Notes under the pieces: generated by a model
Told to the model about the DNA's origin: nothing
Databases searched by the model: none
Seen by the model: only the letters and a program-made list of their open reading frames with translations
Assembly (NCBI GenBank): GCA_009646425.1
Contig: WJBW01000002.1
Location: 385,878-449,877 of the forward strand
Length of the DNA: 64,000 bases
From: Burkholderiales bacterium LSUCC0115
Lineage (GTDB): Bacteria > Pseudomonadota > Gammaproteobacteria > Burkholderiales > Burkholderiaceae_A
Direction of reading: 5' to 3'
Shown: piece after piece, positions 1-64,000 of the stretch
Layout: each line of letters opens with the position of its first letter
Numbering within the stretch: position 1 is the first letter of the stretch
Position numbers and translations under genes: made by a program

Positions 1-1386
1 GATGACGTCGCCAAGGCGGTGGCCAACGCCCAAGAGGCTTTTGCCAGTTGGTCGCAGGTGCCGCCGCTGCGCCGGGCCCGCATCATGTTCAAGTTTCTGG
101 ACCTGCTCAACCAGCACCGTGATGAGCTGGCCAAGTCCATCACCGCAGAACATGGCAAGGTCTTTACCGACGCCCAGGGAGAGGTCACCCGTGGCATCGA
201 GATCGTGGAATTTGCCACCGGTATTCCACAGTTGCTCAAGGGCGACTACACCGAACAAGTCTCCACCAACATCGACAACTGGACCATGCGGCAGCCCCTT
301 GGTGTGGTCGCGGGTATCACCCCATTTAACTTCCCCGTCATGGTGCCCATGTGGATGTACCCCGTGGCCATCGCCTGCGGCAACACCTTCGTGCTCAAGC
401 CCAGCCCCATCGACCCCAGCCCCAGCCTCTTGCAAGCCGAGTTACTCAAAGAGGCCGGGCTGCCTGACGGCGTCTTCAACGTCGTTCAGGGCGACAAAGA
501 GGCGGTCGATGCGCTGTTGGATCACCCCGATGTCAAAGCCATCAGCTTTGTCGGCTCCACGCCCATTGCCAATTACATCTACGAGACCGGCGCGCACCAC
601 GGCAAGCGGGTGCAGGCGCTCGGTGGCGCGAAGAACCACATGGTGGTCATGCCCGATGCAGACGTGGATCAAGTCGTCGACGCCCTGATTGGCGCGGCCT
701 ATGGCTCAGCCGGTGAGCGCTGTATGGCGATCTCTGTCGCCGTCATGGTCGGTGATGTGGGCCAGAAGGTCATGCCCAAGCTGGTGGAGCGCACCAAGGC
801 CTTGAAGGTTCTCGATGGCATGAACCTGGCAGCCGAGATGGGGCCCATCGTCACCCAGGCGGCTCACGATCGAATCACCGGCTACATCCAGGCTGGTGTG
901 GACGAAGGTGCCAAGCTGCTGGTCGATGGACGTCAATTCGATGCCAAGCAGACCGGCACCGGCTGCGAGAAGGGTTTCTGGATGGGTGGCAGCCTGTTTG
1001 ACCAGGTCACCCCCGACATGAAGATCTACAAAGAAGAAATCTTTGGCCCTGTGCTGTCTTGCGTGCATGTCAAAGACTTTGCCCAGGCTGTCGACCTGAT
1101 CAACGCCCACGAGTTTGGCAACGGCACCAGCTGCTACACACGCGATGGCAACATCGCCCGTGAGTTCGCCCGGCGGATTCAGGTGGGCATGGTGGGTATC
1201 AACGTGCCCATTCCTGTGCCCATGGCCTGGCATGGCTTTGGCGGCTGGAAGCGCTCGCTCTTCGGTGACATGCATGCCTACGGCGAAGAGGGCGTGCGGT
1301 TCTACACCAAACAGAAATCCATCATGCAGCGCTGGCCCGAGAGCATTGCCAAGGGGGCAGAGTTTGTCATGCCCACCTCGAAGTAA
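1..1386 (+). CDS. mmsA: Methylmalonate-semialdehyde dehydrogenase (CoA-acylating), 5' end outside window
   Basis: Converts methylmalonate or malonate semialdehyde plus CoA and NAD+ to propionyl- or acetyl-CoA, at the end of valine, inositol and beta-alanine breakdown (family knowledge). The frame is open from base 1, so the protein is truncated by the window edge: 461 residues are visible of about 500 usual. The GTG at 19 is an internal valine, not a start. The catalytic cysteine is codon 721-723 in the motif GERCMA. The general-base glutamate of ordinary aldehyde dehydrogenases is replaced by asparagine in GAKNH (codon 634-636), the mark of the CoA-dependent branch. The conserved EEIFGPVL motif and a C-terminal [10 protein letters not shown] stretch are present. 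Stop TAA at 1384. Family assignment is firm; exact substrate is inferred. Confidence 0.93.
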
Positions 1387-1401
1387 AAGACCACAACTGC
1401 G

Positions 1402-1800
1402 TTAGACGTACTCGGCGACCTCGACCAGATTCTGGTCGGGGTCTCGCAGATAAACCGAACGAATGGGGCCCATGGCCCCTCGACGCGGCACGGGACCTGT
1501 GTCAATCGAAACCCCCACTGCCTGCAAGTGCTGGATGAAATCATCGAGTGGCACCTTGCTAATCAGACAGAAATCTCCTGAGCCAATGGTGGGAACACCC
1601 GCCTTGGTGGGCGTCTCGGTGTCCTTGTCTTGCAGATTGATCTTGAGCTGACCAAAACGCACCGCATACCTGGGCTGGCCCTCGGGTCCTTTGAAGAATT
1701 CACGCTCAAAACCCAGGGTCCTCTCGTACCACTGGGTGGTGGTCTCAATGTCGGTGCAGGTCAAGACGATGTGGTCAATGCGGTCGATCAGGTGGCTCAT
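1402..1800 (-). CDS. VOC-superfamily (glyoxalase-fold) protein
   Basis: A 132-residue single-module vicinal-oxygen-chelate protein. The two half-repeats start DHIVLTCTDIETTTQWYERTL and GAMGPIRSVYLRDPD; the candidate metal ligands are the histidine in DHIVL, near residue 10, and the glutamate in LVEVAEY at the C-terminus. The start is well set: GGGAGATG lies just upstream of the ATG on the minus strand. It ends convergently with mmsA 15 bases away. A close paralogue sits at 51437-51835. Family members include glyoxalase I, extradiol dioxygenases and fosfomycin-resistance enzymes; nothing in the sequence chooses among them, so the substrate is unknown. Confidence 0.85.
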   Translation of the reverse strand: MSHLIDRIDHIVLTCTDIETTTQWYERTLGFEREFFKGPEGQPRYAVRFGQLKINLQDKDTETPTKAGVPTIGSGDFCLISKVPLDDFIQHLQAVGVSIDTGPVPRRGAMGPIRSVYLRDPDQNLVEVAEYV

Positions 1801-1851
1801 GCAGACATCTCCCTAGGGGCTTTTCCGAACTATTAAAAAAAATTTCTCAGT

Positions 1852-1871
1852 GAGATTGTCAATCAAATCTC
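1852..1871. promoter_or_regulatory. Small inverted repeat between divergent VOC and GST genes
   Basis: GAGATT (1852-1857) and AATCTC (1866-1871) form an inverted repeat with an 8-base spacer in the 98-base gap between the divergent genes. It lies about 30 bases before the glutathione S-transferase start, in AT-rich DNA where promoters are expected. It could be an operator, but the arms are only 6 bases and could be chance. Confidence 0.25.
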
Positions 1872-1898
1872 ATCCAACGTTGCAGATAGGAAAACACC

Positions 1899-2528
1899 AT
1901 GATTCGCCTCTGGGGCCGAACCAATTCCATGAACGTCCAAAAGGCTCTCTGGACGCTTGATGAACTCGGCCTGCGCTACGAACGCCTGGATGCCGGTATG
2001 CAGTTTGGCGTCAACAACTCAACCGAATACCTGCAGAAGAACCCCAATGGCAAGGTGCCCCTTCTGGAGGACGATGGCTATGCCATCTGGGAATCACAAG
2101 CCATCTGCCGCTACCTGTGTAACCAGTATCAAGGCAGCGGCCTGTATCCGCTGGATGCCCGCGAGCGTGGTCGGGTGGACCAATGGCTGGACTGGGCCAA
2201 TGCTGGGATCAACAACAGCCTGTCGGTGGTCTTCTGGCAGACCCTGCGTCTACCAGAGGACCAGCGGGATGCTAAGAAGCTGCAGGAGGAGACTGACAAG
2301 ACCGTTGCGGCCCTCAAGGTCTTCAACCAAGGCTTGGTGAACCGGCGCTTTATTGCCACAGACCGATTCAGTCTGGCGGACATGGCCATGGCGCCAGTCG
2401 TCTTTCGGTGTGTCGGACTGCAACTCATCGATCACAGTCAACCGCAGTGGGCCGAGCTGGCTAGCTGGTTCGCCGGTGTAGAACAGAACCAGTGGTTCAA
2501 GAAATGGGTCGTGCAGCCCCTGAAGTAA
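1899..2528 (+). CDS. Glutathione S-transferase family protein
   Basis: Cytosolic two-domain GST of 209 residues, a normal length. The thioredoxin-like N-terminal domain (about 1-80) begins RLWGRTNSMNVQKALW, with a serine/asparagine cluster where many bacterial GSTs place the thiol-activating residue. It contains the NGKVPLL loop with the conserved cis-proline and the WESQAICRYL glutathione-binding segment. The all-helical C-terminal domain carries the RFSLADMAMAP hydrophobic staple motif. It is divergent from the VOC gene. The probable role is glutathione conjugation or reduction; substrate unknown. Confidence 0.9.
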   Translation: MIRLWGRTNSMNVQKALWTLDELGLRYERLDAGMQFGVNNSTEYLQKNPNGKVPLLEDDGYAIWESQAICRYLCNQYQGSGLYPLDARERGRVDQWLDWANAGINNSLSVVFWQTLRLPEDQRDAKKLQEETDKTVAALKVFNQGLVNRRFIATDRFSLADMAMAPVVFRCVGLQLIDHSQPQWAELASWFAGVEQNQWFKKWVVQPLK

Positions 2529-2541
2529 ACGCCTTGGACAA

Positions 2542-3114
2542 CTACCAGGACGACAGTCGCCGTCCGAGCAGCAGCACCGACCGAAGGACCAGGTAGCCCA
2601 AGGCCACACCACCAAGATTACCCATCAGAAGTAGGCCCATGGACGGCAGCGTTGGGGCGGGCGTGGCCTCGCCAGTCCATTGCCAGACAAGCGCCCGAAA
2701 CAGAACATTCAGGAAGCAGGTCAACACCGCAAACACTGCCAGGGTTTTGGGACACGCGTTGATCTCGACGTCGGAGCGCCACTTTCTGACAAGCAACAAA
2801 GCCGCCAACGGGGCCAGCGCGCCAGCCAGGGTGGTCAGCAGTATTACCTGAGGAGCCCACTCCTTGAACACCAATTGGGTCAGCAAGTGGCCCAACGCCA
2901 CACCCAAGACCCCCCCCAGACCTGCAGTGGCAACAGCGACTACCCGAATGAAAGCTGGGAGGTAAATGAGATAGACGAAATCCGGGATAACTTCAAAAAA
3001 ACCGCGAATGCCCACGTTGGCCCAATAGGCCAAGAAGAAGGCCAGTGCATAACCAGCAATCCATCTATCCGCATGCTGCCGAGGCCAGAGTGGCCCAAAG
3101 TCGTACCACCGCAT
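2542..3114 (-). CDS. Integral membrane protein of unknown function
   Basis: A 190-residue hydrophobic protein with about five predicted membrane segments: around residues 20-35, 45-75, 85-110, 125-145 and 160-185. The N-terminus is polar (MRWYDFGPLWPRQHADRW) and the C-terminus basic. A proline/glycine-rich segment (LIYLPAFIRVVAVATAGLGG) is faintly like the MASE1-type membrane sensory module, but no output domain follows, so I do not assign it. It ends 13 bases from the convergent GST and lies downstream of the DMT transporter with a 117-base gap. Codon use and length support a real gene. Confidence 0.6.
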   Translation of the reverse strand: MRWYDFGPLWPRQHADRWIAGYALAFFLAYWANVGIRGFFEVIPDFVYLIYLPAFIRVVAVATAGLGGVLGVALGHLLTQLVFKEWAPQVILLTTLAGALAPLAALLLVRKWRSDVEINACPKTLAVFAVLTCFLNVLFRALVWQWTGEATPAPTLPSMGLLLMGNLGGVALGYLVLRSVLLLGRRLSSW

Positions 3115-3231
3115 TGATCCGTCTCTCCCACCCCTACTTTTTATTATCTGGGGATGACCAAAGACTATCAGAACCAGGCCAAATGAAAAGGGCCCCTTGG
3201 TGTTGGGCCAAGGCAGCCATTACACGAGCGT

Positions 3232-4212
3232 CTAGGTGGACCTCTGGGCCTTGGCGGTTAGCCACAGCCCACCAGCAATCAAGACAAAGCCCAAGGCGTG
3301 GTACCAGTCGGGGGCTTCAGACAACAACACGAGGGACAGAATCGCGGTAAACAATGGAATGAGATTGGCGGCCATGCCGGTCACCGCTGGCCCAGTTCGC
3401 GCAACCGCCAGACCCCAACAACGATAGGCCAGAATGGCCGGCCCAACGGCCACATAAAGAACCCCCAAGGTCAGAGGCCAACTCCAGCTGACTGCCGGGC
3501 TGTGCCCAGTGGCATGCCCCAGCCAGAAGACTTCAAGACCAGCAAACAAGGCGCACCAGGCCAAACCCATCACCGTCTGCGCCTGCAAGTTGGCCGCCCA
3601 GTCTGCCTGAATCTCGGGGTCCGCTTGGCCCGGCCAAGGCCTGGCCAGCAGCCAGCTGTACCAAGCCCAAAGAATGGACGCCAGCAACATCAGCAGGTCG
3701 CCTGGGACCAGGGACAAGGCCAGCAGTCTGTCTAAATCCCCCCGGCCCAACACAACCATGACACCGAACATGGAAGCGGCAACGCCCAGCCAAGACAGTC
3801 GGGCCACCGTCTGGCGATAAAACAGCCGACCCATCAGCAGGGTGAAGAGGGGAATCGCGGAACTCACCAAAGTCACGTTAATGGGACTGGAGGTCTGCAA
3901 GGCCAGGTAGAGCAGGGTGTTGTAGCAGCCCATGCCCAAAAAGCCCAACAGCATGTAGCGTGGCCAGTTTCGCCAGAGCGGCGAGTTGAGCCGCAATACC
4001 CATCCGCCCAGTGGGACCAAAAGGACAAAGACCAGGCCCCAGCGCAACAAGTTGAGCATAATGGGGGGAACAAGATCTTGAAGCAGACGAGCCACCAAGG
4101 CGTTGCCGGCCCAGAGCAATGGTGGCGTCATGAGCAGCGCCATCGTCCCAAGTCCAAAGGCTTGCCCCAATGCAGGCGCTGGGGGCGTCGACGAGTTTTG
4201 CGGCGAGGTCAT
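3232..4212 (-). CDS. EamA/DMT-family transporter
   Basis: A drug/metabolite transporter of 326 residues with about ten membrane helices in two EamA repeats. The first begins around PPLLWAGNALVARLL, with the characteristic R in the NLLRWG segment. The second ends in GPAVTGMAANLIPLFTAILSLVLLSEAP, the typical last-but-one helix region. I chose the ATG at 4212: the longer frame back to 4278 would run exactly onto the start of the divergent apaG. The sequence CAGAAT ends 6 bases before this ATG and may be a -10 box. The substrate is unknown; relatives export amino acids or metabolites. Confidence 0.85.
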   Translation of the reverse strand: MTSPQNSSTPPAPALGQAFGLGTMALLMTPPLLWAGNALVARLLQDLVPPIMLNLLRWGLVFVLLVPLGGWVLRLNSPLWRNWPRYMLLGFLGMGCYNTLLYLALQTSSPINVTLVSSAIPLFTLLMGRLFYRQTVARLSWLGVAASMFGVMVVLGRGDLDRLLALSLVPGDLLMLLASILWAWYSWLLARPWPGQADPEIQADWAANLQAQTVMGLAWCALFAGLEVFWLGHATGHSPAVSWSWPLTLGVLYVAVGPAILAYRCWGLAVARTGPAVTGMAANLIPLFTAILSLVLLSEAPDWYHALGFVLIAGGLWLTAKAQRST

Positions 4213-4277
4213 CTCACTATTCTGAACGAGCTTTGTAGCCTTCACCCAACCCTCACCACTCAACGACCCCAAGACCA

Positions 4278-4667
4278 ATGTCCAATCCCAGCTTCCGAGT
4301 CGATGTTCAAGTCACCTACCTGCCCCACGAGTCCGCACCGGACGATGAACTCTGGGGATTCGCCTACACGATCACCATCACCAACACTGGCGATATTGCC
4401 GCGCAGCTCATGGGTCGACACTGGGTCATCGATGACTCACGCGGAAATCATCAAGAGGTCAAAGGGCTCGGCGTGGTCGGCAAGCAGCCCTATCTGCAGC
4501 CCGGGGAGTCCTTTCAATACACCAGTGGCACTAGGATTAAGAGCCCTATTGGCAGCATGCAAGGCTGTTACTTTTGCATCGCCGATGACACGACTGTGTT
4601 TGAAACCGTCATACCCGCTTTTGCACTGAAGGCCGAGGGTGAAGAGACGGCACGGGTGCTGCACTAG
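4278..4667 (+). CDS. apaG: Co2+/Mg2+ efflux-associated protein ApaG
   Basis: A 129-residue, single-domain beta-sandwich protein, the normal ApaG size. It shows the family core VTYLPHESAPDDELWGFAYTITITNTG, then LMGRHWVIDDSRG, then VVGKQPYLQPGESFQYTSG and SPIGSMQGCYF. ApaG is linked genetically to cobalt resistance and Ap4A metabolism; its molecular role is not settled. The stop overlaps the GTG start of the next gene by one base, so the two are probably translated together. Confidence 0.95.
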   Translation: MSNPSFRVDVQVTYLPHESAPDDELWGFAYTITITNTGDIAAQLMGRHWVIDDSRGNHQEVKGLGVVGKQPYLQPGESFQYTSGTRIKSPIGSMQGCYFCIADDTTVFETVIPAFALKAEGEETARVLH

Positions 4668-5020
4668 TGCCACAACTCCGAGTCTTCTACGACGGCGCCT
4701 GTCCGCTTTGCCAGAAGGAGATTTCGGTCTACCAGCGGGCGGATCGAGCACAGGCAATTGAGTGGTGCGATGTGAGTGACCCGCGCAACACAGCACTGCC
4801 CCTGCCCAGGGAGGCCCTACTCGCCAGGTTTCATGTTCAGCAGATGAATGGGCAATTGATCAGTGGCGCTCGGGGCTTTATCCAGGTCTGGCGTCAACTA
4901 CCTGGTTGGCGATGGCTGGCGTTGCCCGCCAGCATGCCTGGTGTACCGACACTCATGGAGTGGGCCTACCTCGGTTTTCTTCGGGTACGCCCAGCGATGC
5001 AGCGGTTGTTCCGCAGATAA
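4667..5020 (+). CDS. DCC-family (DUF393) thiol-disulfide oxidoreductase-like protein
   Basis: A 117-residue protein with the defining N-terminal motif YDGACPLCQKE, a CxxC of thioredoxin type. The later GFIQVWRQLPGWRWLA segment and the C-terminal helix are also typical of the family. Start GTG at 4667 shares its G with the apaG stop (TAGTG). Members are predicted thiol oxidoreductases with no defined substrate. It is followed 7 bases later by the glycosylase gene, so apaG, this gene and the glycosylase look like one operon. Confidence 0.85.
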   Translation: MPQLRVFYDGACPLCQKEISVYQRADRAQAIEWCDVSDPRNTALPLPREALLARFHVQQMNGQLISGARGFIQVWRQLPGWRWLALPASMPGVPTLMEWAYLGFLRVRPAMQRLFRR

Positions 5021-5027
5021 ACAAAAC

Positions 5028-5720
5028 ATGAGCAGCACAAAGGCCGATCATTTCTCCACCCAGTGGGGCCCCCTTGATTGGTCAGAGTCATGTCAGATCC
5101 TTGCCAATCAAGACGCGGTGATGCGCCAGATCGTGGCGAGTATCGGTGACAGTCGGCTGCGATCACGTGGTGAGCCCTTTACCTGCCTGGCCCGTTCGAT
5201 TGTTGGCCAACAGATCTCCGTCAAGGCAGCAGATGCCGTCTGGTTCCGGCTGTGTGGCCTGCTGGGCCAACAGCCTGATCAGCCCTTGCAGCCAAGCAGA
5301 CTCATTGATGCGGGGGCGAACATTCGTGAGGCCGGCCTGTCCGCCAAGAAATCTCACTACCTATTGGATCTCGCGAACTGGTTCGCTGGCGACCCGGCCC
5401 TGTCGGATCGACTTGCAACCCTCTCAAACGAGCACGTGATAGAGCTCCTCACCGACAGGCCCGGCATCGGGCCATGGACCGCCCAGATGTTTCTGATTTT
5501 TACGCTCATGCGCCCCGATGTCTTTCCAGCAGATGACCTGGGCGTGCTCAAAGCAATAGAAACACTGTATGTCGGTGACCTGCCGATGCTTCAGTCCAAC
5601 CCCACTCTGGCACAACGAAAAAAGCGCGCACTGGCCTTTTCAGAGCGCTGGGCGCCACATCGAACAGTCGCCACCTGGTTACTCTGGCGCAGCCTCGATC
5701 CTGTGCCGGTTGAGTACTGA
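5028..5720 (+). CDS. DNA-3-methyladenine glycosylase II (AlkA-type)
   Basis: A base-excision repair glycosylase of 230 residues that removes alkylated bases. The helix-hairpin-helix appears as LTDRPGIGPWTAQMFLIF. It is followed by MRPDVFPADDLGV, where the second aspartate is the expected catalytic residue. The upstream FTCLARSIVGQQISVKAA segment is the classic substrate-pocket helix. It is shorter than E. coli AlkA because the N-terminal TBP-like domain is absent, as in the Mag/AlkA-core subgroup. I use the ATG at 5028 rather than an upstream frame that would overlap the DCC gene. Confidence 0.92.
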   Translation: MSSTKADHFSTQWGPLDWSESCQILANQDAVMRQIVASIGDSRLRSRGEPFTCLARSIVGQQISVKAADAVWFRLCGLLGQQPDQPLQPSRLIDAGANIREAGLSAKKSHYLLDLANWFAGDPALSDRLATLSNEHVIELLTDRPGIGPWTAQMFLIFTLMRPDVFPADDLGVLKAIETLYVGDLPMLQSNPTLAQRKKRALAFSERWAPHRTVATWLLWRSLDPVPVEY

Positions 5721-5808
5721 TCAGACCGTGTTCAAGTCCCTCGGCTCCTTACCCAAGACGGTCTGACTGATCGGCCTGATCAGCTTCGTCAACGACACAG
5801 CGAGCGAG
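5710..5808 (+). pseudogene. Detached N-terminal segment of the MFS transporter, ended by an in-frame TGA
   Basis: In the reading frame of the downstream transporter, a peptide beginning at TTG 5710 (or GTG 5728) reads STDQTVFKSLGSLPKTV and then meets TGA at 5764-5766. After the stop it goes straight on with LIGLISFVNDTASEMLFP. In this MFS group the first helix typically carries a tryptophan here (PKTVWL-type), so TGG to TGA is the simplest explanation. Other genes in the window use TGA as a normal stop, so a changed genetic code is not indicated. Confidence 0.55.
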
Positions 5809-6900
5809 ATGCTCTTCCCCATCCTGCCGCTATTTTTGACCAGCGTGCTCATGGCGGGACCGAGGGCACTGGGTCTCATCGAGGGCATTGCAGACGCTGC
5901 CTCGAGCATGCTCAGGCTGGCATCAGGCGTCTTTGTCGACAAACTCAGTCGTATCAAACCATGGTTGCTAGTGGGATATGGACTAGCCAGTATCAGTCGA
6001 CCACTGACCATCCTGGCCACCAGTTGGGCCATGCTGATCGGCATTCGATTGGCAGATCGAATAGGCAAGGGCTTGAGGAGTTCTCCCAGAGATGCGCTCT
6101 TGGCCGCATCGGTTGATCGCCGGCAGCATGGGTTGGCCTTTGGCTTTCATCGGGCCATGGACAACGGCGGAGCAGTGCTGGGTCCCATCTTGGCGTTTTT
6201 GCTGCTGCAGGCGCAGGTCTCATACGAGAATATTTTTCTGCTGGCCATTGTTCCAGCCGTGATCTGTATTGGCTTGGTTCTGATCCTGCCCGAGGCGACA
6301 CTGGCCGAACAGGCCAAACCAGTCCCCCTATCGATTGACTGGCGTTATCGCCAACTGCCCCTTCCGTTACGACGGTTTTTGATCGTGGTCGGCCTGTTTA
6401 GCGTCGGGAATGCATCCAATATTTTTCTGCTGCTGAGGGCCAAAGAGCTGGGCGTGCCAGAGCCTCTGATACCCCTTCTGTGGGCACTGGTCTCGCTGGT
6501 GGTAGCCCTGTTATCCACCCCGCTGGCCTCGCTGTCTGATCGGGTTGGCAGACTCCCCTTACTGCTGGTGGGCTATGCGGCCTTTGGCGTGGTTTACCTG
6601 GCGCTGGGCTTTCTGGACCAGAGCACGGGTCTGCTGGCCGTCTTGTTCATTCTGTATGGCGTTTTTGTGGCCGCCACCGAAGGGGTCGAGAAGGCCATGG
6701 TGGCGGATCTAGCGCCCGAGGACCGACGAGGCACGGCCTTTGGCTGGTTCAACATGGTCGTGGGCTTGGCCTTGTTGCCGGCCTCTATCGTCTTTGGCGT
6801 TCTATACGAGAGCCTGAGTCCCGCTGCTGCCTTTGGGCTCTCAGGGGCCTGCGCCTTCAGTGCCTGCTTGCTGCTGTGGCGATGGTTTGGGCGACGCTGA
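5809..6900 (+). CDS. MFS transporter, N-terminally interrupted
   Basis: Major facilitator superfamily protein; 363 residues are readable from the ATG at 5809, against about 385-400 for the intact family. It has about eleven remaining membrane helices. The loop-2-like region is IRLADRIGKGLRSSPRDALLA, followed by FGFHRAMDNGGAVLGPILAF, both typical of the bacterial MFS subgroup whose helix 1 reads NDxASEM(L/I)xPxLPLFL. The first half of helix 1 is encoded upstream but separated by TGA 5764-5766. Translation may restart at 5809 on a protein missing half a helix, or the gene may be dead. It ends directly at the left copy of the tRNA-Thr direct repeat. Confidence 0.7.
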   Translation: MLFPILPLFLTSVLMAGPRALGLIEGIADAASSMLRLASGVFVDKLSRIKPWLLVGYGLASISRPLTILATSWAMLIGIRLADRIGKGLRSSPRDALLAASVDRRQHGLAFGFHRAMDNGGAVLGPILAFLLLQAQVSYENIFLLAIVPAVICIGLVLILPEATLAEQAKPVPLSIDWRYRQLPLPLRRFLIVVGLFSVGNASNIFLLLRAKELGVPEPLIPLLWALVSLVVALLSTPLASLSDRVGRLPLLLVGYAAFGVVYLALGFLDQSTGLLAVLFILYGVFVAATEGVEKAMVADLAPEDRRGTAFGWFNMVVGLALLPASIVFGVLYESLSPAAAFGLSGACAFSACLLLWRWFGRR

Positions 6901-6901
6901 T

Positions 6902-6917
6902 TGGTGCCGGTGAAAGG
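6902..6917. repeat. Left direct repeat (att-like): copy of the tRNA-Thr 3' end
   Basis: TGGTGCCGGTGAAAGG is identical to bases 12275-12290, the last 16 bases of tRNA-Thr including CCA, in the same orientation. It begins one base after the MFS stop codon and is not part of a complete tRNA here. This is what is expected at the far junction of an element integrated into the tRNA 3' end. Confidence 0.75.
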
Positions 6918-7096
6918 CATTTCCATTCCTTGATCCATCGTCACGACCCGCTAAAAGCCTGCGGCTGTCTAGTAAGGTTAGGTTCAATCAAGTTATTTTC
7001 AATCAAATACCTAAAAAGTACCTAAGTCTCTTGCTCCTGTTATCGGTCGACTGGGGGGGGGATTTGACTAGCCATTCCAAGGTGCCCCAGCGATAC
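6918..7096. other. Intergenic stretch at the left end of the island
   Basis: About 180 bases with no credible gene. It holds AT-rich DNA (around 6980-7020) and a run of nine G residues near 7052-7061. I see no promoter facing the hydrolase, which ends at the other side. Confidence 0.5.
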
Positions 7097-7118
7097 AAAA
7101 AAGGGGCCGAAGCCCCTT
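7097..7118 (-). terminator. Rho-independent terminator of the hydrolase gene
   Basis: On the minus strand, AAGGGGC and GCCCCTT pair perfectly around a TTCG tetraloop (7101-7118) and are followed by a run of T (7100 to about 7095). It starts 8 bases after the hydrolase stop codon. A GC stem, UUCG-type loop and U tract make a textbook intrinsic terminator. Confidence 0.9.
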
Positions 7119-7125
7119 CGTTCCT

Positions 7126-8040
7126 CTAGCCCTGATAGACCGGCGTTGGCATTGTGAAATAACTATGCAGTAAGTGATAAACCATCATGTAGTTCTTCTG
7201 TTGAAAACTTGCATGTGAAATACCTTTCATCACGCTGAACTGCTTATCGGTGTTCGGAAGAAGCTTAAAGAAGTCAATTAGGTCATCCATACCCGCTATG
7301 CCGTCGTACTCGCCGCGCAAAATAATCGTAGGGGGTTGGATCTTACGAGGATCAACGAGGGGCAACTTCGAACACATATCCACATAGGTCCCCGTTGGCA
7401 TAGAGTCATCGAGGGTTAGAATCGCGTCTGCAAAAGCCTCGACGGTCTCCTTATCGGCGCAATCGGGATGGTCCCGCTCAAAAATGCTATGGACAAATGA
7501 GCGATCTATGTGACGCCTATTCTTTGCCAAAAATTCTGGGAGCTTCTTCTTGCGCTGCTCAAGGGTATGGCTACCCTCTCCCGTCCACACGAAGGCATCT
7601 AGGGCCAACTTGGCTACTCGCTCAGGATGACGTTCAGCAAACAAAGCTGCCTTGAGTGCCCCCGAGGAGATCCCATACATGAAGAAATTTTTAACGCCTG
7701 TCTTCTGCATGATGTAGGAACTTGCAGCCTCGATGTCATCAGCGCCATTACTGATATCGAAATTTATAGGGCGATGCTTGTCCGAACGGCCATAGCCCTC
7801 GTTATCCATGGTCCACGTGTCGTAGCCATTCGCTACAAACCAGTCCATCGCAGAGGAGAACGGACGATTCGGCACATACAAATCAAAGGTTGGCTGCGAG
7901 GCCATCGATGATCCATGGATGAAGAAAACCGTACCTCGAAAAGGGACATCTGGTGACGCCTTCTTCTCCCAAAGAAACAAGTTGATATCACCTTTTTTTG
8001 TCCAGTGCTCATTACCGCCGGACCAACTTACCTTTGTCAT
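7126..8040 (-). CDS. Alpha/beta-hydrolase fold protein
   Basis: A 304-residue soluble hydrolase. The nucleophile elbow is GISSG (serine near residue 125). The oxyanion strand is TVFFIHGSS near residue 45, the acid is probably the aspartate in RGEYDGIAG, and the base the histidine in GISHAS near the C-terminus. An aromatic-rich stretch (YDTWTMDNEGYGRSD) follows the oxyanion loop as in esterases and C-C bond hydrolases. The ATG at 8040 is preferred to GTG at 8046 because GGAG lies 5 bases before it. No signal peptide, so cytoplasmic. It follows an ABC importer in the same direction and may act on the imported compound. Substrate unknown. Confidence 0.85.
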   Translation of the reverse strand: MTKVSWSGGNEHWTKKGDINLFLWEKKASPDVPFRGTVFFIHGSSMASQPTFDLYVPNRPFSSAMDWFVANGYDTWTMDNEGYGRSDKHRPINFDISNGADDIEAASSYIMQKTGVKNFFMYGISSGALKAALFAERHPERVAKLALDAFVWTGEGSHTLEQRKKKLPEFLAKNRRHIDRSFVHSIFERDHPDCADKETVEAFADAILTLDDSMPTGTYVDMCSKLPLVDPRKIQPPTIILRGEYDGIAGMDDLIDFFKLLPNTDKQFSVMKGISHASFQQKNYMMVYHLLHSYFTMPTPVYQG

Positions 8041-8064
8041 AACCACTCCAAAAAATAAAAAGTC

Positions 8065-8121
8065 TTAATAAGAAAAGCCGTTTCAAACAGCCACCGATCC
8101 TCAAACGAGGGGACGATGGCT
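8065..8121 (-). terminator. Possible terminator between the binding protein and hydrolase genes
   Basis: On the minus strand an imperfect hairpin (GCCATCGTCCCCTC pairing with GAGGATCGGTGGC) is followed by GCTGTTTGAAACGGC and TTTTCTT. It lies in the 94-base gap after the binding-protein stop. If active it would partly separate hydrolase expression from the importer. Pairing has mismatches, so confidence is low. Confidence 0.35.
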
Positions 8122-8134
8122 ACTTAGGATTGGA

Positions 8135-9211
8135 CTACTGAAAAATAGAGTTGAACTTCTTTTTAATCGCACTGCTATCCTTTGAGAGGGCGTCGTAATC
8201 GACATCAATCACCTTGAGAGTTTTGTATGCTGGGCTACCGTCAGGTGCTTTGATATCCATTCGAGCTGCATAACCACCACTATTCGGGAAGATCTCTTGT
8301 GCCTCCTTGCTGAGATTGAAAGCCGCAAATGCCTTGGCTGCATTCGGATTTGGGGACCCTTTGACAACAGAAGTCGGAGAGGGGATTACGAAAACACCAT
8401 CGCTGGGATATAGCGTTTTGATGTCATGGCCAGCCCTACGGTCTTCCGCCGCATAAGAATCCAAAGCTCCAACGGCTATGTATCGCTCGCCCTTCTTGAT
8501 CATGTCGGACACCTGCTGATTCCCCTTCACAACCATAATTTCATTCTTCCTGAGTCCCTCGTAAAACTCCCAACCCTTTTGCTTCGAGAGAGTGCCCACG
8601 ACAGTGACCTGTAGTGACGTGAACGAGGGGTCCGTAATCACCATCTGCCCCTTGTACTTCGCGTTGGAGAGGTCGGACCACGTCTTTGGATAGTCTGCAG
8701 CTTTTATCTTATCTGCACGCAGGTACATCGTCATAACGTTCAAACGCTGCGCAAACCAGAGACCTTTTTCATTTTTCCCGGCTCCGGCCACCTGGTCAAA
8801 CCCCTCTGGCTTGAAGGGAAGGAACAACCCTCTTCCCGCCATTAAGTCTGCCGCTGCTGGATCGGAATGGGTTAACACGTCAGCCGCGATTCTTCCCGCA
8901 TCGACCTCCTGATTAAAGCGGCGAAGGATGGCTGAGCCCCCCGAACGAAACAGTTCCACCTTGATACCTGTTTTTGTCTCAAAGAGATTTGCAATTTGCT
9001 GCGCCTGTTTAATGGGGGTGGATGTATACCAAACTACCTTGCCCTCCTTTTTGGCCGCAGCCATGTCGACTGAATCGGCCGAAACAGCAGGAATACTCAC
9101 CAAAGCAGATAGCAAGAAGGCAAGTGGAGTAACTAATCTCTTGAACGAGCTGTGGTGCTTTCGCAGCCCGGGCACCTTTTCCGTATCGATTTGACTTGTG
9201 TTCAGCATCAT
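8135..9211 (-). CDS. ABC transporter periplasmic binding protein (family 1 / Fe3+-type fold)
   Basis: A 358-residue extracellular solute-binding protein. A long positively charged leader (KHHSSFKR) precedes the hydrophobic segment LVTPLAFLLSALVSIPAVSA, with likely cleavage near residue 45. The mature part starts AAKKEGKVVWYTSTP and contains FETKTGIKVELFRSGGSAILRRFNQE, the pattern of the FbpA/AfuA-like group that includes iron, phosphonate and organic acid binders. The two iron-site tyrosines cannot be confirmed by eye. AAGGAGG stands 4 bases before the first ATG and 7 before the second (9208), so the start may be the second. It is the last gene of the importer set, an unusual position. Confidence 0.85.
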   Translation of the reverse strand: MMLNTSQIDTEKVPGLRKHHSSFKRLVTPLAFLLSALVSIPAVSADSVDMAAAKKEGKVVWYTSTPIKQAQQIANLFETKTGIKVELFRSGGSAILRRFNQEVDAGRIAADVLTHSDPAAADLMAGRGLFLPFKPEGFDQVAGAGKNEKGLWFAQRLNVMTMYLRADKIKAADYPKTWSDLSNAKYKGQMVITDPSFTSLQVTVVGTLSKQKGWEFYEGLRKNEIMVVKGNQQVSDMIKKGERYIAVGALDSYAAEDRRAGHDIKTLYPSDGVFVIPSPTSVVKGSPNPNAAKAFAAFNLSKEAQEIFPNSGGYAARMDIKAPDGSPAYKTLKVIDVDYDALSKDSSAIKKKFNSIFQ

Positions 9212-9264
9212 GTTGCCTCCTTGGGTATTTGCGTTGTACCTACGGGTCTACTGCTTGAAAAACA

Positions 9265-10344
9265 CTATAAGAAAACAGTTGTGGCTGCACCATCCAAAAT
9301 CAAGCCGACCGCCTGCCCGACGTCGTACCTAGATAGCGGGTGGGCCTGAACGCGAAGTTGTTGTCCGGAGGGCAACTCCACCATCACTTCCAGCAAATTA
9401 CCTAGAAATGTCTTTGCAGTGACCTTCCCACTAAGAATGGCATCGGGGTGCGCCTCCGAGACTAGGGTGATGTCTTCTGGACGAATCACAAACTCAACGT
9501 CAACAGGCTCATTTATGCCACTTGGAGCTGCAATTTCCAATTTATTCCCTTGGCAGAACGTAATGGAGGCTCTGTTGTTCAGCGATGGCTCCAAACGTCC
9601 GTTGAAGGTATTGATCAACCCCATGAAATCAGCGACCTGCCGATTGGACGGACGGCTATAAACTTCTTCTGGTGAGCCAACTTGCTGGACTTCCCCCTTA
9701 TGCATCACTACGATCATGTCAGACAGGGCTAAGGCCTCTGCTTGGTCATGTGTGACGTAAATAAAAGTGATTCCTGTACGACGTTGTAGCTCCTTCAACT
9801 CGGAACGCATTTTCTCTCGGAGCTTGGCGTCCAAATTGCTCAGAGGTTCGTCGAGCAGCAATATCTCTGGTTCGACCACTAAACTTCGGGCTAGTGCAAC
9901 GCGCTGCTGCTGCCCCCCGCTCAACTCGTTCGGATAGCGGCGCTCAAATCCTAGAAGGCCGACTTGTTCAAGTGCAGTCTTTACCTTATGGTCTAAAACA
10001 CTAGAAGATTCCTTCCTAAGTTTGAGTCCAAAGGCTACGTTCTCAAAAACGGTCTTGTGCGGCCAGATTGCATAGTTCTGAAATACCATTCCCATGCCAC
10101 GACCCTCAGGAGGTACAACCTGGTTTGGAGCTGACACCTGCCGGCTTCCCACCAAGATCTCACCGGTGTCAGGTGTGATGTAGCCAGCAAGCAATCGCAA
10201 TGTCGTTGTCTTACCGCAGCCACTCGGCCCCAACAATGTGAGAAAAGTTCCGTCGGGAACGGAAACATTGATATTTTTTACTGCGGGAATATCAGATGCA
10301 TCGCCATAAGATTTGGATAGGTTATTGATCGTAATAGATGCCAT
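9265..10344 (-). CDS. ABC transporter ATP-binding protein (PotA/FbpC type)
   Basis: A 359-residue ATPase that powers the neighbouring permease. Walker A is GPSGCGKTT near residue 40, then the Q-loop VFQNYAIWPHKTVFENVAFGL. The signature is LSGGQQQRVALARSL, Walker B is ILLLDEPLSNLDA, and the H-loop is VTHDQAEALALSD. The C-terminal third (about 240-359) is a TOBE-type regulatory region (FVIRPEDITLVSE). It sits 17 bases downstream of the permease gene and 53 bases upstream of the binding protein gene, so one operon is likely. Confidence 0.93.
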   Translation of the reverse strand: MASITINNLSKSYGDASDIPAVKNINVSVPDGTFLTLLGPSGCGKTTTLRLLAGYITPDTGEILVGSRQVSAPNQVVPPEGRGMGMVFQNYAIWPHKTVFENVAFGLKLRKESSSVLDHKVKTALEQVGLLGFERRYPNELSGGQQQRVALARSLVVEPEILLLDEPLSNLDAKLREKMRSELKELQRRTGITFIYVTHDQAEALALSDMIVVMHKGEVQQVGSPEEVYSRPSNRQVADFMGLINTFNGRLEPSLNNRASITFCQGNKLEIAAPSGINEPVDVEFVIRPEDITLVSEAHPDAILSGKVTAKTFLGNLLEVMVELPSGQQLRVQAHPLSRYDVGQAVGLILDGAATTVFL

Positions 10345-10361
10345 GTGGGCCTCTTATATGG

Positions 10362-12026
10362 TTAGACTTTCCCGAAACCGCCACCAAGGCGGTGAGCAAG
10401 CCACATGGCGAGCCCAATAATAAACATGTTGATCATCGCCAAGGCCGCTACAGGCTCCGTGTAGCCGGTTTCATATAGATTGTAGACAGCAACCGCCAGC
10501 GTCATTGTTTGGGAACTAAAAAGCAGTATCGAAGCACTCAACTCTTGCACGACAGGCACAAAGACCAATAGCCAACCGGCAAACAAGCCTGGCCGAATCA
10601 GCGGGAATGTGATGTGTCGCATCACTTGTCGCCACTTGGCACCTAAGATTTGAGCGCTCTCCTCAAGCGATGGATCAACTTGGCGTAGCGCTGAGTTGCT
10701 TGACCGAACAGCCAGGGGAATGTAGCGACCAACGTAGGCCAATAAAAGTATGGTCAGAGTTCCATAGAGCGTGATGGGCATGTTGAGCCAAAACCGGATT
10801 AGGGCGACAGCCATGACAATGCCGGGTAGCCCCAGTGGAATTAGTGCCGCATAGTCCATCAGCTTCCGACCGGGAACCTTAGTTCTTAGATCAATCCAAC
10901 TCACAATGCCGCCGATGAGAATGGCGAGTGTTGCAGCCAAGCAGGCCAAGTAGAGGCTATTGACAATCGCGCGCTGCGTAACGTCGTAGTCAAAAATAAT
11001 AAATTTGTAGTGCTTTAGGGTTAGTCCCCTCCAAAAGTCGAGCCCCCAAGATTCCGATAGCGAAACAGCAATTAGGGTCCCAAATGGAGCGAGAATCGCG
11101 ATGGTGAAAATCGACACACCGAAAGCCAACAAAACCCAACGCCACGGACCAAGATCGATCAGCTGCGGACGAGACCCCTTGCCACCCAGGGTGATGAAGG
11201 AGCGTTTGGCTAGATAACTCCTCTGGAGATAGAGGGCAGTAACGGTGATCAGAATGAACAATAACGACAGCGCTGAGGCCAATCCGTATTCCGGGGGGTA
11301 GTCGAATAGAGAGTAGATGCGCGTCGGAAGCGTTACCACCCTTCCCGGTAAGCCAATAATGGCTTGCGAACCAAATAACGCAATCGCATTGACGAACGCT
11401 AAGAGCGTGCCTGACAGAATTGCAGGCGCCACCAGAGGGCCTGTTATGGAAACAAGAGTTCGCCACTTCCCAGCACCGAGTATCTGGGCAGACTCTTCGA
11501 GCGATGCATCCACGGACTGCAGACCGCTTCGGGCCAATAGAAATACAAACGGGAATGTATGCATAACCGTGACCAAAACCAATCCGGCCATCGAGAAGAC
11601 ATTAAAGGTCAGAAAATTGAGTCCCAGAACGTCTCGGAACAAGACATTCAAAATGCCCGCATTGGGACTAAAGAGGTTTACAAAGGCTATCGCTGTTAGA
11701 AAAGGCGGCGCCAAGTAAGACAGGATCGCCGTCGCAGCGACAAAGCCCTTGCCAGGCATGTTTGTCCGCGCGACCGACCAGGCCAATGGCAACCCGATCA
11801 GAACACTGAAAAGGCCAGTCCACGCTCCCAAGATCAGTGAGTTGACCAAGGGCATTAAGTAAGAGCGACTGGAGAAGGCCTCTTTAAAGAAGTCGAGGGT
11901 AAAGCCAGACTTATCCCAAAAAGCAGAGGCCAACAAGGACCCCACCGGCAAAATGATAAGTAGTGCTAGGCAGAACACTGCCATCACCACTACTAGATTT
12001 TCGAACCTTGCAAAATTTCTGAGCAT
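10362..12026 (-). CDS. ABC transporter fused double permease (FbpB/ThiP type)
   Basis: A 554-residue inner-membrane permease with about twelve helices, made of two homologous halves in one chain, as in FbpB-type systems. Each half has an EAA loop: SLEESAQILGAGKWRTLVSITGPL in the first and SLEESAQILGAKWRQVMRHITFPL in the second, both with the conserved glycine. These contact the ATPase. I use the ATG at 12026; a GTG at 12071 gives 15 more residues without membrane character. First gene of the importer operon. An inverted repeat lies 59-85 bases upstream of the start. Confidence 0.9.
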   Translation of the reverse strand: MLRNFARFENLVVVMAVFCLALLIILPVGSLLASAFWDKSGFTLDFFKEAFSSRSYLMPLVNSLILGAWTGLFSVLIGLPLAWSVARTNMPGKGFVAATAILSYLAPPFLTAIAFVNLFSPNAGILNVLFRDVLGLNFLTFNVFSMAGLVLVTVMHTFPFVFLLARSGLQSVDASLEESAQILGAGKWRTLVSITGPLVAPAILSGTLLAFVNAIALFGSQAIIGLPGRVVTLPTRIYSLFDYPPEYGLASALSLLFILITVTALYLQRSYLAKRSFITLGGKGSRPQLIDLGPWRWVLLAFGVSIFTIAILAPFGTLIAVSLSESWGLDFWRGLTLKHYKFIIFDYDVTQRAIVNSLYLACLAATLAILIGGIVSWIDLRTKVPGRKLMDYAALIPLGLPGIVMAVALIRFWLNMPITLYGTLTILLLAYVGRYIPLAVRSSNSALRQVDPSLEESAQILGAKWRQVMRHITFPLIRPGLFAGWLLVFVPVVQELSASILLFSSQTMTLAVAVYNLYETGYTEPVAALAMINMFIIGLAMWLAHRLGGGFGKV

Positions 12027-12274
12027 GCTTTCACACCAAATTAAGCTTTGTGGATCCTCAGGCCAGGTCACTCTCTCTGTAAGTGGTATTTCCCCGATAA
12101 GTGGAAATACCCCTCACACCAACCTACGGGGTTAGTTTGAGCAGGGCTTCGTGTGGTCGCCGGTTATGCCCGATCTCAGATCAGCTATACGGAACTTGGA
12201 TGAACTCACGTCCATGGGGACAGGTCTTGAAAGCGCCACGGTGCTGCTTCGCAACGAGAATCCAAAAAAACAAA
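12027..12274. other. Control region between the importer operon and tRNA-Thr
   Basis: About 250 bases with no convincing gene. It holds the inverted repeat at 12085-12111 and the GC-poorer DNA expected of a promoter region for the leftward importer operon. Short open frames here have no family features. Confidence 0.5.
12085..12111. promoter_or_regulatory. Perfect 9-base inverted repeat, candidate operator of the importer operon
   Basis: GGTATTTCC (12085-12093) and GGAAATACC (12103-12111) are perfect inverted copies with a 9-base spacer. Half-site centres are 18 bases apart, suited to a dimeric regulator. It lies 59-85 bases upstream of the permease ATG. It could also form an RNA hairpin. 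No regulator gene is present in the island. Confidence 0.5.
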
Positions 12275-12290
12275 TGGTGCCGGTGAAAGG
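12275..12290. repeat. Right direct repeat (att-like) within the tRNA-Thr 3' end
   Basis: TGGTGCCGGTGAAAGG, the complement of the tRNA 3' end from the T arm to CCA, is repeated exactly at 6902-6917 in direct orientation. Identity ends at once on both sides, so the match is confined to 16 bases, the length range of integrase core sites at tRNA genes. Confidence 0.75.
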
Positions 12291-12350
12291 AATCGAACCC
12301 TCGACCTTCGCATTACGAATGCGCTGCTCTACCGACTGAGCTACACCGGC
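12275..12350 (-). tRNA. tRNA-Thr (anticodon CGT)
   Basis: The minus strand folds as a complete 76-base tRNA with encoded CCA. Acceptor GCCGGTG pairs with CACCGGC. The D arm is GCTCAGTCGGTAGAGC, the anticodon loop TTCGTAA gives CGT (reads ACG, threonine), and the T arm contains GGTTCGATTCC. The top pair of the anticodon stem is a G-A mismatch. Its last 16 bases recur at 6902-6917. It lies 20 bases upstream of the stop side of ispH. Confidence 0.95.
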
Positions 12351-12370
12351 ACGGTGTGGAGCACGCTAGT

Positions 12371-13306
12371 TTAATTCAAGCCCTTGGGCAATGGAAACCG
12401 GATGTGCTCCTCGGCCCCCGGCAGGCGTCGCACAGCCCCTGCGCCAGCGGCCTTCACGGCCGAGACCAGACCCTGGACTAATTCCTCTGGAGCCGATGCA
12501 CCAGCCGTAATGCCAACCCGCAGCTTGCCGGCGAGCCACTCGAGCTTGAGCTCGCTGGCATCGTTCACCAGGTAGGCCGGTACACCGTGGCGCTCAGCCA
12601 CCTCTCGCAGACGGTTGCTGTTGGAACTCGTGGGGCTGCCCACCACCAAGACCAGATCGACTGACTGACTCATCAGCTTGACGGCATCTTGACGGTTCTG
12701 CGTGGCGTAACAGATGTCACTGAACTTGGGGCCACGGATCTGGGGGAACTTGGCGCGCAGTGCGTTCACCACCGAGGCCGTGTCATCAACCGACAGGGTG
12801 GTCTGCGAGACATAGGCCAGGTGGGATGGGTCCTTGACGGACAGGCTTGCGGCCTGGGTCTCATCCTCCACCAGATAAATACCCTTCTCCAACTGGCCCA
12901 TGGTGCCCTCGACTTCGGGGTGACCGCGATGACCAATCATGACTATCTCGTAGCCCTCAGCAGCCAGCTTGCGGACCTCAACGTGAACCTTGGTGACCAA
13001 TGGGCAGGTGGCGTCAAAGACTTCTAGATCGCGCTCGGTAGCATGGTCGCGCACTTTGCGGGACACCCCATGGGCACTCATGATGACGCGGGCCCCCAGC
13101 GGGACCTCGTTGAGGTCTTCTACGAAAACTGCACCCTTGTCGCGCAAGTCGCGCACCACATGGTCGTTATGAACAATCTCGTGGCGCACATAAATAGGCG
13201 CGCCGAACTTGGCCAAGGCTTTCTCGACAATCTCGATGGCACGATCAACCCCCGCGCAAAATCCGCGTGGCTCGGCCAGCACAATCTCCTCGGGTCCCTG
13301 ACTCAT
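12371..13306 (-). CDS. ispH: 4-hydroxy-3-methylbut-2-enyl diphosphate reductase
   Basis: Last enzyme of the MEP isoprenoid pathway; reduces HMBPP to IPP and DMAPP using a [4Fe-4S] cluster. The 311 residues include the three cluster cysteines in [24 protein letters not shown] and [12 protein letters not shown]. The EIVHN histidine motif and the [10 protein letters not shown] substrate-binding stretch are also visible. The start codon overlaps the stop of the FKBP gene by 4 bases (ATGA), the same pairing seen for slpA-ispH (fkpB-ispH) in other proteobacteria. Confidence 0.97.
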
Positions 13307-13773
13307 GCGTTGATCACTCCCACAATGCGCACCACAAAGTCCACTGGCTGACCTGCCAAGGGATGGTTGAAATCAAAGACAGCAGCCTCGTCTTCCCAAC
13401 CCTTGAAGACGCCAGCAAACCGGCCGCCATCGGGCGTTGGAAACTCCAGCAGGTCGCCGGGCTCGATCGGATCATTGGGATCCGCATGTTTGGCCAGCAG
13501 CGATTTGGACACCTTCTGGATCATCTCGGGATTTCGGGGGCCAAAGGCATCGTCCGGACCCAGGGCATAACTGCGCTCATCGCCCTCTTGCAGCGCCATC
13601 ATGCAACGCTCGAGTCCCGGTGCAAACTGGCCCATGCCCATCTGAATGGTGGCTGGCCTCTCGACAAAGGTGTCGAACACCACCTGGCCATCCGGCAAGG
13701 ACAGTCGATAGTGAAAGGTGACATGTGAAGCGGGGCCGACTGTGCCGACTGGGTCGAGGGTGACCTTGTCCAT
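13303..13773 (-). CDS. FKBP-type peptidyl-prolyl isomerase, SlpA/FkpB-like
   Basis: A 156-residue cytoplasmic prolyl isomerase. It carries the split FKBP half-motifs [19 protein letters not shown] and [21 protein letters not shown], with an IF-domain (chaperone insert) around residues 70-125 ([18 protein letters not shown]). The C-terminus [20 protein letters not shown] is typical of SlpA. I place the start at the ATG 13773; a longer frame would run over the divergent radC-like gene. Overlaps ispH by 4 bases. Confidence 0.92.
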
Positions 13774-13841
13774 TTGGGCGCTAGTGCCTTTGATTGTGAT
13801 TGCCGATGCTTGCCATTTTAAGTCCAAGCCACCCACACACC

Positions 13842-14252
13842 ATGCAATCACCTGATCCGCACCCTCATTTACAGGAGGGACAGCCCATCTCTGACCCCCA
13901 TGCTTTAGATCCCTGGCTATTGGCTCACCTGGCCGACCTGCCCTTCGAGGTCTTTCGAGCGGCCTTTCTAAACAGCCATCGACAGCTCATTCGGATTGAG
14001 ACCCTCTTTTGGGGCGGCAAGTCCCAGACCAGCGTCTACCCCCGGAATCTGGTCGCCCGGGCCCTCAGCCTGAACACCGCCAGCCTGGTCATTTTCCACA
14101 ACCACCCCTCAGGCCTGGCCAGCCCCAGCCTGGCAGATCAACGCCTAACCCATTGTTTGGCAAACCTTTTTTCACAGATCGACATTCAACTCTGGGAACG
14201 CCTGGTGGTGGCCGGCCAACGGGTCGTGGGCCTGATCCGGGATGCCAATTGA
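13842..14252 (+). CDS. Short RadC-like JAB/MPN domain protein
   Basis: A 136-residue protein holding only the C-terminal metalloprotease-like domain of RadC (UPF0758). The JAMM ligands are visible as HNHPSGLASPSLAD (H-x-H, serine, aspartate), preceded by LVARALSLNTASLVIF. Typical RadC proteins are about 220-240 residues with an N-terminal helix-hairpin-helix region, which is missing here. The usual DH(I/L)IVG segment has become ERLVVAG. RadC's function is unresolved; it is not a proven repair protein. Start ATG 13842 is preferred to 13800, which would overlap the FKBP upstream region. Confidence 0.8.
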   Translation: MQSPDPHPHLQEGQPISDPHALDPWLLAHLADLPFEVFRAAFLNSHRQLIRIETLFWGGKSQTSVYPRNLVARALSLNTASLVIFHNHPSGLASPSLADQRLTHCLANLFSQIDIQLWERLVVAGQRVVGLIRDAN

Positions 14253-14278
14253 CCGGAGAGTCGCTTTTTTTCTATAAT
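14249..14278 (+). promoter_or_regulatory. Sigma-70 promoter of rpmB-rpmG
   Basis: TTGACC (14249-14254) and TATAAT (14273-14278) are separated by 18 bases, close to consensus. The -35 box overlaps the stop codon of the RadC-like gene. About 130 bases of leader follow before rpmB. Confidence 0.85.
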
Positions 14279-14407
14279 CTTCGTTTTTCCGCCGCCCCAA
14301 AAAGTCAGCAAGTCCATGACTTTTCGGCCAAAGACTGTGGCCAAACCCAAGCAGCACCGGGGCGGATACTTGCGGTAGTCGCGCGGTAACTCAAAAGGGA
14401 TTTTCTT

Positions 14408-14641
14408 ATGGCACGTGTATGCCAAGTAACGGGCAAAAAGCCCATGGTGGGAAACAACGTTTCTCACGCCAACAACAAGACCAAGCGTCGTTTCCTGCCC
14501 AACCTGCAATACCGCCGGTTCTGGGTCGAGAGCGAGAATCGCTGGGTGCGTCTGCGCGTCTCTGCTGCGGCAGTTCGTACCATCACCAAAAACGGCATTG
14601 AATCCGTGCTCGCCGACATGCGCGCACGCGGTGACATCTAA
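14408..14641 (+). CDS. rpmB: Large ribosomal subunit protein bL28
   Basis: A 77-residue ribosomal protein, normal length. It starts [20 protein letters not shown] and contains [17 protein letters not shown] and the C-terminal [13 protein letters not shown]. Basic, with the [13 protein letters not shown] motif that binds 23S rRNA. AAAGGG lies 8-9 bases upstream of the ATG. Followed 11 bases later by rpmG, the standard pair. Confidence 0.98.
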
Positions 14642-14652
14642 GGAGTCCGATC

Positions 14653-14820
14653 ATGGCAAAGTCAGGTCGCGAAAAAATCAAGCTGGAATCGACTGCCGGT
14701 ACGGGTCACTTCTACACCACCACCAAAAACAAAAAGACCATGCCCGAGAAAATGGAGATCAAGAAGTTCGATCCCAAGGCTCGCAAGCACGTCATGTACA
14801 AAGAAACCAAGATTAAGTAA
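14653..14820 (+). CDS. rpmG: Large ribosomal subunit protein bL33
   Basis: A 55-residue protein: starts [18 protein letters not shown], has [10 protein letters not shown] and ends YKETKIK. It lacks the paired CxxC zinc motifs, so it is the zinc-free (C-minus) form common in proteobacteria. AGGAG stands 7 bases before the ATG. Co-transcribed with rpmB and closed by the terminator at 14854. Confidence 0.97.
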
Positions 14821-14853
14821 GACTCGAGAACACCTCCTCAGTCGAACCTTAAT

Positions 14854-14890
14854 AAAAAGCCCGTCCAGTCAAAAACTGGTCGGGCTTTTT
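14854..14890. terminator. Bidirectional rho-independent terminator between rpmG and dnaJ
   Basis: AAAAAGCCCGTCCAGT pairs with ACTGGTCGGGCTTTTT around a short A-rich loop, with one mismatch in sixteen. The A run on the left and T run on the right let it work on both strands, for rpmG (+) and dnaJ (-), which converge here. Confidence 0.92.
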
Positions 14891-14916
14891 TCTTGCTGAC
14901 TTCCGATGGGGCGAGG

Positions 14917-16056
14917 CTAGTTAAAGAACTCCTTGACCTTGTCCATCCAACTCTTGCTCGCTGGGCTGTGGCGGTCACCGCCCTCCTCCAGCGTCGCCTC
15001 GAAGTCCTCGAGGATTTTCTTCTGCTTATCGGACAGCTTGACCGGGGTCTCCACCACAACGTGGCAATACAGGTCGCCAGCCAGCGAGGTCCGCACGTTC
15101 TTGATGCCCTTGCTGCGCAGCCTAAAGGTCTTGCCCGTCTGCGTACCCTCGGGCAGCTCAAAACTGGCCTTGCCGCTTAAGGTCGGGACATCGACGGAAC
15201 CCCCCAGAGCCGCGCGTGCAAAGCTGATCGGCACCTCGCAGTGCAGGTCATCGCCGTCACGCTGGAAGACCCGATGGGGCTTGATGGACACCTCGACGTA
15301 CAGGTCGCCAGCAGGCCCCCCATTGACGCCGGGTTCGCCATTGCCAGCCGACCGAATGCGCATACCGTCATCGATACCGGCTGGGATCTTGACCTCTAAG
15401 GTCTTCTGTTTCTTGACACGGCCCACCCCATCGCAGCTGGTGCAGGGGTTGGGAATGGTCTTACCCGAGCCATGACAGCTGGGACAGGTCTGCTGAATCG
15501 AAAAGAAACCCTGCTGCATGCGAACCTGACCCTGACCACCGCAGGTCTTACAAGTCTCGGCCTTGGTCCCTGGCTTGGCGCCAGAGCCATCACAGGTGGT
15601 GCAAGTCTCCCAGCTGGGCACCTTGATCTCGGTTGTAAAGCCATTGGCCGCCTGCTCCAGGGTGATCTCCATAGCGTAGCGCAGGTCGCTGCCGCGATAA
15701 ACGTTGCTGCGGCCACCACGACCACCGCCGCCACGGGCCCCGCCAAAAATATCGCCAAAGATGTCGCCAAAGGCGTCCGCAAAGCCGCCAAAGTCCTGGC
15801 CGCCAGCACCGCCGAAGCCACCGGCATTGGGATCGACACCCGCATGACCAAACCGATCGTAGGCCACCCGTTTCTCGGGGTCTGAGAGCATCTCGTAGGC
15901 CTCCTTAGCCTCCTTGAATTTCTCCTCGGCCACTGCATCGCCAGGGTTGCGGTCGGGGTGGTGCTTCATGGCCAGTTTGCGGTAAGCCTTCTTCAGCTCA
16001 TCGTCACCGGCGTTCTTCGCAACACCCAGAATCTCGTAATAGTCTCGTTTTGCCAT
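14917..16056 (-). CDS. dnaJ: Chaperone protein DnaJ (Hsp40)
   Basis: A 379-residue co-chaperone that loads substrates on DnaK and stimulates its ATPase. Domains in order: J domain (1-70) with the HPD motif in [10 protein letters not shown]; Gly/Phe-rich linker (about 75-120); zinc-finger domain with four CxxCxGxG repeats ([32 protein letters not shown]); C-terminal substrate-binding and dimer domains. Start ATG 16056 gives the standard [12 protein letters not shown]-terminus, with a purine-rich AAGAGA upstream. A terminator-like hairpin separates it from dnaK. Confidence 0.97.
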
Positions 16057-16070
16057 TGGTTCTCTTAAAC

Positions 16071-16100
16071 GAAAAAGCCCCGACCGACTCGGCCAGGGCT
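16071..16100 (-). terminator. Terminator or attenuator between dnaK and dnaJ
   Basis: On the minus strand AGCCCTGGCCGA pairs with TCGGTCGGGGCT (two G-U pairs) and is followed by TTTTT. It lies 21-50 bases after the dnaK stop and 15 bases before the dnaJ start. It should lower dnaJ transcription relative to dnaK rather than isolate it, since no clear separate dnaJ promoter is visible. Confidence 0.7.
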
Positions 16101-16120
16101 GGTCTGCCAACTAGGCAGGA

Positions 16121-18043
16121 TTAGTCACGCTTGACCTCTTTGAACTCGGCGTCCACCACGTCCTCCGCCTTGGCCTTGTCATCGCCACCGGCGGCTGCGC
16201 CACCGGCCTGACCAGCAGCCGCCGCATCGGCGTAGACCTTCTCGCCCAGCTTCTGCGACGCCTTCATCAGGTTGTCGGTCTTGGCCTCGATCTCGGCCTT
16301 GTCCTCAGAGCCCAAAACAGCCTCGAGCTCTTTGATGGCCTCTTCGATCTTGGCCTTCTCGTCAGCCTCGACCTTGTCACCGTGTTCCTCGATGGATTTC
16401 TTCACCGAGTGGACCATGGCCTCTGCCGTGTTACGGGCTTGGACCAGCTCAATGCGCTTTTTATCCTCTTCGGCATTGGCCTCGGCATCGGCCACCATCT
16501 TGGCGATTTCCTCTTCGGACAGACCGGAGTTGGCCTTGATGGTGATCTTGTTCTCTTTGCCCGTGGCCTTGTCTTTGGCCGAGACGTGCAAGATGCCGTT
16601 GGCGTCGATGTCAAAGGTCACCTCAATCTGAGGCGTGCCCCGTGGTGCGGGTGCAATGCCTTCCAGATTGAACTCACCGAGCATCTTGTTGGCATTGGCC
16701 ACTTCACGCTCACCCTGGAAGACCTTGATGGTCACCGCGGGCTGGTTGTCATCAGCCGTCGAGAAGACCTGAGAGAACTTGGTCGGGATGGTGGTGTTCT
16801 TCTGGATCATCTTGGTCATAACACCACCCAGGGTCTCAATACCCAGCGACAGTGGAGTCACATCCAGCAGCAGCACGTCTTTGCGATCCCCCGCCAGTAC
16901 GGCACCCTGAACCGCAGCACCCACGGCCACCGCCTCATCAGGGTTCACGTCCTTACGGGGCTCCTTGCCAAAGAAGCTCTTCACGGCATCCTGAACCTTG
17001 GGCATACGGGTCATGCCGCCCACCAGAATCACGTCATCAATCTGGGAAGCCGACAGACCAGCGTCCTTCAGGGCCACTTTGCAGGGCTCGATGGTCCGGC
17101 TGATCAGGTCGTCGACCAGGGACTCGAGCTTGGCGCGGGTCAGCTTGAAGGTCAGGTGTACCGGTGCGCCATTGGCCATCGCAATGTAAGGCTCGTTGAG
17201 CTCGGTCTGAGAACTGCTCGAGAGCTCAATCTTGGCGCGCTCGGCCGCAGCCTTGATTCGCTGCAGGGCGATCGGGTCCTTGGACAGGTCTACGCCGTTG
17301 GTCTTTTTAAATTCATCGATGATGTGGTCGATGATGCGCTGGTCAAAGTCCTCACCGCCCAGGAAGGTATCGCCGTTGGTGGAGAGCACCTCGAACTGCT
17401 TCTCACCATCGACGTCGGCGATCTCGATGATCGACACGTCGAAGGTGCCGCCACCCAGGTCATAGACCGCGACCTTGCGATCGCGGCCAGCAGCCTTGTC
17501 CAGGCCAAAGGCCAGCGCTGCTGCGGTGGGCTCGTTGATGATGCGCTTGACTTCCAGGCCAGCAATACGGCCAGCATCCTTGGTGGCCTGGCGCTGGGCG
17601 TCGTTGAAGTAGGCGGGGACCGTGATCACAGCCTCAGTCACTTCATGGCCCAGGTAGTCCTCGGCCGTTTTCTTCATTTTGCGCAGGACTTCGGCTGACA
17701 CCTGTGGCGGGGCCAGCTTCTTGTCACGGGCACCGACCCAGGCGTCGCCGTTCTCGGCCTTGAGGATCTCAAAAGGCATCAGGTCGATGTCCTTCTGGAC
17801 TTCCTTGTCGGTGAACTTACGGCCGATCAGTCGCTTGACGGCGTACAGGGTGTTCTTGGGGTTGGTGACGGCCTGGCGCTTGGCGGGCGCACCCACCAGA
17901 ATCTCGCCCTCGTCCATGTAGGCGATGATCGATGGGGTCGTGCGGGCGCCTTCACTGTTCTCGATGACTTTGGGCTGGCCGGCTTCCATGATGGCCACGC
18001 AGGAGTTGGTGGTACCCAGGTCAATGCCAATAATCTTTGCCAT
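16121..18043 (-). CDS. dnaK: Molecular chaperone DnaK (Hsp70)
   Basis: A 640-residue ATP-dependent chaperone. The ATPase domain (1-385) starts [20 protein letters not shown] and includes [12 protein letters not shown] and VGGMTRMP. The hydrophobic linker is [19 protein letters not shown], then the substrate-binding domain and helical lid, ending in an acidic tail [17 protein letters not shown], where the EEVD-like end is [11 protein letters not shown] sigma-32-like promoter lies just upstream, overlapping the grpE stop, so it has its own heat-shock control as well as read-through from grpE. Confidence 0.98.
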
Positions 18044-18098
18044 GATGTTGGTTCCTAATCTCTAATGTGTTGGGTCAAAAAACGTTGGTTAATGGGCT

Positions 18099-18126
18099 AG
18101 TTGGGGGCGTTTGGCCGGTTTTCAAG
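18099..18126 (-). promoter_or_regulatory. Sigma-32 (heat-shock) promoter of dnaK
   Basis: On the minus strand CTTGAAA (18120-18126) and CCCCAACT (18099-18106) are separated by 13 bases, matching the CTTGAAA / CCCCATnT consensus. The -35 box overlaps the grpE stop codon. The -10 half is identical to the one before grpE. Confidence 0.85.
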
Positions 18127-18709
18127 AGGCCACGGCCACCAGCGCAGGTCGCAGGACCCGCTCGCCAATCAGATAGCCCTTTTGCATCACTTGGACCACA
18201 TGACCAGAGGCCACGGGTGGGTTGCTGGCCTTGCCATCGACCATCGAGATCGCCTGATGGCGGTTGGGGTCAAACTTCTCGCCCACTGGGTCAATGGCCA
18301 CCAAGCGGCCCTTCTCAAAGGCCTGCTGGAGTTGCTTGAGGGTCAGTTCGACGCCGTTGCGTAAACCCTCCAGGCTCTGGTCGGGCACCGACAGGGCCAT
18401 GGTCAGGCTATCGGCCACGGGCAGTAGGGCCTCGGCAAAGGACTCAATCGCAAATTTGCTCGCATTGGTGAGCTCGGTGGCGTGACGCTTGCGCAGGTTT
18501 TCCATCTCTGCCGCCAGGCGAATCAGCTGATCGTCGCGCTCGGCGAGTTGGGTGGCCAGCTCGGTGGTCAAGTCTGGGCCCTGGTCCTCCGCACCCTCCG
18601 GTGCAGTGTTCTGGGCTGCCGGGTCTTGGCCGGCCTGTTCCGTCGTGGGCGCCTCTTGAGACGCCTGGGTGTCTTCGTTGGGGTGGGGCTGGTTTGAATC
18701 TTGGGTCAT
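18122..18709 (-). CDS. grpE: Nucleotide exchange factor GrpE
   Basis: A 195-residue dimeric factor that releases ADP from DnaK. A disordered, Gln/Glu-rich N-terminus is followed by a long coiled coil (about 60-110: LATQLAERDDQLIRLAAEMENLRKRH, shown in parts), then the beta-wing with NPPVASGHVVQVMQKGYLIGERVLRPALV, the family signature. The start is ATG 18709, giving MTQDSNQPHPNEDTQ; the extra upstream codons of the frame include the promoter and cannot be translated from it. Confidence 0.95.
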   Translation of the reverse strand: MTQDSNQPHPNEDTQASQEAPTTEQAGQDPAAQNTAPEGAEDQGPDLTTELATQLAERDDQLIRLAAEMENLRKRHATELTNASKFAIESFAEALLPVADSLTMALSVPDQSLEGLRNGVELTLKQLQQAFEKGRLVAIDPVGEKFDPNRHQAISMVDGKASNPPVASGHVVQVMQKGYLIGERVLRPALVAVAS

Positions 18710-18744
18710 GGTCTCTACCTTGGTTAAAACAGCTTCGGTAGAGC

Positions 18745-18773
18745 AGTTGGGGGCGATGGCCCCCGATTTCAAG
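18745..18773 (-). promoter_or_regulatory. Sigma-32 (heat-shock) promoter of grpE
   Basis: On the minus strand CTTGAAA (18767-18773) and CCCCAACT (18745-18752) are spaced by 14 bases. The box starts 11 bases after the hemH stop and predicts a start point about 30 bases before the grpE ATG. This separates the chaperone genes from hrcA-hemH. Confidence 0.85.
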
Positions 18774-18783
18774 GGGGCTCGCT

Positions 18784-19902
18784 TTAATCAGCAGAGCCCA
18801 AGGCCAGCGCCCTCTCCCGGCTGACCTGACGGTCCTGGGCCTGATCCGGACGCTCGGCGCCCACGGGCCAGCCGCCGGTCTCCTGGACGATGATGTCCGC
18901 CAACAGATCAATGGCCAGAGGCTGGTCATTGAGGCAGGGAATGTAGTGGTACTGCTCACCGCCGGCCGTCAGGAACTCCTCCTTGCCCTCCATAGCGATC
19001 TCTTCCAGGGTCTCCAGGCAGTCGGAGAAAAAGCCCGGGCAGACCACATCCAGTCGCTTGGTGCCCTTATGAGCCAGCTCTTCTAGTGTCTGCGAGGTAT
19101 AGGGCTGCAGCCACTCGGCCGGCCCGAAACGAGACTGGAAGCTCACCTGCCACTGGTCAGCCGCCAAACCCAATCGCTGGGCCAGCAGACGGCCCGTCTT
19201 GTGGCATTCGCAGTGGTAGTTATCGCCCTTGAGCAGGCTGCGCTTGGGCACCCCATGAAAGCTCATCAGCAGAAACTCGGCCCGTCCGTGCTCGGCCCAA
19301 TAGGACTGAATGGACTGGGCCAAGGCGTCGATATAGCCAGGGTGGTCATGAAAGTGGCGCACGGTCCGCAGAGCCGGTGGGCTTCTCATGCTGGACAGGG
19401 CCTCGAAGACCTTGTCAAAGACAGTGGCCGTGGTGCTGGCCGAATACTGGGGATAGAGAGGCAAGACCAACAGCCGGTTGACCCCTCGAGACTTGAGTTC
19501 GTCAATGCCGGCTGAGATGCTGGGATCGCCATAACGCATGGCCAACGCCAGCTCGACGTCCATGCCACGGGCCGCCAGGGCGGCCTTGGTCTTCTCGAGC
19601 TGCCGCTCGGAGTAAACGCGCAGCGGAGAGCCCTCGTCCATCCAGACCGAGGCGTATTTCGCAGCGGACTTGGCCGGCCGGGTATTCAGGATGATGAGGT
19701 TCAGAATGAACCACCAGATGAGCTTGGGGATCTCGACGACCCGCGAGTCGGACAAAAACTCTTTCAGGTACTTGCGAAGGGCTGGTGCTGTGGGGGCTTC
19801 TGGCGTACCCAGGTTGACCAGCAAGACGCCCACACGCAGACGGGTTCCATGGGCAAATGGGGCTTCGTCACGAACTTGACTGGCAGGCAAAGGCAAAGAC
19901 AT
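18784..19902 (-). CDS. hemH: Ferrochelatase
   Basis: Inserts Fe2+ into protoporphyrin IX, the last step of haem synthesis. A 372-residue protein starting its core at LRVGVLLVNLGTPEAP. It shows LPLYPQYSASTTATV, the metal-binding histidine in LLMSFHGVP, and the catalytic glutamate in FFSDCLETLEEIAMEG. Cytoplasmic or membrane-associated. It sits between hrcA (15 bases upstream) and grpE, an arrangement common in betaproteobacteria, and probably shares the hrcA promoter. Confidence 0.96.
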   Translation of the reverse strand: MSLPLPASQVRDEAPFAHGTRLRVGVLLVNLGTPEAPTAPALRKYLKEFLSDSRVVEIPKLIWWFILNLIILNTRPAKSAAKYASVWMDEGSPLRVYSERQLEKTKAALAARGMDVELALAMRYGDPSISAGIDELKSRGVNRLLVLPLYPQYSASTTATVFDKVFEALSSMRSPPALRTVRHFHDHPGYIDALAQSIQSYWAEHGRAEFLLMSFHGVPKRSLLKGDNYHCECHKTGRLLAQRLGLAADQWQVSFQSRFGPAEWLQPYTSQTLEELAHKGTKRLDVVCPGFFSDCLETLEEIAMEGKEEFLTAGGEQYHYIPCLNDQPLAIDLLADIIVQETGGWPVGAERPDQAQDRQVSRERALALGSAD

Positions 19903-19917
19903 ACGGACTTTCTAGTT

Positions 19918-20955
19918 TTAATCGTTGAGAGGCTCGTCGGACTGTAGCTGACTCAGAGCCGTAGAGACCATCCGAGCCGTAATGTCCACAATAGGGATGA
20001 CCCGATCATAGGCCATGCGGGTTGGGCCGATCACGCCCAAGGTGCCGATCACCTGGCCGTTGACCTCATAGGGGGCAGTCACAATCGAGAGTTCCTCGAC
20101 CGGCACCAGAGACGACTCCCCACCAATAAAGATCTGAATGCCCTGAGCGGTATTGGTGGAACTCAGGAGCTGGCTGATCATGGTCTTTTGTTCGAACAAA
20201 TCGAAGAGCTGACGCAGTCGGTTCATGTCATCGGACAACTCCGAGACATCCAACAGACGTCGCTCACCGGAGATCACCAGGTCACCCGACGGATCCGACA
20301 GAGCTGCACCGCCCTCTTCAACCGCCTTCAACATAAGGCGGCTGACATCCTCGCGCAGAGAGGCCAACTCCTGACGCAGGCGGCGAGAGACCTCATCGAG
20401 CGAAAGCCCTGCATAGTGACTGGTCAGGTAGTTCCCCGCCTGGATCAGCAGATCCGCAGAGTAATCCCGATCGGTCTGAATAACCTTGTTGTGCACATCG
20501 CCCTCAGGCGTGACCAAGATCAGCAACAGCCGGCGCTCACCCAGGCGCAGAAACTCGACGTGGCGAAAGACACCAGCCCTGCGTGGCGAGCTCACCACCC
20601 CCGCAAACTGCGAAAGGCTGGAGAGCAGGGACGCGGCATGGGTCATGATGCGACTGGGGGCATCGGCCGGAATGCCGCCCTGGATCATGGCGGCCTGTTC
20701 GGGCTGCAGGGGCTGAACCGTCAGCAGCGTGTCGACAAAGAGTCGATAGCCCTTGGGCGTTGGGATGCGGCCGGCCGAGGTGTGCGGGCTGGCCACCAGG
20801 CCCATGTCCTCCAGATCGGCCATCACGTTGCGAATCGTGGCGGGTGACAAATCCATGCCCGAGAACTTGGAGAGCGAGCGCGAGCCGACCGGTTGGCCCT
20901 CGGCAATGTAACGCTCGATCAAGGTCTTTAGCAGTCTGCGAGAACGGTCATCCAT
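19918..20955 (-). CDS. hrcA: Heat-inducible transcription repressor HrcA
   Basis: A 345-residue repressor that elsewhere binds the CIRCE operator and needs GroEL for folding. The N-terminal winged helix (about 1-75) reads [22 protein letters not shown], then [18 protein letters not shown] and [24 protein letters not shown]-like dimer domain follows, ending in [20 protein letters not shown]. The ATG at 20955 is chosen because TACAAT ends 6 bases before it, which suggests a leaderless transcript; an earlier GTG-like start would lie inside that promoter. No CIRCE repeat is visible in this window, so its targets here are elsewhere. Confidence 0.95.
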
Positions 20956-20961
20956 GGCCCA

Positions 20962-20990
20962 ATTGTAGGGCGGCTGTGGTCTAATGCCAG
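20962..20990 (-). promoter_or_regulatory. hrcA promoter, overlapping the divergent nadK promoter
   Basis: On the minus strand CTGGCA (20985-20990) and TACAAT (20962-20967) are 17 bases apart; TACAAT ends 6 bases before the hrcA ATG. On the plus strand TCTAAT (20980-20985), preceded by TGG as in extended -10 sites, ends 7 bases before nadK ATG 20993. The two promoters share bases, so polymerase binding should be mutually exclusive. Confidence 0.65.
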
Positions 20991-20992
20991 CC

Positions 20993-21943
20993 ATGAAGGC
21001 GGCCTTTTCTCACATCGCTGTGTTTGGCCGGCCCAACACCGAAGGGCTGGCCACCCCGCTGTCGGCCATTCTCAACACGATTGCCAAGACCCTGCCAAAG
21101 GCCAGGGTTAGCCTTGAGGCTCAGACCGCTGCCTCGGCGGGCCCCATCGCGGGACACAAACCCGAATTGGCAGACCTGCCCACGCTGGCCCAATCCACCG
21201 ACCTGGCCATTGTGCTGGGTGGCGACGGGACCCTGCTGGGGGTCGCCCGCCAGCTCGCCCCCTTCAACATTCCCATCATTGGCATCAACCAAGGCCGGCT
21301 CGGTTTTATGACCGACCTGGACATCGCACAGATCGATTCTCAGTTGCCGGCTGTTCTGATGGGGCAGGGCGTACCCGAAGAACGCAGCATGCTGGACGTG
21401 GCTGTGATGCGCAAAGCAGCGAACTCGAGTGACTGGTCCGCCGTCTTTCAGGCGACTGCACTGAACGACGCGGTCATCAGCCGCGGGGCCATCAGCCGCA
21501 TGGTGGAACTCGACGTCTTTGTGGACGGGCATTACATGCAGACCCTTCGGGCCGATGGTCTGATCGTCGCCACACCAACGGGTTCGACCGCCTACGCCCT
21601 GTCGGCCTTTGGGTCAGTCTTGCACCCCAGACTTCATGGCATCACCCTGGTGCCGGTGGCGCCGCAGGCGCTCTCCTCGAGGCCCATCGTACTGCCCTGG
21701 CCGGTTCAGGTGACCGTCATGGTCAACGATGGCGCGGGTACCGAACTTCACTGCGACATGCAGGCCCTGACGTCCCTTCAGGACGGCGACCGTATTGTGA
21801 TCCACCCATCGGCTCACCTGGTCCGCCTGCTTCATCCAAAAGACTACGACTACTTCTCGACCCTGCGACGTAAACTGCACTGGAGTGCCAACCCGGTTCT
21901 CGTGGGTCGGCCAGACCCGCTGTTTCCGTCCGAAAACGCCTAA
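20993..21943 (+). CDS. nadK: NAD kinase
   Basis: Phosphorylates NAD+ to NADP+. A 316-residue cytoplasmic enzyme with the GGDGT nucleotide motif ([15 protein letters not shown]), [10 protein letters not shown], and the conserved [10 protein letters not shown] and [12 protein letters not shown] segments. Start ATG 20993 is chosen over the ATG at 20984 because the latter overlaps the TCTAAT box. It is followed 20 bases later by recN in the same direction. Confidence 0.96.
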
Positions 21944-21963
21944 CCAACCAGCCGCAACCGCCC

Positions 21964-23640
21964 ATGCTGCGCACCTTGTCGATCCGTGACTTTGTCACCG
22001 TTGAACAGCTAGAGCTGGACTTTCAGATAGGCTTTACTGCACTCACCGGCGAGACTGGTGCGGGCAAATCCATTTTGTTCGATGCCCTGGGTCTGCTGCT
22101 GGGAGATCGGGCCGAGACCCACCAGATTCGATCAGGTGCTGCCAAGGCAGAGATCAGTGCCGAGTTCGGGCTCTCACCAGCCCAGGCCACTGAGCTACAG
22201 ACCTGGCTAGACGAGGCAGGGCTTGATGCCCTCTCGGCCGATGAACCGGGTCTGTTGATTCGCCGAAACATCGAGGCCACGGGTCGGTCTCGGGCCTGGA
22301 TCAATGGCCAATCCACCACGCTGGCCCAGCTCAAACAATTGGGCGAGCAGCTGGTCAACATTCATGGCCAGCACGCTCACCAGGCCCTGTCCGATCCACA
22401 GTCGCAATTGAGCATGCTCGATCGCCATGCAGGCCTCGGCCCCCAGGTCAAAGCCCTGCGCGAGGCCCATCGTCAATGGCAGGCGGCAGAACAGGCCCTC
22501 GAGAAAGCCAAAGCCCAGGATCAGAGCCTGGCTCAGCAAAAAGAGGCGCTGGCCTGGCAGATCGAGACAATCGAGTCCCTCAAACTCGCCGAAGGTGAAT
22601 GGGATGAGCTCAGCCAAGAGCAGCAGAGACTGGCTCATGGTGCGGAGCTGCTCGAGGCGAGCACTGCGGCCCAGACCCTCATCGATGCCTCTGACCAGGC
22701 CATGACCAGTCTGCTGCGCCGACAACTCAGTCGACTGGAATCCCTGGTCAGCAAGGATCCGGGCCTGGCCGACGCGGTCGCTTGCCTGCAAACCGCTGAG
22801 ATCGCTCTGTCGGACGCCGGTCGAGAACTGAGCCGCTACATCGATCGAAGCGACCTAGACCCCGAGCGACTCTCCCAGATCGAGTCGCGCCTTGGTGACA
22901 TCTATGACACTGCCCGCAAGCTCAAGACCAAGCCCGAACACTTGATCGAGGATCTGGCCAAAGCACAGGCGTCCCTGGAAGCCCTGATGCAAGGCAGCGA
23001 TGTTGCTGCCCTCCAAAAAGCGGTCGATCAAGCCAAGGCCCAGTACCAACAATTGGCTCAGCCCATCTCGCAGACCAGACAGGCCGTGGCAAAAAGCCTG
23101 GGCCAAGCGGTCAGCAACTGGCTGACCGAACTGTCCATGGTGGGCGCGCAATTCACGGTCATGGTCAACGCCCGGACCACACCGGCCGCACATGGCCTCG
23201 AGGACATTGTCTTTGGCCTGGCCCACAGCGCTCAATCGGCCAGCCAGCCCTTGGCCAAGATCGCCTCCGGTGGTGAGTTGTCACGGGTGAGTCTGGCCCT
23301 CGCTGTCGTGGCCGCCCAGGCCACGCAGACGCCCACCCTGCTCTTCGATGAAGTCGATGCCGGTATTGGTGGCAACACCGGCCATGTGATTGGTCGCCTG
23401 CTGAGAACCTTGGGTGAGACCCATCAGGTCATGGTGGTCACCCACCTGCCCCAGGTGGCTGCGCGTGCACATCAGCAACTGCGTGTTCAGAAGTCCATCA
23501 ACGGGCAAGGCCAACCCACCAGCCAGGTGCTCGTGCTGGCAGCCGATCAACGCGAGGAAGAGATCGCCCGAATGCTGGGCGATGAGGGCCTGGCCAATCC
23601 CTCTCGGGAGTTGGCCAGAGACCTTTTAAAGCTGGCCTAG
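21964..23640 (+). CDS. recN: DNA repair protein RecN
   Basis: An SMC-like ATPase of 558 residues used in double-strand break repair. Walker A is [22 protein letters not shown] near residue 30. A coiled-coil middle region rich in Gln/Ala/Leu spans about 150-370, e.g. [20 protein letters not shown]. The C-terminal half has the ABC signature [13 protein letters not shown] and Walker [15 protein letters not shown]. Probably co-transcribed with nadK. Its 3' end overlaps the convergent dapB by 15 bases. Confidence 0.96.
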
Positions 23641-24456
23641 TCCCAGCACGTCAAACATGTCGTACTGGCCAGCGGGCTGGGACATCAAGAATTTAGCGGC
23701 TCTCACAGCACCCTGGGCATAGGTGGCCCGGGACGAGGACTTGTGGGTAATCTCGATGCGCTCACCCTGCCCTGCAAACAAGACCGTGTGATCGCCGACG
23801 ATGTCGCCGCCACGAATGACCGAAAAACCAATCTCGGCATCGGTCCGGGCCCCGGTATGTCCGACGCGAGAGTAGACCGCGTCTTGATCAAACTGACGGC
23901 CGGCCGCCTTGGCCACCACCTGGCCCATCTTCAGGGCCGTGCCCGACGGTGCATCGACCTTCTGACGGTGATGGGCCTCGATGACTTCAATGTCAAAGCC
24001 CTCGGACAGGTGACGACCAGCCAGCTCCAGCAGCTTGAGGGTGATGTTGACCCCGACACTCATGTTCGGTGCAAACACCAGGCGTTGCTGACGACCAAAG
24101 GCTTCCACTGCCTCAAGACCCTTGGCATCAAACCCGGTCGTACCCAAGACCAGACCGGTCTGGTGACGAAGGCAGGCTTGAATATGCAACAGGCTGGCCT
24201 CTGGACGAGTGAAATCAATCAGGACATCGGCCTGCTCAAGGGCAGACAGGTCATCGCTGACCATGACCCCGGTGGCCAGGCCCTGAGGCAGACCAGCATC
24301 ACAACCCTGAAGTGGTCCACCTGCGCGGTCGAGCGCAGCGACCAACGTCACTTGTGGGTCCTGATGAGCAACGGAGATCAACAACTGACCCATCTTGCCG
24401 GAAGCACCGGCCACAGCCAGTTTGACCATCGAAGAAGAAGAGGTGGATTGGGCCAT
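23626..24456 (-). CDS. dapB: 4-hydroxy-tetrahydrodipicolinate reductase
   Basis: Second step of the diaminopimelate/lysine branch; reduces HTPA with NAD(P)H. 276 residues, normal length. The Rossmann motif is [10 protein letters not shown] near residue 15. The family signature [19 protein letters not shown] holds the catalytic histidine and lysine. [27 protein letters not shown] completes the C-terminal domain. The start is ambiguous between 24456 and an internal ATG 9 codons later (VKLAVAG). It follows bamE by 8 bases. Confidence 0.96.
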
Positions 24457-24464
24457 GTCTGCTC

Positions 24465-24890
24465 CTAGCGAGCTGGCCGCATGGGCAGCACCAGGTCACC
24501 AGAGACCTCGGGCAGGTCATCCCCGCCCCACTTGATGAGCTGGTCTTTTTCAAAGGCCACATAGAACCGACGACGATCCCGCTTGCCATCACCACGCTTG
24601 ATGTCGAAGACATAGTCCCAACGGTTGTCACGGAAGGGGTCGACCAGCAAGGGGGTGCCCAACAAGGCACGGACCTGCTCACGGGTCATACCAGCCTTCA
24701 GGCGGGAGGCTTGCTCCTGAGTAATGAAATTGCCCTGTCCAATGTCGGCCCGATAAGGCGTGAGCCAGTTCGGTGGGTTCTCACGCAGTCGATCCATCGA
24801 CCCGCAACCCGACAACGCGAGCATCAGCGCACCAGTGGTGCAGACCAGGCCATACCGACCCTTCGTGTTCTGTACTAGGAATGACCCCAT
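24465..24890 (-). CDS. bamE: Outer membrane assembly lipoprotein BamE
   Basis: A SmpA/OmlA-type lipoprotein of the BAM complex that inserts beta-barrel proteins. The signal peptide ends in the lipobox LALSGC, so the mature protein is acylated at that cysteine. The BamE core follows: [29 protein letters not shown] and [17 protein letters not shown]. From ATG 24890 it has 141 residues; a TTG at 24908 would add six. Upstream lies fur, divergent, with a Fur box in between. It is followed closely by dapB. Confidence 0.93.
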
Positions 24891-24903
24891 AACCGTCCGC
24901 TTT

Positions 24904-24922
24904 GACAATAAATGTCATTATC
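24904..24922. promoter_or_regulatory. Fur box between bamE and fur
   Basis: GACAATAAATGTCATTATC matches 14 of 19 positions of the Fur consensus GATAATGATAATCATTATC. It overlaps TATCAT (24919-24924), the likely -10 of fur. Occupation by Fe-Fur would block fur itself and possibly the divergent bamE promoter. Confidence 0.7.
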
Positions 24923-24924
24923 AT
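24919..24924 (+). promoter_or_regulatory. -10 box of fur, leaderless type
   Basis: TATCAT ends 6 bases before the fur ATG (24931), so transcription would begin at or next to the start codon. No Shine-Dalgarno sequence precedes the ATG. Confidence 0.5.
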
Positions 24925-24930
24925 AGCCCC

Positions 24931-25377
24931 ATGGTTGACCAAGACGCGCTCGCCGCTGGCATCAAGAGTACAGGCCTCAAGGTCACGGTCCCCCGTGTCA
25001 AAGTCCTGTCGATCTTCGAGACCTCCAAGGTCCGACACCTGAGTGCTGAAGACGTCTACAAATTAATGCTGGCCGAAGACATGGACATTGGCCTGGCGAC
25101 GGTCTACCGGGTGCTCACCCAGTTTGAACAGGCCGGAATCTTGCTGCGCTCCAACTTTGAGTCCGGCAAAGCGGTCTTTGAACTCAACGAAGGCAGCCAC
25201 CACGATCATCTGGTCTGTCTGGACTGCGGGCGTGTCGAAGAATTCTTTGACGAGAAAATCGAAGACCGTCAGAAAAAGATTGCCGAAGAAAAGGGCTTTC
25301 AGCTCGAAGAGCATGCCCTGGCCTTATACGGTCATTGCACCAAGCGCAACTGCGCCCACAAACCCAAAAAAGGCTAA
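24931..25377 (+). CDS. fur: Ferric uptake regulator Fur
   Basis: Iron-responsive repressor of 148 residues. The winged-helix DNA-binding domain (1-85) has [27 protein letters not shown] and [18 protein letters not shown]. The dimer/metal domain includes [19 protein letters not shown], with histidine ligands and the CxxC zinc pair, and the C-terminal CTKRNC pair. The start ATG 24931 gives the usual length; an upstream in-frame start would run through the bamE promoter and Fur box. It probably regulates itself. Confidence 0.97.
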
Positions 25378-25381
25378 GCCC

Positions 25382-27709
25382 TTAGTTTTGTAGGCCAGCC
25401 TCGCGCAGCGCGGCCATCACCGCGTCAGTCGACAACCACTCACCCAAGACGATGGGTTTGCTCAGCTTGGGACCATAGACCAGGTAGAGCGGCACACCGT
25501 TTCGACCGTAGCGCTGCAGCTCCTTGGTAATGGCTGGGTCTTGCTTGGTCCAGTCAGCCATCAAAGGCACCACAGCGACGCCGTTCAACTGATCGACCAC
25601 TGGACTGGTCTGCAGGACCCGAATCTTGTTGGCCTGACAGGTGATGCACCAAGCCGCTGTGAAGTCCACGAACACCACACGACCTTGGGCTGCCAATGAC
25701 TCCGGTTTGCCGGTGGACCATGGCTGCCAGGCGATGGTGGACGTGGAAGCACCAGACGATGAACTGGTCGAGCCCTTGGTCACGGTGTCACCGGCAGATG
25801 GCTCGCCCACCGGACGAATCAACCAAATTGAGGCCGCCAGGGCCAGCACAATCCCCACCCATCGCCAGAGTCGACCACTGCGGGACAAAGCCGCAGCGGC
25901 TCCACCAGCCTGTAGGCCGCCCCAGCACCAGGCTGCGAAGGACAACAAGACCAGCGCCAACAACACCGGCATGAGAACCGAGAGTCCCTGCTGCTGGGTC
26001 AAGACCCAGACCAGCCAGGCAACCGTCGCGAGCATGGGGAAGGCCAGTAATTGTTTAAAGGTGACCATCCAGGCGCCGGGCCTGGGCAGACGGGTCAGCA
26101 GACCTGGCCAGATGGCCGCCAGGCCATAGGGAGCTGCGAGGCCCAGGCCCAAGACCGCAAAGACAGCCAGGGTCTGAGCGGCTGGTGCCGTAGCGGTGTA
26201 ACCAATGGCCGATCCCATAAACGGCGCGGTACAGGGCGAGGCCACCACCACCGCCAAGACGCCAGAGCCAAAGGCAGCCACAGGGCCATGGCCGCGATCA
26301 AACTCACCCAACTGCGTCAGGCTGGTGCCCACCTCAAAGACACCCAGCAGGTTGAGGCCAATGCCCGTAAAGAGCACAGCCAGAGACAAGACCACCCAGG
26401 GGTTTTGCAACTGAAAGCCCCAGCCCACGGCCTCACCGGCCGCTCGCAGACCGAGCAACAGGCCCGCCAACGCCAGCATGCTGACCAGAACGCCCGCAGT
26501 AAAGAAGGCGGCATGTCGCCAGGCTTGACCGGGCGAATGGGCCTGCTGGCTAAAAGCCAAGACCTTGAGACCCAATACAGGAAAGACACAAGGCATCAGG
26601 TTCAAGACCATGCCGCCCAGAAAGGCCAAGCCCAAGATCACCCAGAGCGATGAACCCGACACAGCAGTCGACTGCGCCCCATGCGGCTCCTCGGCAGCGG
26701 TGGGAGACTGCCAGACAGGCTTGACCTCACCCAGGGCGGGTGGTGTCTGCCGGACAAACTGCAGGCGATAGCCACTGGGCCCCAGGCTCTGGGAGTCAGC
26801 AGCCACCTTGGGCTTGAGCACCGCCTGCAGTCGCCCGGTTTTTTCCAATGCTGCGATGGCGCGCTTGGGTCGCTCCGACAGGGGAATCTTGACCAGCCAC
26901 CCTTGAGGCAAGGTAAACCAGGACTGACCCGCTGCCGGATTGATGAGTTCTTCGAGTTCGACAAACCAGAGACCCTGTCGTGACGACCACTCCCCCTGGC
27001 CCCATAGCATCAACATATTGGCCTGAGGGTCCACTGCAAAGCCTTGGCCCCAATCGGCCTCTACAGGCAGGCGGCCTCGCATCTGGGCAAAGAGCGGCGC
27101 ATCCGGTCCCGGTGAGGCCTGCTGGGCCGTCGCCACAACCGGTAGGTCGATGGCGAGCTTGGCCTCTCCTGGAATACAGACATCCTTGCAGACCAGCCAA
27201 CTGGCCTCGGCGATCAGTTGGCGCGGGCCAGTCAGACCCTTGGGCATCTCTAACTCGAAGCCCAAGACCACCTGATTCTCATAGCCGTAGTTGGCCAACG
27301 GGCCCACGGCCAGGCGAGAGGGGGTAGGCCAAGCCTGAGCGATCAAGCGGGGTTCCGCGACCGAGGCACCAGTGGCGTCTTGCAGTCGCCAATTGGCCGT
27401 GGTGGCCAGCCCCGAATCACCGGGGTTGCGCCAATAGGTATGCCAGCCAGGTTCGTGTTCCAGCACCAGCCCAAACCACTGACGCTGTCCGGCGACCAAG
27501 GCCTGCTGTTCAGAGATGAGCCGAATGTGAACCTGGTCCACCTTGGCCGCTGCTGGCAGCGAGCCCTGGAGCTTGCCGAGCAGACCACCGCTGGCCGTCC
27601 CGAGTGGCTGCTCTGCGGGTGCAGCGGTGAGCGAGGTGGGCGTACCCAGCACCAGTAGCAGTGCCAGACCAAGACCGATCAGACCTGAAAAAGAGAGTCG
27701 CGCGTTCAT
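25382..27709 (-). CDS. Protein-disulfide reductase, DsbD/ScsB-like
   Basis: A 775-residue inner-membrane electron conduit from cytoplasmic thioredoxin to the periplasm. Signal peptide 1-30. The large periplasmic N-terminal region has its own cysteine pair CKDVC (residues 174 and 178). The central membrane domain, about eight helices from about 350 to 620, has the redox cysteines in LMPCVFPVLGLK and VASPCTAPFMG. The C-terminal thioredoxin-fold domain has WCITC. Three cysteine pairs are thus complete. The large N-terminal region resembles ScsB more than classic DsbD. GATAAT ends 6 bases before the ATG. Convergent with fur, 4 bases apart. Confidence 0.9.
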   Translation of the reverse strand: MNARLSFSGLIGLGLALLLVLGTPTSLTAAPAEQPLGTASGGLLGKLQGSLPAAAKVDQVHIRLISEQQALVAGQRQWFGLVLEHEPGWHTYWRNPGDSGLATTANWRLQDATGASVAEPRLIAQAWPTPSRLAVGPLANYGYENQVVLGFELEMPKGLTGPRQLIAEASWLVCKDVCIPGEAKLAIDLPVVATAQQASPGPDAPLFAQMRGRLPVEADWGQGFAVDPQANMLMLWGQGEWSSRQGLWFVELEELINPAAGQSWFTLPQGWLVKIPLSERPKRAIAALEKTGRLQAVLKPKVAADSQSLGPSGYRLQFVRQTPPALGEVKPVWQSPTAAEEPHGAQSTAVSGSSLWVILGLAFLGGMVLNLMPCVFPVLGLKVLAFSQQAHSPGQAWRHAAFFTAGVLVSMLALAGLLLGLRAAGEAVGWGFQLQNPWVVLSLAVLFTGIGLNLLGVFEVGTSLTQLGEFDRGHGPVAAFGSGVLAVVVASPCTAPFMGSAIGYTATAPAAQTLAVFAVLGLGLAAPYGLAAIWPGLLTRLPRPGAWMVTFKQLLAFPMLATVAWLVWVLTQQQGLSVLMPVLLALVLLSFAAWCWGGLQAGGAAAALSRSGRLWRWVGIVLALAASIWLIRPVGEPSAGDTVTKGSTSSSSGASTSTIAWQPWSTGKPESLAAQGRVVFVDFTAAWCITCQANKIRVLQTSPVVDQLNGVAVVPLMADWTKQDPAITKELQRYGRNGVPLYLVYGPKLSKPIVLGEWLSTDAVMAALREAGLQN

Positions 27710-27715
27710 GATTCG

Positions 27716-27721
27716 ATTATC
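27716..27721 (-). promoter_or_regulatory. -10 box of the DsbD-like gene, leaderless type
   Basis: On the minus strand GATAAT ends 6 bases before the ATG at 27709. No Shine-Dalgarno sequence is present between them. Confidence 0.45.
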
Positions 27722-27735
27722 GCCTGCGGTATTGA

Positions 27736-27741
27736 TACCAT
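27736..27741 (+). promoter_or_regulatory. -10 box of the coiled-coil gene before zapA, leaderless type
   Basis: TACCAT ends 6 bases before the ATG at 27748. The 38-base gap between divergent starts leaves no room for a conventional leader on both sides. Confidence 0.4.
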
Positions 27742-27747
27742 GCCGAG

Positions 27748-27942
27748 ATGTTGACCGAACTTGATGCCCTTCACGACAAATTGCAGGCCGTGCAGGCGGT
27801 CTTGGAATCCCTTCGCCAAGAGAACCTGCGTCTGCGCACCCAGCTTTCGGCCTCGGAGCAGCAGGTTCAGTCCCTGGCCCAACGCATTGAACAAGCCAGC
27901 AGCCGCCTCGATACCCTGCTCAAACAATCACACCATGGCTAA
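27748..27942 (+). CDS. Small coiled-coil protein upstream of zapA
   Basis: A 64-residue protein that is almost entirely one amphipathic coiled coil, with heptad leucines and glutamines from LDALHDKLQAVQAVLESLRQ to the C-terminus. It resembles the ZapB-like/TIGR02449 proteins found before zapA in other proteobacteria (from memory of gene order), so a cell-division role is inferred. Its stop overlaps the zapA start by 8 bases (ATGGCTAA), implying coupled translation. Confidence 0.8.
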   Translation: MLTELDALHDKLQAVQAVLESLRQENLRLRTQLSASEQQVQSLAQRIEQASSRLDTLLKQSHHG

Positions 27943-28294
27943 CCAACCCAACGCAGCCGCTTCGCCGACCGCCAGTCCCGAGACCGTCGAGGTCAATATT
28001 CTGGATCGCGCCTACAAGCTGGTCTGCTCGCCAGAAGAAAAGCCCATGTTGCTCGAGTGCGCGGCCATGGTCGACACCCGCATGCGTCAGGTCAAACAGG
28101 CTGGCAAATTACAAAGTGCTGACCGCATCGCGGTCATGGCTGCGCTGACCCTAGCCCGTGAGGTCCTCTCTGCTGGCCCCGGCGGCGGCAGTTCAACGGC
28201 CTCTGGTAGTACTGCCGAGATCAAACAGCGCATCAAGGCCATGCAGGCCTTGGCAGACCAGATGCTGGCGCCGCAAGAAAACCTCTTCGAATAA
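27935..28294 (+). CDS. zapA: Cell division protein ZapA
   Basis: A 119-residue FtsZ-ring stabiliser. The N-terminal part has VEVNILDRAYKLVCSPEEKPMLLE, the signature of ZapA, then a long helix with DRIAVMAALTLAREVLS and EIKQRIKAMQALADQM that forms the dimeric coiled coil. The correct start is the ATG at 27935, which overlaps the preceding gene. The 6S RNA gene that usually follows zapA in proteobacteria is absent: the next gene starts 15 bases after the stop. Confidence 0.92.
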   Translation: MANQPNAAASPTASPETVEVNILDRAYKLVCSPEEKPMLLECAAMVDTRMRQVKQAGKLQSADRIAVMAALTLAREVLSAGPGGGSSTASGSTAEIKQRIKAMQALADQMLAPQENLFE

Positions 28295-28309
28295 TTCTCA
28301 AAGGCTGTC

Positions 28310-29116
28310 ATGGACGCATTGATTGTTGTAGAGCTGCTGGTACTGGGCGCGGCGACTGGTTTTTTGGCTGGCCTGCTGGGTATTGGCGGCGGCATGACCA
28401 TGGTGCCGTTTCTCACCCTCATCTTCAGCAGCCGCGGCTTTCCCACCGACATCGTGGTGAAGCTGGCCATTGCCACCTCACTCTCCACCATCTTGTTCAC
28501 CTCGATCTCCAGCGTTCGGGCGCACTACAAGCGTGGCGCCGTTCGCCTGGATCTGCTCAAGACCATGGGCCTGGGCGCCTTTATTGGCACCTTTGTTGGC
28601 GCCAACTTTGCAGGTCTGCTCAAAGGCACCGCGCTGGCTGCGTTCTTCGCGCTCTTCGTGGGCTACTCCGCCCTGCAGATGCTTCGGGGTAAGAAACCCA
28701 AAGCAGGCCGCACCCCACCCGGCCCGCTGGGCATGGGTCTGATGGGTGGCACGATCGGATTTATCTCGAGCCTATTGGGAGCGGGTGGTGGATTCCTGAC
28801 CGTGCCGTTTCTGACCTGGTGCAATGTCCAGATGCACCACGCCGTGGCCACATCGGCCGGTATGGGCTTTCCGATTGCCGCCGGTGGCCTGATTGGCTAT
28901 GTGGTGGCGGGACTCTCGGTAGAAGGTCTGCCTGCGGGATCGATTGGATTCATCCACCTGCCGACCCTGGCCATTCTGGCTGGCGCGTCGGTCTTGCTCG
29001 CACCGTGGGGCGCCAAAGTCGCCCACGGCATGGATGTCAGCAGCCTGCGGCGCGTGTTTGCCCTGCTGCTGCTAGGCCTGGCCAGCTACATGCTGACCAA
29101 GGCCATGGGCTACTAA
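28310..29116 (+). CDS. TauE/SafE-family membrane transporter
   Basis: A 268-residue sulfite/organic anion exporter family protein with about eight membrane helices in two repeats. The first repeat begins GFLAGLLGIGGGMTMVPFLTL and the second GFISSLLGAGGGFLTVPFLTW; this duplicated G-x-x-GxGGG motif defines the family. The substrate is unknown. It is co-directional with zapA and convergent with the malonate gene set, 8 bases away. Confidence 0.9.
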   Translation: MDALIVVELLVLGAATGFLAGLLGIGGGMTMVPFLTLIFSSRGFPTDIVVKLAIATSLSTILFTSISSVRAHYKRGAVRLDLLKTMGLGAFIGTFVGANFAGLLKGTALAAFFALFVGYSALQMLRGKKPKAGRTPPGPLGMGLMGGTIGFISSLLGAGGGFLTVPFLTWCNVQMHHAVATSAGMGFPIAAGGLIGYVVAGLSVEGLPAGSIGFIHLPTLAILAGASVLLAPWGAKVAHGMDVSSLRRVFALLLLGLASYMLTKAMGY

Positions 29117-29124
29117 CCAGGGTA

Positions 29125-30684
29125 TCAGCCCTTGTATTGGTCCCGCAGCACGTTCTTCTGCACCTTGCCCATGACGTTTCGGGGCAAGGCAGTGACGACG
29201 TGAATGCGCTTGGGTACCTTGTAGTTGGCAATCTTGCCCTTCACCTGGGCCATCAAGTCTGACTCGGTCAGGGTGGCGCCAGCCTTGGCGACGACCACTG
29301 CGGTCACCGCCTCACCAAAGTCAGGATGCGGAATGCCAATCACGGCCGACTCCTCCACACCCGGAATGTCATCCAGAAGAATCTCAATCTCTTTGGGGTA
29401 GACGTTGTAGCCACCCGTGATGATCAGGTCTTTGCTACGACCGACCAGTGCCAAGTACCCATCTGCATCCCAACGACCCATGTCACCGGTCTTGAACCAG
29501 CCATCGTTGGTGAATTCCTCTTTGGTCTTCTCGGGCATGTTCCAGTAGCCCAAGAAAATGTTGGGGCCCTTCACCTGAACGCCGCCGATCTCGGACTCAG
29601 AGCCTTTTTGGCCTTGGATCACTTGTTGATCGTCATTGACGAGCCGAACCGAAACACCGGGCAGGGCATGACCCACTGTGCCGGCCTTGCGCTCGCCCTT
29701 GTATGGGTTGGACGTCAGCATGACGGTCTCCGACATGCCGTAGCGCTCCAAGATGGCGTGACCAGTTCGCTGCGTAAATTCGATGTGGGTCTCGGCCAAA
29801 AGCGGTGCGGAACCAGAGACAAACAGACGCATGCGACGCACCAGAGCCTTGTTAAATCGGGCATCGGCCAATAGGCGAACGTAGAAGGTGGGCACCCCCA
29901 TCATGACCGTGGCCCGAGGCAGGAGCCGAATCACCTGGTCGGCATCGAACTTGGCCAGCCAGAGCATGCAAGAGCCGTTGAACAGAGCACCATGCAAGGC
30001 CACAAACAAGCCATGCACATGGAAGATCGGCAGGGCATGCAGCAGTACATCGCCCTTGGCCCACTGCCAGTAATGGTGCAAGACCAGAGCATTGGAGGCC
30101 AGGTTGCGATGGGTCAGCATGGCACCCTTGCTGCGACCAGTGGTACCCGAGGTGTAGAGAATGGCGGCGATCTGGTCAGCGCCCCTGACCACAGTCTTGA
30201 AGGACTCCTGATGGGCATTGGCCTTTTCAATCACAGAGCCGTTGATGCACTCACCCAGTGTCTCGACATGGCGGCAGCCGGCCTGCTTGGCCAGTGGGGC
30301 GACCCAGGCCAGGTTCTCAGGGCTGCAGACCACCACCGTGGGCTTGGCATCCTCTAGGAAATAGCCGATCTCGGACTCTCGGTAGGCGGTGTTGAGTGGC
30401 AGGAAAATCATGCCCGCCCGCAAGGCCGCCAGATACAGCATGACCGCCTCGGGTGACTTCTCGACCTGAACGGCCAGCCGGTCGCCCGGCTTGGCACCCA
30501 AGGACACCAGCCAGTTGGCCATGCGGCCACTGGCCCGCTGCAGGTCTTGATAGGTGTAGCAACGCCCATCGGGCGTCTCGATGGCCAGGGCCTTGCTGTT
30601 CTTTGGAAAACCAGACGACAGAAAGTCGTAGAGGTTGGTGAGTTTGTCGAGGGATTGGAGGGCTTGATCCAGCGTCTTAGTCAT
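29125..30684 (-). CDS. matB: Malonyl-CoA synthetase / acyl-CoA synthetase (MatB-like)
   Basis: ATP-dependent acyl-CoA ligase of the ANL superfamily, 519 residues. The P-loop-like motif is ILYTSGTTGRSKGAMLTH, the adenylate motif YGMSET, and the hinge and C-terminal motifs GWFKTGDMGRWDADGYLALVGRSKD and ITGGYNVYPKEIE. The catalytic lysine lies in MGKVQKN near the C-terminus. The neighbouring malonyl-CoA decarboxylase makes malonate the likely substrate. Start overlaps the hydratase gene by 8 bases. Confidence 0.85.
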   Translation of the reverse strand: MTKTLDQALQSLDKLTNLYDFLSSGFPKNSKALAIETPDGRCYTYQDLQRASGRMANWLVSLGAKPGDRLAVQVEKSPEAVMLYLAALRAGMIFLPLNTAYRESEIGYFLEDAKPTVVVCSPENLAWVAPLAKQAGCRHVETLGECINGSVIEKANAHQESFKTVVRGADQIAAILYTSGTTGRSKGAMLTHRNLASNALVLHHYWQWAKGDVLLHALPIFHVHGLFVALHGALFNGSCMLWLAKFDADQVIRLLPRATVMMGVPTFYVRLLADARFNKALVRRMRLFVSGSAPLLAETHIEFTQRTGHAILERYGMSETVMLTSNPYKGERKAGTVGHALPGVSVRLVNDDQQVIQGQKGSESEIGGVQVKGPNIFLGYWNMPEKTKEEFTNDGWFKTGDMGRWDADGYLALVGRSKDLIITGGYNVYPKEIEILLDDIPGVEESAVIGIPHPDFGEAVTAVVVAKAGATLTESDLMAQVKGKIANYKVPKRIHVVTALPRNVMGKVQKNVLRDQYKG

Positions 30685-31534
30685 GTTGGAAGTTGGGTTT
30701 GGTTTTGTTGAAGAAGGCGTCTAGCCCGCGAGCATAGTCGCGAGTCTCGACAAAGTCCCAGCAGGCGTCTCGCTGACCCGGTGACAGCAGGGTCTGGTCG
30801 TCGATCGCAGAGAAGAGTTGGATGAGCCACTTGTTGCGACGGGCCGCATGCGGAGCGCCAGCGGCAATGCGCGACACCGTGGCCGCTACCTCGACCTCCC
30901 ACTGATCGTCCGCCAACCGTCTGTGAACCAGGCCCTTGTCGTAGGCCTCTTGGCTGCTCCAAATACGACCCTCCAGCAGCAGCTCAAGGGCATTGGCCCG
31001 ACCAATCACGCTGACCACACAGGCCGCCTCGTGAGGGGCCAGCGGAAAGCCCAGCTTGCCAATTGGAATACCAAAGCTGGAGCGTTGACTCGCAATGCGC
31101 AGATCGCAGACCGCAGCGATCTCGAGTCCACCACCAACACAGGGGCCATCGATGGCGGCGACGACGGGGACCGGACAGTGCAAGATGGCCTTGAGTGCAT
31201 CGCCAATTACCTCGTCGTGATAGACCCGCGCCTGCTCCCGCGTGGACCGATGGTCGATGAATTCGGAGATATCAGCCCCAGCAGCAAAGGCACTGCCTTC
31301 GCCTCGGATGACCACCGCCCGCAGCTGATCATCAGCGGCGAAGCGACGAAAGCAACTGGCAATGTCGCGCCACATCGACAGGCTCAGGGCATTGAGCTTG
31401 CCGGGGTGGGAGAGCCAGACCGTTGCAATGTTCTGCTGGCCACCCTCGCGGGCACACCAGACACGGCCGGTCGAGGCGCCATCAACGGTGACTTGCGGAC
31501 CGGAACGGCCAGAGGGACAAGGTGCGTTGTTCAT
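30677..31534 (-). CDS. Enoyl-CoA hydratase/isomerase family protein
   Basis: A 285-residue crotonase-fold protein. The oxyanion-hole segments are RGEGSAFAAGADISEF and GPCVGGGLEIAAVCDLRIAS. The first of the two usual catalytic glutamates is not clearly in place: the expected E(G)xxGLxP region reads FGIPIGKLGFPLAP. It may have a changed activity or act on another CoA ester. It lies between the decarboxylase (5 bases upstream) and matB (8-base overlap), so it is part of one operon. Confidence 0.82.
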   Translation of the reverse strand: MNNAPCPSGRSGPQVTVDGASTGRVWCAREGGQQNIATVWLSHPGKLNALSLSMWRDIASCFRRFAADDQLRAVVIRGEGSAFAAGADISEFIDHRSTREQARVYHDEVIGDALKAILHCPVPVVAAIDGPCVGGGLEIAAVCDLRIASQRSSFGIPIGKLGFPLAPHEAACVVSVIGRANALELLLEGRIWSSQEAYDKGLVHRRLADDQWEVEVAATVSRIAAGAPHAARRNKWLIQLFSAIDDQTLLSPGQRDACWDFVETRDYARGLDAFFNKTKPNFQHD

Positions 31535-31539
31535 GATGG

Positions 31540-32853
31540 TTATGCAAAGGTCTGCAAGACGGCCTTGGCCGTGGTGACATCGCCAGCCACAAAGGCCTCA
31601 TGGTTGGATTCAATCTCATCGAGGTCATAGAGGTAATTGACCATGGCCCCCAGTGACTGACGAATACCCTTGGGCGAGAGATTGGCCGATGGATTGATGC
31701 GCTCCAGTCGCGCCCCATTGTTAAGGTGGAAACGCGCAACAGGATCTGCCGTCCGATCCGCCAACGCCGTGGTGGCCTTGAGATAGGCCCCCGCCAAGGC
31801 GCTGATCGCGCTGGCATGCTTGGGCTGCTCAGCCAGGCTGAGCAAGGTGGCGACCGACGTCTGGTTGCCGGCCACCCGCCGCGACCAGTCCTGGCGCAGG
31901 CGCTCCAGCACGGCATGCTGCTTGGGCGTGAAGGCCTGCGCTGGCAGTGGCGTGTCACTGGCCAGCCAGCCCACCAGGCCCGGAATCGGCGAGAGCGTGC
32001 AGAAGGTCTTGAGACTGGGGAATTCTTTTTTGAGGGACTCGGCCACACGCTTGATCAAGAAGTTGCCCAGGTGAACCCCTTTGAGCCCCGGCTGGCAATT
32101 CGAGATCGAATAAAAGGCCGCCACCTTGACCTGCTTGGCCTCAATGGTGGTGGCAGCCTTCCGATCGAGCAAGGGTGCAATGGCGCTGGGCATCTCGGCC
32201 AACAAGGCCACCTCGACAAAAATCAGAGGCTCGTTGGGCAAGGCCGGGTGGAAATAGGCGAACAGCCGACGATCGGGCTCTAGACGGCGACGCAGGTCAG
32301 CCCAGCCGTCAATCTCGTGGACGGCCTCGTGGGTGATGATCTTCTCGAGCAGACCAGCCGGCGACTGCCAGTTCAGTGACTCAAGAGATAAAAAGCCAGG
32401 GTTGAACCAAGACGACAACAAGTGCTGCAAGTCGGCGTCGACAAGGAGCAAGGAAGGGTGCTTTTTGAGGTGCTGCAGCAGGGCCATGCGCATGCGGACC
32501 AGGACCGCGCAGCCATGGGGGACCTGGTTCAGCCTGCGAAAGAGTTCCTGCCTGGGGGGTTCGGCCTTGCCGATCAAGTCGATCAGGTCCTGGGCGTCGC
32601 CGGACTGGGCATAACGAGCTGCGATCTCGCGGACGGCATGAACGTCCGGGTTAAACCGCTCGGCCAATGCCAGGAAAAAGGAGAGCTTGGATTCGGGGGT
32701 GAGGTCTTCGTAGAGTGCCAGACCCTCAGAGGCCAGCTTCTGACTGATGGACTCGCCTGCCTCGGTCAGAAGACGATCGCAGGCCTCGAGCAGTAGCTTG
32801 AGTCTGGTCTTTTCTTTTTGGGCAGCGCTGGCCTGGCGGAGACGCTCGAACAT
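31540..32853 (-). CDS. Malonyl-CoA decarboxylase
   Basis: Decarboxylates malonyl-CoA to acetyl-CoA. A 437-residue protein with an N-terminal helical domain (about 1-170) and a C-terminal GNAT-like catalytic domain. The latter has YSISNCQPGLKGVHLGNFLIKRVAESL and LSPIPGL, a hallmark of the family (MatA/MLYCD). The catalytic Ser/His pair was not placed with certainty. It is first in the minus-strand group decarboxylase-hydratase-matB, which would turn malonate into acetyl-CoA. Confidence 0.9.
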   Translation of the reverse strand: MFERLRQASAAQKEKTRLKLLLEACDRLLTEAGESISQKLASEGLALYEDLTPESKLSFFLALAERFNPDVHAVREIAARYAQSGDAQDLIDLIGKAEPPRQELFRRLNQVPHGCAVLVRMRMALLQHLKKHPSLLLVDADLQHLLSSWFNPGFLSLESLNWQSPAGLLEKIITHEAVHEIDGWADLRRRLEPDRRLFAYFHPALPNEPLIFVEVALLAEMPSAIAPLLDRKAATTIEAKQVKVAAFYSISNCQPGLKGVHLGNFLIKRVAESLKKEFPSLKTFCTLSPIPGLVGWLASDTPLPAQAFTPKQHAVLERLRQDWSRRVAGNQTSVATLLSLAEQPKHASAISALAGAYLKATTALADRTADPVARFHLNNGARLERINPSANLSPKGIRQSLGAMVNYLYDLDEIESNHEAFVAGDVTTAKAVLQTFA

Positions 32854-32884
32854 AGGCCACCAATCTTATGGCGGCGCGGCATAT

Positions 32885-33739
32885 TCAGCGATCGGTATAT
32901 TCCCGGCGACCAGCCCAGATCATGAGCCCCAAGCCGCCCAGGATCATGGGCAGGCTGAGCCACTGGCCCATGGACAGCCCCAGCGAGAGCAGGCCCAAAA
33001 AGGCATCTGGCTCGCGGGCAAACTCTGCGATGAACCTGGCCAGACCGTAGCCCACCAAGAACAGTCCAGCGATCTGGCCCGGCGGGCGGCGCCGAGCCGA
33101 AAACAGCCACAGGACCACAAACAAGGTCAGCCCCTCCAAACCCAGCTGGTAGAGCTGAGACGGATGTCGGGCCAGGCCATCGCCGGCCTGCGGGAAGACC
33201 ATGGCCCAGGGGGCGGTCGGGTCCGTGACCCGGCCCCAGAGCTCACCATTGATGAAATTGCCCAGCCGACCAAAGGCCAATCCCAACGGCACCAGGGGGG
33301 CGACAAAATCTGCCAAAACCCAGAAACGACCAGCCCACGGGAGGGTCAGGTCCACACCGTCTGACCCCAAATGCCGACGGCTGGCTGCAAAGCCCAGCAG
33401 TGCCACCACCACCCCCAGCAAACCACCATGGAAAGCCATGCCACCCTGCCAGACCCAGAGAATCTCGAATGGGTGCTGCAGGTAGTACTCGGGCTTATAG
33501 AAAAAGACATAGCCCAGGCGGCCACCCAACACCACGCCCAAGGCGCCCCAGAGCAAGAGGTCGTCCAGGTCTCGAATGGCCATGCGGCTGTGGACCATCC
33601 GGCCAGCCATCTGCAGGCGGCCCAAGCCATAAAAAGCCAAGAAGGCACACAGGTACATCAAGCCGTACCAATGAATAGCAACCGGCCCAAGGCTGATCGC
33701 GATGGGATCGAACTGAGGGTGCTGCCAGGGCGTTGTCAT
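32885..33739 (-). CDS. lgt: Prolipoprotein diacylglyceryl transferase
   Basis: Inner-membrane enzyme that attaches diacylglycerol to the lipobox cysteine of prelipoproteins, such as BamE encoded here. 284 residues with about seven helices. The HGGLLGV segment and the family signature [14 protein letters not shown] are visible, with RHPSQLYQ further on, holding the conserved arginines. Divergent from ilvD with a 75-base gap. Confidence 0.97.
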
Positions 33740-33814
33740 GGCGGCAGTGTGCCATGAGTCACAATATGCTTTGATGTCACCCTTTCTTGTTTAGAACTGA
33801 CCGGACTGTCCAAC

Positions 33815-35506
<1,692 letters not shown>

Positions 35507-35568
35507 GGCACCTGGCAGCATGGCAACCTCGTAACCGGGCGACCGGCCGGCGAGGACTGAGGAGATCC

Positions 35569-35592
35569 GGGCCGAGCAAATCGGCTCGGCCT
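35569..35592 (+). terminator. GC-rich hairpin after ilvD
   Basis: GGCCGAGC (35570-35577) pairs perfectly with GCTCGGCC (35584-35591) around a 6-base loop, 63 bases after the ilvD stop. No T run follows, so it is at best a weak or Rho-assisted terminator. It lies just ahead of the cytochrome promoter. Confidence 0.4.
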
Positions 35593-35596
35593 TGGC

Positions 35597-35602
35597 TACA
35601 AT
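35597..35602 (+). promoter_or_regulatory. -10 box of the cytochrome c gene
   Basis: TACAAT lies about 60 bases before the cytochrome ATG. The -35 region is poor. This gene has an ordinary leader and an AGGAG ribosome site (35651-35655), unlike the leaderless-type genes in the window. Confidence 0.5.
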
Positions 35603-35663
35603 ATGTCGGTCAGTGAATATCCCGGGAAACCATTCACTGGCGACTAACCTAGGAGATTAATCA

Positions 35664-35966
35664 ATGCGTAAATTCGTTCTCGCCGCAGCCCTGATGGCTG
35701 TCGCCGGTGCCGCGTCTGCTGACAGCGCACTGGGCAAGAAGTACAACTGCTACGCCTGTCACGCTGAAGGCGCCAAGAAAGTCGGTCCTTCCTACAAGGA
35801 CGTCGCTGCAAAATACGCTGGCAAGGGTGATGCCGTGGCCTACCTGGCCGGCAAAATCAAGTCTGGTGGCAAGGGTGTCTGGGGCCCAATCCCCATGCCC
35901 CCGCACCCCCAAGTCTCTGACGCGGATGCCAAAGCTTTGGCCACCTACGTCATGAGCGTGAAGTAA
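35664..35966 (+). CDS. Class I c-type cytochrome (c551/c552-like)
   Basis: A 100-residue periplasmic electron carrier. Signal peptide 1-19 ends ASA. The haem-binding motif CYACH is at residues 29-33, and the sixth-ligand methionine is probably in WGPIPMPPHPQ. The C-terminal helix is DADAKALATYVMSV. Size and motif fit the small cytochrome c551/c552 family that feeds terminal oxidases or reductases. AGGAG upstream of the ATG; a strong terminator follows. Confidence 0.93.
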   Translation: MRKFVLAAALMAVAGAASADSALGKKYNCYACHAEGAKKVGPSYKDVAAKYAGKGDAVAYLAGKIKSGGKGVWGPIPMPPHPQVSDADAKALATYVMSVK

Positions 35967-36015
35967 ACGCCCTTGCGACCAAGGCCCTGATCGGGGCCAG
36001 GTCAAGAGCTGTGTT

Positions 36016-36054
36016 AAAAAGGTCTCTGTCCACAAGACAGAGACCTTTTTGTTT
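36016..36054 (+). terminator. Strong rho-independent terminator after the cytochrome gene
   Basis: AAAAAGGTCTCTGTC and GACAGAGACCTTTTT are perfect inverted copies (15 base pairs) around CACAA, followed by more T. It ends about 10 bases before the livH start codon, so livH needs read-through or a promoter within this region. Confidence 0.95.
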
Positions 36055-36063
36055 TAGGCAACC

Positions 36064-36993
36064 ATGGAAATCCTGCTTCAACAAATCCTCAATGGCCTGG
36101 TGCTGGGCAGCGTCTATGCCCTGATTGCCCTGGGCTACACCATGGTCTACGGCATCTTGCAGCTGATCAACTTTACCCACGGTGAGGTACTGATGGTCGG
36201 CGCCATGGTCTGCATGACGGTCGTAGCCGCCCTTCAGGCCGCTTTTCCCGGTCTGCCGGGCCCTGTGTTGTTGGTCGCAGCGGTGGTCATCGCCATCCCG
36301 GTCTGCATGGGTCTGTCCGCAGCCATTGAGCGCGTGGCCTACAGACCCCTCCGCAACGCCCCTCGCCTGGCCCCGCTGATCACGGCCATTGGCCTGTCTA
36401 TCGTGCTGCAGACCCTGGCCATGCTGATCTGGAGCCCCAACCCCATGGTCTTTCCCGACCTGTTGCCCACCGACCCCATCCAAATCGGCGGGGCCTTTTT
36501 AGCCCCCAAACAATTGCTCATTCTGGTCACCGCTGCGGTCCTGATGTCGGGTCTGATTGCCATGGTGCAGTTCTCTCGGCTCGGTCGCGCGATGCGTGCG
36601 GTCTCCGAAAATCCCAAGATGGCCATGCTCATGGGGGTGAATGCAGACCGCGTCATTGCCCTGACCTTTATGATCGGCGCTGCACTCGCTGCAGTAGCCG
36701 GCCTGTTGGTCGCCATGAACTACAACATCGTGCAGTTCACCATGGGTTTTATTCCAGGACTCAAGGCCTTCACGGCCGCAGTCCTTGGTGGCATCGGCAA
36801 CATTCCTGGCGCGGTCTTGGGCGGCCTATTGCTGGGTGTCATCGAGAGCCTGGGAGCCGGCTACATTGGGGATCTCACTGGCGGTTTTCTGGGCAGCCAT
36901 TACCAAGACATCTTTGCCTTTGCGGTGCTGATTGTGGTGCTCATCTTCCGGCCGTCGGGTCTACTAGGTGAGCGAGTGGCAGACCGGGCCTAA
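36064..36993 (+). CDS. livH: Branched-chain amino acid-type ABC permease LivH
   Basis: A 309-residue inner-membrane permease with about eight helices. It begins LLQQILNGLVLGSVYALIALGYTMVYGILQLINFTHGE, the classic LivH start (quoted parts are contiguous in the protein). The ATPase contact loop is in FSRLGRAMRAVSENPKMAMLMGVN, followed by AAVLGGIGNIPGAVLGGLLLG. Ligand class is inferred from the family: branched-chain amino acids, urea or short amides. No binding protein gene is adjacent. Start lies just after a strong terminator. Confidence 0.93.
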   Translation: MEILLQQILNGLVLGSVYALIALGYTMVYGILQLINFTHGEVLMVGAMVCMTVVAALQAAFPGLPGPVLLVAAVVIAIPVCMGLSAAIERVAYRPLRNAPRLAPLITAIGLSIVLQTLAMLIWSPNPMVFPDLLPTDPIQIGGAFLAPKQLLILVTAAVLMSGLIAMVQFSRLGRAMRAVSENPKMAMLMGVNADRVIALTFMIGAALAAVAGLLVAMNYNIVQFTMGFIPGLKAFTAAVLGGIGNIPGAVLGGLLLGVIESLGAGYIGDLTGGFLGSHYQDIFAFAVLIVVLIFRPSGLLGERVADRA

Positions 36994-37001
36994 CAACGAC
37001 C

Positions 37002-38111
37002 ATGACCCCACAAGGCAAGCTCTCCCTCACAACACCCGACAGCCGCCAGGCCTTATTTGCCACGGTCTTGATCGGCCTGGCCCTGGTGCTGCTGCCCTTT
37101 GTGGCCTCGGAGTTTGGCAACGCCTGGGTTCGCATCCTGGCCTTTGCCCTGCTCTATGTGATGCTGGCCCTGGGCCTGAACATTGTGGTGGGCTATGCCG
37201 GTCTTCTCGATCTGGGCTATGTGGCCTTCTACGCGGTGGGTGCCTATCTGTATGCCCTGTTGGCCTCGCCCCACTTGGCCGAGAACTTTGAGTGGATTGC
37301 CCAGACCTTTCCAGATGGTCTTCACAGCAGCATCTGGTTTGTGATTCCACTCTCGGCTCTGGTGGCTGCTGGGTTTGGTGTGCTGCTGGGTTTTCCGGTC
37401 CTTCGGCTACGGGGCGATTACCTGGCCATTGTGACCCTTGGCTTTGGCGAGATCATCCGTATCTTCATGAACAACCTGAACGCCCCAGTCAACATCACCA
37501 ATGGTCCCCAAGGCATCACCAACATCGACCCCATCAGCATCGCCGGTGTGAGCCTGGCCAAGCCCCTGGAGATCGGTGGACTGACGCTGCCCTCGGTCCA
37601 GTTGTACTACTACCTGTTCCTGGCCCTCACCTTGTTGGTGGTGATCATCAGTGTTCGACTGCAGTCCTCTCGAGTGGGGCGCGCCTGGATGGCCATTCGG
37701 GAGGACGAAGTGGCTGCCAAGGCCATGGGCATCAACACCCGTAACATCAAGCTGCTGGCCTTTGCCATGGGTGCAAGCTTTGGTGGCGTATCAGGTGCCA
37801 TGTTCTCGGCCTTTCAGGGCTTTGTCTCACCAGAGAGCTTTGTCTTGATGGAGAGCATTGTGATTGTGGCCATGGTGGTGCTCGGTGGCATGGGCAATGT
37901 CAAAGGTGTAGTGCTGGGCGCCGTGCTGCTCTATGCCATTCCCGAGGCCCTGCGTCACCTGGCCAAGCCCATTCAGCTGCAGCTCTTTGGCCATGAGTAC
38001 ATCGCGCCAGAGGCCCTGCGCATGTTGCTCTTTGGCCTGTCGATGGTGCTCATCATGCTCTACCGCCCGCATGGCTTGATCCCACGTCACCACGCAGGAG
38101 GCCGCGCATGA
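37002..38111 (+). CDS. livM: Branched-chain amino acid-type ABC permease LivM
   Basis: A 369-residue permease partner of LivH. It has LGLNIVVGYAGLLDLGYVAFYAVGAY, the LivM signature region, and the contact loop GRAWMAIREDEVAAKAMGIN. The helix pair AMVVLGGMGNVKGVVLGAVLL follows. It starts 8 bases after livH and overlaps livG by 4 bases (ATGA). Confidence 0.94.
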   Translation: MTPQGKLSLTTPDSRQALFATVLIGLALVLLPFVASEFGNAWVRILAFALLYVMLALGLNIVVGYAGLLDLGYVAFYAVGAYLYALLASPHLAENFEWIAQTFPDGLHSSIWFVIPLSALVAAGFGVLLGFPVLRLRGDYLAIVTLGFGEIIRIFMNNLNAPVNITNGPQGITNIDPISIAGVSLAKPLEIGGLTLPSVQLYYYLFLALTLLVVIISVRLQSSRVGRAWMAIREDEVAAKAMGINTRNIKLLAFAMGASFGGVSGAMFSAFQGFVSPESFVLMESIVIVAMVVLGGMGNVKGVVLGAVLLYAIPEALRHLAKPIQLQLFGHEYIAPEALRMLLFGLSMVLIMLYRPHGLIPRHHAGGRA

Positions 38112-38893
38112 CCACGCCCCTCTTGCAGGTGCAGGCCGTCTCCAAACGCTTTGGCGGACTGGCTGCGCTCACCGATGTGCACTTGCAGGTGGAGCAAGGC
38201 CAGATCTACGGGTTGATTGGTCCCAATGGTGCAGGCAAGACCACTTTCTTCAACGTGATCACTGGCCTTTACCAGCCGGACACCGGTCGGTTTGAACTCA
38301 ATGGCAAGGCCTACGAGCCCAGTTCCGTTCACCAGGTCGCCCAGGCCGGTATCGCCAGAACTTTTCAGAACATTCGCTTGTTTGCCGACATGACCGTCTT
38401 GGAAAACGTCATGGTTGGTCGGCACGTTCGAACGCATGGCTGGTCATCTGGTGTCTTGGGGGCCATCTTGCGAACCCAGGGCTACCAAAAAATGGAAGCA
38501 GCCATTGCAGATCAGGCCCACGCCTGGCTGCGCTATGTGGGCATCGACCAGGCGGCTCATCAGCTCGCACGCACGCTGTCCTACGGTGACCAGCGTCGCC
38601 TGGAGATTGCTCGCGCCCTGGCCACCGAGCCACAGCTGCTCGCCTTGGACGAACCGGCTGCGGGCATGAATGCCACAGAGAAAAACGGTCTACGCGAACT
38701 GCTGGTCCGAATCCAGGCCGACGGCCGTACCATTTTGCTCATCGAGCACGATGTGAAGCTGGTCATGGGTCTGTGTGATCAGGTGACCGTCCTGGACTAT
38801 GGTCGCGTGATCGCCCAGGGCACCCCCTCGGTGGTGCAAAAAGACTCGGCTGTGGTCGAGGCCTATCTGGGAACCCAGGCGAGCCATGTCTAA
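38108..38893 (+). CDS. livG: ABC transporter ATP-binding protein LivG
   Basis: A 261-residue ATPase. Walker A is GPNGAGKTTFFNVITG, the Q-loop FQNIRLFADMTVLENVMVG, the signature LSYGDQRRLEIARAL, Walker B LLALDEPAAGMN, and the H-loop LLIEHDVKLVMG. The LSYG variant of the signature and the EPAAGMN ending are typical of LivG. Overlaps livM by 4 and livF by 8 bases. Confidence 0.95.
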   Translation: MTTPLLQVQAVSKRFGGLAALTDVHLQVEQGQIYGLIGPNGAGKTTFFNVITGLYQPDTGRFELNGKAYEPSSVHQVAQAGIARTFQNIRLFADMTVLENVMVGRHVRTHGWSSGVLGAILRTQGYQKMEAAIADQAHAWLRYVGIDQAAHQLARTLSYGDQRRLEIARALATEPQLLALDEPAAGMNATEKNGLRELLVRIQADGRTILLIEHDVKLVMGLCDQVTVLDYGRVIAQGTPSVVQKDSAVVEAYLGTQASHV

Positions 38894-39650
38894 ACCTTCC
38901 AACGAACCACCGGTCATGCATCTGCCCAGCCAGACCGCTTACCTGTCCATCGAGCAGCTGGCGGTGTCCTACGGTGGTATCCAAGCCGTCAAGGGCATCA
39001 GTCTGCAGGTCCAACAAGGCCAGACCGTCGCGCTGATTGGTGCCAACGGAGCGGGCAAGAGTTCTACCCTGCGAGCCATTACCGGACTGGTCCCCAAGGC
39101 GGCCGGTCGCATCATGTTCGATGGTGATGACATCACGGCACTAGAGGGGCATGCCCTGCCATCGGCCGGGCTGGTCATGGTGCCAGAGGGTCGCGGCATC
39201 TTTTCCCGGATGACCATCATCGAAAATCTAATGATGGGCGCCTACAGTCGGCCCGCTGCTACCAAGGCGCTCATTGCACAAGACTTAGAGGCACAGTTCG
39301 AGCGTTTCCCCCGGCTCAAAGAACGGGCCCATCAACTCGCCGGAACACTGTCTGGCGGCGAGCAGCAGATGCTGGCCATGGGTCGTGCCCTGATGGCTCA
39401 CCCCCGCCTGCTATTGCTGGACGAGCCCAGCATGGGACTCTCACCCATCATGGTCGACAAGATCTTTCAGACCATTTCAGAGATTGCCAAGGCTGGCACC
39501 AGCATTCTGCTGGTCGAGCAAAATGCCCGTCTGGCTCTACAGATGGCCGACTGGGCCTATGTCCTGGAGTCTGGTCAGATCACCGAAGAGGGTGCCGGCC
39601 GAACGCTGCTCGACAGCCCGGCCATTCGGGCGGCCTACCTGGGCGAATAG
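38886..39650 (+). CDS. livF: ABC transporter ATP-binding protein LivF
   Basis: A 254-residue ATPase paired with LivG. It has GANGAGKSSTLRAITGL, the GRGIFSRMTIIENLMMGAY Q-loop region, LSGGEQQMLAMGRALM, LLLLDEPSMGLSP and LVEQNARLALQMAD. The ATG at 38886 gives a 17-residue lead-in before YLSIEQLAVSYGG; an in-frame ATG at codon 12 is an alternative start. Last of the four overlapping liv genes; the next gene is 30 bases on. Confidence 0.94.
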   Translation: MSKPSNEPPVMHLPSQTAYLSIEQLAVSYGGIQAVKGISLQVQQGQTVALIGANGAGKSSTLRAITGLVPKAAGRIMFDGDDITALEGHALPSAGLVMVPEGRGIFSRMTIIENLMMGAYSRPAATKALIAQDLEAQFERFPRLKERAHQLAGTLSGGEQQMLAMGRALMAHPRLLLLDEPSMGLSPIMVDKIFQTISEIAKAGTSILLVEQNARLALQMADWAYVLESGQITEEGAGRTLLDSPAIRAAYLGE

Positions 39651-39680
39651 CCCACTCAGCCAACAACCGAGTCACCCAGC

Positions 39681-40586
39681 ATGATCACCGGCGCCCTGCC
39701 CTTTCGATTTAGAAGACCCCGTGTCGCACTGGTCGGTAGTGGTGACATCGGCGCACGCCTCATGCGAACCTTCGGTGGGTCTCAGGTCAGAGGCCCCAAG
39801 CTGTTGCCTGTCTCAAGGCGGCTGGGCTGGGACCTGGACCAACCGCCGATTCGAGCCCGTCTGTCACATTGGGCGACGCACAGCATTGTCCTGGTGCCGC
39901 CTTCTGAGCAGGGCTCGACAGACCTTCGATCCAGGCGTCTGGCGTCTGCCTGGCGAGCAGCCCGAGCCAACATCGGACTCAGAGGCATGAGCGCTGCATC
40001 TGGCAAAAGACGGCGCGGTGTCTACATCAGCACCACCGGTGTCTATGGCGACCATCAAGGAGCTGTGGTGGTGGAGACCAGCCCATGCCTGACCAAACAG
40101 CCGCGATCACTTCGACGACTCGATGCAGAGCGGCAGTGGAGAGCCCTGGGCTTTCATGTGCTGCGAGTGCCGGGCATCTCCGGGCCAGAGCGTCTGCCGA
40201 TTGAACGGCTGCGAGCGGGGATGCCAGCCCTGCTGCCGGACGATGATGTCTACACCAATCACATCGATGCGGACGACTTGGCCCAGATCTGCTGGCGAGC
40301 GCTCTGGACAGGACGCCCCAACCGCATCACCAACGCGGTCATGCCAGATCACCTGAAGATGGGCGACTACTTCGAGCAAGTCGCCCGACACGTGGGACTG
40401 CCCGTTCCCAGACGCATCAGTCGGTCGGAGCTACAAAACTGGGTCCAACAGGGACGCGTCAGCCCCATGATGATGAGCTTTATGCAGGACTCTCGGCAGG
40501 TCCAGAGTCAGAGGCTGGCATCAGAACTGGGGGTACGTCTGAGACGCCCAACCGTGGCGGCCATCCTGGCCGACTACCGCAGTTAG
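39681..40586 (+). CDS. NAD(P)-binding SDR/epimerase-like protein (YeeZ type)
   Basis: A 301-residue Rossmann-fold protein. The nucleotide motif is RVALVGSGDIGARLMR. YISTTGVYGDHQG is the segment corresponding to the SDR active-site strand and tyrosine. RVPGISGPERLPIERL and TNHIDADDLAQICWRAL are typical of the extended-SDR YeeZ-like group. The substrate is unknown. The arginine-rich N-terminus is unusual. Its end overlaps the convergent hypothetical gene by 4 bases. Confidence 0.8.
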   Translation: MITGALPFRFRRPRVALVGSGDIGARLMRTFGGSQVRGPKLLPVSRRLGWDLDQPPIRARLSHWATHSIVLVPPSEQGSTDLRSRRLASAWRAARANIGLRGMSAASGKRRRGVYISTTGVYGDHQGAVVVETSPCLTKQPRSLRRLDAERQWRALGFHVLRVPGISGPERLPIERLRAGMPALLPDDDVYTNHIDADDLAQICWRALWTGRPNRITNAVMPDHLKMGDYFEQVARHVGLPVPRRISRSELQNWVQQGRVSPMMMSFMQDSRQVQSQRLASELGVRLRRPTVAAILADYRS

Positions 40587-41149
40587 TCTTCTAGAGACTT
40601 GGGCTTGACGTTGTGGGTGTTGGTGGTGTCGTCTGCCATGGCCGTACGAATCTTTTCGCCAAAGCCAAACGTGTCGGTCATCGAACTCAGCAGAGACAGC
40701 CACGAACGCGTGGCGACAGCCGCCACACCACCCACCAACCGGGGGGCCTGTTCAATGCTCTCGGCAAAGCCATGGGCTGCCAAGGCCTGCGCATTGGTCT
40801 GTCCTGTGAAGTAAGGCGAGACATCCTCGTCACCGCGCCCTTCGGCCACCGCACGACGAATGTCGTCGTAGGTCACCGGCGTGCCATCGGGCAGACGATG
40901 GTGGACGTTCTTGTCATCACCCTGTCCTGAACTGGGAATGTAGGTCGCGGGCACGGCCTCAGAACTCGCCCCTGAACTGGTGACAGGAGTTGGGGTGGGA
41001 CTGACATCGGTCTTGGCCAGCGCCAGCTGGTCGGCAAAAGACGCCCCAGGGTCAGCAGTCGGCTCGGCCGGTTGGCGTGACGCCGCCGATGATTGCTGAA
41101 CCCAATTCTGAAAATCTTGGTCAGCTGCGTTTGGTTTGATGGTCGTCAT
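40583..41149 (-). CDS. Hypothetical protein, disordered N-terminus
   Basis: A 188-residue protein I do not recognise. The first 80 residues are rich in Pro, Ser, Thr and Ala, probably disordered (SPTPTPVTSSGASSE). The middle has LPDGTPVTYDDIRRAVAEGRGDEDVSPYF, a compact, acidic motif. The C-terminal part has a hydrophobic-ish helix LVGGVAAVATRSWLSLLSSMTDTFGFGEK. It has no signal peptide. The ATG at 41149 overlaps the end of greB by 29 bases; the longer frame start at 41167 would overlap more. Probably the last gene of the greB operon. Confidence 0.65.
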   Translation of the reverse strand: MTTIKPNAADQDFQNWVQQSSAASRQPAEPTADPGASFADQLALAKTDVSPTPTPVTSSGASSEAVPATYIPSSGQGDDKNVHHRLPDGTPVTYDDIRRAVAEGRGDEDVSPYFTGQTNAQALAAHGFAESIEQAPRLVGGVAAVATRSWLSLLSSMTDTFGFGEKIRTAMADDTTNTHNVKPKSLED

Positions 41150-41666
41150 CGAGAACCACTCTGTCATAAACCACCTGGGTAATCAACAGGCGATCCTCTC
41201 CGGATGGGCTGCACAGCACAACCTCATCGCCCTCGCGAGCCTTGAGCAAAGCTTTGGCGACTGGCGAGACCCAGCTCACATGCCGTTGAAGCGGCTCGAC
41301 CTCATCCTGTCCCACGATGGTGACGGTCTCTTCAAGCTCTGTGTCATTGCGCAGAAAGCTGACCCGGGCACCAAAGAAGATCTGGTCCTTGCCCTGGTGA
41401 ACCAATGGGTCCACCACCACAGCCTTCTCCAATCGCTTGGTCAGAAACCGAATCCGTCGGTCGATCTCCCGAAGACGCTTCTTGCCGTAGAGGTAATCTC
41501 CGTTCTCGGAGCGGTCGCCATTAGAGGCAGCCCAAGAGACCACCTGAGTGACCTCTGGCCGCACCTTGGTCACCAGATCCTGTAACTCACGACGCAATCG
41601 AGCGTAGCCCCAGGTCGTGATGTAGTTTGGAGGACCCGCGGTCTCACTCACCCGAGGTCTCCGCAT
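41121..41666 (-). CDS. greB: Transcript cleavage factor GreB
   Basis: A 181-residue factor that rescues backtracked RNA polymerase by stimulating RNA cleavage. The N-terminal coiled coil (about 18-95) has the tip acidic residues in NGDRSENGDYLYGKKRLREID. The GreB-type sequence KRLREIDRRIRFLTKRLE separates it from GreA. The C-terminal FKBP-like domain has FFGARVSFL and VSWVSPVAKALLKAREGDEV. It starts 18 bases after the reductase gene. Confidence 0.95.
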   Translation of the reverse strand: MRRPRVSETAGPPNYITTWGYARLRRELQDLVTKVRPEVTQVVSWAASNGDRSENGDYLYGKKRLREIDRRIRFLTKRLEKAVVVDPLVHQGKDQIFFGARVSFLRNDTELEETVTIVGQDEVEPLQRHVSWVSPVAKALLKAREGDEVVLCSPSGEDRLLITQVVYDRVVLDDDHQTKRS

Positions 41667-41684
41667 CTATCGATACACCGTCGA

Positions 41685-42461
41685 TCAGCGCTCCACAAAG
41701 GCTCGCTCAATCACGTAATCACCAGGCTGACCCAACCCGGGCGAGACCACAAAGCCTCGCGCATCGAGCATCTCAGCGGTCTCTTTGAGCATGGCTGGGC
41801 TGCCACAGATCATGGCGCGGTCCACCGCAGGATCGAGCGGGGGCAGCCCAATGTCGGCAAAGAGCTGACCAGATTCAATGGCTGTGGTCAGACGACCCGT
41901 ATGACGAAAAGCCTCTCGGGTCACCGTTGGGTAATAGATCAACTGTTCGCGCACCAACTCACCCAGGAACTCATCATTGGGCAGCACGTTTTTGAGATAG
42001 TCCTCATAAGCCAGCTCACTGACCAGGCGAACGCCGTGGATCAGAACCACCTTCTCAAACCGCTCATAGGTTTCGGGGTCTCGAACAATGCTCATAAAGG
42101 GGGCCAGACCGGTGCCAGTGGAGAAGCAATAGAGGTGCTTGCCCGGCTTAAGGTCATCGATCACCAGGGTGCCGGTGGCCTTTTCGCCGATCAGCAGGTC
42201 ATCGCCGACCTGGATGTTCTGCAGTCGAGAGGTCAACGGACCGTCGGGCACCTTGATCGACAAGAACTCCAGGTGCTCCTCGTAGTTTGGGCTCACCACA
42301 CTGTAGGCTCGCATCAAGGGCTTGCCTTCCACCTCAAGTCCAATCATGACGAAGTGTCCGTTGCGGAAGCGAAAGCCCGGGTCACGGGTGACCTTAAAGG
42401 AAAACAAGGTCTCATTCCAATGGGTGACTTCGGTCACCTTCTCAATGCGATGCTTGGCCAT
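41685..42461 (-). CDS. fpr: Ferredoxin--NADP+ reductase
   Basis: A 258-residue FAD flavoprotein, the exact length of the bacterial Fpr group. The FAD domain has FRNGHFVMIGLEVEGKPLMRAYSVVSPNYE (motif RxYS in RAYS), and LYCFSTGTGLAPFMSIVRDP is the NADP-binding segment. MICGSPAMLKETAEML follows near the C-terminus. The final residues VIERAFVER fit the Azotobacter/Pseudomonas type. ATG 42461 gives AKHRIEKVTEVTHWNETLF, the normal start; the frame also opens upstream but overlaps the hydrolase gene. Confidence 0.94.
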   Translation of the reverse strand: MAKHRIEKVTEVTHWNETLFSFKVTRDPGFRFRNGHFVMIGLEVEGKPLMRAYSVVSPNYEEHLEFLSIKVPDGPLTSRLQNIQVGDDLLIGEKATGTLVIDDLKPGKHLYCFSTGTGLAPFMSIVRDPETYERFEKVVLIHGVRLVSELAYEDYLKNVLPNDEFLGELVREQLIYYPTVTREAFRHTGRLTTAIESGQLFADIGLPPLDPAVDRAMICGSPAMLKETAEMLDARGFVVSPGLGQPGDYVIERAFVER

Positions 42462-42489
42462 ACCTACCCTCTTGTTGTGTGCTGCCCAA

Positions 42490-43131
42490 TCAGCCGTGTC
42501 TGGATCCAACGAATGGATTGCTGACACGCTCCTCCCCAAATGTGCTCATCGGCCCATGGCCGGGCACAAAGGCCATATCGTCTCCCAATGGAAACAGGCG
42601 CTCCTTGATCGAACGCAAAAGATCCTCGTGGTTGCCCTTGGGAAAGTCAGTCCGGCCAATCGAACCGGCAAAGAGCACATCGCCGACAAAGGCGATTCGG
42701 GCCACCAAGTCCACAAACACCACATGGCCTGGCGTGTGGCCCGGGCAATGGATGACCTCCAGGACCAACTCACCCACCGTCACAGTGTCGCCATCGACCA
42801 GCCAACGATCGGGTGTAAAGGGCGAGAGCGCCGGAAAGCCAAACATCTTGCCCTGGGTGGGCAACTGATCAATCCAAAAGGCGTCGTCTCGATGGGGGCC
42901 CTCGATGGGCACGCCCAGCTCTTGAGCCAGCAGCCCCGCCTCGCCGCAATGGTCGATATGGCCATGGGTCAAGAGAATCTTCTCCACCACCACACCTCGC
43001 GCCTCGACAGTGGCCTTGAGCTGATCCAAGTCACCACCCGGGTCCACCAAGGCGGCCTTGTGGGTTTTCGGGCAGATGATCAATGAGCAGTTTTGCTCAA
43101 AGGGGGTGACGGGAATGATGTCGAAATCCAT
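42490..43131 (-). CDS. Metallo-beta-lactamase-fold hydrolase (glyoxalase II-like, YcbL type)
   Basis: A 213-residue hydrolase with the metal motif THGHIDHCG, and further ligands in HCPGHTPGH, FVGDVLFAGSIGRTD and VPGHGPMSTFG. The GSIGRTDFPKGNHEDLLRSI stretch matches YcbL-type glyoxalase II proteins that lack the usual C-terminal domain. Possible substrates are glutathione thioesters. ATG 43131 is preferred to 43137, because CATAAT ends 6 bases before it. First gene of the group hydrolase-fpr-greB-hypothetical. Confidence 0.9.
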   Translation of the reverse strand: MDFDIIPVTPFEQNCSLIICPKTHKAALVDPGGDLDQLKATVEARGVVVEKILLTHGHIDHCGEAGLLAQELGVPIEGPHRDDAFWIDQLPTQGKMFGFPALSPFTPDRWLVDGDTVTVGELVLEVIHCPGHTPGHVVFVDLVARIAFVGDVLFAGSIGRTDFPKGNHEDLLRSIKERLFPLGDDMAFVPGHGPMSTFGEERVSNPFVGSRHG

Positions 43132-43137
43132 CTTCAC

Positions 43138-43143
43138 ATTATG
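43138..43143 (-). promoter_or_regulatory. -10 box of the glyoxalase II-like gene, leaderless type
   Basis: On the minus strand CATAAT ends 6 bases before the ATG at 43131. On the plus strand TATGAT (43140-43145) lies 8 bases before the pdxH ATG, so the 22-base gap serves both genes. Confidence 0.45.
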
Positions 43144-43153
43144 ATTGATTCAT

Positions 43154-43801
43154 ATGAGCACCCTTGAATCCATTCGCAAAGACTACTGTCAGGCCTCGCT
43201 GGACCTGACCGACGTCACCCCTCACCCCAAAGACCAACTGGCCGCCTGGCTAGAGCAGGCGGTATCGGCCAAGTGCCCCGAGCCCAATGCCATGAGCCTG
43301 TCAACGGTCTCGCCCAGGGGACGTCCCACCAGCCGGGTCGTGCTGATTCGCGGGATCGATGACGATGGCGGCTTGGCCTTTTTCACCAATTACCAGTCGG
43401 CCAAGGGCCAGGCCCTGGCGGCCGACCCTTGGGCCAGCCTGCTGTTTTTCTGGCCTGAGTTAGAGCGTCAGGTGCGCATCGAGGGTCGTGTTGAAAAGCT
43501 CTCAGCGGCAGAATCCGACCGTTACTACCGGTCACGTCCGCTGGGCAATCGGCTGGGCGCCTGGGCCTCGCCGCAGAGCTCGGTGATCCCCAATGCCCAA
43601 TGGCTCATGGATCGCCAAGCCAACTTCACTCAAACCCTGGGAGAAGACCCCGCCCGTCCCGAACACTGGGGTGGCTACCGGCTGCTGCCGGACCTCTATG
43701 AGTTCTGGCAGGGCCGTCCATCTCGCCTGCATGATCGAATTCGTTACCGGGCAACCGAGCCTTCGGCCTCGGGCTGGATCGTGGAGCGTCTGGCGCCTTA
43801 G
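43154..43801 (+). CDS. pdxH: Pyridoxamine 5'-phosphate oxidase
   Basis: FMN enzyme that makes pyridoxal 5'-phosphate. 215 residues. MSLSTVSPRGRPTSRVVLIRG and FFTNYQSAKGQALAADPWASLLFFW form the FMN site. RIEGRVEKLS, YYRSRPLGNRLGAWASPQS and the C-terminal RLHDRIRY are family signatures. ATG 43154 is used in place of an upstream TTG. Convergent with msrA, overlapping 4 bases. Confidence 0.96.
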   Translation: MSTLESIRKDYCQASLDLTDVTPHPKDQLAAWLEQAVSAKCPEPNAMSLSTVSPRGRPTSRVVLIRGIDDDGGLAFFTNYQSAKGQALAADPWASLLFFWPELERQVRIEGRVEKLSAAESDRYYRSRPLGNRLGAWASPQSSVIPNAQWLMDRQANFTQTLGEDPARPEHWGGYRLLPDLYEFWQGRPSRLHDRIRYRATEPSASGWIVERLAP

Positions 43802-44445
43802 TCTTTCACCATCGCAGGAAACGACTGTTGCGCCTTGATGACTTTGGGTGCGACCACAAACAGGCAGTAGCCCTGCCCCGGGTTGCGATTAAAGTAGCTG
43901 TGATGGTCAGCTTCTGCTGGCCAGAAGACAACCTCCGGTCTCACCGTCCTCACCGTCGTTGAATCACTATCGCGTGTGATCTGATCAAGGGCCACCCGCC
44001 AGTCTTCACCGGTGACATCCACCAACTCGGTCACAGCCCTCACGCCGGCGGACTGCAGTTCGCCAAGCTTTCGACCCGCCAACTCGCACTGCGAAGCGCT
44101 GGTGGCGAAGACCATCGACCGATACTGGGGACCCACATCGTTACCCTGGCGATTGGGCGTGGTGGGATCGTGAATGGTGAAAAAAATGTCGAGCAGTGCG
44201 GCATAGCCAATCTGATCGGGGCGGTATTCGACCAAGACCACCTCTGCATGGCCAGTCTGCTTGCCACAGACTGCCTCGTAGCTGGGGTTGGCCAGGTGCC
44301 CGCCCATGTAGCCCGACAACACCTTGGTGACACCGGTGGTTCGCTGAAAGACGGCCTCGAGGCACCAGAAACAGCCGCCTCCAAAAATGGCGATCTGAGT
44401 GCTGGGCGATTTGTTGGGGGTGCTGGTCATGGTGTCAGCCGTCAT
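43798..44445 (-). CDS. msrA: Peptide-methionine (S)-S-oxide reductase with an internal insertion
   Basis: Repairs methionine S-sulfoxide in proteins. 215 residues. The catalytic motif GGGCFWCLEAVF places the nucleophilic cysteine at residue 25; GYMGGHLANPSYEAVC and YRPDQIGYAALLDIFF are typical, and a resolving cysteine is in GYC near residue 194. Between AVTEL and VVFWPAE there is an extra stretch of about 25 residues (about 141-168) that most MsrA proteins lack. The start is uncertain within the first six codons. Confidence 0.93.
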   Translation of the reverse strand: MTADTMTSTPNKSPSTQIAIFGGGCFWCLEAVFQRTTGVTKVLSGYMGGHLANPSYEAVCGKQTGHAEVVLVEYRPDQIGYAALLDIFFTIHDPTTPNRQGNDVGPQYRSMVFATSASQCELAGRKLGELQSAGVRAVTELVDVTGEDWRVALDQITRDSDSTTVRTVRPEVVFWPAEADHHSYFNRNPGQGYCLFVVAPKVIKAQQSFPAMVKD

Positions 44446-44462
44446 CTCAAGTCCCCGAGTGG

Positions 44463-45242
44463 TCAGGCTGCCAAGTAAGGCTCGGCCCAGGCCAGCCCGT
44501 CTTCGGTTTTGGCGCCAGAAGGCTTGTACTCACAACCCACCCAGCCGGTATAGCCGAGTTGGTCTAACCGAGCGAGCAGCCGGTCGTGAGCAAGTTCACC
44601 GGTGGAGGGCTCATGCCGATCGGGGACCCCAGCAATCTGAACATGCCCCACCACATCGATGGCACGTTCAAGGCTGCGGTAGACATCACCATGAAGAATC
44701 TGCTGGTGGTAAAAGTCGAACTGAAGCTTGAGGGCTGGATGCGCGACTTCTCGAACAATCGCCTCACCCATGGGCATGGTGTTGAGAAAATAACCCGGTA
44801 CGTCGCGTCCATTGAGTGGCTCAATGGTGATGCCTCGGCCGGCAGCATAGGCCTGGTCTGCAGCCCAAACCAGGTTACTCAGATAGACCTCACGGGCCTT
44901 GGCATCGTTGGCAGAACAGAGTCCAGCCATGACGTGGATCTGCGGCACGTCCAAGGCCTCGGCAGTGCCCAAAGCCTTTAGAAAGCCCTGTCGAAACTCG
45001 GTCTGTCGACCATCCAAGGCGGCCAGGCCCCGCTCACCGGCAGCCCAGTCACCAGCCGGCGCATTGATCAAGACCATCTGGAGCTCGTGGGCGGTCACCA
45101 ACTCGGCCAACACCGCATCGCTGGCCTCGTAGGGAAACAAGACTTCGACGGCGGAGAAACCAGCCGCGCGGGCGGCGGCGAAACGCTCGAGGAAAGGCTT
45201 CTCGGGCCATAGAAAGGTGAGGTTTGCGGCGAGTTTGGTCAT
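44463..45242 (-). CDS. Hydroxypyruvate isomerase family protein (TIM barrel)
   Basis: A 259-residue AP-endonuclease-2-like TIM-barrel enzyme; the family interconverts hydroxypyruvate and tartronate semialdehyde or acts on related sugars. It has KLAANLTFLWPEKPFLERFAAARAAGFSAVE, a typical Hyi start, and the metal residues in ITIEPLNGRDVPGYFL, LQFDFYHQQILHGD, HVQIAGVPDRHEP and VGCEYKPSG. ATG 45242 gives the normal length; TACCAT ends 7 bases before it. Upstream of msrA by 17 bases. Confidence 0.9.
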   Translation of the reverse strand: MTKLAANLTFLWPEKPFLERFAAARAAGFSAVEVLFPYEASDAVLAELVTAHELQMVLINAPAGDWAAGERGLAALDGRQTEFRQGFLKALGTAEALDVPQIHVMAGLCSANDAKAREVYLSNLVWAADQAYAAGRGITIEPLNGRDVPGYFLNTMPMGEAIVREVAHPALKLQFDFYHQQILHGDVYRSLERAIDVVGHVQIAGVPDRHEPSTGELAHDRLLARLDQLGYTGWVGCEYKPSGAKTEDGLAWAEPYLAA

Positions 45243-45249
45243 GGCGAGC

Positions 45250-45255
45250 ATGGTA
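45250..45255 (-). promoter_or_regulatory. -10 box of the hydroxypyruvate isomerase gene, leaderless type
   Basis: On the minus strand TACCAT ends 7 bases before the ATG at 45242. No ribosome site is visible and the -35 region is weak. Confidence 0.35.
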
Positions 45256-45330
45256 CCGGCTGGCCGGGCCTTTGCACCACAGGTAAAGACCTTAGTCGGA
45301 ATTCGCATAAGCAAAGCGCTGGTCTCGCCC

Positions 45331-45336
45331 TAGACT
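45331..45336 (+). promoter_or_regulatory. -10 box of the sulfurtransferase gene, leaderless type
   Basis: TAGACT ends 6 bases before ATG 45343, with GCAGCC between. The same TAGACT-N6-ATG arrangement recurs at 50579. Confidence 0.45.
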
Positions 45337-45342
45337 GCAGCC

Positions 45343-46341
45343 ATGAATATCAACACCAGACTCTTCTCCTCCGCCTTCGCCCTGCTGCTGATGCTGGCCA
45401 TGGGCTTTTTGGCCTCGGGCGTCCAAGCAGCCAACCTACCAGGCCCCATCGTCTCAGCCCAGCAGCTCAAAGCGCTGGTCGACAGTAAATCGGTGGTGGT
45501 GCTCGACACCCGCGAGCTCTTCCAGACCGATGGCAAGACACCCAACTATGCAGCCGGTCACATCCCTGGCTCGCGGCCTGCGCCCTACTCTCTGTTTAGA
45601 GGACCCAAAGAGAATCCGGGTGCCGTCATGCCCTTGGCTGCACTAACCCAATTGGTCGCCAGCCTGGGCCTGGACCCCCAGCAAGCCGTGGTGCTAGCCG
45701 GCTCTGGCTCGGATGCCACCGAGTTCGGCGGGGTAGCCCGTATCTACTGGAACCTCAAGGCAGCAGGCTTTACCAAGCTGGCGGTGCTCAATGGTGGCAC
45801 CGGCGCCTGGATGGCGGCCAAGTTACCGCTGGACAAAGGCGAGCCCGCCAAGATCCCGCCCAGCAGGCCCAAGCTGACCTACAACCAGGCCATGATGGTC
45901 GGTACCGACGAACTCAATCAACTCACCAAGTCTGGCAAGACGCCATTGCTGATCGATGCCCGCCCCGAGGACTTTTTCTTGGGCGAGATGCGTCATCCTC
46001 AGGCCGCCCGGTGGGGCACCTTGCCGGGTGCCAAGCACTGGGACTCCGAGGAATGGTTTGTCGCCAACACGGGTCGACTGCTGGACACCACCCAGTTGCG
46101 CAGCATCGCGCAACGAGAGGGCTTTGTTAGTGCCCAGCCCCAGGTGAGTTTCTGTAATGCAGGTCATTGGGCGGCGACCCACTGGTTTATCCTCTCCGAG
46201 ATCCTTGGCCAGAAAAACGTCCGCATGTACCCCGAGTCCGTCGTGGCCTGGAGTAAAGCGGGTCTGCCCATGGATAACGAACCCAGCCGATCGACCGCAC
46301 TCATGCGCCAGGTCAAAGGCATCGGGATCATGAAAAACTAA
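45343..46341 (+). CDS. Periplasmic two-domain rhodanese-like sulfurtransferase
   Basis: A 332-residue exported protein; signal peptide about 1-29 (LLLMLAMGFLASGVQAAN). Two rhodanese domains follow. The first (about 35-165) has VVLDTRELFQTDGKTPNYAAGHIPG, but at its active-site loop reads VVLAGSGSDA, without cysteine. The second (about 180-315) has LLIDARPEDFFLGEM and the active loop SFCNAGHWAATHW, with cysteine 271. This matches SseA-like enzymes, where only the second domain is catalytic. The neighbouring YeeE/YedE gene suggests sulfane sulfur or thiosulfate handling. Confidence 0.9.
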   Translation: MNINTRLFSSAFALLLMLAMGFLASGVQAANLPGPIVSAQQLKALVDSKSVVVLDTRELFQTDGKTPNYAAGHIPGSRPAPYSLFRGPKENPGAVMPLAALTQLVASLGLDPQQAVVLAGSGSDATEFGGVARIYWNLKAAGFTKLAVLNGGTGAWMAAKLPLDKGEPAKIPPSRPKLTYNQAMMVGTDELNQLTKSGKTPLLIDARPEDFFLGEMRHPQAARWGTLPGAKHWDSEEWFVANTGRLLDTTQLRSIAQREGFVSAQPQVSFCNAGHWAATHWFILSEILGQKNVRMYPESVVAWSKAGLPMDNEPSRSTALMRQVKGIGIMKN

Positions 46342-46366
46342 CAACCTCTTCCCAGAAGGGCGGTTC

Positions 46367-47512
46367 ATGCTGCTGCAACGATCAGGCCTGCTTCTCGCAG
46401 GCCTTTTGGGTGTTCTCACCATTGTCTTCTTTGCTGGCCTGCAGGCGGGTCTCTTGGTGCTGCTCGGCATCGGCTTTGGCCTGGCCTTGCAGGGCTTCCG
46501 GTTTGGGTTTACCACCGGTTGGCGGGTCCTCATCCTGCAGAAAGACCCAAGGGGGGTCTACGGCCAGATGCTGCTCATGGTGCTGGCCGCTGGTCTCACG
46601 CTGCCCCTGATCGCCAGCCATCCGGGTGAGTTGGTCGGTGCCGTCTCTCCCATCAGCTACAGCCTGATCCTAGGGGCCTTCGTCTTTGGCCTGGCCATGC
46701 AACTGGCTGACGGTTGTGGCTCTGGCACGCTGTACAAAGCTGGCGCATCCGCCCCGCTGTCTTGGGTGGTGCTGCCTGCCTTTATTGTCGGCTCTACTGT
46801 CGGAGCATCCCACCAGCCAGCCTGGCTCGCGCTGGGTGGGCCCTTTGATCAGCAAGGCCAAGCAGCGAGCCTTGACCTGCTCGCGGCCCTTGGTCCTTGG
46901 GCCGCCCTGCTCCTCACCATCGTGGGCTGCGCTGTGGTGACCTGGCTCGCCTACCGTCGCAGCCTAACGGCCAACCCGCCCATCGAATCTGGGCTGTCGC
47001 CGACGCTGCGCCGCTGGCTGATCGGCGGGCTGGTCTTGGCCGTCCTCTATGCCGTCCATCTGATCGTGGCCGGCCAGCCCTGGGGCATTGTGTATGGACT
47101 AGGTCTCTGGGGTGCCAAGATCGCCAGTGGTCTGGGCGCAGACTTTGCCAACGATGCCTTCTGGGGGGTTGCCCCTCATGCCCAACGACTGGCCGAACCC
47201 GTTCTCTGGGACATCACCAGCCTCACCAACATTGGTCTGCTCTTTGGCGCCCTGCTCTCTGCCAAATGGTCAGCCGAACACCAAGCCAGCACCGACAAGA
47301 GCTTCTCGCGGCTTCGTCTGCAGCACTGGCTTACCGGCATCGCCGCAGGGCTGGTCATGGGCTATGCCTCACGGCTGGCCTTTGGCTGCAACATCGGCGC
47401 CTTTCTGGGTGGGGTGGCTTCGGCCAGCCTGCACGGCTGGGTCTGGTTCGCCATGGCCTTTTTAGGATCCATGGTGGGTGTCCGCATTCGACTGAAGGTA
47501 CAAATGCCATGA
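46367..47512 (+). CDS. YeeE/YedE family membrane transporter
   Basis: A 381-residue inner-membrane protein with about nine or ten helices, of the YeeE (TsuA-like) family linked to thiosulfate or sulfur-compound uptake. Two cysteine motifs stand out: LADGCGSGTLYKAG and LAFGCNIGAFLGGVAS, the G-x-x-x-C pore-type signatures. It lies 25 bases after the rhodanese gene, so a transport-plus-sulfurtransferase module is likely. Stop overlaps the next small gene. Confidence 0.9.
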   Translation: MLLQRSGLLLAGLLGVLTIVFFAGLQAGLLVLLGIGFGLALQGFRFGFTTGWRVLILQKDPRGVYGQMLLMVLAAGLTLPLIASHPGELVGAVSPISYSLILGAFVFGLAMQLADGCGSGTLYKAGASAPLSWVVLPAFIVGSTVGASHQPAWLALGGPFDQQGQAASLDLLAALGPWAALLLTIVGCAVVTWLAYRRSLTANPPIESGLSPTLRRWLIGGLVLAVLYAVHLIVAGQPWGIVYGLGLWGAKIASGLGADFANDAFWGVAPHAQRLAEPVLWDITSLTNIGLLFGALLSAKWSAEHQASTDKSFSRLRLQHWLTGIAAGLVMGYASRLAFGCNIGAFLGGVASASLHGWVWFAMAFLGSMVGVRIRLKVQMP

Positions 47513-47667
47513 AGCTCTCTCGACTCGCCCCCTGGCTGTTCTGGGCTCTGCTGATCATGGGCCTGTCCTACGACTTTGCCGCCACCGACAAACCAAGGGC
47601 TGAACCCGCCATGCTGGCCATGGGCAGCGGCAAGGCCGCTGCTGGCGGTCACTGCTCGGGACGCTAA
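47509..47667 (+). CDS. Small membrane peptide gene after YeeE/YedE
   Basis: A 52-residue open frame whose ATG overlaps the YeeE stop (ATGA). It has a basic start MKLSRLAPW and one hydrophobic segment LFWALLIMGLSYDFAA, either a single membrane helix or an uncleaved signal. The glycine/alanine-rich tail GSGKAAAGGHCSGR ends with a lone cysteine. The coupling and the cysteine suggest a partner of the sulfur module. I do not recognise a family. Its TAA overlaps the -10 box of the next gene. Confidence 0.6.
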   Translation: MKLSRLAPWLFWALLIMGLSYDFAATDKPRAEPAMLAMGSGKAAAGGHCSGR

Positions 47668-47670
47668 ACT
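47665..47670 (+). promoter_or_regulatory. -10 box of the second ABC cluster, leaderless type
   Basis: TAAACT ends 7 bases before ATG 47678. It overlaps the stop codon of the small membrane peptide gene, so this ABC cluster probably has its own promoter. Confidence 0.4.
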
Positions 47671-47677
47671 GTCGGGC

Positions 47678-48856
47678 ATGAGAACCCATGCCCGTCGACA
47701 AGTCCTTCATGCCGTGGCCGGCAGCCTGATGCTCGGTGCTGCCCCGCGGATCCTTCAAGCCAAACCCGCCGCTCTGCGCATCGGTGTGATGCTGCCCGCC
47801 TCGGGCACCTACGCCCCTCTGGGTGCCGCCATTTTGCAAGGCATGCGTCTGGCCTTACAGGAGTCAGGCGGGCAATGGGCTGGTCGCCCTGTTGAGTTCT
47901 TAACGGTCGACGATGAATCCAATCCCAGCAAGGCCCCCGAGCATGCCAACCGTTTGATTGCTCGCGACAAGGTCGATCTGCTAATCGGCTCAGTCCACTC
48001 TGGTGTGGCCCTGGGCATGGCCAAGGTGGCCCGTGAATCCGGTCACCTGATGCTGATCCCTAACGCAGGCGCCAATGCCTTGACTGGTTCGGCCTGCGCC
48101 CCCAACGTTTTTCGCACGTCTTTCTCCAACTGGCAGACCATCTACCCCCTGGGCAAGGTCATGGCCGACCAAGGCATCAAGACGGCCGCTTTTCTGACCT
48201 GGAAGTACACCGCCGGCCAAGAGTACGCCGAGGCCTTTGCACAGGGTTTTGAGGCCCATGGTGGCAAGGTGCTCACCAGCCTGACGCTGCCCTTTCCACA
48301 GTTGGAGTTTGGCCCCCTGCTGGCTCAGATCGCCGCTGCCAGACCACAAGCCGTCTCGTGCTTTTTCTCAGGCTCGGGTGCAGCCAAGTTTCTACTCGAC
48401 TATGCGCGGTCCGGCCTGAAGGACAAGATCCCACTCTACGTCACGGGGCACACCACCGAGGGCATTTTGCATGCGCTCAAGGGCGAGGCCGAGGGCATTA
48501 CCAGCGTGCTGCATTACGCCGACGGCCTACCCAATGCCAAAGACAAGGCCTTTCGTCAGGCCTGGAAGAAGGTCAGCAAGCTGCCCGTCGACGTCTTTGC
48601 CGTGCAGGGTTACGACACTGGCCTGGTCCTGGCCCAGGCCCTCAAGGCCACACAGGGCGATCCAACAGCCAAGGTGATGCAAAAGGCCTTGGAGGGCATT
48701 CGCATCAGCAGCCCTCGCGGCGACTGGGTCATGTCCAAGGCGCACAACCCCATTCAAGACATCTACCTGCGACAAGTCGTTGGTCAGCAGAATCTCTACA
48801 AGGGCATTGCCGCCAAAGCCCTGGAGGATCCAGGTTCCAACTGCCGACTGAGCTAG
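47678..48856 (+). CDS. Branched-chain amino acid-type ABC binding protein (LivK-like)
   Basis: A 392-residue periplasmic binding protein. The leader MRTHARRQVLHAVAGSLML carries a twin-arginine-like RR followed by a moderately hydrophobic stretch, cleavage near residue 28. The mature part begins LRIGVMLPASGTYAPLGAAILQGMRLA, the class I periplasmic fold. It continues with LLIGSVHSGVALGMAKVA, PNVFRTSFSNWQ and VSCFFSGSGAAKFLLDYA. Related proteins bind amino acids, amides or aromatic acids. It is followed by two permease genes but no ATPase. Confidence 0.9.
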   Translation: MRTHARRQVLHAVAGSLMLGAAPRILQAKPAALRIGVMLPASGTYAPLGAAILQGMRLALQESGGQWAGRPVEFLTVDDESNPSKAPEHANRLIARDKVDLLIGSVHSGVALGMAKVARESGHLMLIPNAGANALTGSACAPNVFRTSFSNWQTIYPLGKVMADQGIKTAAFLTWKYTAGQEYAEAFAQGFEAHGGKVLTSLTLPFPQLEFGPLLAQIAAARPQAVSCFFSGSGAAKFLLDYARSGLKDKIPLYVTGHTTEGILHALKGEAEGITSVLHYADGLPNAKDKAFRQAWKKVSKLPVDVFAVQGYDTGLVLAQALKATQGDPTAKVMQKALEGIRISSPRGDWVMSKAHNPIQDIYLRQVVGQQNLYKGIAAKALEDPGSNCRLS

Positions 48857-48866
48857 ACCGCTGGCT

Positions 48867-49757
48867 GTGACCGATCCGATCTACCTGCTGATCCAGTTGG
48901 TCAACGGCCTGCAGTACGGCCTGCTGCTGTTTCTCATGGCCAGTGGGCTGAGCCTCATGCTGGGGGCCATGGGGATTCTCAATCTGGCCCACGGTGCCAT
49001 CTACATGCTGGGCGCCTACCTGGGCTTCAGCCTGGTCAGTCTGACCGGTCGGCTGGAATGGGCCTTGGTGCTCATCATCCCGGTCAGTCTGGGCCTGGGG
49101 TTGGTGATCGAACGTCTGCTGCTTCGAAAGACCTTTGAGCAGCACCCGCTTGAGCAAGTGCTGCTCACCTTTGGCCTGGTCCTGGTCTTCGAAGAGATCC
49201 GATCCCTGGTCTGGGGGGATGATGTCTTGTCCATCGCCGTTCCGACTTGGCTATCGGGCAGCCTACCGCTGACAGATCTGCTCACCTATCCACACTACCG
49301 CATCGCGGTTGGTCTGCTCTGCCTGTTGATGGCAGCGGGCCTCTTTGTCTTTATCCACCGTACCCGGTTTGGACTGCAGATTCTGGCGCTGGCCGAGAAC
49401 CGTCTGCGCTTGGCTAGCCTTGGTATCAATCCAATCCGGTTGTCAGCGGCGGTTGTGGCCATGGGTTGCAGCCTGGCCATGCTCGCTGGTTTGTTGGCTG
49501 CGCCCATCTACACCCTCTACCCGCAGATGGGGCAGCAGGTCTTGGTGACCAGCCTGGTGGTGGTGATTCTGGGTGGACTGGGTTCACTCACCGGCACCCT
49601 GGTGGCGGCCCTGCTCATTGGCGTGGTCGACACCATCGGGCGCGTGGCCTTTCCGCAAGCCTCAGGCCTGGCCATCTACCTGTGCATGGCCGTAATGCTG
49701 GCTTTTCGGCCGCAGGGGCTCATGGGCCACCAAGCTGATGGCGGAGGCGGTCGATGA
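48867..49757 (+). CDS. ABC permease, LivH-like
   Basis: A 296-residue permease with about eight helices. It starts at GTG 48867 (MTDPIYLLIQLVNGLQYGLL) and has ASGLSLMLGAMGILNLAHGAIYMLGAY, the LivH core, and the contact loop GLQILALAENRLRLASLGIN. VVVILGGLGSLTGTLVAALLIG follows. It differs strongly from LivH at 36064, so this is a separate system and not a recent copy. Confidence 0.9.
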   Translation: MTDPIYLLIQLVNGLQYGLLLFLMASGLSLMLGAMGILNLAHGAIYMLGAYLGFSLVSLTGRLEWALVLIIPVSLGLGLVIERLLLRKTFEQHPLEQVLLTFGLVLVFEEIRSLVWGDDVLSIAVPTWLSGSLPLTDLLTYPHYRIAVGLLCLLMAAGLFVFIHRTRFGLQILALAENRLRLASLGINPIRLSAAVVAMGCSLAMLAGLLAAPIYTLYPQMGQQVLVTSLVVVILGGLGSLTGTLVAALLIGVVDTIGRVAFPQASGLAIYLCMAVMLAFRPQGLMGHQADGGGGR

Positions 49758-50581
49758 TCTACGGCCTGGACCTCTTGTCCCAGTGGCTTGAAATGGGCCT
49801 GCTGGCGACTAGTCTGTGGCTTTTGATTCAGCAGTTGGGTTTGGTGAGCCTGGGACATGCGGCCTTCTACGGCCTGGCGGGATACAGCCTGGCCTTGCTC
49901 AGCCAACACACGGCCAACTTCTGGCTCACTCTGCTCGGCGCCTTGTTGGTCTGTGCTGTCTTTGCCGGTATCACCGGACTGCTGGCGCTGCGGTCAAAGG
50001 GACTGTTTTTCCTCATGGCGACGCTGGCCTTTGCCCAGATGTGTTTTGTGTTGGCCTTTGAGACAAACCTGTTTGGCGGTTCGGATGGTCTCTATCTCAC
50101 CCGTCCCAGCGAAGGCATCTGGTCACTCAAGGACCCTGTGAACCGACTGCTGCTCACGCTGATCATGGTGATGGGCTGGCTGTTGCTGCTGCTGCGCTTG
50201 CAGCGTTCGCCATTCGGATTTCTTCTGCGAGCCATTCATGACAACCCGTCACGCGTAGTGTCCCTGGGCTACGAGCCCATGCAGTTTCAATGGCTGGCTT
50301 ATGTGCTTTCGGGACTCATGGCCGGCAGCGCAGGCTTTCTCCACGCCTTGCGATTTGGTTTTGTCAGTCCGCAGGTCTTTGCCTGGCAGACCTCAGGCAT
50401 GGCCCTGCTCATGGTCTTGCTCGGTGGTCGACGACCCATCTGGTCAGGCTTTGCTGGTGCGGCTCTGGTGATCGCGCTACACGAGACCCTGTCCAACACC
50501 GCCTGGTTTGGTGAGTGGGCCAAGCATTGGCTCGCTGCCCTGGGTCTGATCATGGTGGTCGTGGCCCTGCGCAGACGCTAG
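49754..50581 (+). CDS. ABC permease, LivM-like
   Basis: A 275-residue permease, overlapping the previous gene by 4 bases. It has LGLVSLGHAAFYGLAGYSLAL, a LivM motif, RSKGLFFLMATLAFAQM and the contact loop FGFLLRAIHDNPSRVVSLGYEP. It ends TAG, whose first bases belong to the -10 box of the next gene. No livG/livF genes follow, so the ATPases must be supplied from elsewhere. Confidence 0.9.
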   Translation: MIYGLDLLSQWLEMGLLATSLWLLIQQLGLVSLGHAAFYGLAGYSLALLSQHTANFWLTLLGALLVCAVFAGITGLLALRSKGLFFLMATLAFAQMCFVLAFETNLFGGSDGLYLTRPSEGIWSLKDPVNRLLLTLIMVMGWLLLLLRLQRSPFGFLLRAIHDNPSRVVSLGYEPMQFQWLAYVLSGLMAGSAGFLHALRFGFVSPQVFAWQTSGMALLMVLLGGRRPIWSGFAGAALVIALHETLSNTAWFGEWAKHWLAALGLIMVVVALRRR

Positions 50582-50584
50582 ACT
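50579..50584 (+). promoter_or_regulatory. -10 box of the HIT-GNAT gene, leaderless type
   Basis: TAGACT ends 6 bases before ATG 50591 and overlaps the preceding stop codon. Same layout as at 45331. Confidence 0.45.
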
Positions 50585-50590
50585 GCCGCC

Positions 50591-51424
50591 ATGACATCCA
50601 AGTCCTGCCCCCTCTGCCTGCCCAAGGACGAGGCCGTCCTGTCTCAAGACCAACAGACTCGCGTGATTGAGGTCTTGGACCCGGAGTGGCCCGGATTTCG
50701 ACGGGTGATCTGGCAAGACCATGTGGCCGAGATGACCGATCTGTCTGCCGACCAACAGTTGGAGATCTTTCAGAAGGTACTGGCGCAAGAGGAAGAGCTG
50801 CGGCAGCAGTACCAGCCAGACAAGATCAACCTGGCCAGCCTGGGCAATATGGTCCCGCATCTGCATTGGCATGTGATGTGTCGATGGCGAACAGACCCTT
50901 TTTGGCCGGGCAGTGTCTGGTCCACACCACGTGACCCCCAGTCTTATGCGATCGCTGGCCGGACCGTGCAGGTGGATCAGTGGTCGGCCCTTGGCGAGCA
51001 GGCCCGTGCCGTGCGTTACCCCGTCTTCGTGCTCGGACAGGCGGTGACCGAAGACGAGGAATGGGACGGCTTGGACCCGGTCAGTCGACACGCGCTGATC
51101 CTGCAATCCGAGCGACCGGTCGCAACGGGTCGTCTGCTGTCATTGGGCGCTGGCGTTGGCCGCATCGGTCGCATGGCGGTCTTGGAAAATGCCAGGGGCC
51201 AAGGCCTGGGTCTGGCGATTTTGCAGGCGCTCATCCAGGAAGCCCGCGCCCTAGGCTTTGACCAACTCATCCTGCATGCTCAGCTTCATGCCCTCACCTT
51301 TTATGAGCGGGCGGGCTTTGTCACCGAGGGGCCCGTCTTTGAGGAGTGCCGCATTCAGCACAGGCAAATGCGATTGACGTTCAGACCACCAAGCTGGCAA
51401 AACCAAGCTGATACGCCCATCTAA
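50591..51424 (+). CDS. Fused HIT-domain and GNAT acetyltransferase protein
   Basis: A 277-residue two-domain protein. Residues 1-110 are a HIT domain: SCPLC near the start, and the histidine triad in MVPHLHWHVM (H90, H92, H94), which binds and hydrolyses nucleotide phosphoryl bonds. Residues about 140-277 are a GNAT acetyltransferase: GRMAVLENARGQGLGLAIL contains the acetyl-CoA loop (about 202-207), and HALTFYERAGFVTEGPVFEE is the typical last strand and helix. The two domains are in one frame with no stop. The combined role is unknown; nucleotide-linked acetylation is only a guess. Confidence 0.88.
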   Translation: MTSKSCPLCLPKDEAVLSQDQQTRVIEVLDPEWPGFRRVIWQDHVAEMTDLSADQQLEIFQKVLAQEEELRQQYQPDKINLASLGNMVPHLHWHVMCRWRTDPFWPGSVWSTPRDPQSYAIAGRTVQVDQWSALGEQARAVRYPVFVLGQAVTEDEEWDGLDPVSRHALILQSERPVATGRLLSLGAGVGRIGRMAVLENARGQGLGLAILQALIQEARALGFDQLILHAQLHALTFYERAGFVTEGPVFEECRIQHRQMRLTFRPPSWQNQADTPI

Positions 51425-51436
51425 AAAGGAACCAAC

Positions 51437-51835
51437 ATGATTGACCACCTAGACCACCTGGTGCTCACCACCGCACAAGAAGACGCCTGCATCGATTTCT
51501 ACACTCGTGTTCTGGGCATGCGACTCGAGGAGTTTGTGGGTGGCACGCCACCCGTGAAGCGACGGGCGTTTGTCTTCGGCCACCAGAAGATCAACCTGCA
51601 CATCAAAGGCAAAGAGTTTGAGCCAAAGGCCGAACTGCCAACGCCCGGCGCACTCGACCTGTGCTTTATTGCAGACCGTCCGCTCACAGCCGTGGTGGAG
51701 GCCTTGGCCAAGGCCAACTGGCCCATCATCGAGGGGCCTATCGGACGCACAGGCGCAGTCGGAAAAATTCTATCGGTCTATGTTCGAGACCCAGACCAGA
51801 ACCTGATCGAAATCAGCGAATACCAGGCCAACTAA
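51437..51835 (+). CDS. VOC-superfamily (glyoxalase-fold) protein, paralogue of 1402-1800
   Basis: A 132-residue single-module VOC protein. Ligand candidates are the histidine in LDHLVL and the glutamate in LIEISEY. It shares with the protein at 1402-1800 the segments KINL, RTGAVG/RRGAMG, SVYVRDPDQNL and the same length, so the two are clear paralogues. AAAAGGA precedes the ATG. Convergent with tsaC, 33 bases apart. The substrate is unknown. Confidence 0.87.
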   Translation: MIDHLDHLVLTTAQEDACIDFYTRVLGMRLEEFVGGTPPVKRRAFVFGHQKINLHIKGKEFEPKAELPTPGALDLCFIADRPLTAVVEALAKANWPIIEGPIGRTGAVGKILSVYVRDPDQNLIEISEYQAN

Positions 51836-51868
51836 TACCCCGGCGGCGATAGAGCCTTCGCGCAACGG

Positions 51869-52924
51869 TTACGTTGCCGCTGAAGAATCTCTGTGGCTGG
51901 CGCGACGCAGGCGATCCCAGACGGCTTCCCATTCGGGTGTTAACGGTGGGGTCTCCAACCAGAGTTCGTCAAAGCCCTGCTGATCCCAGTCGTTGAGTCG
52001 CGCATAGAGCGAGCGGCCATAGTCCGCTGCATCGGTGGGGGCCTGCTGAATGATCAGGCTTGGCGAGACGGCCACACCCGTTGGATCAAAGCAGAAACAA
52101 AGCGCAGCCCTCGAAGAGGGTTGGGACTCAGCCCTGGCCGCAGCAGACTCTAAAAGGGCCTTGCGCGACAGCATCAGTAGACGGGTGCTCGGCGCGTAAT
52201 GGGAGTCCAGTGATCCAGAGACACGAGGGGTCTGATGGATCTGAGGGGCCTCGGTCGATGGCGCACCCTTGGACGGTAACGGGGATGCCGGGGGGGGTGC
52301 CAGGGCCACCACCGCCTCAATCGCCGCTCTGGGTAGCCCGCCGGGACGCAGCAGACGTGGAGGATCGACTGTGCAGTCCACAATGCTGCTCTCAAGCCCC
52401 ACCTGGCAAGCGCCGCCATCCAGGATCTGATCGTTCGCACCGAGACGCCCGGCCAGGCTGCGGCTGACATCCTGGGCACGGGTGGGGCTCACACCGCCAA
52501 ATCGGTTGGCCGAGGGTGCAGCAACGGCACCACTGCCTACTTGTCCAAATGCACGCAGAAGATCCAGTGCCATGGGATGACTGGGCACACGCAGCCCGAC
52601 CGTCTGCTGGCCACCGGTCACGGCAATCGGGACGCAGTCAGCCTTTTGAACAATCAAGGTCAGTGGTCCCGGCCAGAAGGCCTGGGCCAGACCTTGTGCG
52701 GACTCTGGCCAATCAGATGCCAGCGCTTTTGCTGCATTCAAATCCGCCACATGGACAATCAACGGGTGATCTGCAGGTCGGCCTTTGACCGAAAAAACCC
52801 GGGCGACTGCTGATAAAGACAAGGCATCCGCACCCAGGCCATAGACCGTCTCAGTTGGGAAGGCCACCAGGTGGCCAGCAGCCAGGCCCTTGGCAGCCTG
52901 ATCGATCAGTGCCTGATCAGACAT
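51869..52924 (-). CDS. L-threonylcarbamoyladenylate synthase (Sua5 type, two domains)
   Basis: Makes threonylcarbamoyl-AMP for the t6A37 tRNA modification. 351 residues: an N-terminal YrdC domain (about 1-205) with AFPTETVYGLGADA, SVKGRPADHPLIVH and the lysine/arginine-rich substrate loop, then a C-terminal Sua5 domain (about 235-351). The length shows it is Sua5 rather than the shorter TsaC. A run of eight C codes for proline in the linker (APPPASP). Start overlaps purK by 8 bases. Confidence 0.92.
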   Translation of the reverse strand: MSDQALIDQAAKGLAAGHLVAFPTETVYGLGADALSLSAVARVFSVKGRPADHPLIVHVADLNAAKALASDWPESAQGLAQAFWPGPLTLIVQKADCVPIAVTGGQQTVGLRVPSHPMALDLLRAFGQVGSGAVAAPSANRFGGVSPTRAQDVSRSLAGRLGANDQILDGGACQVGLESSIVDCTVDPPRLLRPGGLPRAAIEAVVALAPPPASPLPSKGAPSTEAPQIHQTPRVSGSLDSHYAPSTRLLMLSRKALLESAAARAESQPSSRAALCFCFDPTGVAVSPSLIIQQAPTDAADYGRSLYARLNDWDQQGFDELWLETPPLTPEWEAVWDRLRRASHRDSSAAT

Positions 52925-53996
52925 CCAATCGCTGGGTCAGATGACCCATCTTGCGGCCTGGGCGGGCCTGAGCCTTGCCATACAGATGCAGACTGCTACC
53001 AGGCATCTGGGTCATGGCAGCCCAATCTGGCTCAACCTGACCAGCAGCCTCACCGTTTGGAAACCAGAGGTCGCCCAAGAGGTTGGTCATGCGCACTGGA
53101 AACTTCAGGTCAGTTGAACCCAGTGCTTGGCCCGCGCAAATGCGGACCTGCTGCTCAAACTGGCTGGTCTGACAAGCCTCGATGCTGTAGTGGCCACTGT
53201 TGTGGGGACGTGGTGCCATCTCATTGGCCACCAGGCTGCCATCAGCCAGAACAAAAAACTCTACACAGAGCACCCCCACATAACCCATGGCCTGGGCAAT
53301 GCGACTGGCCGCATCACGAGCAGTGCTCGCGAGCGATTCATCGATCTGCGCTGGCACGGTGGTGGTGTCTAGAATGCCGCCCTTGTGAATGTTCTCGCCG
53401 ACCGGAAAGACCGCAACCGAGCCGTCGGCGTGACGGGCGATGATGACCGAGATCTCTTTGGCAAGCGGCAGCTTTTTTTCCAAGACACAGACCACAGCAC
53501 CCATGGACTTGAAAGCCTCAATGGCCTGGTCACGGTTCTGCACAACCGCCTGTCCCTTGCCGTCGTATCCCAGACGGGCCGTCTTGAGAATCGCCGGGAA
53601 CAAGTCAGCTGCGCAGGTCTTTAGATCGTCAACCGACCGAATGGCAGCATGGGCCGCAACGGCCACGCCAGCCGACTGAATAAAGGCCTTCTCGACGAGT
53701 CGATCCTGCGCTTTTTCGACACAGTCCGCATTGGGATAGGTCTGGCCATGGGCGGCCAAAAACCGCAGAGAGGCTGCCGGGACGTTTTCGAATTCAGTGG
53801 TGAAGACACTGGCCGACTGCGCCAACTGGGCCAGGGCCTGAGGGTCATCGTAGGCGCCAACAATCACCTGATCGGCGATCTGCCCAGCCGGTCCGTTTGG
53901 ATCTGGATCCAAGACCGTCACCGTGTGTCCCAGCTGGTGAGCGGCCTGAATCATCATGCGACCCAGCTGACCGCCACCCAACAGCCCAATGTTCAT
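52917..53996 (-). CDS. purK: N5-carboxyaminoimidazole ribonucleotide synthase
   Basis: ATP-grasp enzyme that carboxylates AIR to N5-CAIR, feeding the PurE domain encoded just upstream. 359 residues. The Rossmann-like start is [13 protein letters not shown]. The ATP-grasp middle has [16 protein letters not shown], and [19 protein letters not shown] and [15 protein letters not shown] complete the active site. It overlaps the purC-purE fusion by 4 bases (ATGA) and tsaC by 8, consistent with a single transcript. Confidence 0.96.
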
Positions 53997-55372
53997 TCGG
54001 TGGGCTTGCCCAGGCTGGCATTCATCGAGACTGCGGCACTGGTCTGCTCTGCGCGGAAAGCGGCCAGTCGGTCTCGAAGGACCTCATCTTCAGTGGCCAG
54101 CGTCGCAATGACATGCAAAGCGGCATTGGCGGCACCGGCCTCGCCAATCGCGAAGGTCGCGACTGGGATGCCTTTGGGCATCTGGACGATGGAATACAAG
54201 GAGTCTTCGCCACGCAGGTACTTGGAGGGTACGGGCACACCAAACACAGGCACAGTGGTTTTGGCCGCCAGCATACCCGGCAGATGAGCAGCCCCGCCTG
54301 CACCAGCAATGATGCCGCGAAGACCACGTGCACATGCCTGCTCGGCATAGTCATAGAGGGTATCGGGCATACGGTGAGCGGAGACCACCCGGGCCTCATG
54401 CGGGATGCCAAACTGATCCAGAATGTCGACTGCGTGCTTCATCACGTCCCAGTCGGACTGCGATCCCATAACGACACCGACCACCGGCATGCGAACGCCC
54501 GCGATTCTAAACAGTGCCTCGCGATACTTGGCAGCTGTGCGCTCGATCACGTGTGGTGGCAGGGCAGGCGCTGGAGCGGTCTTGCCCCAGTCCAGGGTCT
54601 CCAGGTAATCACGGACGTATTGTTTGTCGAAGCTCGGCGGTGAGATGCCTTCGGCATAGGAGTCAGCCGGCCAGTAGCGCGACGAGTCAGCCGTGAGCAC
54701 CTCGTCCATCAGATGCAGAACACCCTTGTCATCCAGCCCGAATTCAAACTTGGTATCGGCAATGATGATGCCCTGCTCCAAGGCATAAGCAGCGGCCTCT
54801 TGGTAGAGCTGAATGCTGATGCGACGGATCTCTTTGGCCAGAGGCTCACCAATCATCTCAATGACGGTTTCGAACGAGATGTTCTCGTCGTGCTCACCGA
54901 CCGCAGCCTTGCGGGCGGGCGTAAAGATGGGCTCGGGCAGACGGCTGGCCTGCTTGAGTCCCGCCGGCAGGTCAATGCCACAGACCTGACCACTGGCCTG
55001 GTAATCCTTCCAGCCGCCACCAATCAGGTAGCCACGGACCACCGCCTCGACGGGCAGGGGCTTCAAGCGCTTGGCCACGACCGCCCGGCCACGAACCTGG
55101 TCGACCTCGGTGGATGCCACCACGGTCTCGGGGTCAATGCCAGTGAGATGGTTGGGCACCACGTGCGCGAGCTTGGCAAACCAGAACTCGGTCATGCGAT
55201 TGAGCACCACACCCTTGTCGGCAATGGACTCGTTCATCACCACATCAAAGGCCGACAACCGATCACTGGCGACCATCAGCAGCTTGTCCTCGCCCACCGC
55301 GTAGATGTCGCGGACCTTGCCGCGGGCGATCAGCGGCAGGCTGCGAATACTGGTCTGGTAGAGGGCGGTCAT
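53993..55372 (-). CDS. Fused PurC-PurE: SAICAR synthetase plus N5-CAIR mutase
   Basis: A 459-residue bifunctional purine-synthesis protein. Residues 1-294 are a complete SAICAR synthetase, starting [25 protein letters not shown] (parts contiguous) with [27 protein letters not shown] near residue 220. Residues 295-459 are a complete class I PurE, starting [20 protein letters not shown] with the SAHRMP histidine and [12 protein letters not shown]. The junction reads [11 protein letters not shown]: the old PurE ATG (54490) survives in frame, and there is no linker, stop or ribosome site before it. Separate genes are the rule in bacteria. It overlaps fba and purK by 4 bases each. Confidence 0.93.
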
Positions 55373-56433
55373 TGAACGGTCTGCATCAACTTGCCAGCGG
55401 CATAGTTGGCAGCCATGTCGACCAGCGTGACCGGCTTGATCTTGCTGCCCTGGCCAGCACAGCCAAAGGCCTGGTATCGAGCCAGACAGACCTGCTTGGC
55501 CGCCTCACGAGCAGGCTTGAGGTAGTCACGGGGGTCAAACTTGGAGGGGTTCTCACCCATGTAACGGCGAATGGCCGCCGTCATGGCCAGACGGATGTCG
55601 GTGTCGATGTTGATCTTGCGCACGCCGTGTTGGATGGCCTGCTGGATTTCCTCGACGGGCACGCCATAGGTTTCCTTCATGTCCCCGCCAAACGCACGAA
55701 TCTCGGCCAGCAACTCCTGAGGGACGCTGGACGAGCCATGCATGACCAGGTGGGTATTGGGAATACGCTGGTTGATTTCTTTGATGCGAGAGATCGCCAG
55801 AATGTCACCGGTCGGCTTGCGAGTAAATTTGTAGGCGCCATGGCTGGTGCCGATCGCAATGGCCAGTGCATCGACCTGAGTCTTTTTCACAAAGTCGGCC
55901 GCCTGCTCCGGATCGGTCAGCAGCTGGTCGATGGTCATGGTGGCCTCGGTGCCGTGGCCGTCTTCCTTGTCGCCCTTCATGGTCTCGAGAGATCCCAGGC
56001 AGCCCAGCTCGCCCTCGACCGACACGCCAATCTTGTGGGCCATGTCGACGACCTTTCGGGTGACATCGACGTTGTACTCGTAGCTGGCGATGGTCTTGCC
56101 ATCGGCCTCGAGCGAGCCATCCATCATAACGCTGGAGAAACCCAGATCAATCGCGCCTCGGCAGACATCGGGGCTCTGGCCATGGTCTTGGTGCATGACC
56201 ACGGGCACCTTGGGGTAGGTCTCGACCGCAGCCTGAATCAGGTATTTCAGGAAACCCTCACCGGCATACTTCCGAGCGCCTGCACTGGCCTGCATGATTA
56301 CGGGGGCATCGAGCTCGCTGGCAGCGGACATGATGGCCTGGACCTGCTCCAGGTTGTTGACGTTAAAAGCGGGGATGCCGTAGCCGTTTTCAGCGGCGTG
56401 GTCTAAGAGCTGGCGCATGGAGACCAGTGCCAT
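55369..56433 (-). CDS. fba: Class II fructose-bisphosphate aldolase
   Basis: Cleaves or forms fructose 1,6-bisphosphate in glycolysis and gluconeogenesis, with a divalent metal. 354 residues, CbbA-type. The metal ligands appear in [35 protein letters not shown] and VMHGSSSVP, and the phosphate site in [13 protein letters not shown]. It overlaps purC-purE by 4 bases and follows pyk by 27 bases. Confidence 0.97.
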
Positions 56434-56460
56434 GGGTTTCCTCCCGAAAAAACGCTTATT

Positions 56461-57903
56461 TTAGCCCTGACCGGGCGTTGCGCTCACCTGGACGATTTTC
56501 ATGGTGTTGGTCCCCCCAGCCTGGCCAATCGGCTCGCCGACGGTCAAGACGATCATGTCCCCCGCAGCCACCAAGCCCTCGTCCACCAGCCGCTGCTCCG
56601 CCAGCCGAAGCACCTGGTCTCGGTCCAGCCCATCCACGTCGATGCGCATGGGCTCTACGTCTCGATAAAGGGCCATCCGGCGCCTGGATCGCGAGGATGG
56701 CGACAAGGCGTAGACCGGCACGCCCGCGTTGAGCCGGGAGATCCACAAGGCAGTAGCGCCCGACTCTGTCAGAGCAGCAATGGCTTTAATGTCCAGGTGA
56801 CGTGCGGTAAAGAGTGCCGCCATGGCCACCGACTGGTCGATGCGGCTGAAGGTGCGGTCCAGCCAGTGGGTGTCCAGGGTGGTCTGGGTGGATTTTTCAG
56901 CCTCCACACAGATTCGCACCATGGTCTGAACCGTTCGCACCGGAAACTGACCGGCTGCCGTCTCGGCACTGAGCATGACGGCATCGGTGCCATCGAGCAC
57001 CGCATTGGCTACATCGCTGACCTCGGCCCGGGTGGGCACGGGCGAGCTGATCATGGACTCCATCATCTGCGTGGCCGTGATGGTCAGGCGGTTGGCCTCT
57101 CTGGCCATGCGAATCATCTTTTTTTGCAAGGCTGGCACGGCCGCCTCGCCCACCTCAACAGCCAGATCACCCCGAGCCACCATCAGGCCATTGCTGGCCT
57201 CGATGATCTCGGCCAGGTTTTCAATGGCCTCCACGCGTTCAATCTTGGCAATGAGCCAGGCATGGCCGCCCGCTGCCTTGAGCAGTTCACGGGCCTCTTG
57301 CATGTCCTGGGCATTTTTGGGGAACGAAACGGCTAGAAAATCGGCCTCGATCTCAGCGGCCACCAGGATGTCTTGTTTGTCTTTGTCAGACAGTGCTGGG
57401 GCGGTCAGTCCACCACCTTGGCGGTTGATGCCCTTGCGATCGGACAGCACACCCCCCTCGAGTACGGTGCAGTCGATGGTGGTGGCCCCCACTGCATCGA
57501 CCCGCATGGAGATCAGGCCATCGTTGAGCAGCAGAGTGTCCCCTACCGAGACATCACCCACCAACTCCGGATAGTCCAGCCCCACCTGCTGCTGATCACC
57601 CAGCGTGCACTCGGTGTTGAATCGAAAACGATCGCCATTGGCGAGTTCGATCTTGCCGTTGGCGAACTTGCCCACACGAATCTTTGGGCCCTGCAGATCA
57701 ACCAGGATGGCAACGTGGCGAGCCGCCGCCTTGGCCGCAGCCCGAACGGCCTGAGCACGGGCCCGGTGTTCATCGGCCGTGCCGTGAGAAAAGTTAAACC
57801 GAAAGACATCAACTCCCGCGGCCACCAACTCGGTGATTTTCTCGGGGCTGTTAGAGGCCGGCCCGAGGGTGGCTACGATTTTGGTGGCGCGGGAGAGTTT
57901 CAT
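56461..57903 (-). CDS. pyk: Pyruvate kinase
   Basis: Last enzyme of glycolysis, making pyruvate and ATP from PEP. 480 residues. It begins RATKIVATLGPASNSPEKI, has the B domain around VGKFANGKIELANGD, and the active-site signatures WLIAKIERVEAIENL, ARGDLAVEV and ATQMMESMI, then the allosteric C domain. Near-complete signature residues include the lysine in AKIER. It lies 7 bases downstream of pgk. Confidence 0.97.
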   Translation of the reverse strand: MKLSRATKIVATLGPASNSPEKITELVAAGVDVFRFNFSHGTADEHRARAQAVRAAAKAAARHVAILVDLQGPKIRVGKFANGKIELANGDRFRFNTECTLGDQQQVGLDYPELVGDVSVGDTLLLNDGLISMRVDAVGATTIDCTVLEGGVLSDRKGINRQGGGLTAPALSDKDKQDILVAAEIEADFLAVSFPKNAQDMQEARELLKAAGGHAWLIAKIERVEAIENLAEIIEASNGLMVARGDLAVEVGEAAVPALQKKMIRMAREANRLTITATQMMESMISSPVPTRAEVSDVANAVLDGTDAVMLSAETAAGQFPVRTVQTMVRICVEAEKSTQTTLDTHWLDRTFSRIDQSVAMAALFTARHLDIKAIAALTESGATALWISRLNAGVPVYALSPSSRSRRRMALYRDVEPMRIDVDGLDRDQVLRLAEQRLVDEGLVAAGDMIVLTVGEPIGQAGGTNTMKIVQVSATPGQG

Positions 57904-57910
57904 GTCCGGA

Positions 57911-59089
57911 TTATGCGCGCGCCTCCAGGGCGGCGACCGCTGGCAGTACCTTGCCTTCTAGGAATTCCAAGAATGCACCGCCACCGGTTGAGATATAGTC
58001 GATCTGGCTGCCGATGTTGTACTTGGCAATGGCCGCCAGGGTGTCACCGCCACCGGCGATGGAAAAGCCTGGGGAATGAGCAATGGCGCTGGCCAGCGTC
58101 CGGGTGCCGCCACTGAACTGCTCGATCTCGAAGACACCGACCGGTCCGTTCCAGACGATGGTGCCGGCGTTGGCCACGATGCCGGCCAGTCGAGCGGCAG
58201 TCTTGGGGCCAATGTCCAGAATCATGTCGTCCACGGCGCAATCGGTGGCAGCGACTTTATTCGCGCGCGCCTGGGCGGAGAACTCATTGGCAGTCACCAC
58301 GTCCTCGGGGATCGGCACATCGGCTCCGCGGGCTTTCATGGCATCGATGATGGCCTTGGCCTCGGGGATCAGGTCGGTCTCGGCCAGTGACTTGCCGATG
58401 GGCAGTCCGACCGCCGCCATAAAGGTATTGGCAATGCCGCCACCGACGATCAGCTGGTCCACCTTATCGGCCAGCGACTTGAGGATGGTGAGCTTGGTCG
58501 AGACCTTGGAACCCGCCACAATGGCCACCAAAGGCCGCTTGGGCGACTGGAGGGCTTTGCCCAATGCGTCGAGCTCGGCCGCCATCAGTGGGCCTGCACA
58601 GGCCTCAGGCGCAAAGCGGGCGATGCCGTGGGTGGTGGCCTCGGCCCGGTGGGCGGTGCCAAAAGCATCGTTAACGTAGACATCGCACAAGGCGGCCATC
58701 TTCTTGGCCAGCTCTTCGTTGTCTTTTTTCTCACCCTTGTTGACGCGACAGTTCTCCAGCAGAACCACCTCGCCGGGATTAACCGTGAAGCCACCTTCAA
58801 CCCAGTTCTGAATCAGAGGGACTTTGCGGCCCATGATCTCGCCCATGCGCAGGGCAATGGGCGCCAGTGAGTCTTCGGTCTTGAACTCGCCCTCGGTCGG
58901 ACGACCCAGGTGAGAGGTCACCATGACGGCAGCGCCTGCCTTCAAGGCCTGCTCAATCGCAGGAATCGAAGCCCGAATTCGGGTGTCGTCAGTGATCTTG
59001 CCGCTGTCATCCTGCGGCACGTTCAGGTCGGCTCGAATAAACACACGCTTGCCCGCGAGGGACAAGTCGGACATGCGCTTGAACTTCAT
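57911..59089 (-). CDS. pgk: Phosphoglycerate kinase
   Basis: Interconverts 1,3-bisphosphoglycerate and 3-phosphoglycerate with ATP formation. 392 residues. It begins [26 protein letters not shown], has [11 protein letters not shown], the C-domain nucleotide loop [11 protein letters not shown] and NGPVGVFE, and ends in [11 protein letters not shown] and [13 protein letters not shown]. The start ATG 59089 has GGGAG 8 bases upstream; the earlier in-frame start is less likely. It follows gap by about 93 bases. Confidence 0.97.
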
Positions 59090-59182
59090 GGTGGTCTCCC
59101 AGGGTTGGCGTCGGTCCGGTCTGTTCATCAGACCGGCCGAGGCTCTCAGTTTTGACTCTGTTTTAGAACAAACAGCGAGGCT

Positions 59183-60199
59183 TTACTTGGCGGACATCAG
59201 CGCAACGGTGGTGTCCAACATACGGTTGGAGAAGCCCCACTCGTTGTCGTACCACGACAGGATCTTGACCAGCTTGCCATCGGGCGAGACACGGGTCTGG
59301 GTCGAGTCAAAGACGCTGGAATGGCTGTCATGGTTAAAGTCAACAGAGACCAATTGGGCCGTGTTGTAGCCCAGCACGCCCTTCATGGGGCCCTCAGCCG
59401 CGGCCTTGAGCAGCTGATTGACCTCATCAACAGACGTGGCCTTCTTGGCGCTGAAGGTCAGATCGACCACCGAGACGTTGATGGTGGGCACGCGCATGGC
59501 AAAGCCGTCGAGTTTGCCATTCAGCTCAGGCAGTACCAGACCGACGGCCGCAGCGGCGCCAGTCTTGGTGGGGATCATGGACATGGTGGCCGAACGGGCG
59601 CGACGCAGGTCCTCGTGGTAGACATCGGTCAGCACCTGGTCATTGGTGTAGGCATGAATGGTGGTCATCAGGCCAGACTCAATGCCAATGGCCTCGTGCA
59701 ACACCTTGGCCACGGGAGCCAGACAGTTGGTCGTACATGAAGCGTTGGAAATGACCGTGTGGCTGGCCTTCAGAACGCCTTGGTTCACACCGAAGACGAC
59801 GGTGGCGTCGACATCTTTGCCGCCAGGTGCCGAGATCACGACTTTCTTGGCGCCACCAGCCAGGTGGGCCGAGGCCTTTTCTTTGGTTGTGAAAAAGCCG
59901 GTGCACTCCAGCACCACGTCTACGCCCAGCTCACCCCAGGGCAGCTCAGCAGGATTTCGGTTGGCCAGGACACGAATGCGGTCACCGTTGACCACCATGT
60001 AGTCACCATCGACCGAGACGGTACCGGGGAACTTGCCGTGGGCCGTGTCGTACTGGGTCAGGTGGGCATTGGTCTCGGGCTTGCCCAGATCGTTGATCGC
60101 CACGATCTGAATGTCGTGTTTTTTACCGCCCTCATAGTGGGCCCGCAGAACGTTGCGGCCGATACGGCCGTATCCATTGATCGCAACTTTGATGGTCAT
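59183..60199 (-). CDS. gap: Glyceraldehyde-3-phosphate dehydrogenase
   Basis: NAD-dependent enzyme of glycolysis and gluconeogenesis, 338 residues. The Rossmann motif is [16 protein letters not shown]. The catalytic cysteine lies in [20 protein letters not shown]. Substrate binding residues lie in [21 protein letters not shown], and [12 protein letters not shown] is the C-terminal signature. AGGAGAG stands 7 bases before the ATG. It follows tkt by 28 bases. Confidence 0.98.
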
Positions 60200-60227
60200 T
60201 GAAAACTCTCCTGTCTAAAAGTGAAAA

Positions 60228-62321
60228 CTAGGCACGAAGCCCCATGGCCAGACGGGCAGTCTTGGCCAGGGCCTCTGCGGTTAATCCGAAGTGGGCATAG
60301 AGTGCCCCAGCAGGGGCCGACTCGCCAAATTTGTCCAGACCCAGCACCGCCGCAGGCTGATACTTCCACCAGAGGTCGGTCACACCAGCCTCAATGGCCA
60401 CACGTGGAATGTCAGAGGGCATCACCGAGTCCTTGTAGGAAGCCGACTGTTGGTCGAAGACCGTGGTTGATGGAATGGAGACCACTCGAACCGCAATCTT
60501 CTGAGCCCGCAGCTGCTCGGCCGCTTGGATGGCCAGCATGACCTCGGAGCCGGTCGCCATCAGGACCACAGCCGGCTTGGCATCGGTCGACAAGACGTAG
60601 CCGCCTTTGGCGATGTCCTTGGCTGTTTTGCTGTCCTTCACCTGAGGCGGCAGGCCCTGCCGTGAGAGCAGCAAGGCGGTGGGGCCATCGCGACGCTCCA
60701 GGGCGCTCTGCCAGGCCACAGCAGTCTCGACTGCGTCGGCCGGGCGCCAGACGTGCAGGTTTGGAATCAGGCGCAGAGACGAAGGATGCTCGACGGGCTG
60801 GTGGGTGGGGCCATCCTCACCCAGGCCAATCGAGTCATGGGTAAAGACATGAATGACCTGCTTGCGCATGAGGGCGGCCATGCGAATGGCGTTGCGGCTG
60901 TAATCCGAGAAGGTCAGGAAGGTGCCGCAATAAGGAATGAAGCCGCCATGCAGGGCGATGCCATTGCAGATGGCGGCCATGCCGAACTCGCGCACGCCGT
61001 AGCTGATGTGCTGACCGGCCGTCATCTGGCCCTTGGCATCCACCTTGAGGCTGGTCACACCCTTCCAGTTAGTGAGGTTGGAACCAGTCAGGTCGGCCGA
61101 ACCACCCAGCAGTCCAGGCAGACGGGGGCCAATGTCATCGAGCACCATCTGCGAGGCCTTACGACTGGCCACATTGGGGGCGTCTTTGCAGAACTGGGCG
61201 ATCAGGGCCTGGGTCTTCTCGGCAAAGTCACGGGGCAGGTCACCACGCATGCGTCGCTGAAAGGCCAGGGCCAGGGTGGGGTGGGCGGCCGAATAGTCAG
61301 CAAAGCGCTTGTCCCAGGCCTGTTGACGGTTGCGACCCGAGGACTTGGCATCCCAGGCGCCGTAGACCGGCGTGGGGATCTCAAAGGGGGCATGGTGCCA
61401 GCCGATGGCCTGGCGGGTCAGTGCGATCTCCTCAGCGCCCAAGGCCTCGCCGTGGGCCTTGGCGGTCCCGACCCGATTGGGGGAGCCCTGTCCAATGTTG
61501 GTCTTGCAGATGATCATGGTGGGGGCCAGTCGGCCCGAAGGCGCAGCCGAGCCAGCCTTGGCCCAGGACTTGGCCTTGGCCAGTGCAGCCGAGACCGCCG
61601 CGACATCGTGGCCATCGATGGGGCCGATCACGTTCCAGCCATAGGCCTCGAAACGCTTTTTGGTGTCATCGCGGAACCAGCCGTCCACCTGACCATCGAT
61701 TGAGATGCCGTTGTCGTCGTACAGGGCAATGAGTTTGGACAAGCCCCAGACACCGGCCAAGGCACAGGCCTCGTGGCTGATGCCTTCCATCAGGCAGCCA
61801 TCGCCCAAGAAGACATAGGTGTTGTGGTCGACAACCTCATGGCCAGGCTGGTTGAACTCGGCAGCCAGCAGACGCTCGGCCAGGGCCAGGCCCACCGCAT
61901 TGGTGATGCCCTGTCCCAGCGGGCCAGTGGTGGTCTCGACGCCGGGGGTGATGTCGACCTCTGGGTGGCCAGGGGTCTTGGAGTGCAGCTGACGAAAGTT
62001 CTTGAGCTCCTCCATGGGCAGGTCATAGCCCGTGAGGTGCAGCAGGGCATAGAGCAGCATGGAGCCGTGTCCGTTGCTGACCACGAAACGGTCACGGTTG
62101 GCCCACTTGGGATCGGTTGGGTTGTGGCTCAGGTGATCACGCCACAGGGCCACCGCCATCTCTGCCATGCCCATGGGCATCCCGGGGTGACCAGAATTGG
62201 CTTTTTGGACAGCATCCATCGCCAGCGCTCGGATCGCATTGGCCATGTCTTTTTCAATGGGGGACTGATACTTGGGCGCGGCGGCTTTCATGGCCGGCGC
62301 TGAGGTGTCGTGGCTACTCAA
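60228..62321 (-). CDS. tkt: Transketolase
   Basis: Thiamine-diphosphate enzyme of the pentose phosphate pathway. About 697 residues from the TTG at 62321. The N-terminal domain has [19 protein letters not shown] and the ThDP-binding [19 protein letters not shown]. The pyrimidine domain has [22 protein letters not shown] and [19 protein letters not shown], then the C-terminal domain. I prefer TTG 62321 because AGGGAG lies 7 bases upstream; the alternative ATG 62291 has no ribosome site, and GTG 62363 is unlikely. First gene of the minus-strand run to tsaC. Confidence 0.96.
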
Positions 62322-62474
62322 AACGGGCTCCCTGGCGTGGTCTGTTGTCAGCTGCCGGGCCACCCGCTCTGGCGGCGAATGTGCCCAGCTAGACCGGCCA
62401 TTCTACCGACTTATACCTATAGATACCTTGAAGTTTCTTACCGGATTTCTTTCGAAACACTGAATCTTCGGGTC

Positions 62475-62480
62475 TATGAT
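62475..62480 (+). promoter_or_regulatory. -10 box of rsmE, leaderless type
   Basis: TATGAT ends 6 bases before the rsmE ATG at 62487. Its -35 region is not recognisable. It lies in the 165-base gap divergent from tkt. Confidence 0.45.
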
Positions 62481-62486
62481 GTGCCC

Positions 62487-63200
62487 ATGCTGCCGCGCAT
62501 TCTTCACCCCAAGCTGAGTCCAGGCCACAATCAGCTCTCAGAAGAGGCCTCCCACCACCTGGTTCGGGTCCTACGGGCGACCGAAGGCGATGCCGTGGTC
62601 TTGTTCAATGGCCAGGGCCAGGAGGCCCGGGCAGTTCTCAGTCAGGCCCACCCAAAAGAGAGCATCTGTCAGGCCGAGACGCCCGAGTCGGTCAATCGGG
62701 AATCACCGGCCCGAATCACGGTCATCCAGGCACTCTGCCTGGGCGACAAAATGGACTGGGTTGTCCAAAAAGCCTGTGAACTGGGGGCCAGTCGACTGAT
62801 GCCGGTTAGAACCAGCCGGTCTCAACTCAAACTCGACGCCGACCGAGCCAGCAAACGTCAGGCCCACTGGCAACGCATTGCCAACGCAGCTGCTGCGCAG
62901 TGCGGCCGCAACCAGGTCATGACGGTTTTGCCGGTGACCAGCTTTGAGGCCGCCCTGTCGGTGGTCAGTACCACCGCCTGGCTGCTGGACCCATTCGCCA
63001 ATCAAAGCCTATCGACCGCACCCCTCACGCAGGACATCACCCTGGCCATCGGGCCCGAGGCGGGTTGGAGCGACGAAGAGGAAGCCCTGGCCAAACAGGC
63101 CGGCTTTCAGGGCGTGCGCTGCGGACCTCGCATCCTGCGCACCGAGACAGCGGCAGCAGCCGTGCTGACTGCCATCGCCGTCCGGTTGGGAGAGTTCTAG
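62487..63200 (+). CDS. rsmE: 16S rRNA m3U1498 methyltransferase RsmE
   Basis: A SPOUT-class methyltransferase of 237 residues. The N-terminal PUA-like domain has ILHPKLSPGHNQLSEEASHHLVRVLRATEGD. The SPOUT knot contains LAIGPEAGWSDEEEALAKQAGFQGVRCGPRILRTETAAAAVL, whose GPE and LRTET motifs define RsmE; DKMDWVVQKACELGASRLMP is also typical (all motifs contiguous in the protein). The ATG at 62487 gives the standard length. Its end overlaps the convergent maeB by 4 bases. Confidence 0.95.
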   Translation: MLPRILHPKLSPGHNQLSEEASHHLVRVLRATEGDAVVLFNGQGQEARAVLSQAHPKESICQAETPESVNRESPARITVIQALCLGDKMDWVVQKACELGASRLMPVRTSRSQLKLDADRASKRQAHWQRIANAAAAQCGRNQVMTVLPVTSFEAALSVVSTTAWLLDPFANQSLSTAPLTQDITLAIGPEAGWSDEEEALAKQAGFQGVRCGPRILRTETAAAAVLTAIAVRLGEF

Positions 63201-64000
63201 ACCGCTCCGGCCTTGGTGTTGGCGTCGATGATGGTCAGGGCCGTCATGTTCACCAGGCGACGAACCGTGGCCGACGAGGTGACGATGTGCACCGGTGCCG
63301 CGCATCCCAAGAGAATGGGACCCACTGCAACATTGTTGCCGGCAGCCGTCTTGAGCAGGTTGTAAGCAATGTTGGCGGACTCCAGGCTGGGCATTACCAA
63401 GAGATTCGCCTCACCGACCAGGGTCGAGTCAGGCAGGATCTGCGCCCGCATGGATGGATCCAACGCCACATCACCATGCATCTCCCCATCCACGTTCATG
63501 TCGGGAGCACGCTCACGGAGCAAGGCGAGCGCCTGACGCATCTTCTGCGCCGAGGGGGACTGAGAGCTGCCAAAGTTGCTGTGAGAAATGAGCGCCGCAC
63601 GGGGCTCTAGGCCAAGCTTGCGCATCTCCGCTGCCGCTGCGATGGTGATCTCAGCGATCTGCTCAGCCGAGGGGTTCTCGTTGACATGGGTGTCGACGAT
63701 CGCCACGGTGCGGTTGGGCAGCATGAGGATGTTCATCGCCGCATAACAGCTGGCGTTTGGTTTGCGACCCAAGACCTGATCGACATAGTGCAGGTGCAGG
63801 CTGTGGGTACCGAAGGTGCCGCAGACCATGCCATCGGCATCGCCCTTGTGGATCATCATGGAGCCGATCAGGGTGTGACGGCGACGCATTTCGATCTTGG
63901 CGTACTGAGCCGTGACGCCCTTGCGGCTGGTGAGCCGGTGGTAGGTGTCGTAATAGTCTCGGTAGCGATCGTCTTGCTCTGGGTTGATCACCGTGAAGTC
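63197..64000 (-). CDS. maeB: Malic enzyme with phosphotransacetylase domain, C-terminal part (5' end outside window)
   Basis: The visible 267 residues form the C-terminal phosphate acetyl/butyryltransferase-like domain of a MaeB-type NADP malic enzyme. Its catalytic malic domain would lie beyond base 64000. It contains KIEMRRRHTLIGSMMIHKGDADGMVCGTFGTHSLHLHYVDQVLGR in segments and the SHSNFGSSQSPSAQKMRQA and GEMHGDVALDP motifs. In this fusion the domain is regulatory (acetyl-CoA) and usually not active. The frame is open to the window edge. Could also be a stand-alone Pta, which I consider less likely. Confidence 0.8.
   Translation of the reverse strand, partial: DFTVINPEQDDRYRDYYDTYHRLTSRKGVTAQYAKIEMRRRHTLIGSMMIHKGDADGMVCGTFGTHSLHLHYVDQVLGRKPNASCYAAMNILMLPNRTVAIVDTHVNENPSAEQIAEITIAAAAEMRKLGLEPRAALISHSNFGSSQSPSAQKMRQALALLRERAPDMNVDGEMHGDVALDPSMRAQILPDSTLVGEANLLVMPSLESANIAYNLLKTAAGNNVAVGPILLGCAAPVHIVTSSATVRRLVNMTALTIIDANTKAGAV

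Follow-up and report, generated by a model that had tools for sequence, protein, structure and literature searches.

Gene content of the locus

The window, that is the whole stretch of 64,000 nucleotides from Burkholderiales bacterium LSUCC0115 analysed here, holds three head-to-tail genes, read as open reading frames from the sequence, which run from a rhodanese through a YeeE-family transporter to a small open reading frame:

45343..46341, + strand: exported two-domain rhodanese, 332 aa (PF00581)
46367..47512, + strand: YeeE/YedE-family transporter, 381 aa, two-cysteine subtype (PF04143)
47494..47498, + strand: GAAGG, possible ribosome-binding site (read directly from the sequence)
47509..47667, + strand: one-helix membrane peptide, 52 aa, stop TAA (recognised by its conservation after YeeE)

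The first-pass annotation of this DNA had described three adjoining genes with overlaps or short gaps, and these coordinates bear it out. The gap between rhodanese and YeeE measures 25 bases, the YeeE stop and the peptide start overlap by 4 bases (ATGA), and GAAGG lies inside the 3' end of yeeE with 10 bases between its end and the peptide ATG. At this locus the nearest named relative is L073, an uncultured Burkholderiales MAG whose YeeE is 92% identical. The host genome is 1.84 Mb in size and carries the module on contig G000:C2; its three YeeE paralogues (G000:C2:511548 and G000:C1:216572 listed) and a SoxY at G000:C1:141747 hint at sulfur oxidation in so small a genome.

The rhodanese matches PF00581 in two stretches (E 5.2e-19) and begins with a segment that, judged by eye, is signal-like. 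Its only cysteine, Cys271, lies in domain 2 (codon 46153-46155; FCNAGHW; loop CNAGHW), and domain 1 is indeed devoid of cysteine as had been claimed; the accompanying label of an SseA-type enzyme fits the layout alone, since the rhodanese scores only 69.7 bits to the 3-mercaptopyruvate sulfurtransferase model NF008557 against a cut-off of 250. The ExtH rhodanese of selenite/tellurite operons is alike in that its NCBIfam profile (NF040901) is rhodanese-like and is matched, but the 63.2 bits obtained fall far below the cut-off of 200. Cys271 is invariant in all 81 aligned rows, 78 of which lack a second cysteine in the last 300 residues, and a single CN-loop cysteine is likewise found in the rhodaneses of six plasmid loci and of all 13 peptide-bearing loci in the phylum sample described below.

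The transporter scores 165.2 bits to PF04143 (Sulf_transp; cut-off 27), and its AF2 model (pLDDT 92.9), predicted as a single chain like all structures here, superimposes on the thiosulfate importer TsuA with Z 35.7 to 8k1r (307 residues, 3.1 A) and Z 33.6 to 6leo. The match starts at residue 26, an extra N-terminal helix preceding it. Cysteines 293, 91 and 22 of TsuA are reported to lie in that order across the membrane, with Cys22 at the cytoplasmic interface with YeeD, whose Cys17 forms the fourth (PMC11073785). In the window, Cys341 (47387-47389) corresponds to TsuA Cys293 and Cys117 (46715-46717) to Cys91, whereas the Cys22 position is occupied by Gly47 (46505-46507), as it is by Gly in all 80 closest loci (the best 80 of at least 563 relatives) and in the 13 phylum-sample loci that have the peptide. 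Thus only two of the three TsuA cysteines are present, the NCBIfam TsuA models fall short of their cut-offs (61.5 vs 400 and 53.6 vs 645 bits), and neither YeeD nor TusA adjoins the gene, the genome's only TusA-family match being on another contig (G000:C1:485954). The best NCBIfam match is the selenium-associated YedE/FdhT model, at 91 bits against a cut-off of 350. A SoxT would be expected beside sox genes, and with SoxY as the marker, the genome's single SoxY match on C1 is away from the module on C2.

Compared with TsuA (YeeE)/TsuB (YeeD), this locus shares the fold, the matched Cys91 and Cys293 and the presence of an extra cysteine protein encoded beside the transporter. It differs in Gly47, in the extra N-terminal helix and in the partner itself, which is not an adjoining YeeD but a one-helix peptide whose tail is predicted to be periplasmic, along with the exported rhodanese. 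PmpAB (YedE1E2) also has the YeeE fold with only the equivalents of Cys91 and Cys293 conserved (PMC10812762, PMC11582611), although it is split into two half-size proteins, and the available portions of these sources mention no peptide. SoxT1A and SoxT1B are YeeE-like and tied to sulfane sulfur import or signalling but have three conserved cysteines according to the available text (PMC11582611); a 56-aa one-helix protein, Hden_0678, is encoded near SoxT1A, but it lacks cysteine.

Two loci of the phylum sample (L202, L203) have YeeE as two adjacent frames, by a frameshift or a PmpAB-like split. On an E. fergusonii plasmid (NZ_AP028818.1; L158), phage tail genes on one side and an IS1 transposase on the other enclose a YeeE frame that encodes ten cysteines and has Gly where TsuA has Cys22.

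The small peptide and its cysteine tail

The small open reading frame is short and has no match in Pfam or NCBIfam, as might be expected of a chance reading frame, however, its position, its conservation across three classes and the purifying selection acting on it make that explanation extraordinarily improbable. A clear peptide match was obtained in 15 of 100 relatives, the host genome included (E 5.8e-6 or better; weaker matches, at E 0.014 to 10, were treated as chance). All 15 come from genomes of the same family and lie within 35 bases of the YeeE end, with the 4-base overlap in 11. A window-type YeeE occurs in 16 of the 26 family genomes examined, and 15 of these also encode the peptide; in the sixteenth (G005) the contig ends inside YeeE, the rhodanese still adjoining. 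Relative to its nearest relative the peptide gene shows 19 synonymous changes over 40.3 sites and 3 non-synonymous changes over 115.7 sites, and the residues constant among 26 tails ending in GGHCSGR (25 loci plus the window) are encoded by varied codons. The first-pass annotation had named a frame broken in close relatives as the sign that would speak against a gene; no such break was seen. A sample of 399 genomes of the order gave 18 peptide matches at E < 0.002, every one of them situated after YeeE. Three weak matches in order genomes (L052-L054) were dropped as they are not small frames after YeeE; one of them (L053) ends in GGHCSGRG within a regulator/sensor locus where no YeeE was seen. 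The peptide is, with near certainty on these sequence comparisons, a conserved gene of the rhodanese-YeeE module.

An alignment of 47 peptides gave only weak one-member matches to known families (best E 0.0028), so the earlier description of an unrecognised small membrane protein holds, no family model covering the peptide, and applies far beyond one window. Three annotated records, all of alphaproteobacterial plasmids (L071, L159, L160), name it "hypothetical protein"; a fourth (L072) lists no gene for it, in a gene table that is possibly incomplete.

The structure model of the window peptide has a helix at residues 3-26 followed by a Gly-rich tail, in which Cys49 (codon 47653-47655) precedes the end of the chain in the sequence GGHCSGR. 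Tail pLDDT falls from 64 (residues 31-40) to 56 (41-50) and 48 (51-52), and such low confidence fits the expectation for a flexible arm. A wider set of 97 peptides was assembled from the 80 closest loci, the window and 16 chosen others (L072 and L169 left out). The conservation of the terminal cysteine, which it had been proposed to check, is complete: a tail cysteine occurs in 97/97 peptides, in 96 of them no more than 14 residues from the C terminus. The charge pattern is N-in in 96/97, with one tie, so that the tail would face the compartment of the rhodanese; by this rule of thumb a periplasmic tail is predicted. His precedes the last cysteine in only 81/97 peptides and is therefore not essential. 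The ending GGHCSGR is present in the window as described, but it is a local form only, other tails ending in GGHCASTF, GGFCGALP, APCGAPCPSSRD or NPCAA repeats. Whole-protein counts give one cysteine in 68 of the 97, two in 15, three in 9 and four in 2, and single peptides have 11, 20 and 25.

Poly-cysteine NPCAA/NPCGA tails characterise proteins of 162-205 aa at L168, L169, L170 and L244 (6071-6799), all of one genus outside the class of the window, probably alphaproteobacterial. Shorter PCAA tails occur in Sinorhizobium (L072, L162) and Ciceribacter (L161).

Two readings other than sulfur transfer bear on this anatomy. Small one-helix subunits are known for some transporters and oxidases. The peptide might accordingly be a structural or regulatory subunit of YeeE whose cysteine forms a disulfide or stabilises a complex; its one-helix size, a start that overlaps or nearly overlaps yeeE here and in many relatives, and an Asp found directly after the helix in all 97 peptides agree with this. 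However, the cysteine is invariant while the helix sequence varies among the 47 aligned peptides, proteins with 11, 20 and 25 cysteines are hard to explain structurally, and 28 phylum-sample YeeE loci without Cys22 (27 Gly, 1 Ser), none with a rhodanese found nearby, manage without the peptide. We consider a subunit unlikely; the peptide may instead be an assembly factor, the other role first proposed for it. The second possibility is that the module serves metals or other chalcogens such as selenite, tellurite or copper, the tails binding or reducing them and YeeE moving the product. The metal-binding look of the poly-cysteine tails favours it, as do two NCBIfam matches below cut-off, the second match of the rhodanese (ExtH, of a selenite/tellurite reduction operon) and the top match of YeeE (selenium YedE/FdhT). 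Nevertheless, the single cysteine of 68/97 peptides is poorly suited to metals and YeeE retains both cysteines reported as indispensable in TsuA (PMC11582611), which leaves this role decidedly unlikely.

Association of peptide, rhodanese and YeeE across genomes

When species genomes were scanned using the YeeE alignment, at least 563 relatives were confirmed; the best 80, which come from alpha-, beta- and gammaproteobacteria, were kept. Each of these 80 YeeE genes is preceded by a rhodanese and followed by a one-helix, cysteine-tailed peptide, whose start falls between 11 bases ahead of and 133 bases past the YeeE stop; 78 of the peptides were found by a script requiring a cysteine and a hydrophobic stretch, and two (L114, L143) by eye. 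The term "sulfur module", applied to the window at first sight, therefore holds across these best 80 of at least 563, which, being the closest relatives, are not an even sample.

The phylum sample comprised 398 genomes, 47 of them with YeeE at E <= 1e-20 and counted at one locus each. Cys22 is absent from 41 of these loci and present in 4, the other 2 being split genes. Where a rhodanese lies near a YeeE without Cys22, the peptide is found in 13/13 loci, the window included, and where none does, in 0/28; absence of rhodanese here means no match to the window rhodanese within 1.5 to about 2 kb, candidates were judged by eye, and the 28 include L209, where YeeE is matched only in part. In the 4 Cys22-type loci, rhodanese matches that are weaker lie near YeeE, but no peptide accompanies them. 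A YeeE tree was built from 94 rows: the window, ten plasmid loci, 40 of the best 80 loci and the loci of the phylum sample, from which L165, L202, L203 and L209 were left out. Several of its rows sit on long branches, and of the 3 changes required to explain the peptide label at least 1 is forced. The contrast of 13/13 with 0/28 is thus strong in rows but may represent few independent events, and a single origin of the peptide would be compatible with this tree. At L173/L242, YeeE is followed first by the peptide, then by a DUF6969 gene and last by the rhodanese, peptide and rhodanese both being kept; this displaced rhodanese, beyond the peptide and DUF6969, favours a working partnership over merely shared gene order.

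The idea of a partner for any YeeE was rejected. The two Cys22-type paralogues of the host genome have no peptide behind them, the peptide having a single match genome-wide, and no peptide was found in the 29 loci parsed (L219 was unparsed) from the 30 top-scoring PF04143 matches in 120 genomes of the order; 24 of these 30 matches are Cys22-type (L215 and L216 with mis-picked frames). It was also considered whether the peptide cysteine stands in for the lost Cys22; this was rejected because the tail is predicted outside while Cys22 is at the cytoplasmic YeeD interface, and also because the 28 peptide-less loci lack Cys22. The sister YeeE group without Cys22, rhodanese or peptide has a terminal cysteine of its own (TAC, SGC, TGC), probably on the cytoplasmic side, in 15/28 loci of the phylum sample (L171, L172, L174, L175, L180-L185, L188-L191, L200) and in 5 plasmid loci (L153-L157).

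Neighbouring genes of the 80 loci were clustered, and a family scan was made on five genes from three loci. Directly after the peptide in the window begin ABC genes of urea/amino-acid type (a binding protein and two permeases, 47679-50581); despite the short gap they were rejected as part of the module because the substrate-binding protein and the first permease each recur in just 1/80 loci (best 80 of at least 563). One recurring sequence cluster, a sensor histidine kinase, lies about 1.1 kb downstream of the module in L090 (8394-9902) and 15 others of the 80, and the one copy scanned has 2CSK_N, HisKA and HATPase_c. In L243 (3204-6904), a single-contig genome of 1.2 Mb keeps the module between two peroxiredoxin genes (AhpC-TSA with 1-cysPrx_C).

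The kinases, present in 16/80 of these best of at least 563 loci, bear on the possibility that the tail is a gate or sensor whose cysteine, once modified by reactive sulfur in the periplasm, opens or plugs YeeE or signals through it. A signalling role has been described for the YeeE relative SoxT1B, which acts for SoxR (PMC11582611). However, a sensor has no obvious need of the rhodanese, and an unsystematic look at the neighbours revealed no regulator common to all loci, so that we regard such a function as very unlikely.

A proposed periplasmic sulfur relay

The reading best supported by these observations is a three-gene hand-over of sulfur from periplasm to membrane in which the peptide passes sulfur from the rhodanese to YeeE, and we put its probability at roughly 0.5. 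It draws on the universal tail cysteine, the predicted periplasmic position of the tail and the way in which the peptide tracks the rhodanese among YeeE genes. The first-pass suggestion of a sulfur relay is thus the favoured one. The exported rhodanese would load sulfane sulfur, from thiosulfate or a persulfide source, onto Cys271 and transfer it to the cysteine close to the C terminus of the peptide, in its Gly-rich tail; the helix would keep the peptide anchored on the periplasmic side of the inner membrane. The arm would then swing to the periplasmic mouth of YeeE and deliver the sulfur to Cys341, the equivalent of TsuA Cys293 and the "first" cysteine, for onward passage across the membrane to Cys117 (TsuA Cys91). 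The peptide may thereby act as a periplasmic "zeroth cysteine", a mirror of YeeD as the cytoplasmic "fourth cysteine". We infer the contacts of the peptide, the persulfide chemistry and the direction of import from this arrangement, and the cargo would be thiosulfate or zero-valent sulfur. The latter is a serious alternative because YedE1E2 (PmpAB), a YeeE relative with two cysteines, is reported to move it (PMC10812762).

Some observations sit less easily with a relay. The cytoplasmic end of the path has neither Cys22 nor a neighbouring YeeD. No peptide-YeeE or peptide-rhodanese fusions were noticed among the loci read. A dependence of the module on Sox was rejected, as SoxY is not clearly enriched (6/13 genomes with the peptide vs 127/398 overall).

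SoxY is nonetheless most likely the closest working analogue, and by this analogy the peptide would work like its sulfur arm. The C-terminal GGCGG cysteine of SoxY is an established site of sulfur binding (PMC6067878), and the host genome's own SoxY ends in GGCGG. Like SoxYZ, the peptide has a cysteine on a Gly-rich C-terminal tail, predicted in its case to lie in the periplasm. Unlike SoxY, it is membrane-anchored and about 50 aa long, and it is an analogue rather than a member of the family, with none of the 47 peptides matching SoxY PF13501 in Pfam at E <= 0.1.

The rhodanese and YeeE belong to known families. To judge by the literature searches, neither the peptide family nor the arrangement of the three genes has been described; no description of the peptide was found in the open-licence literature, a scope that leaves out most subscription journals. 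The finding is of a conserved third component of the rhodanese-YeeE module and goes beyond a curiosity of one window. It adds a small-protein family, so far undescribed, that spans three proteobacterial classes. In its broadest form, which we hold tentatively and at somewhat less than even odds, the proposal is that these peptides form a new family of cysteine arms, tethered to the membrane on its periplasmic side and bearing one to at least 25 cysteines, and are the missing donor of sulfane sulfur from rhodanese to YeeE-type transporters. They would do in the periplasm what YeeD does in the cytoplasm and would resemble SoxY in function while being bound to the membrane, and the poly-cysteine forms may serve as a sulfur brush or store. 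Sulfane sulfur from a periplasmic carrier is said to reach the cytoplasm "by unknown means" (PMC11582611), and a conserved third protein with one invariant cysteine offers a directly testable donor for that step.
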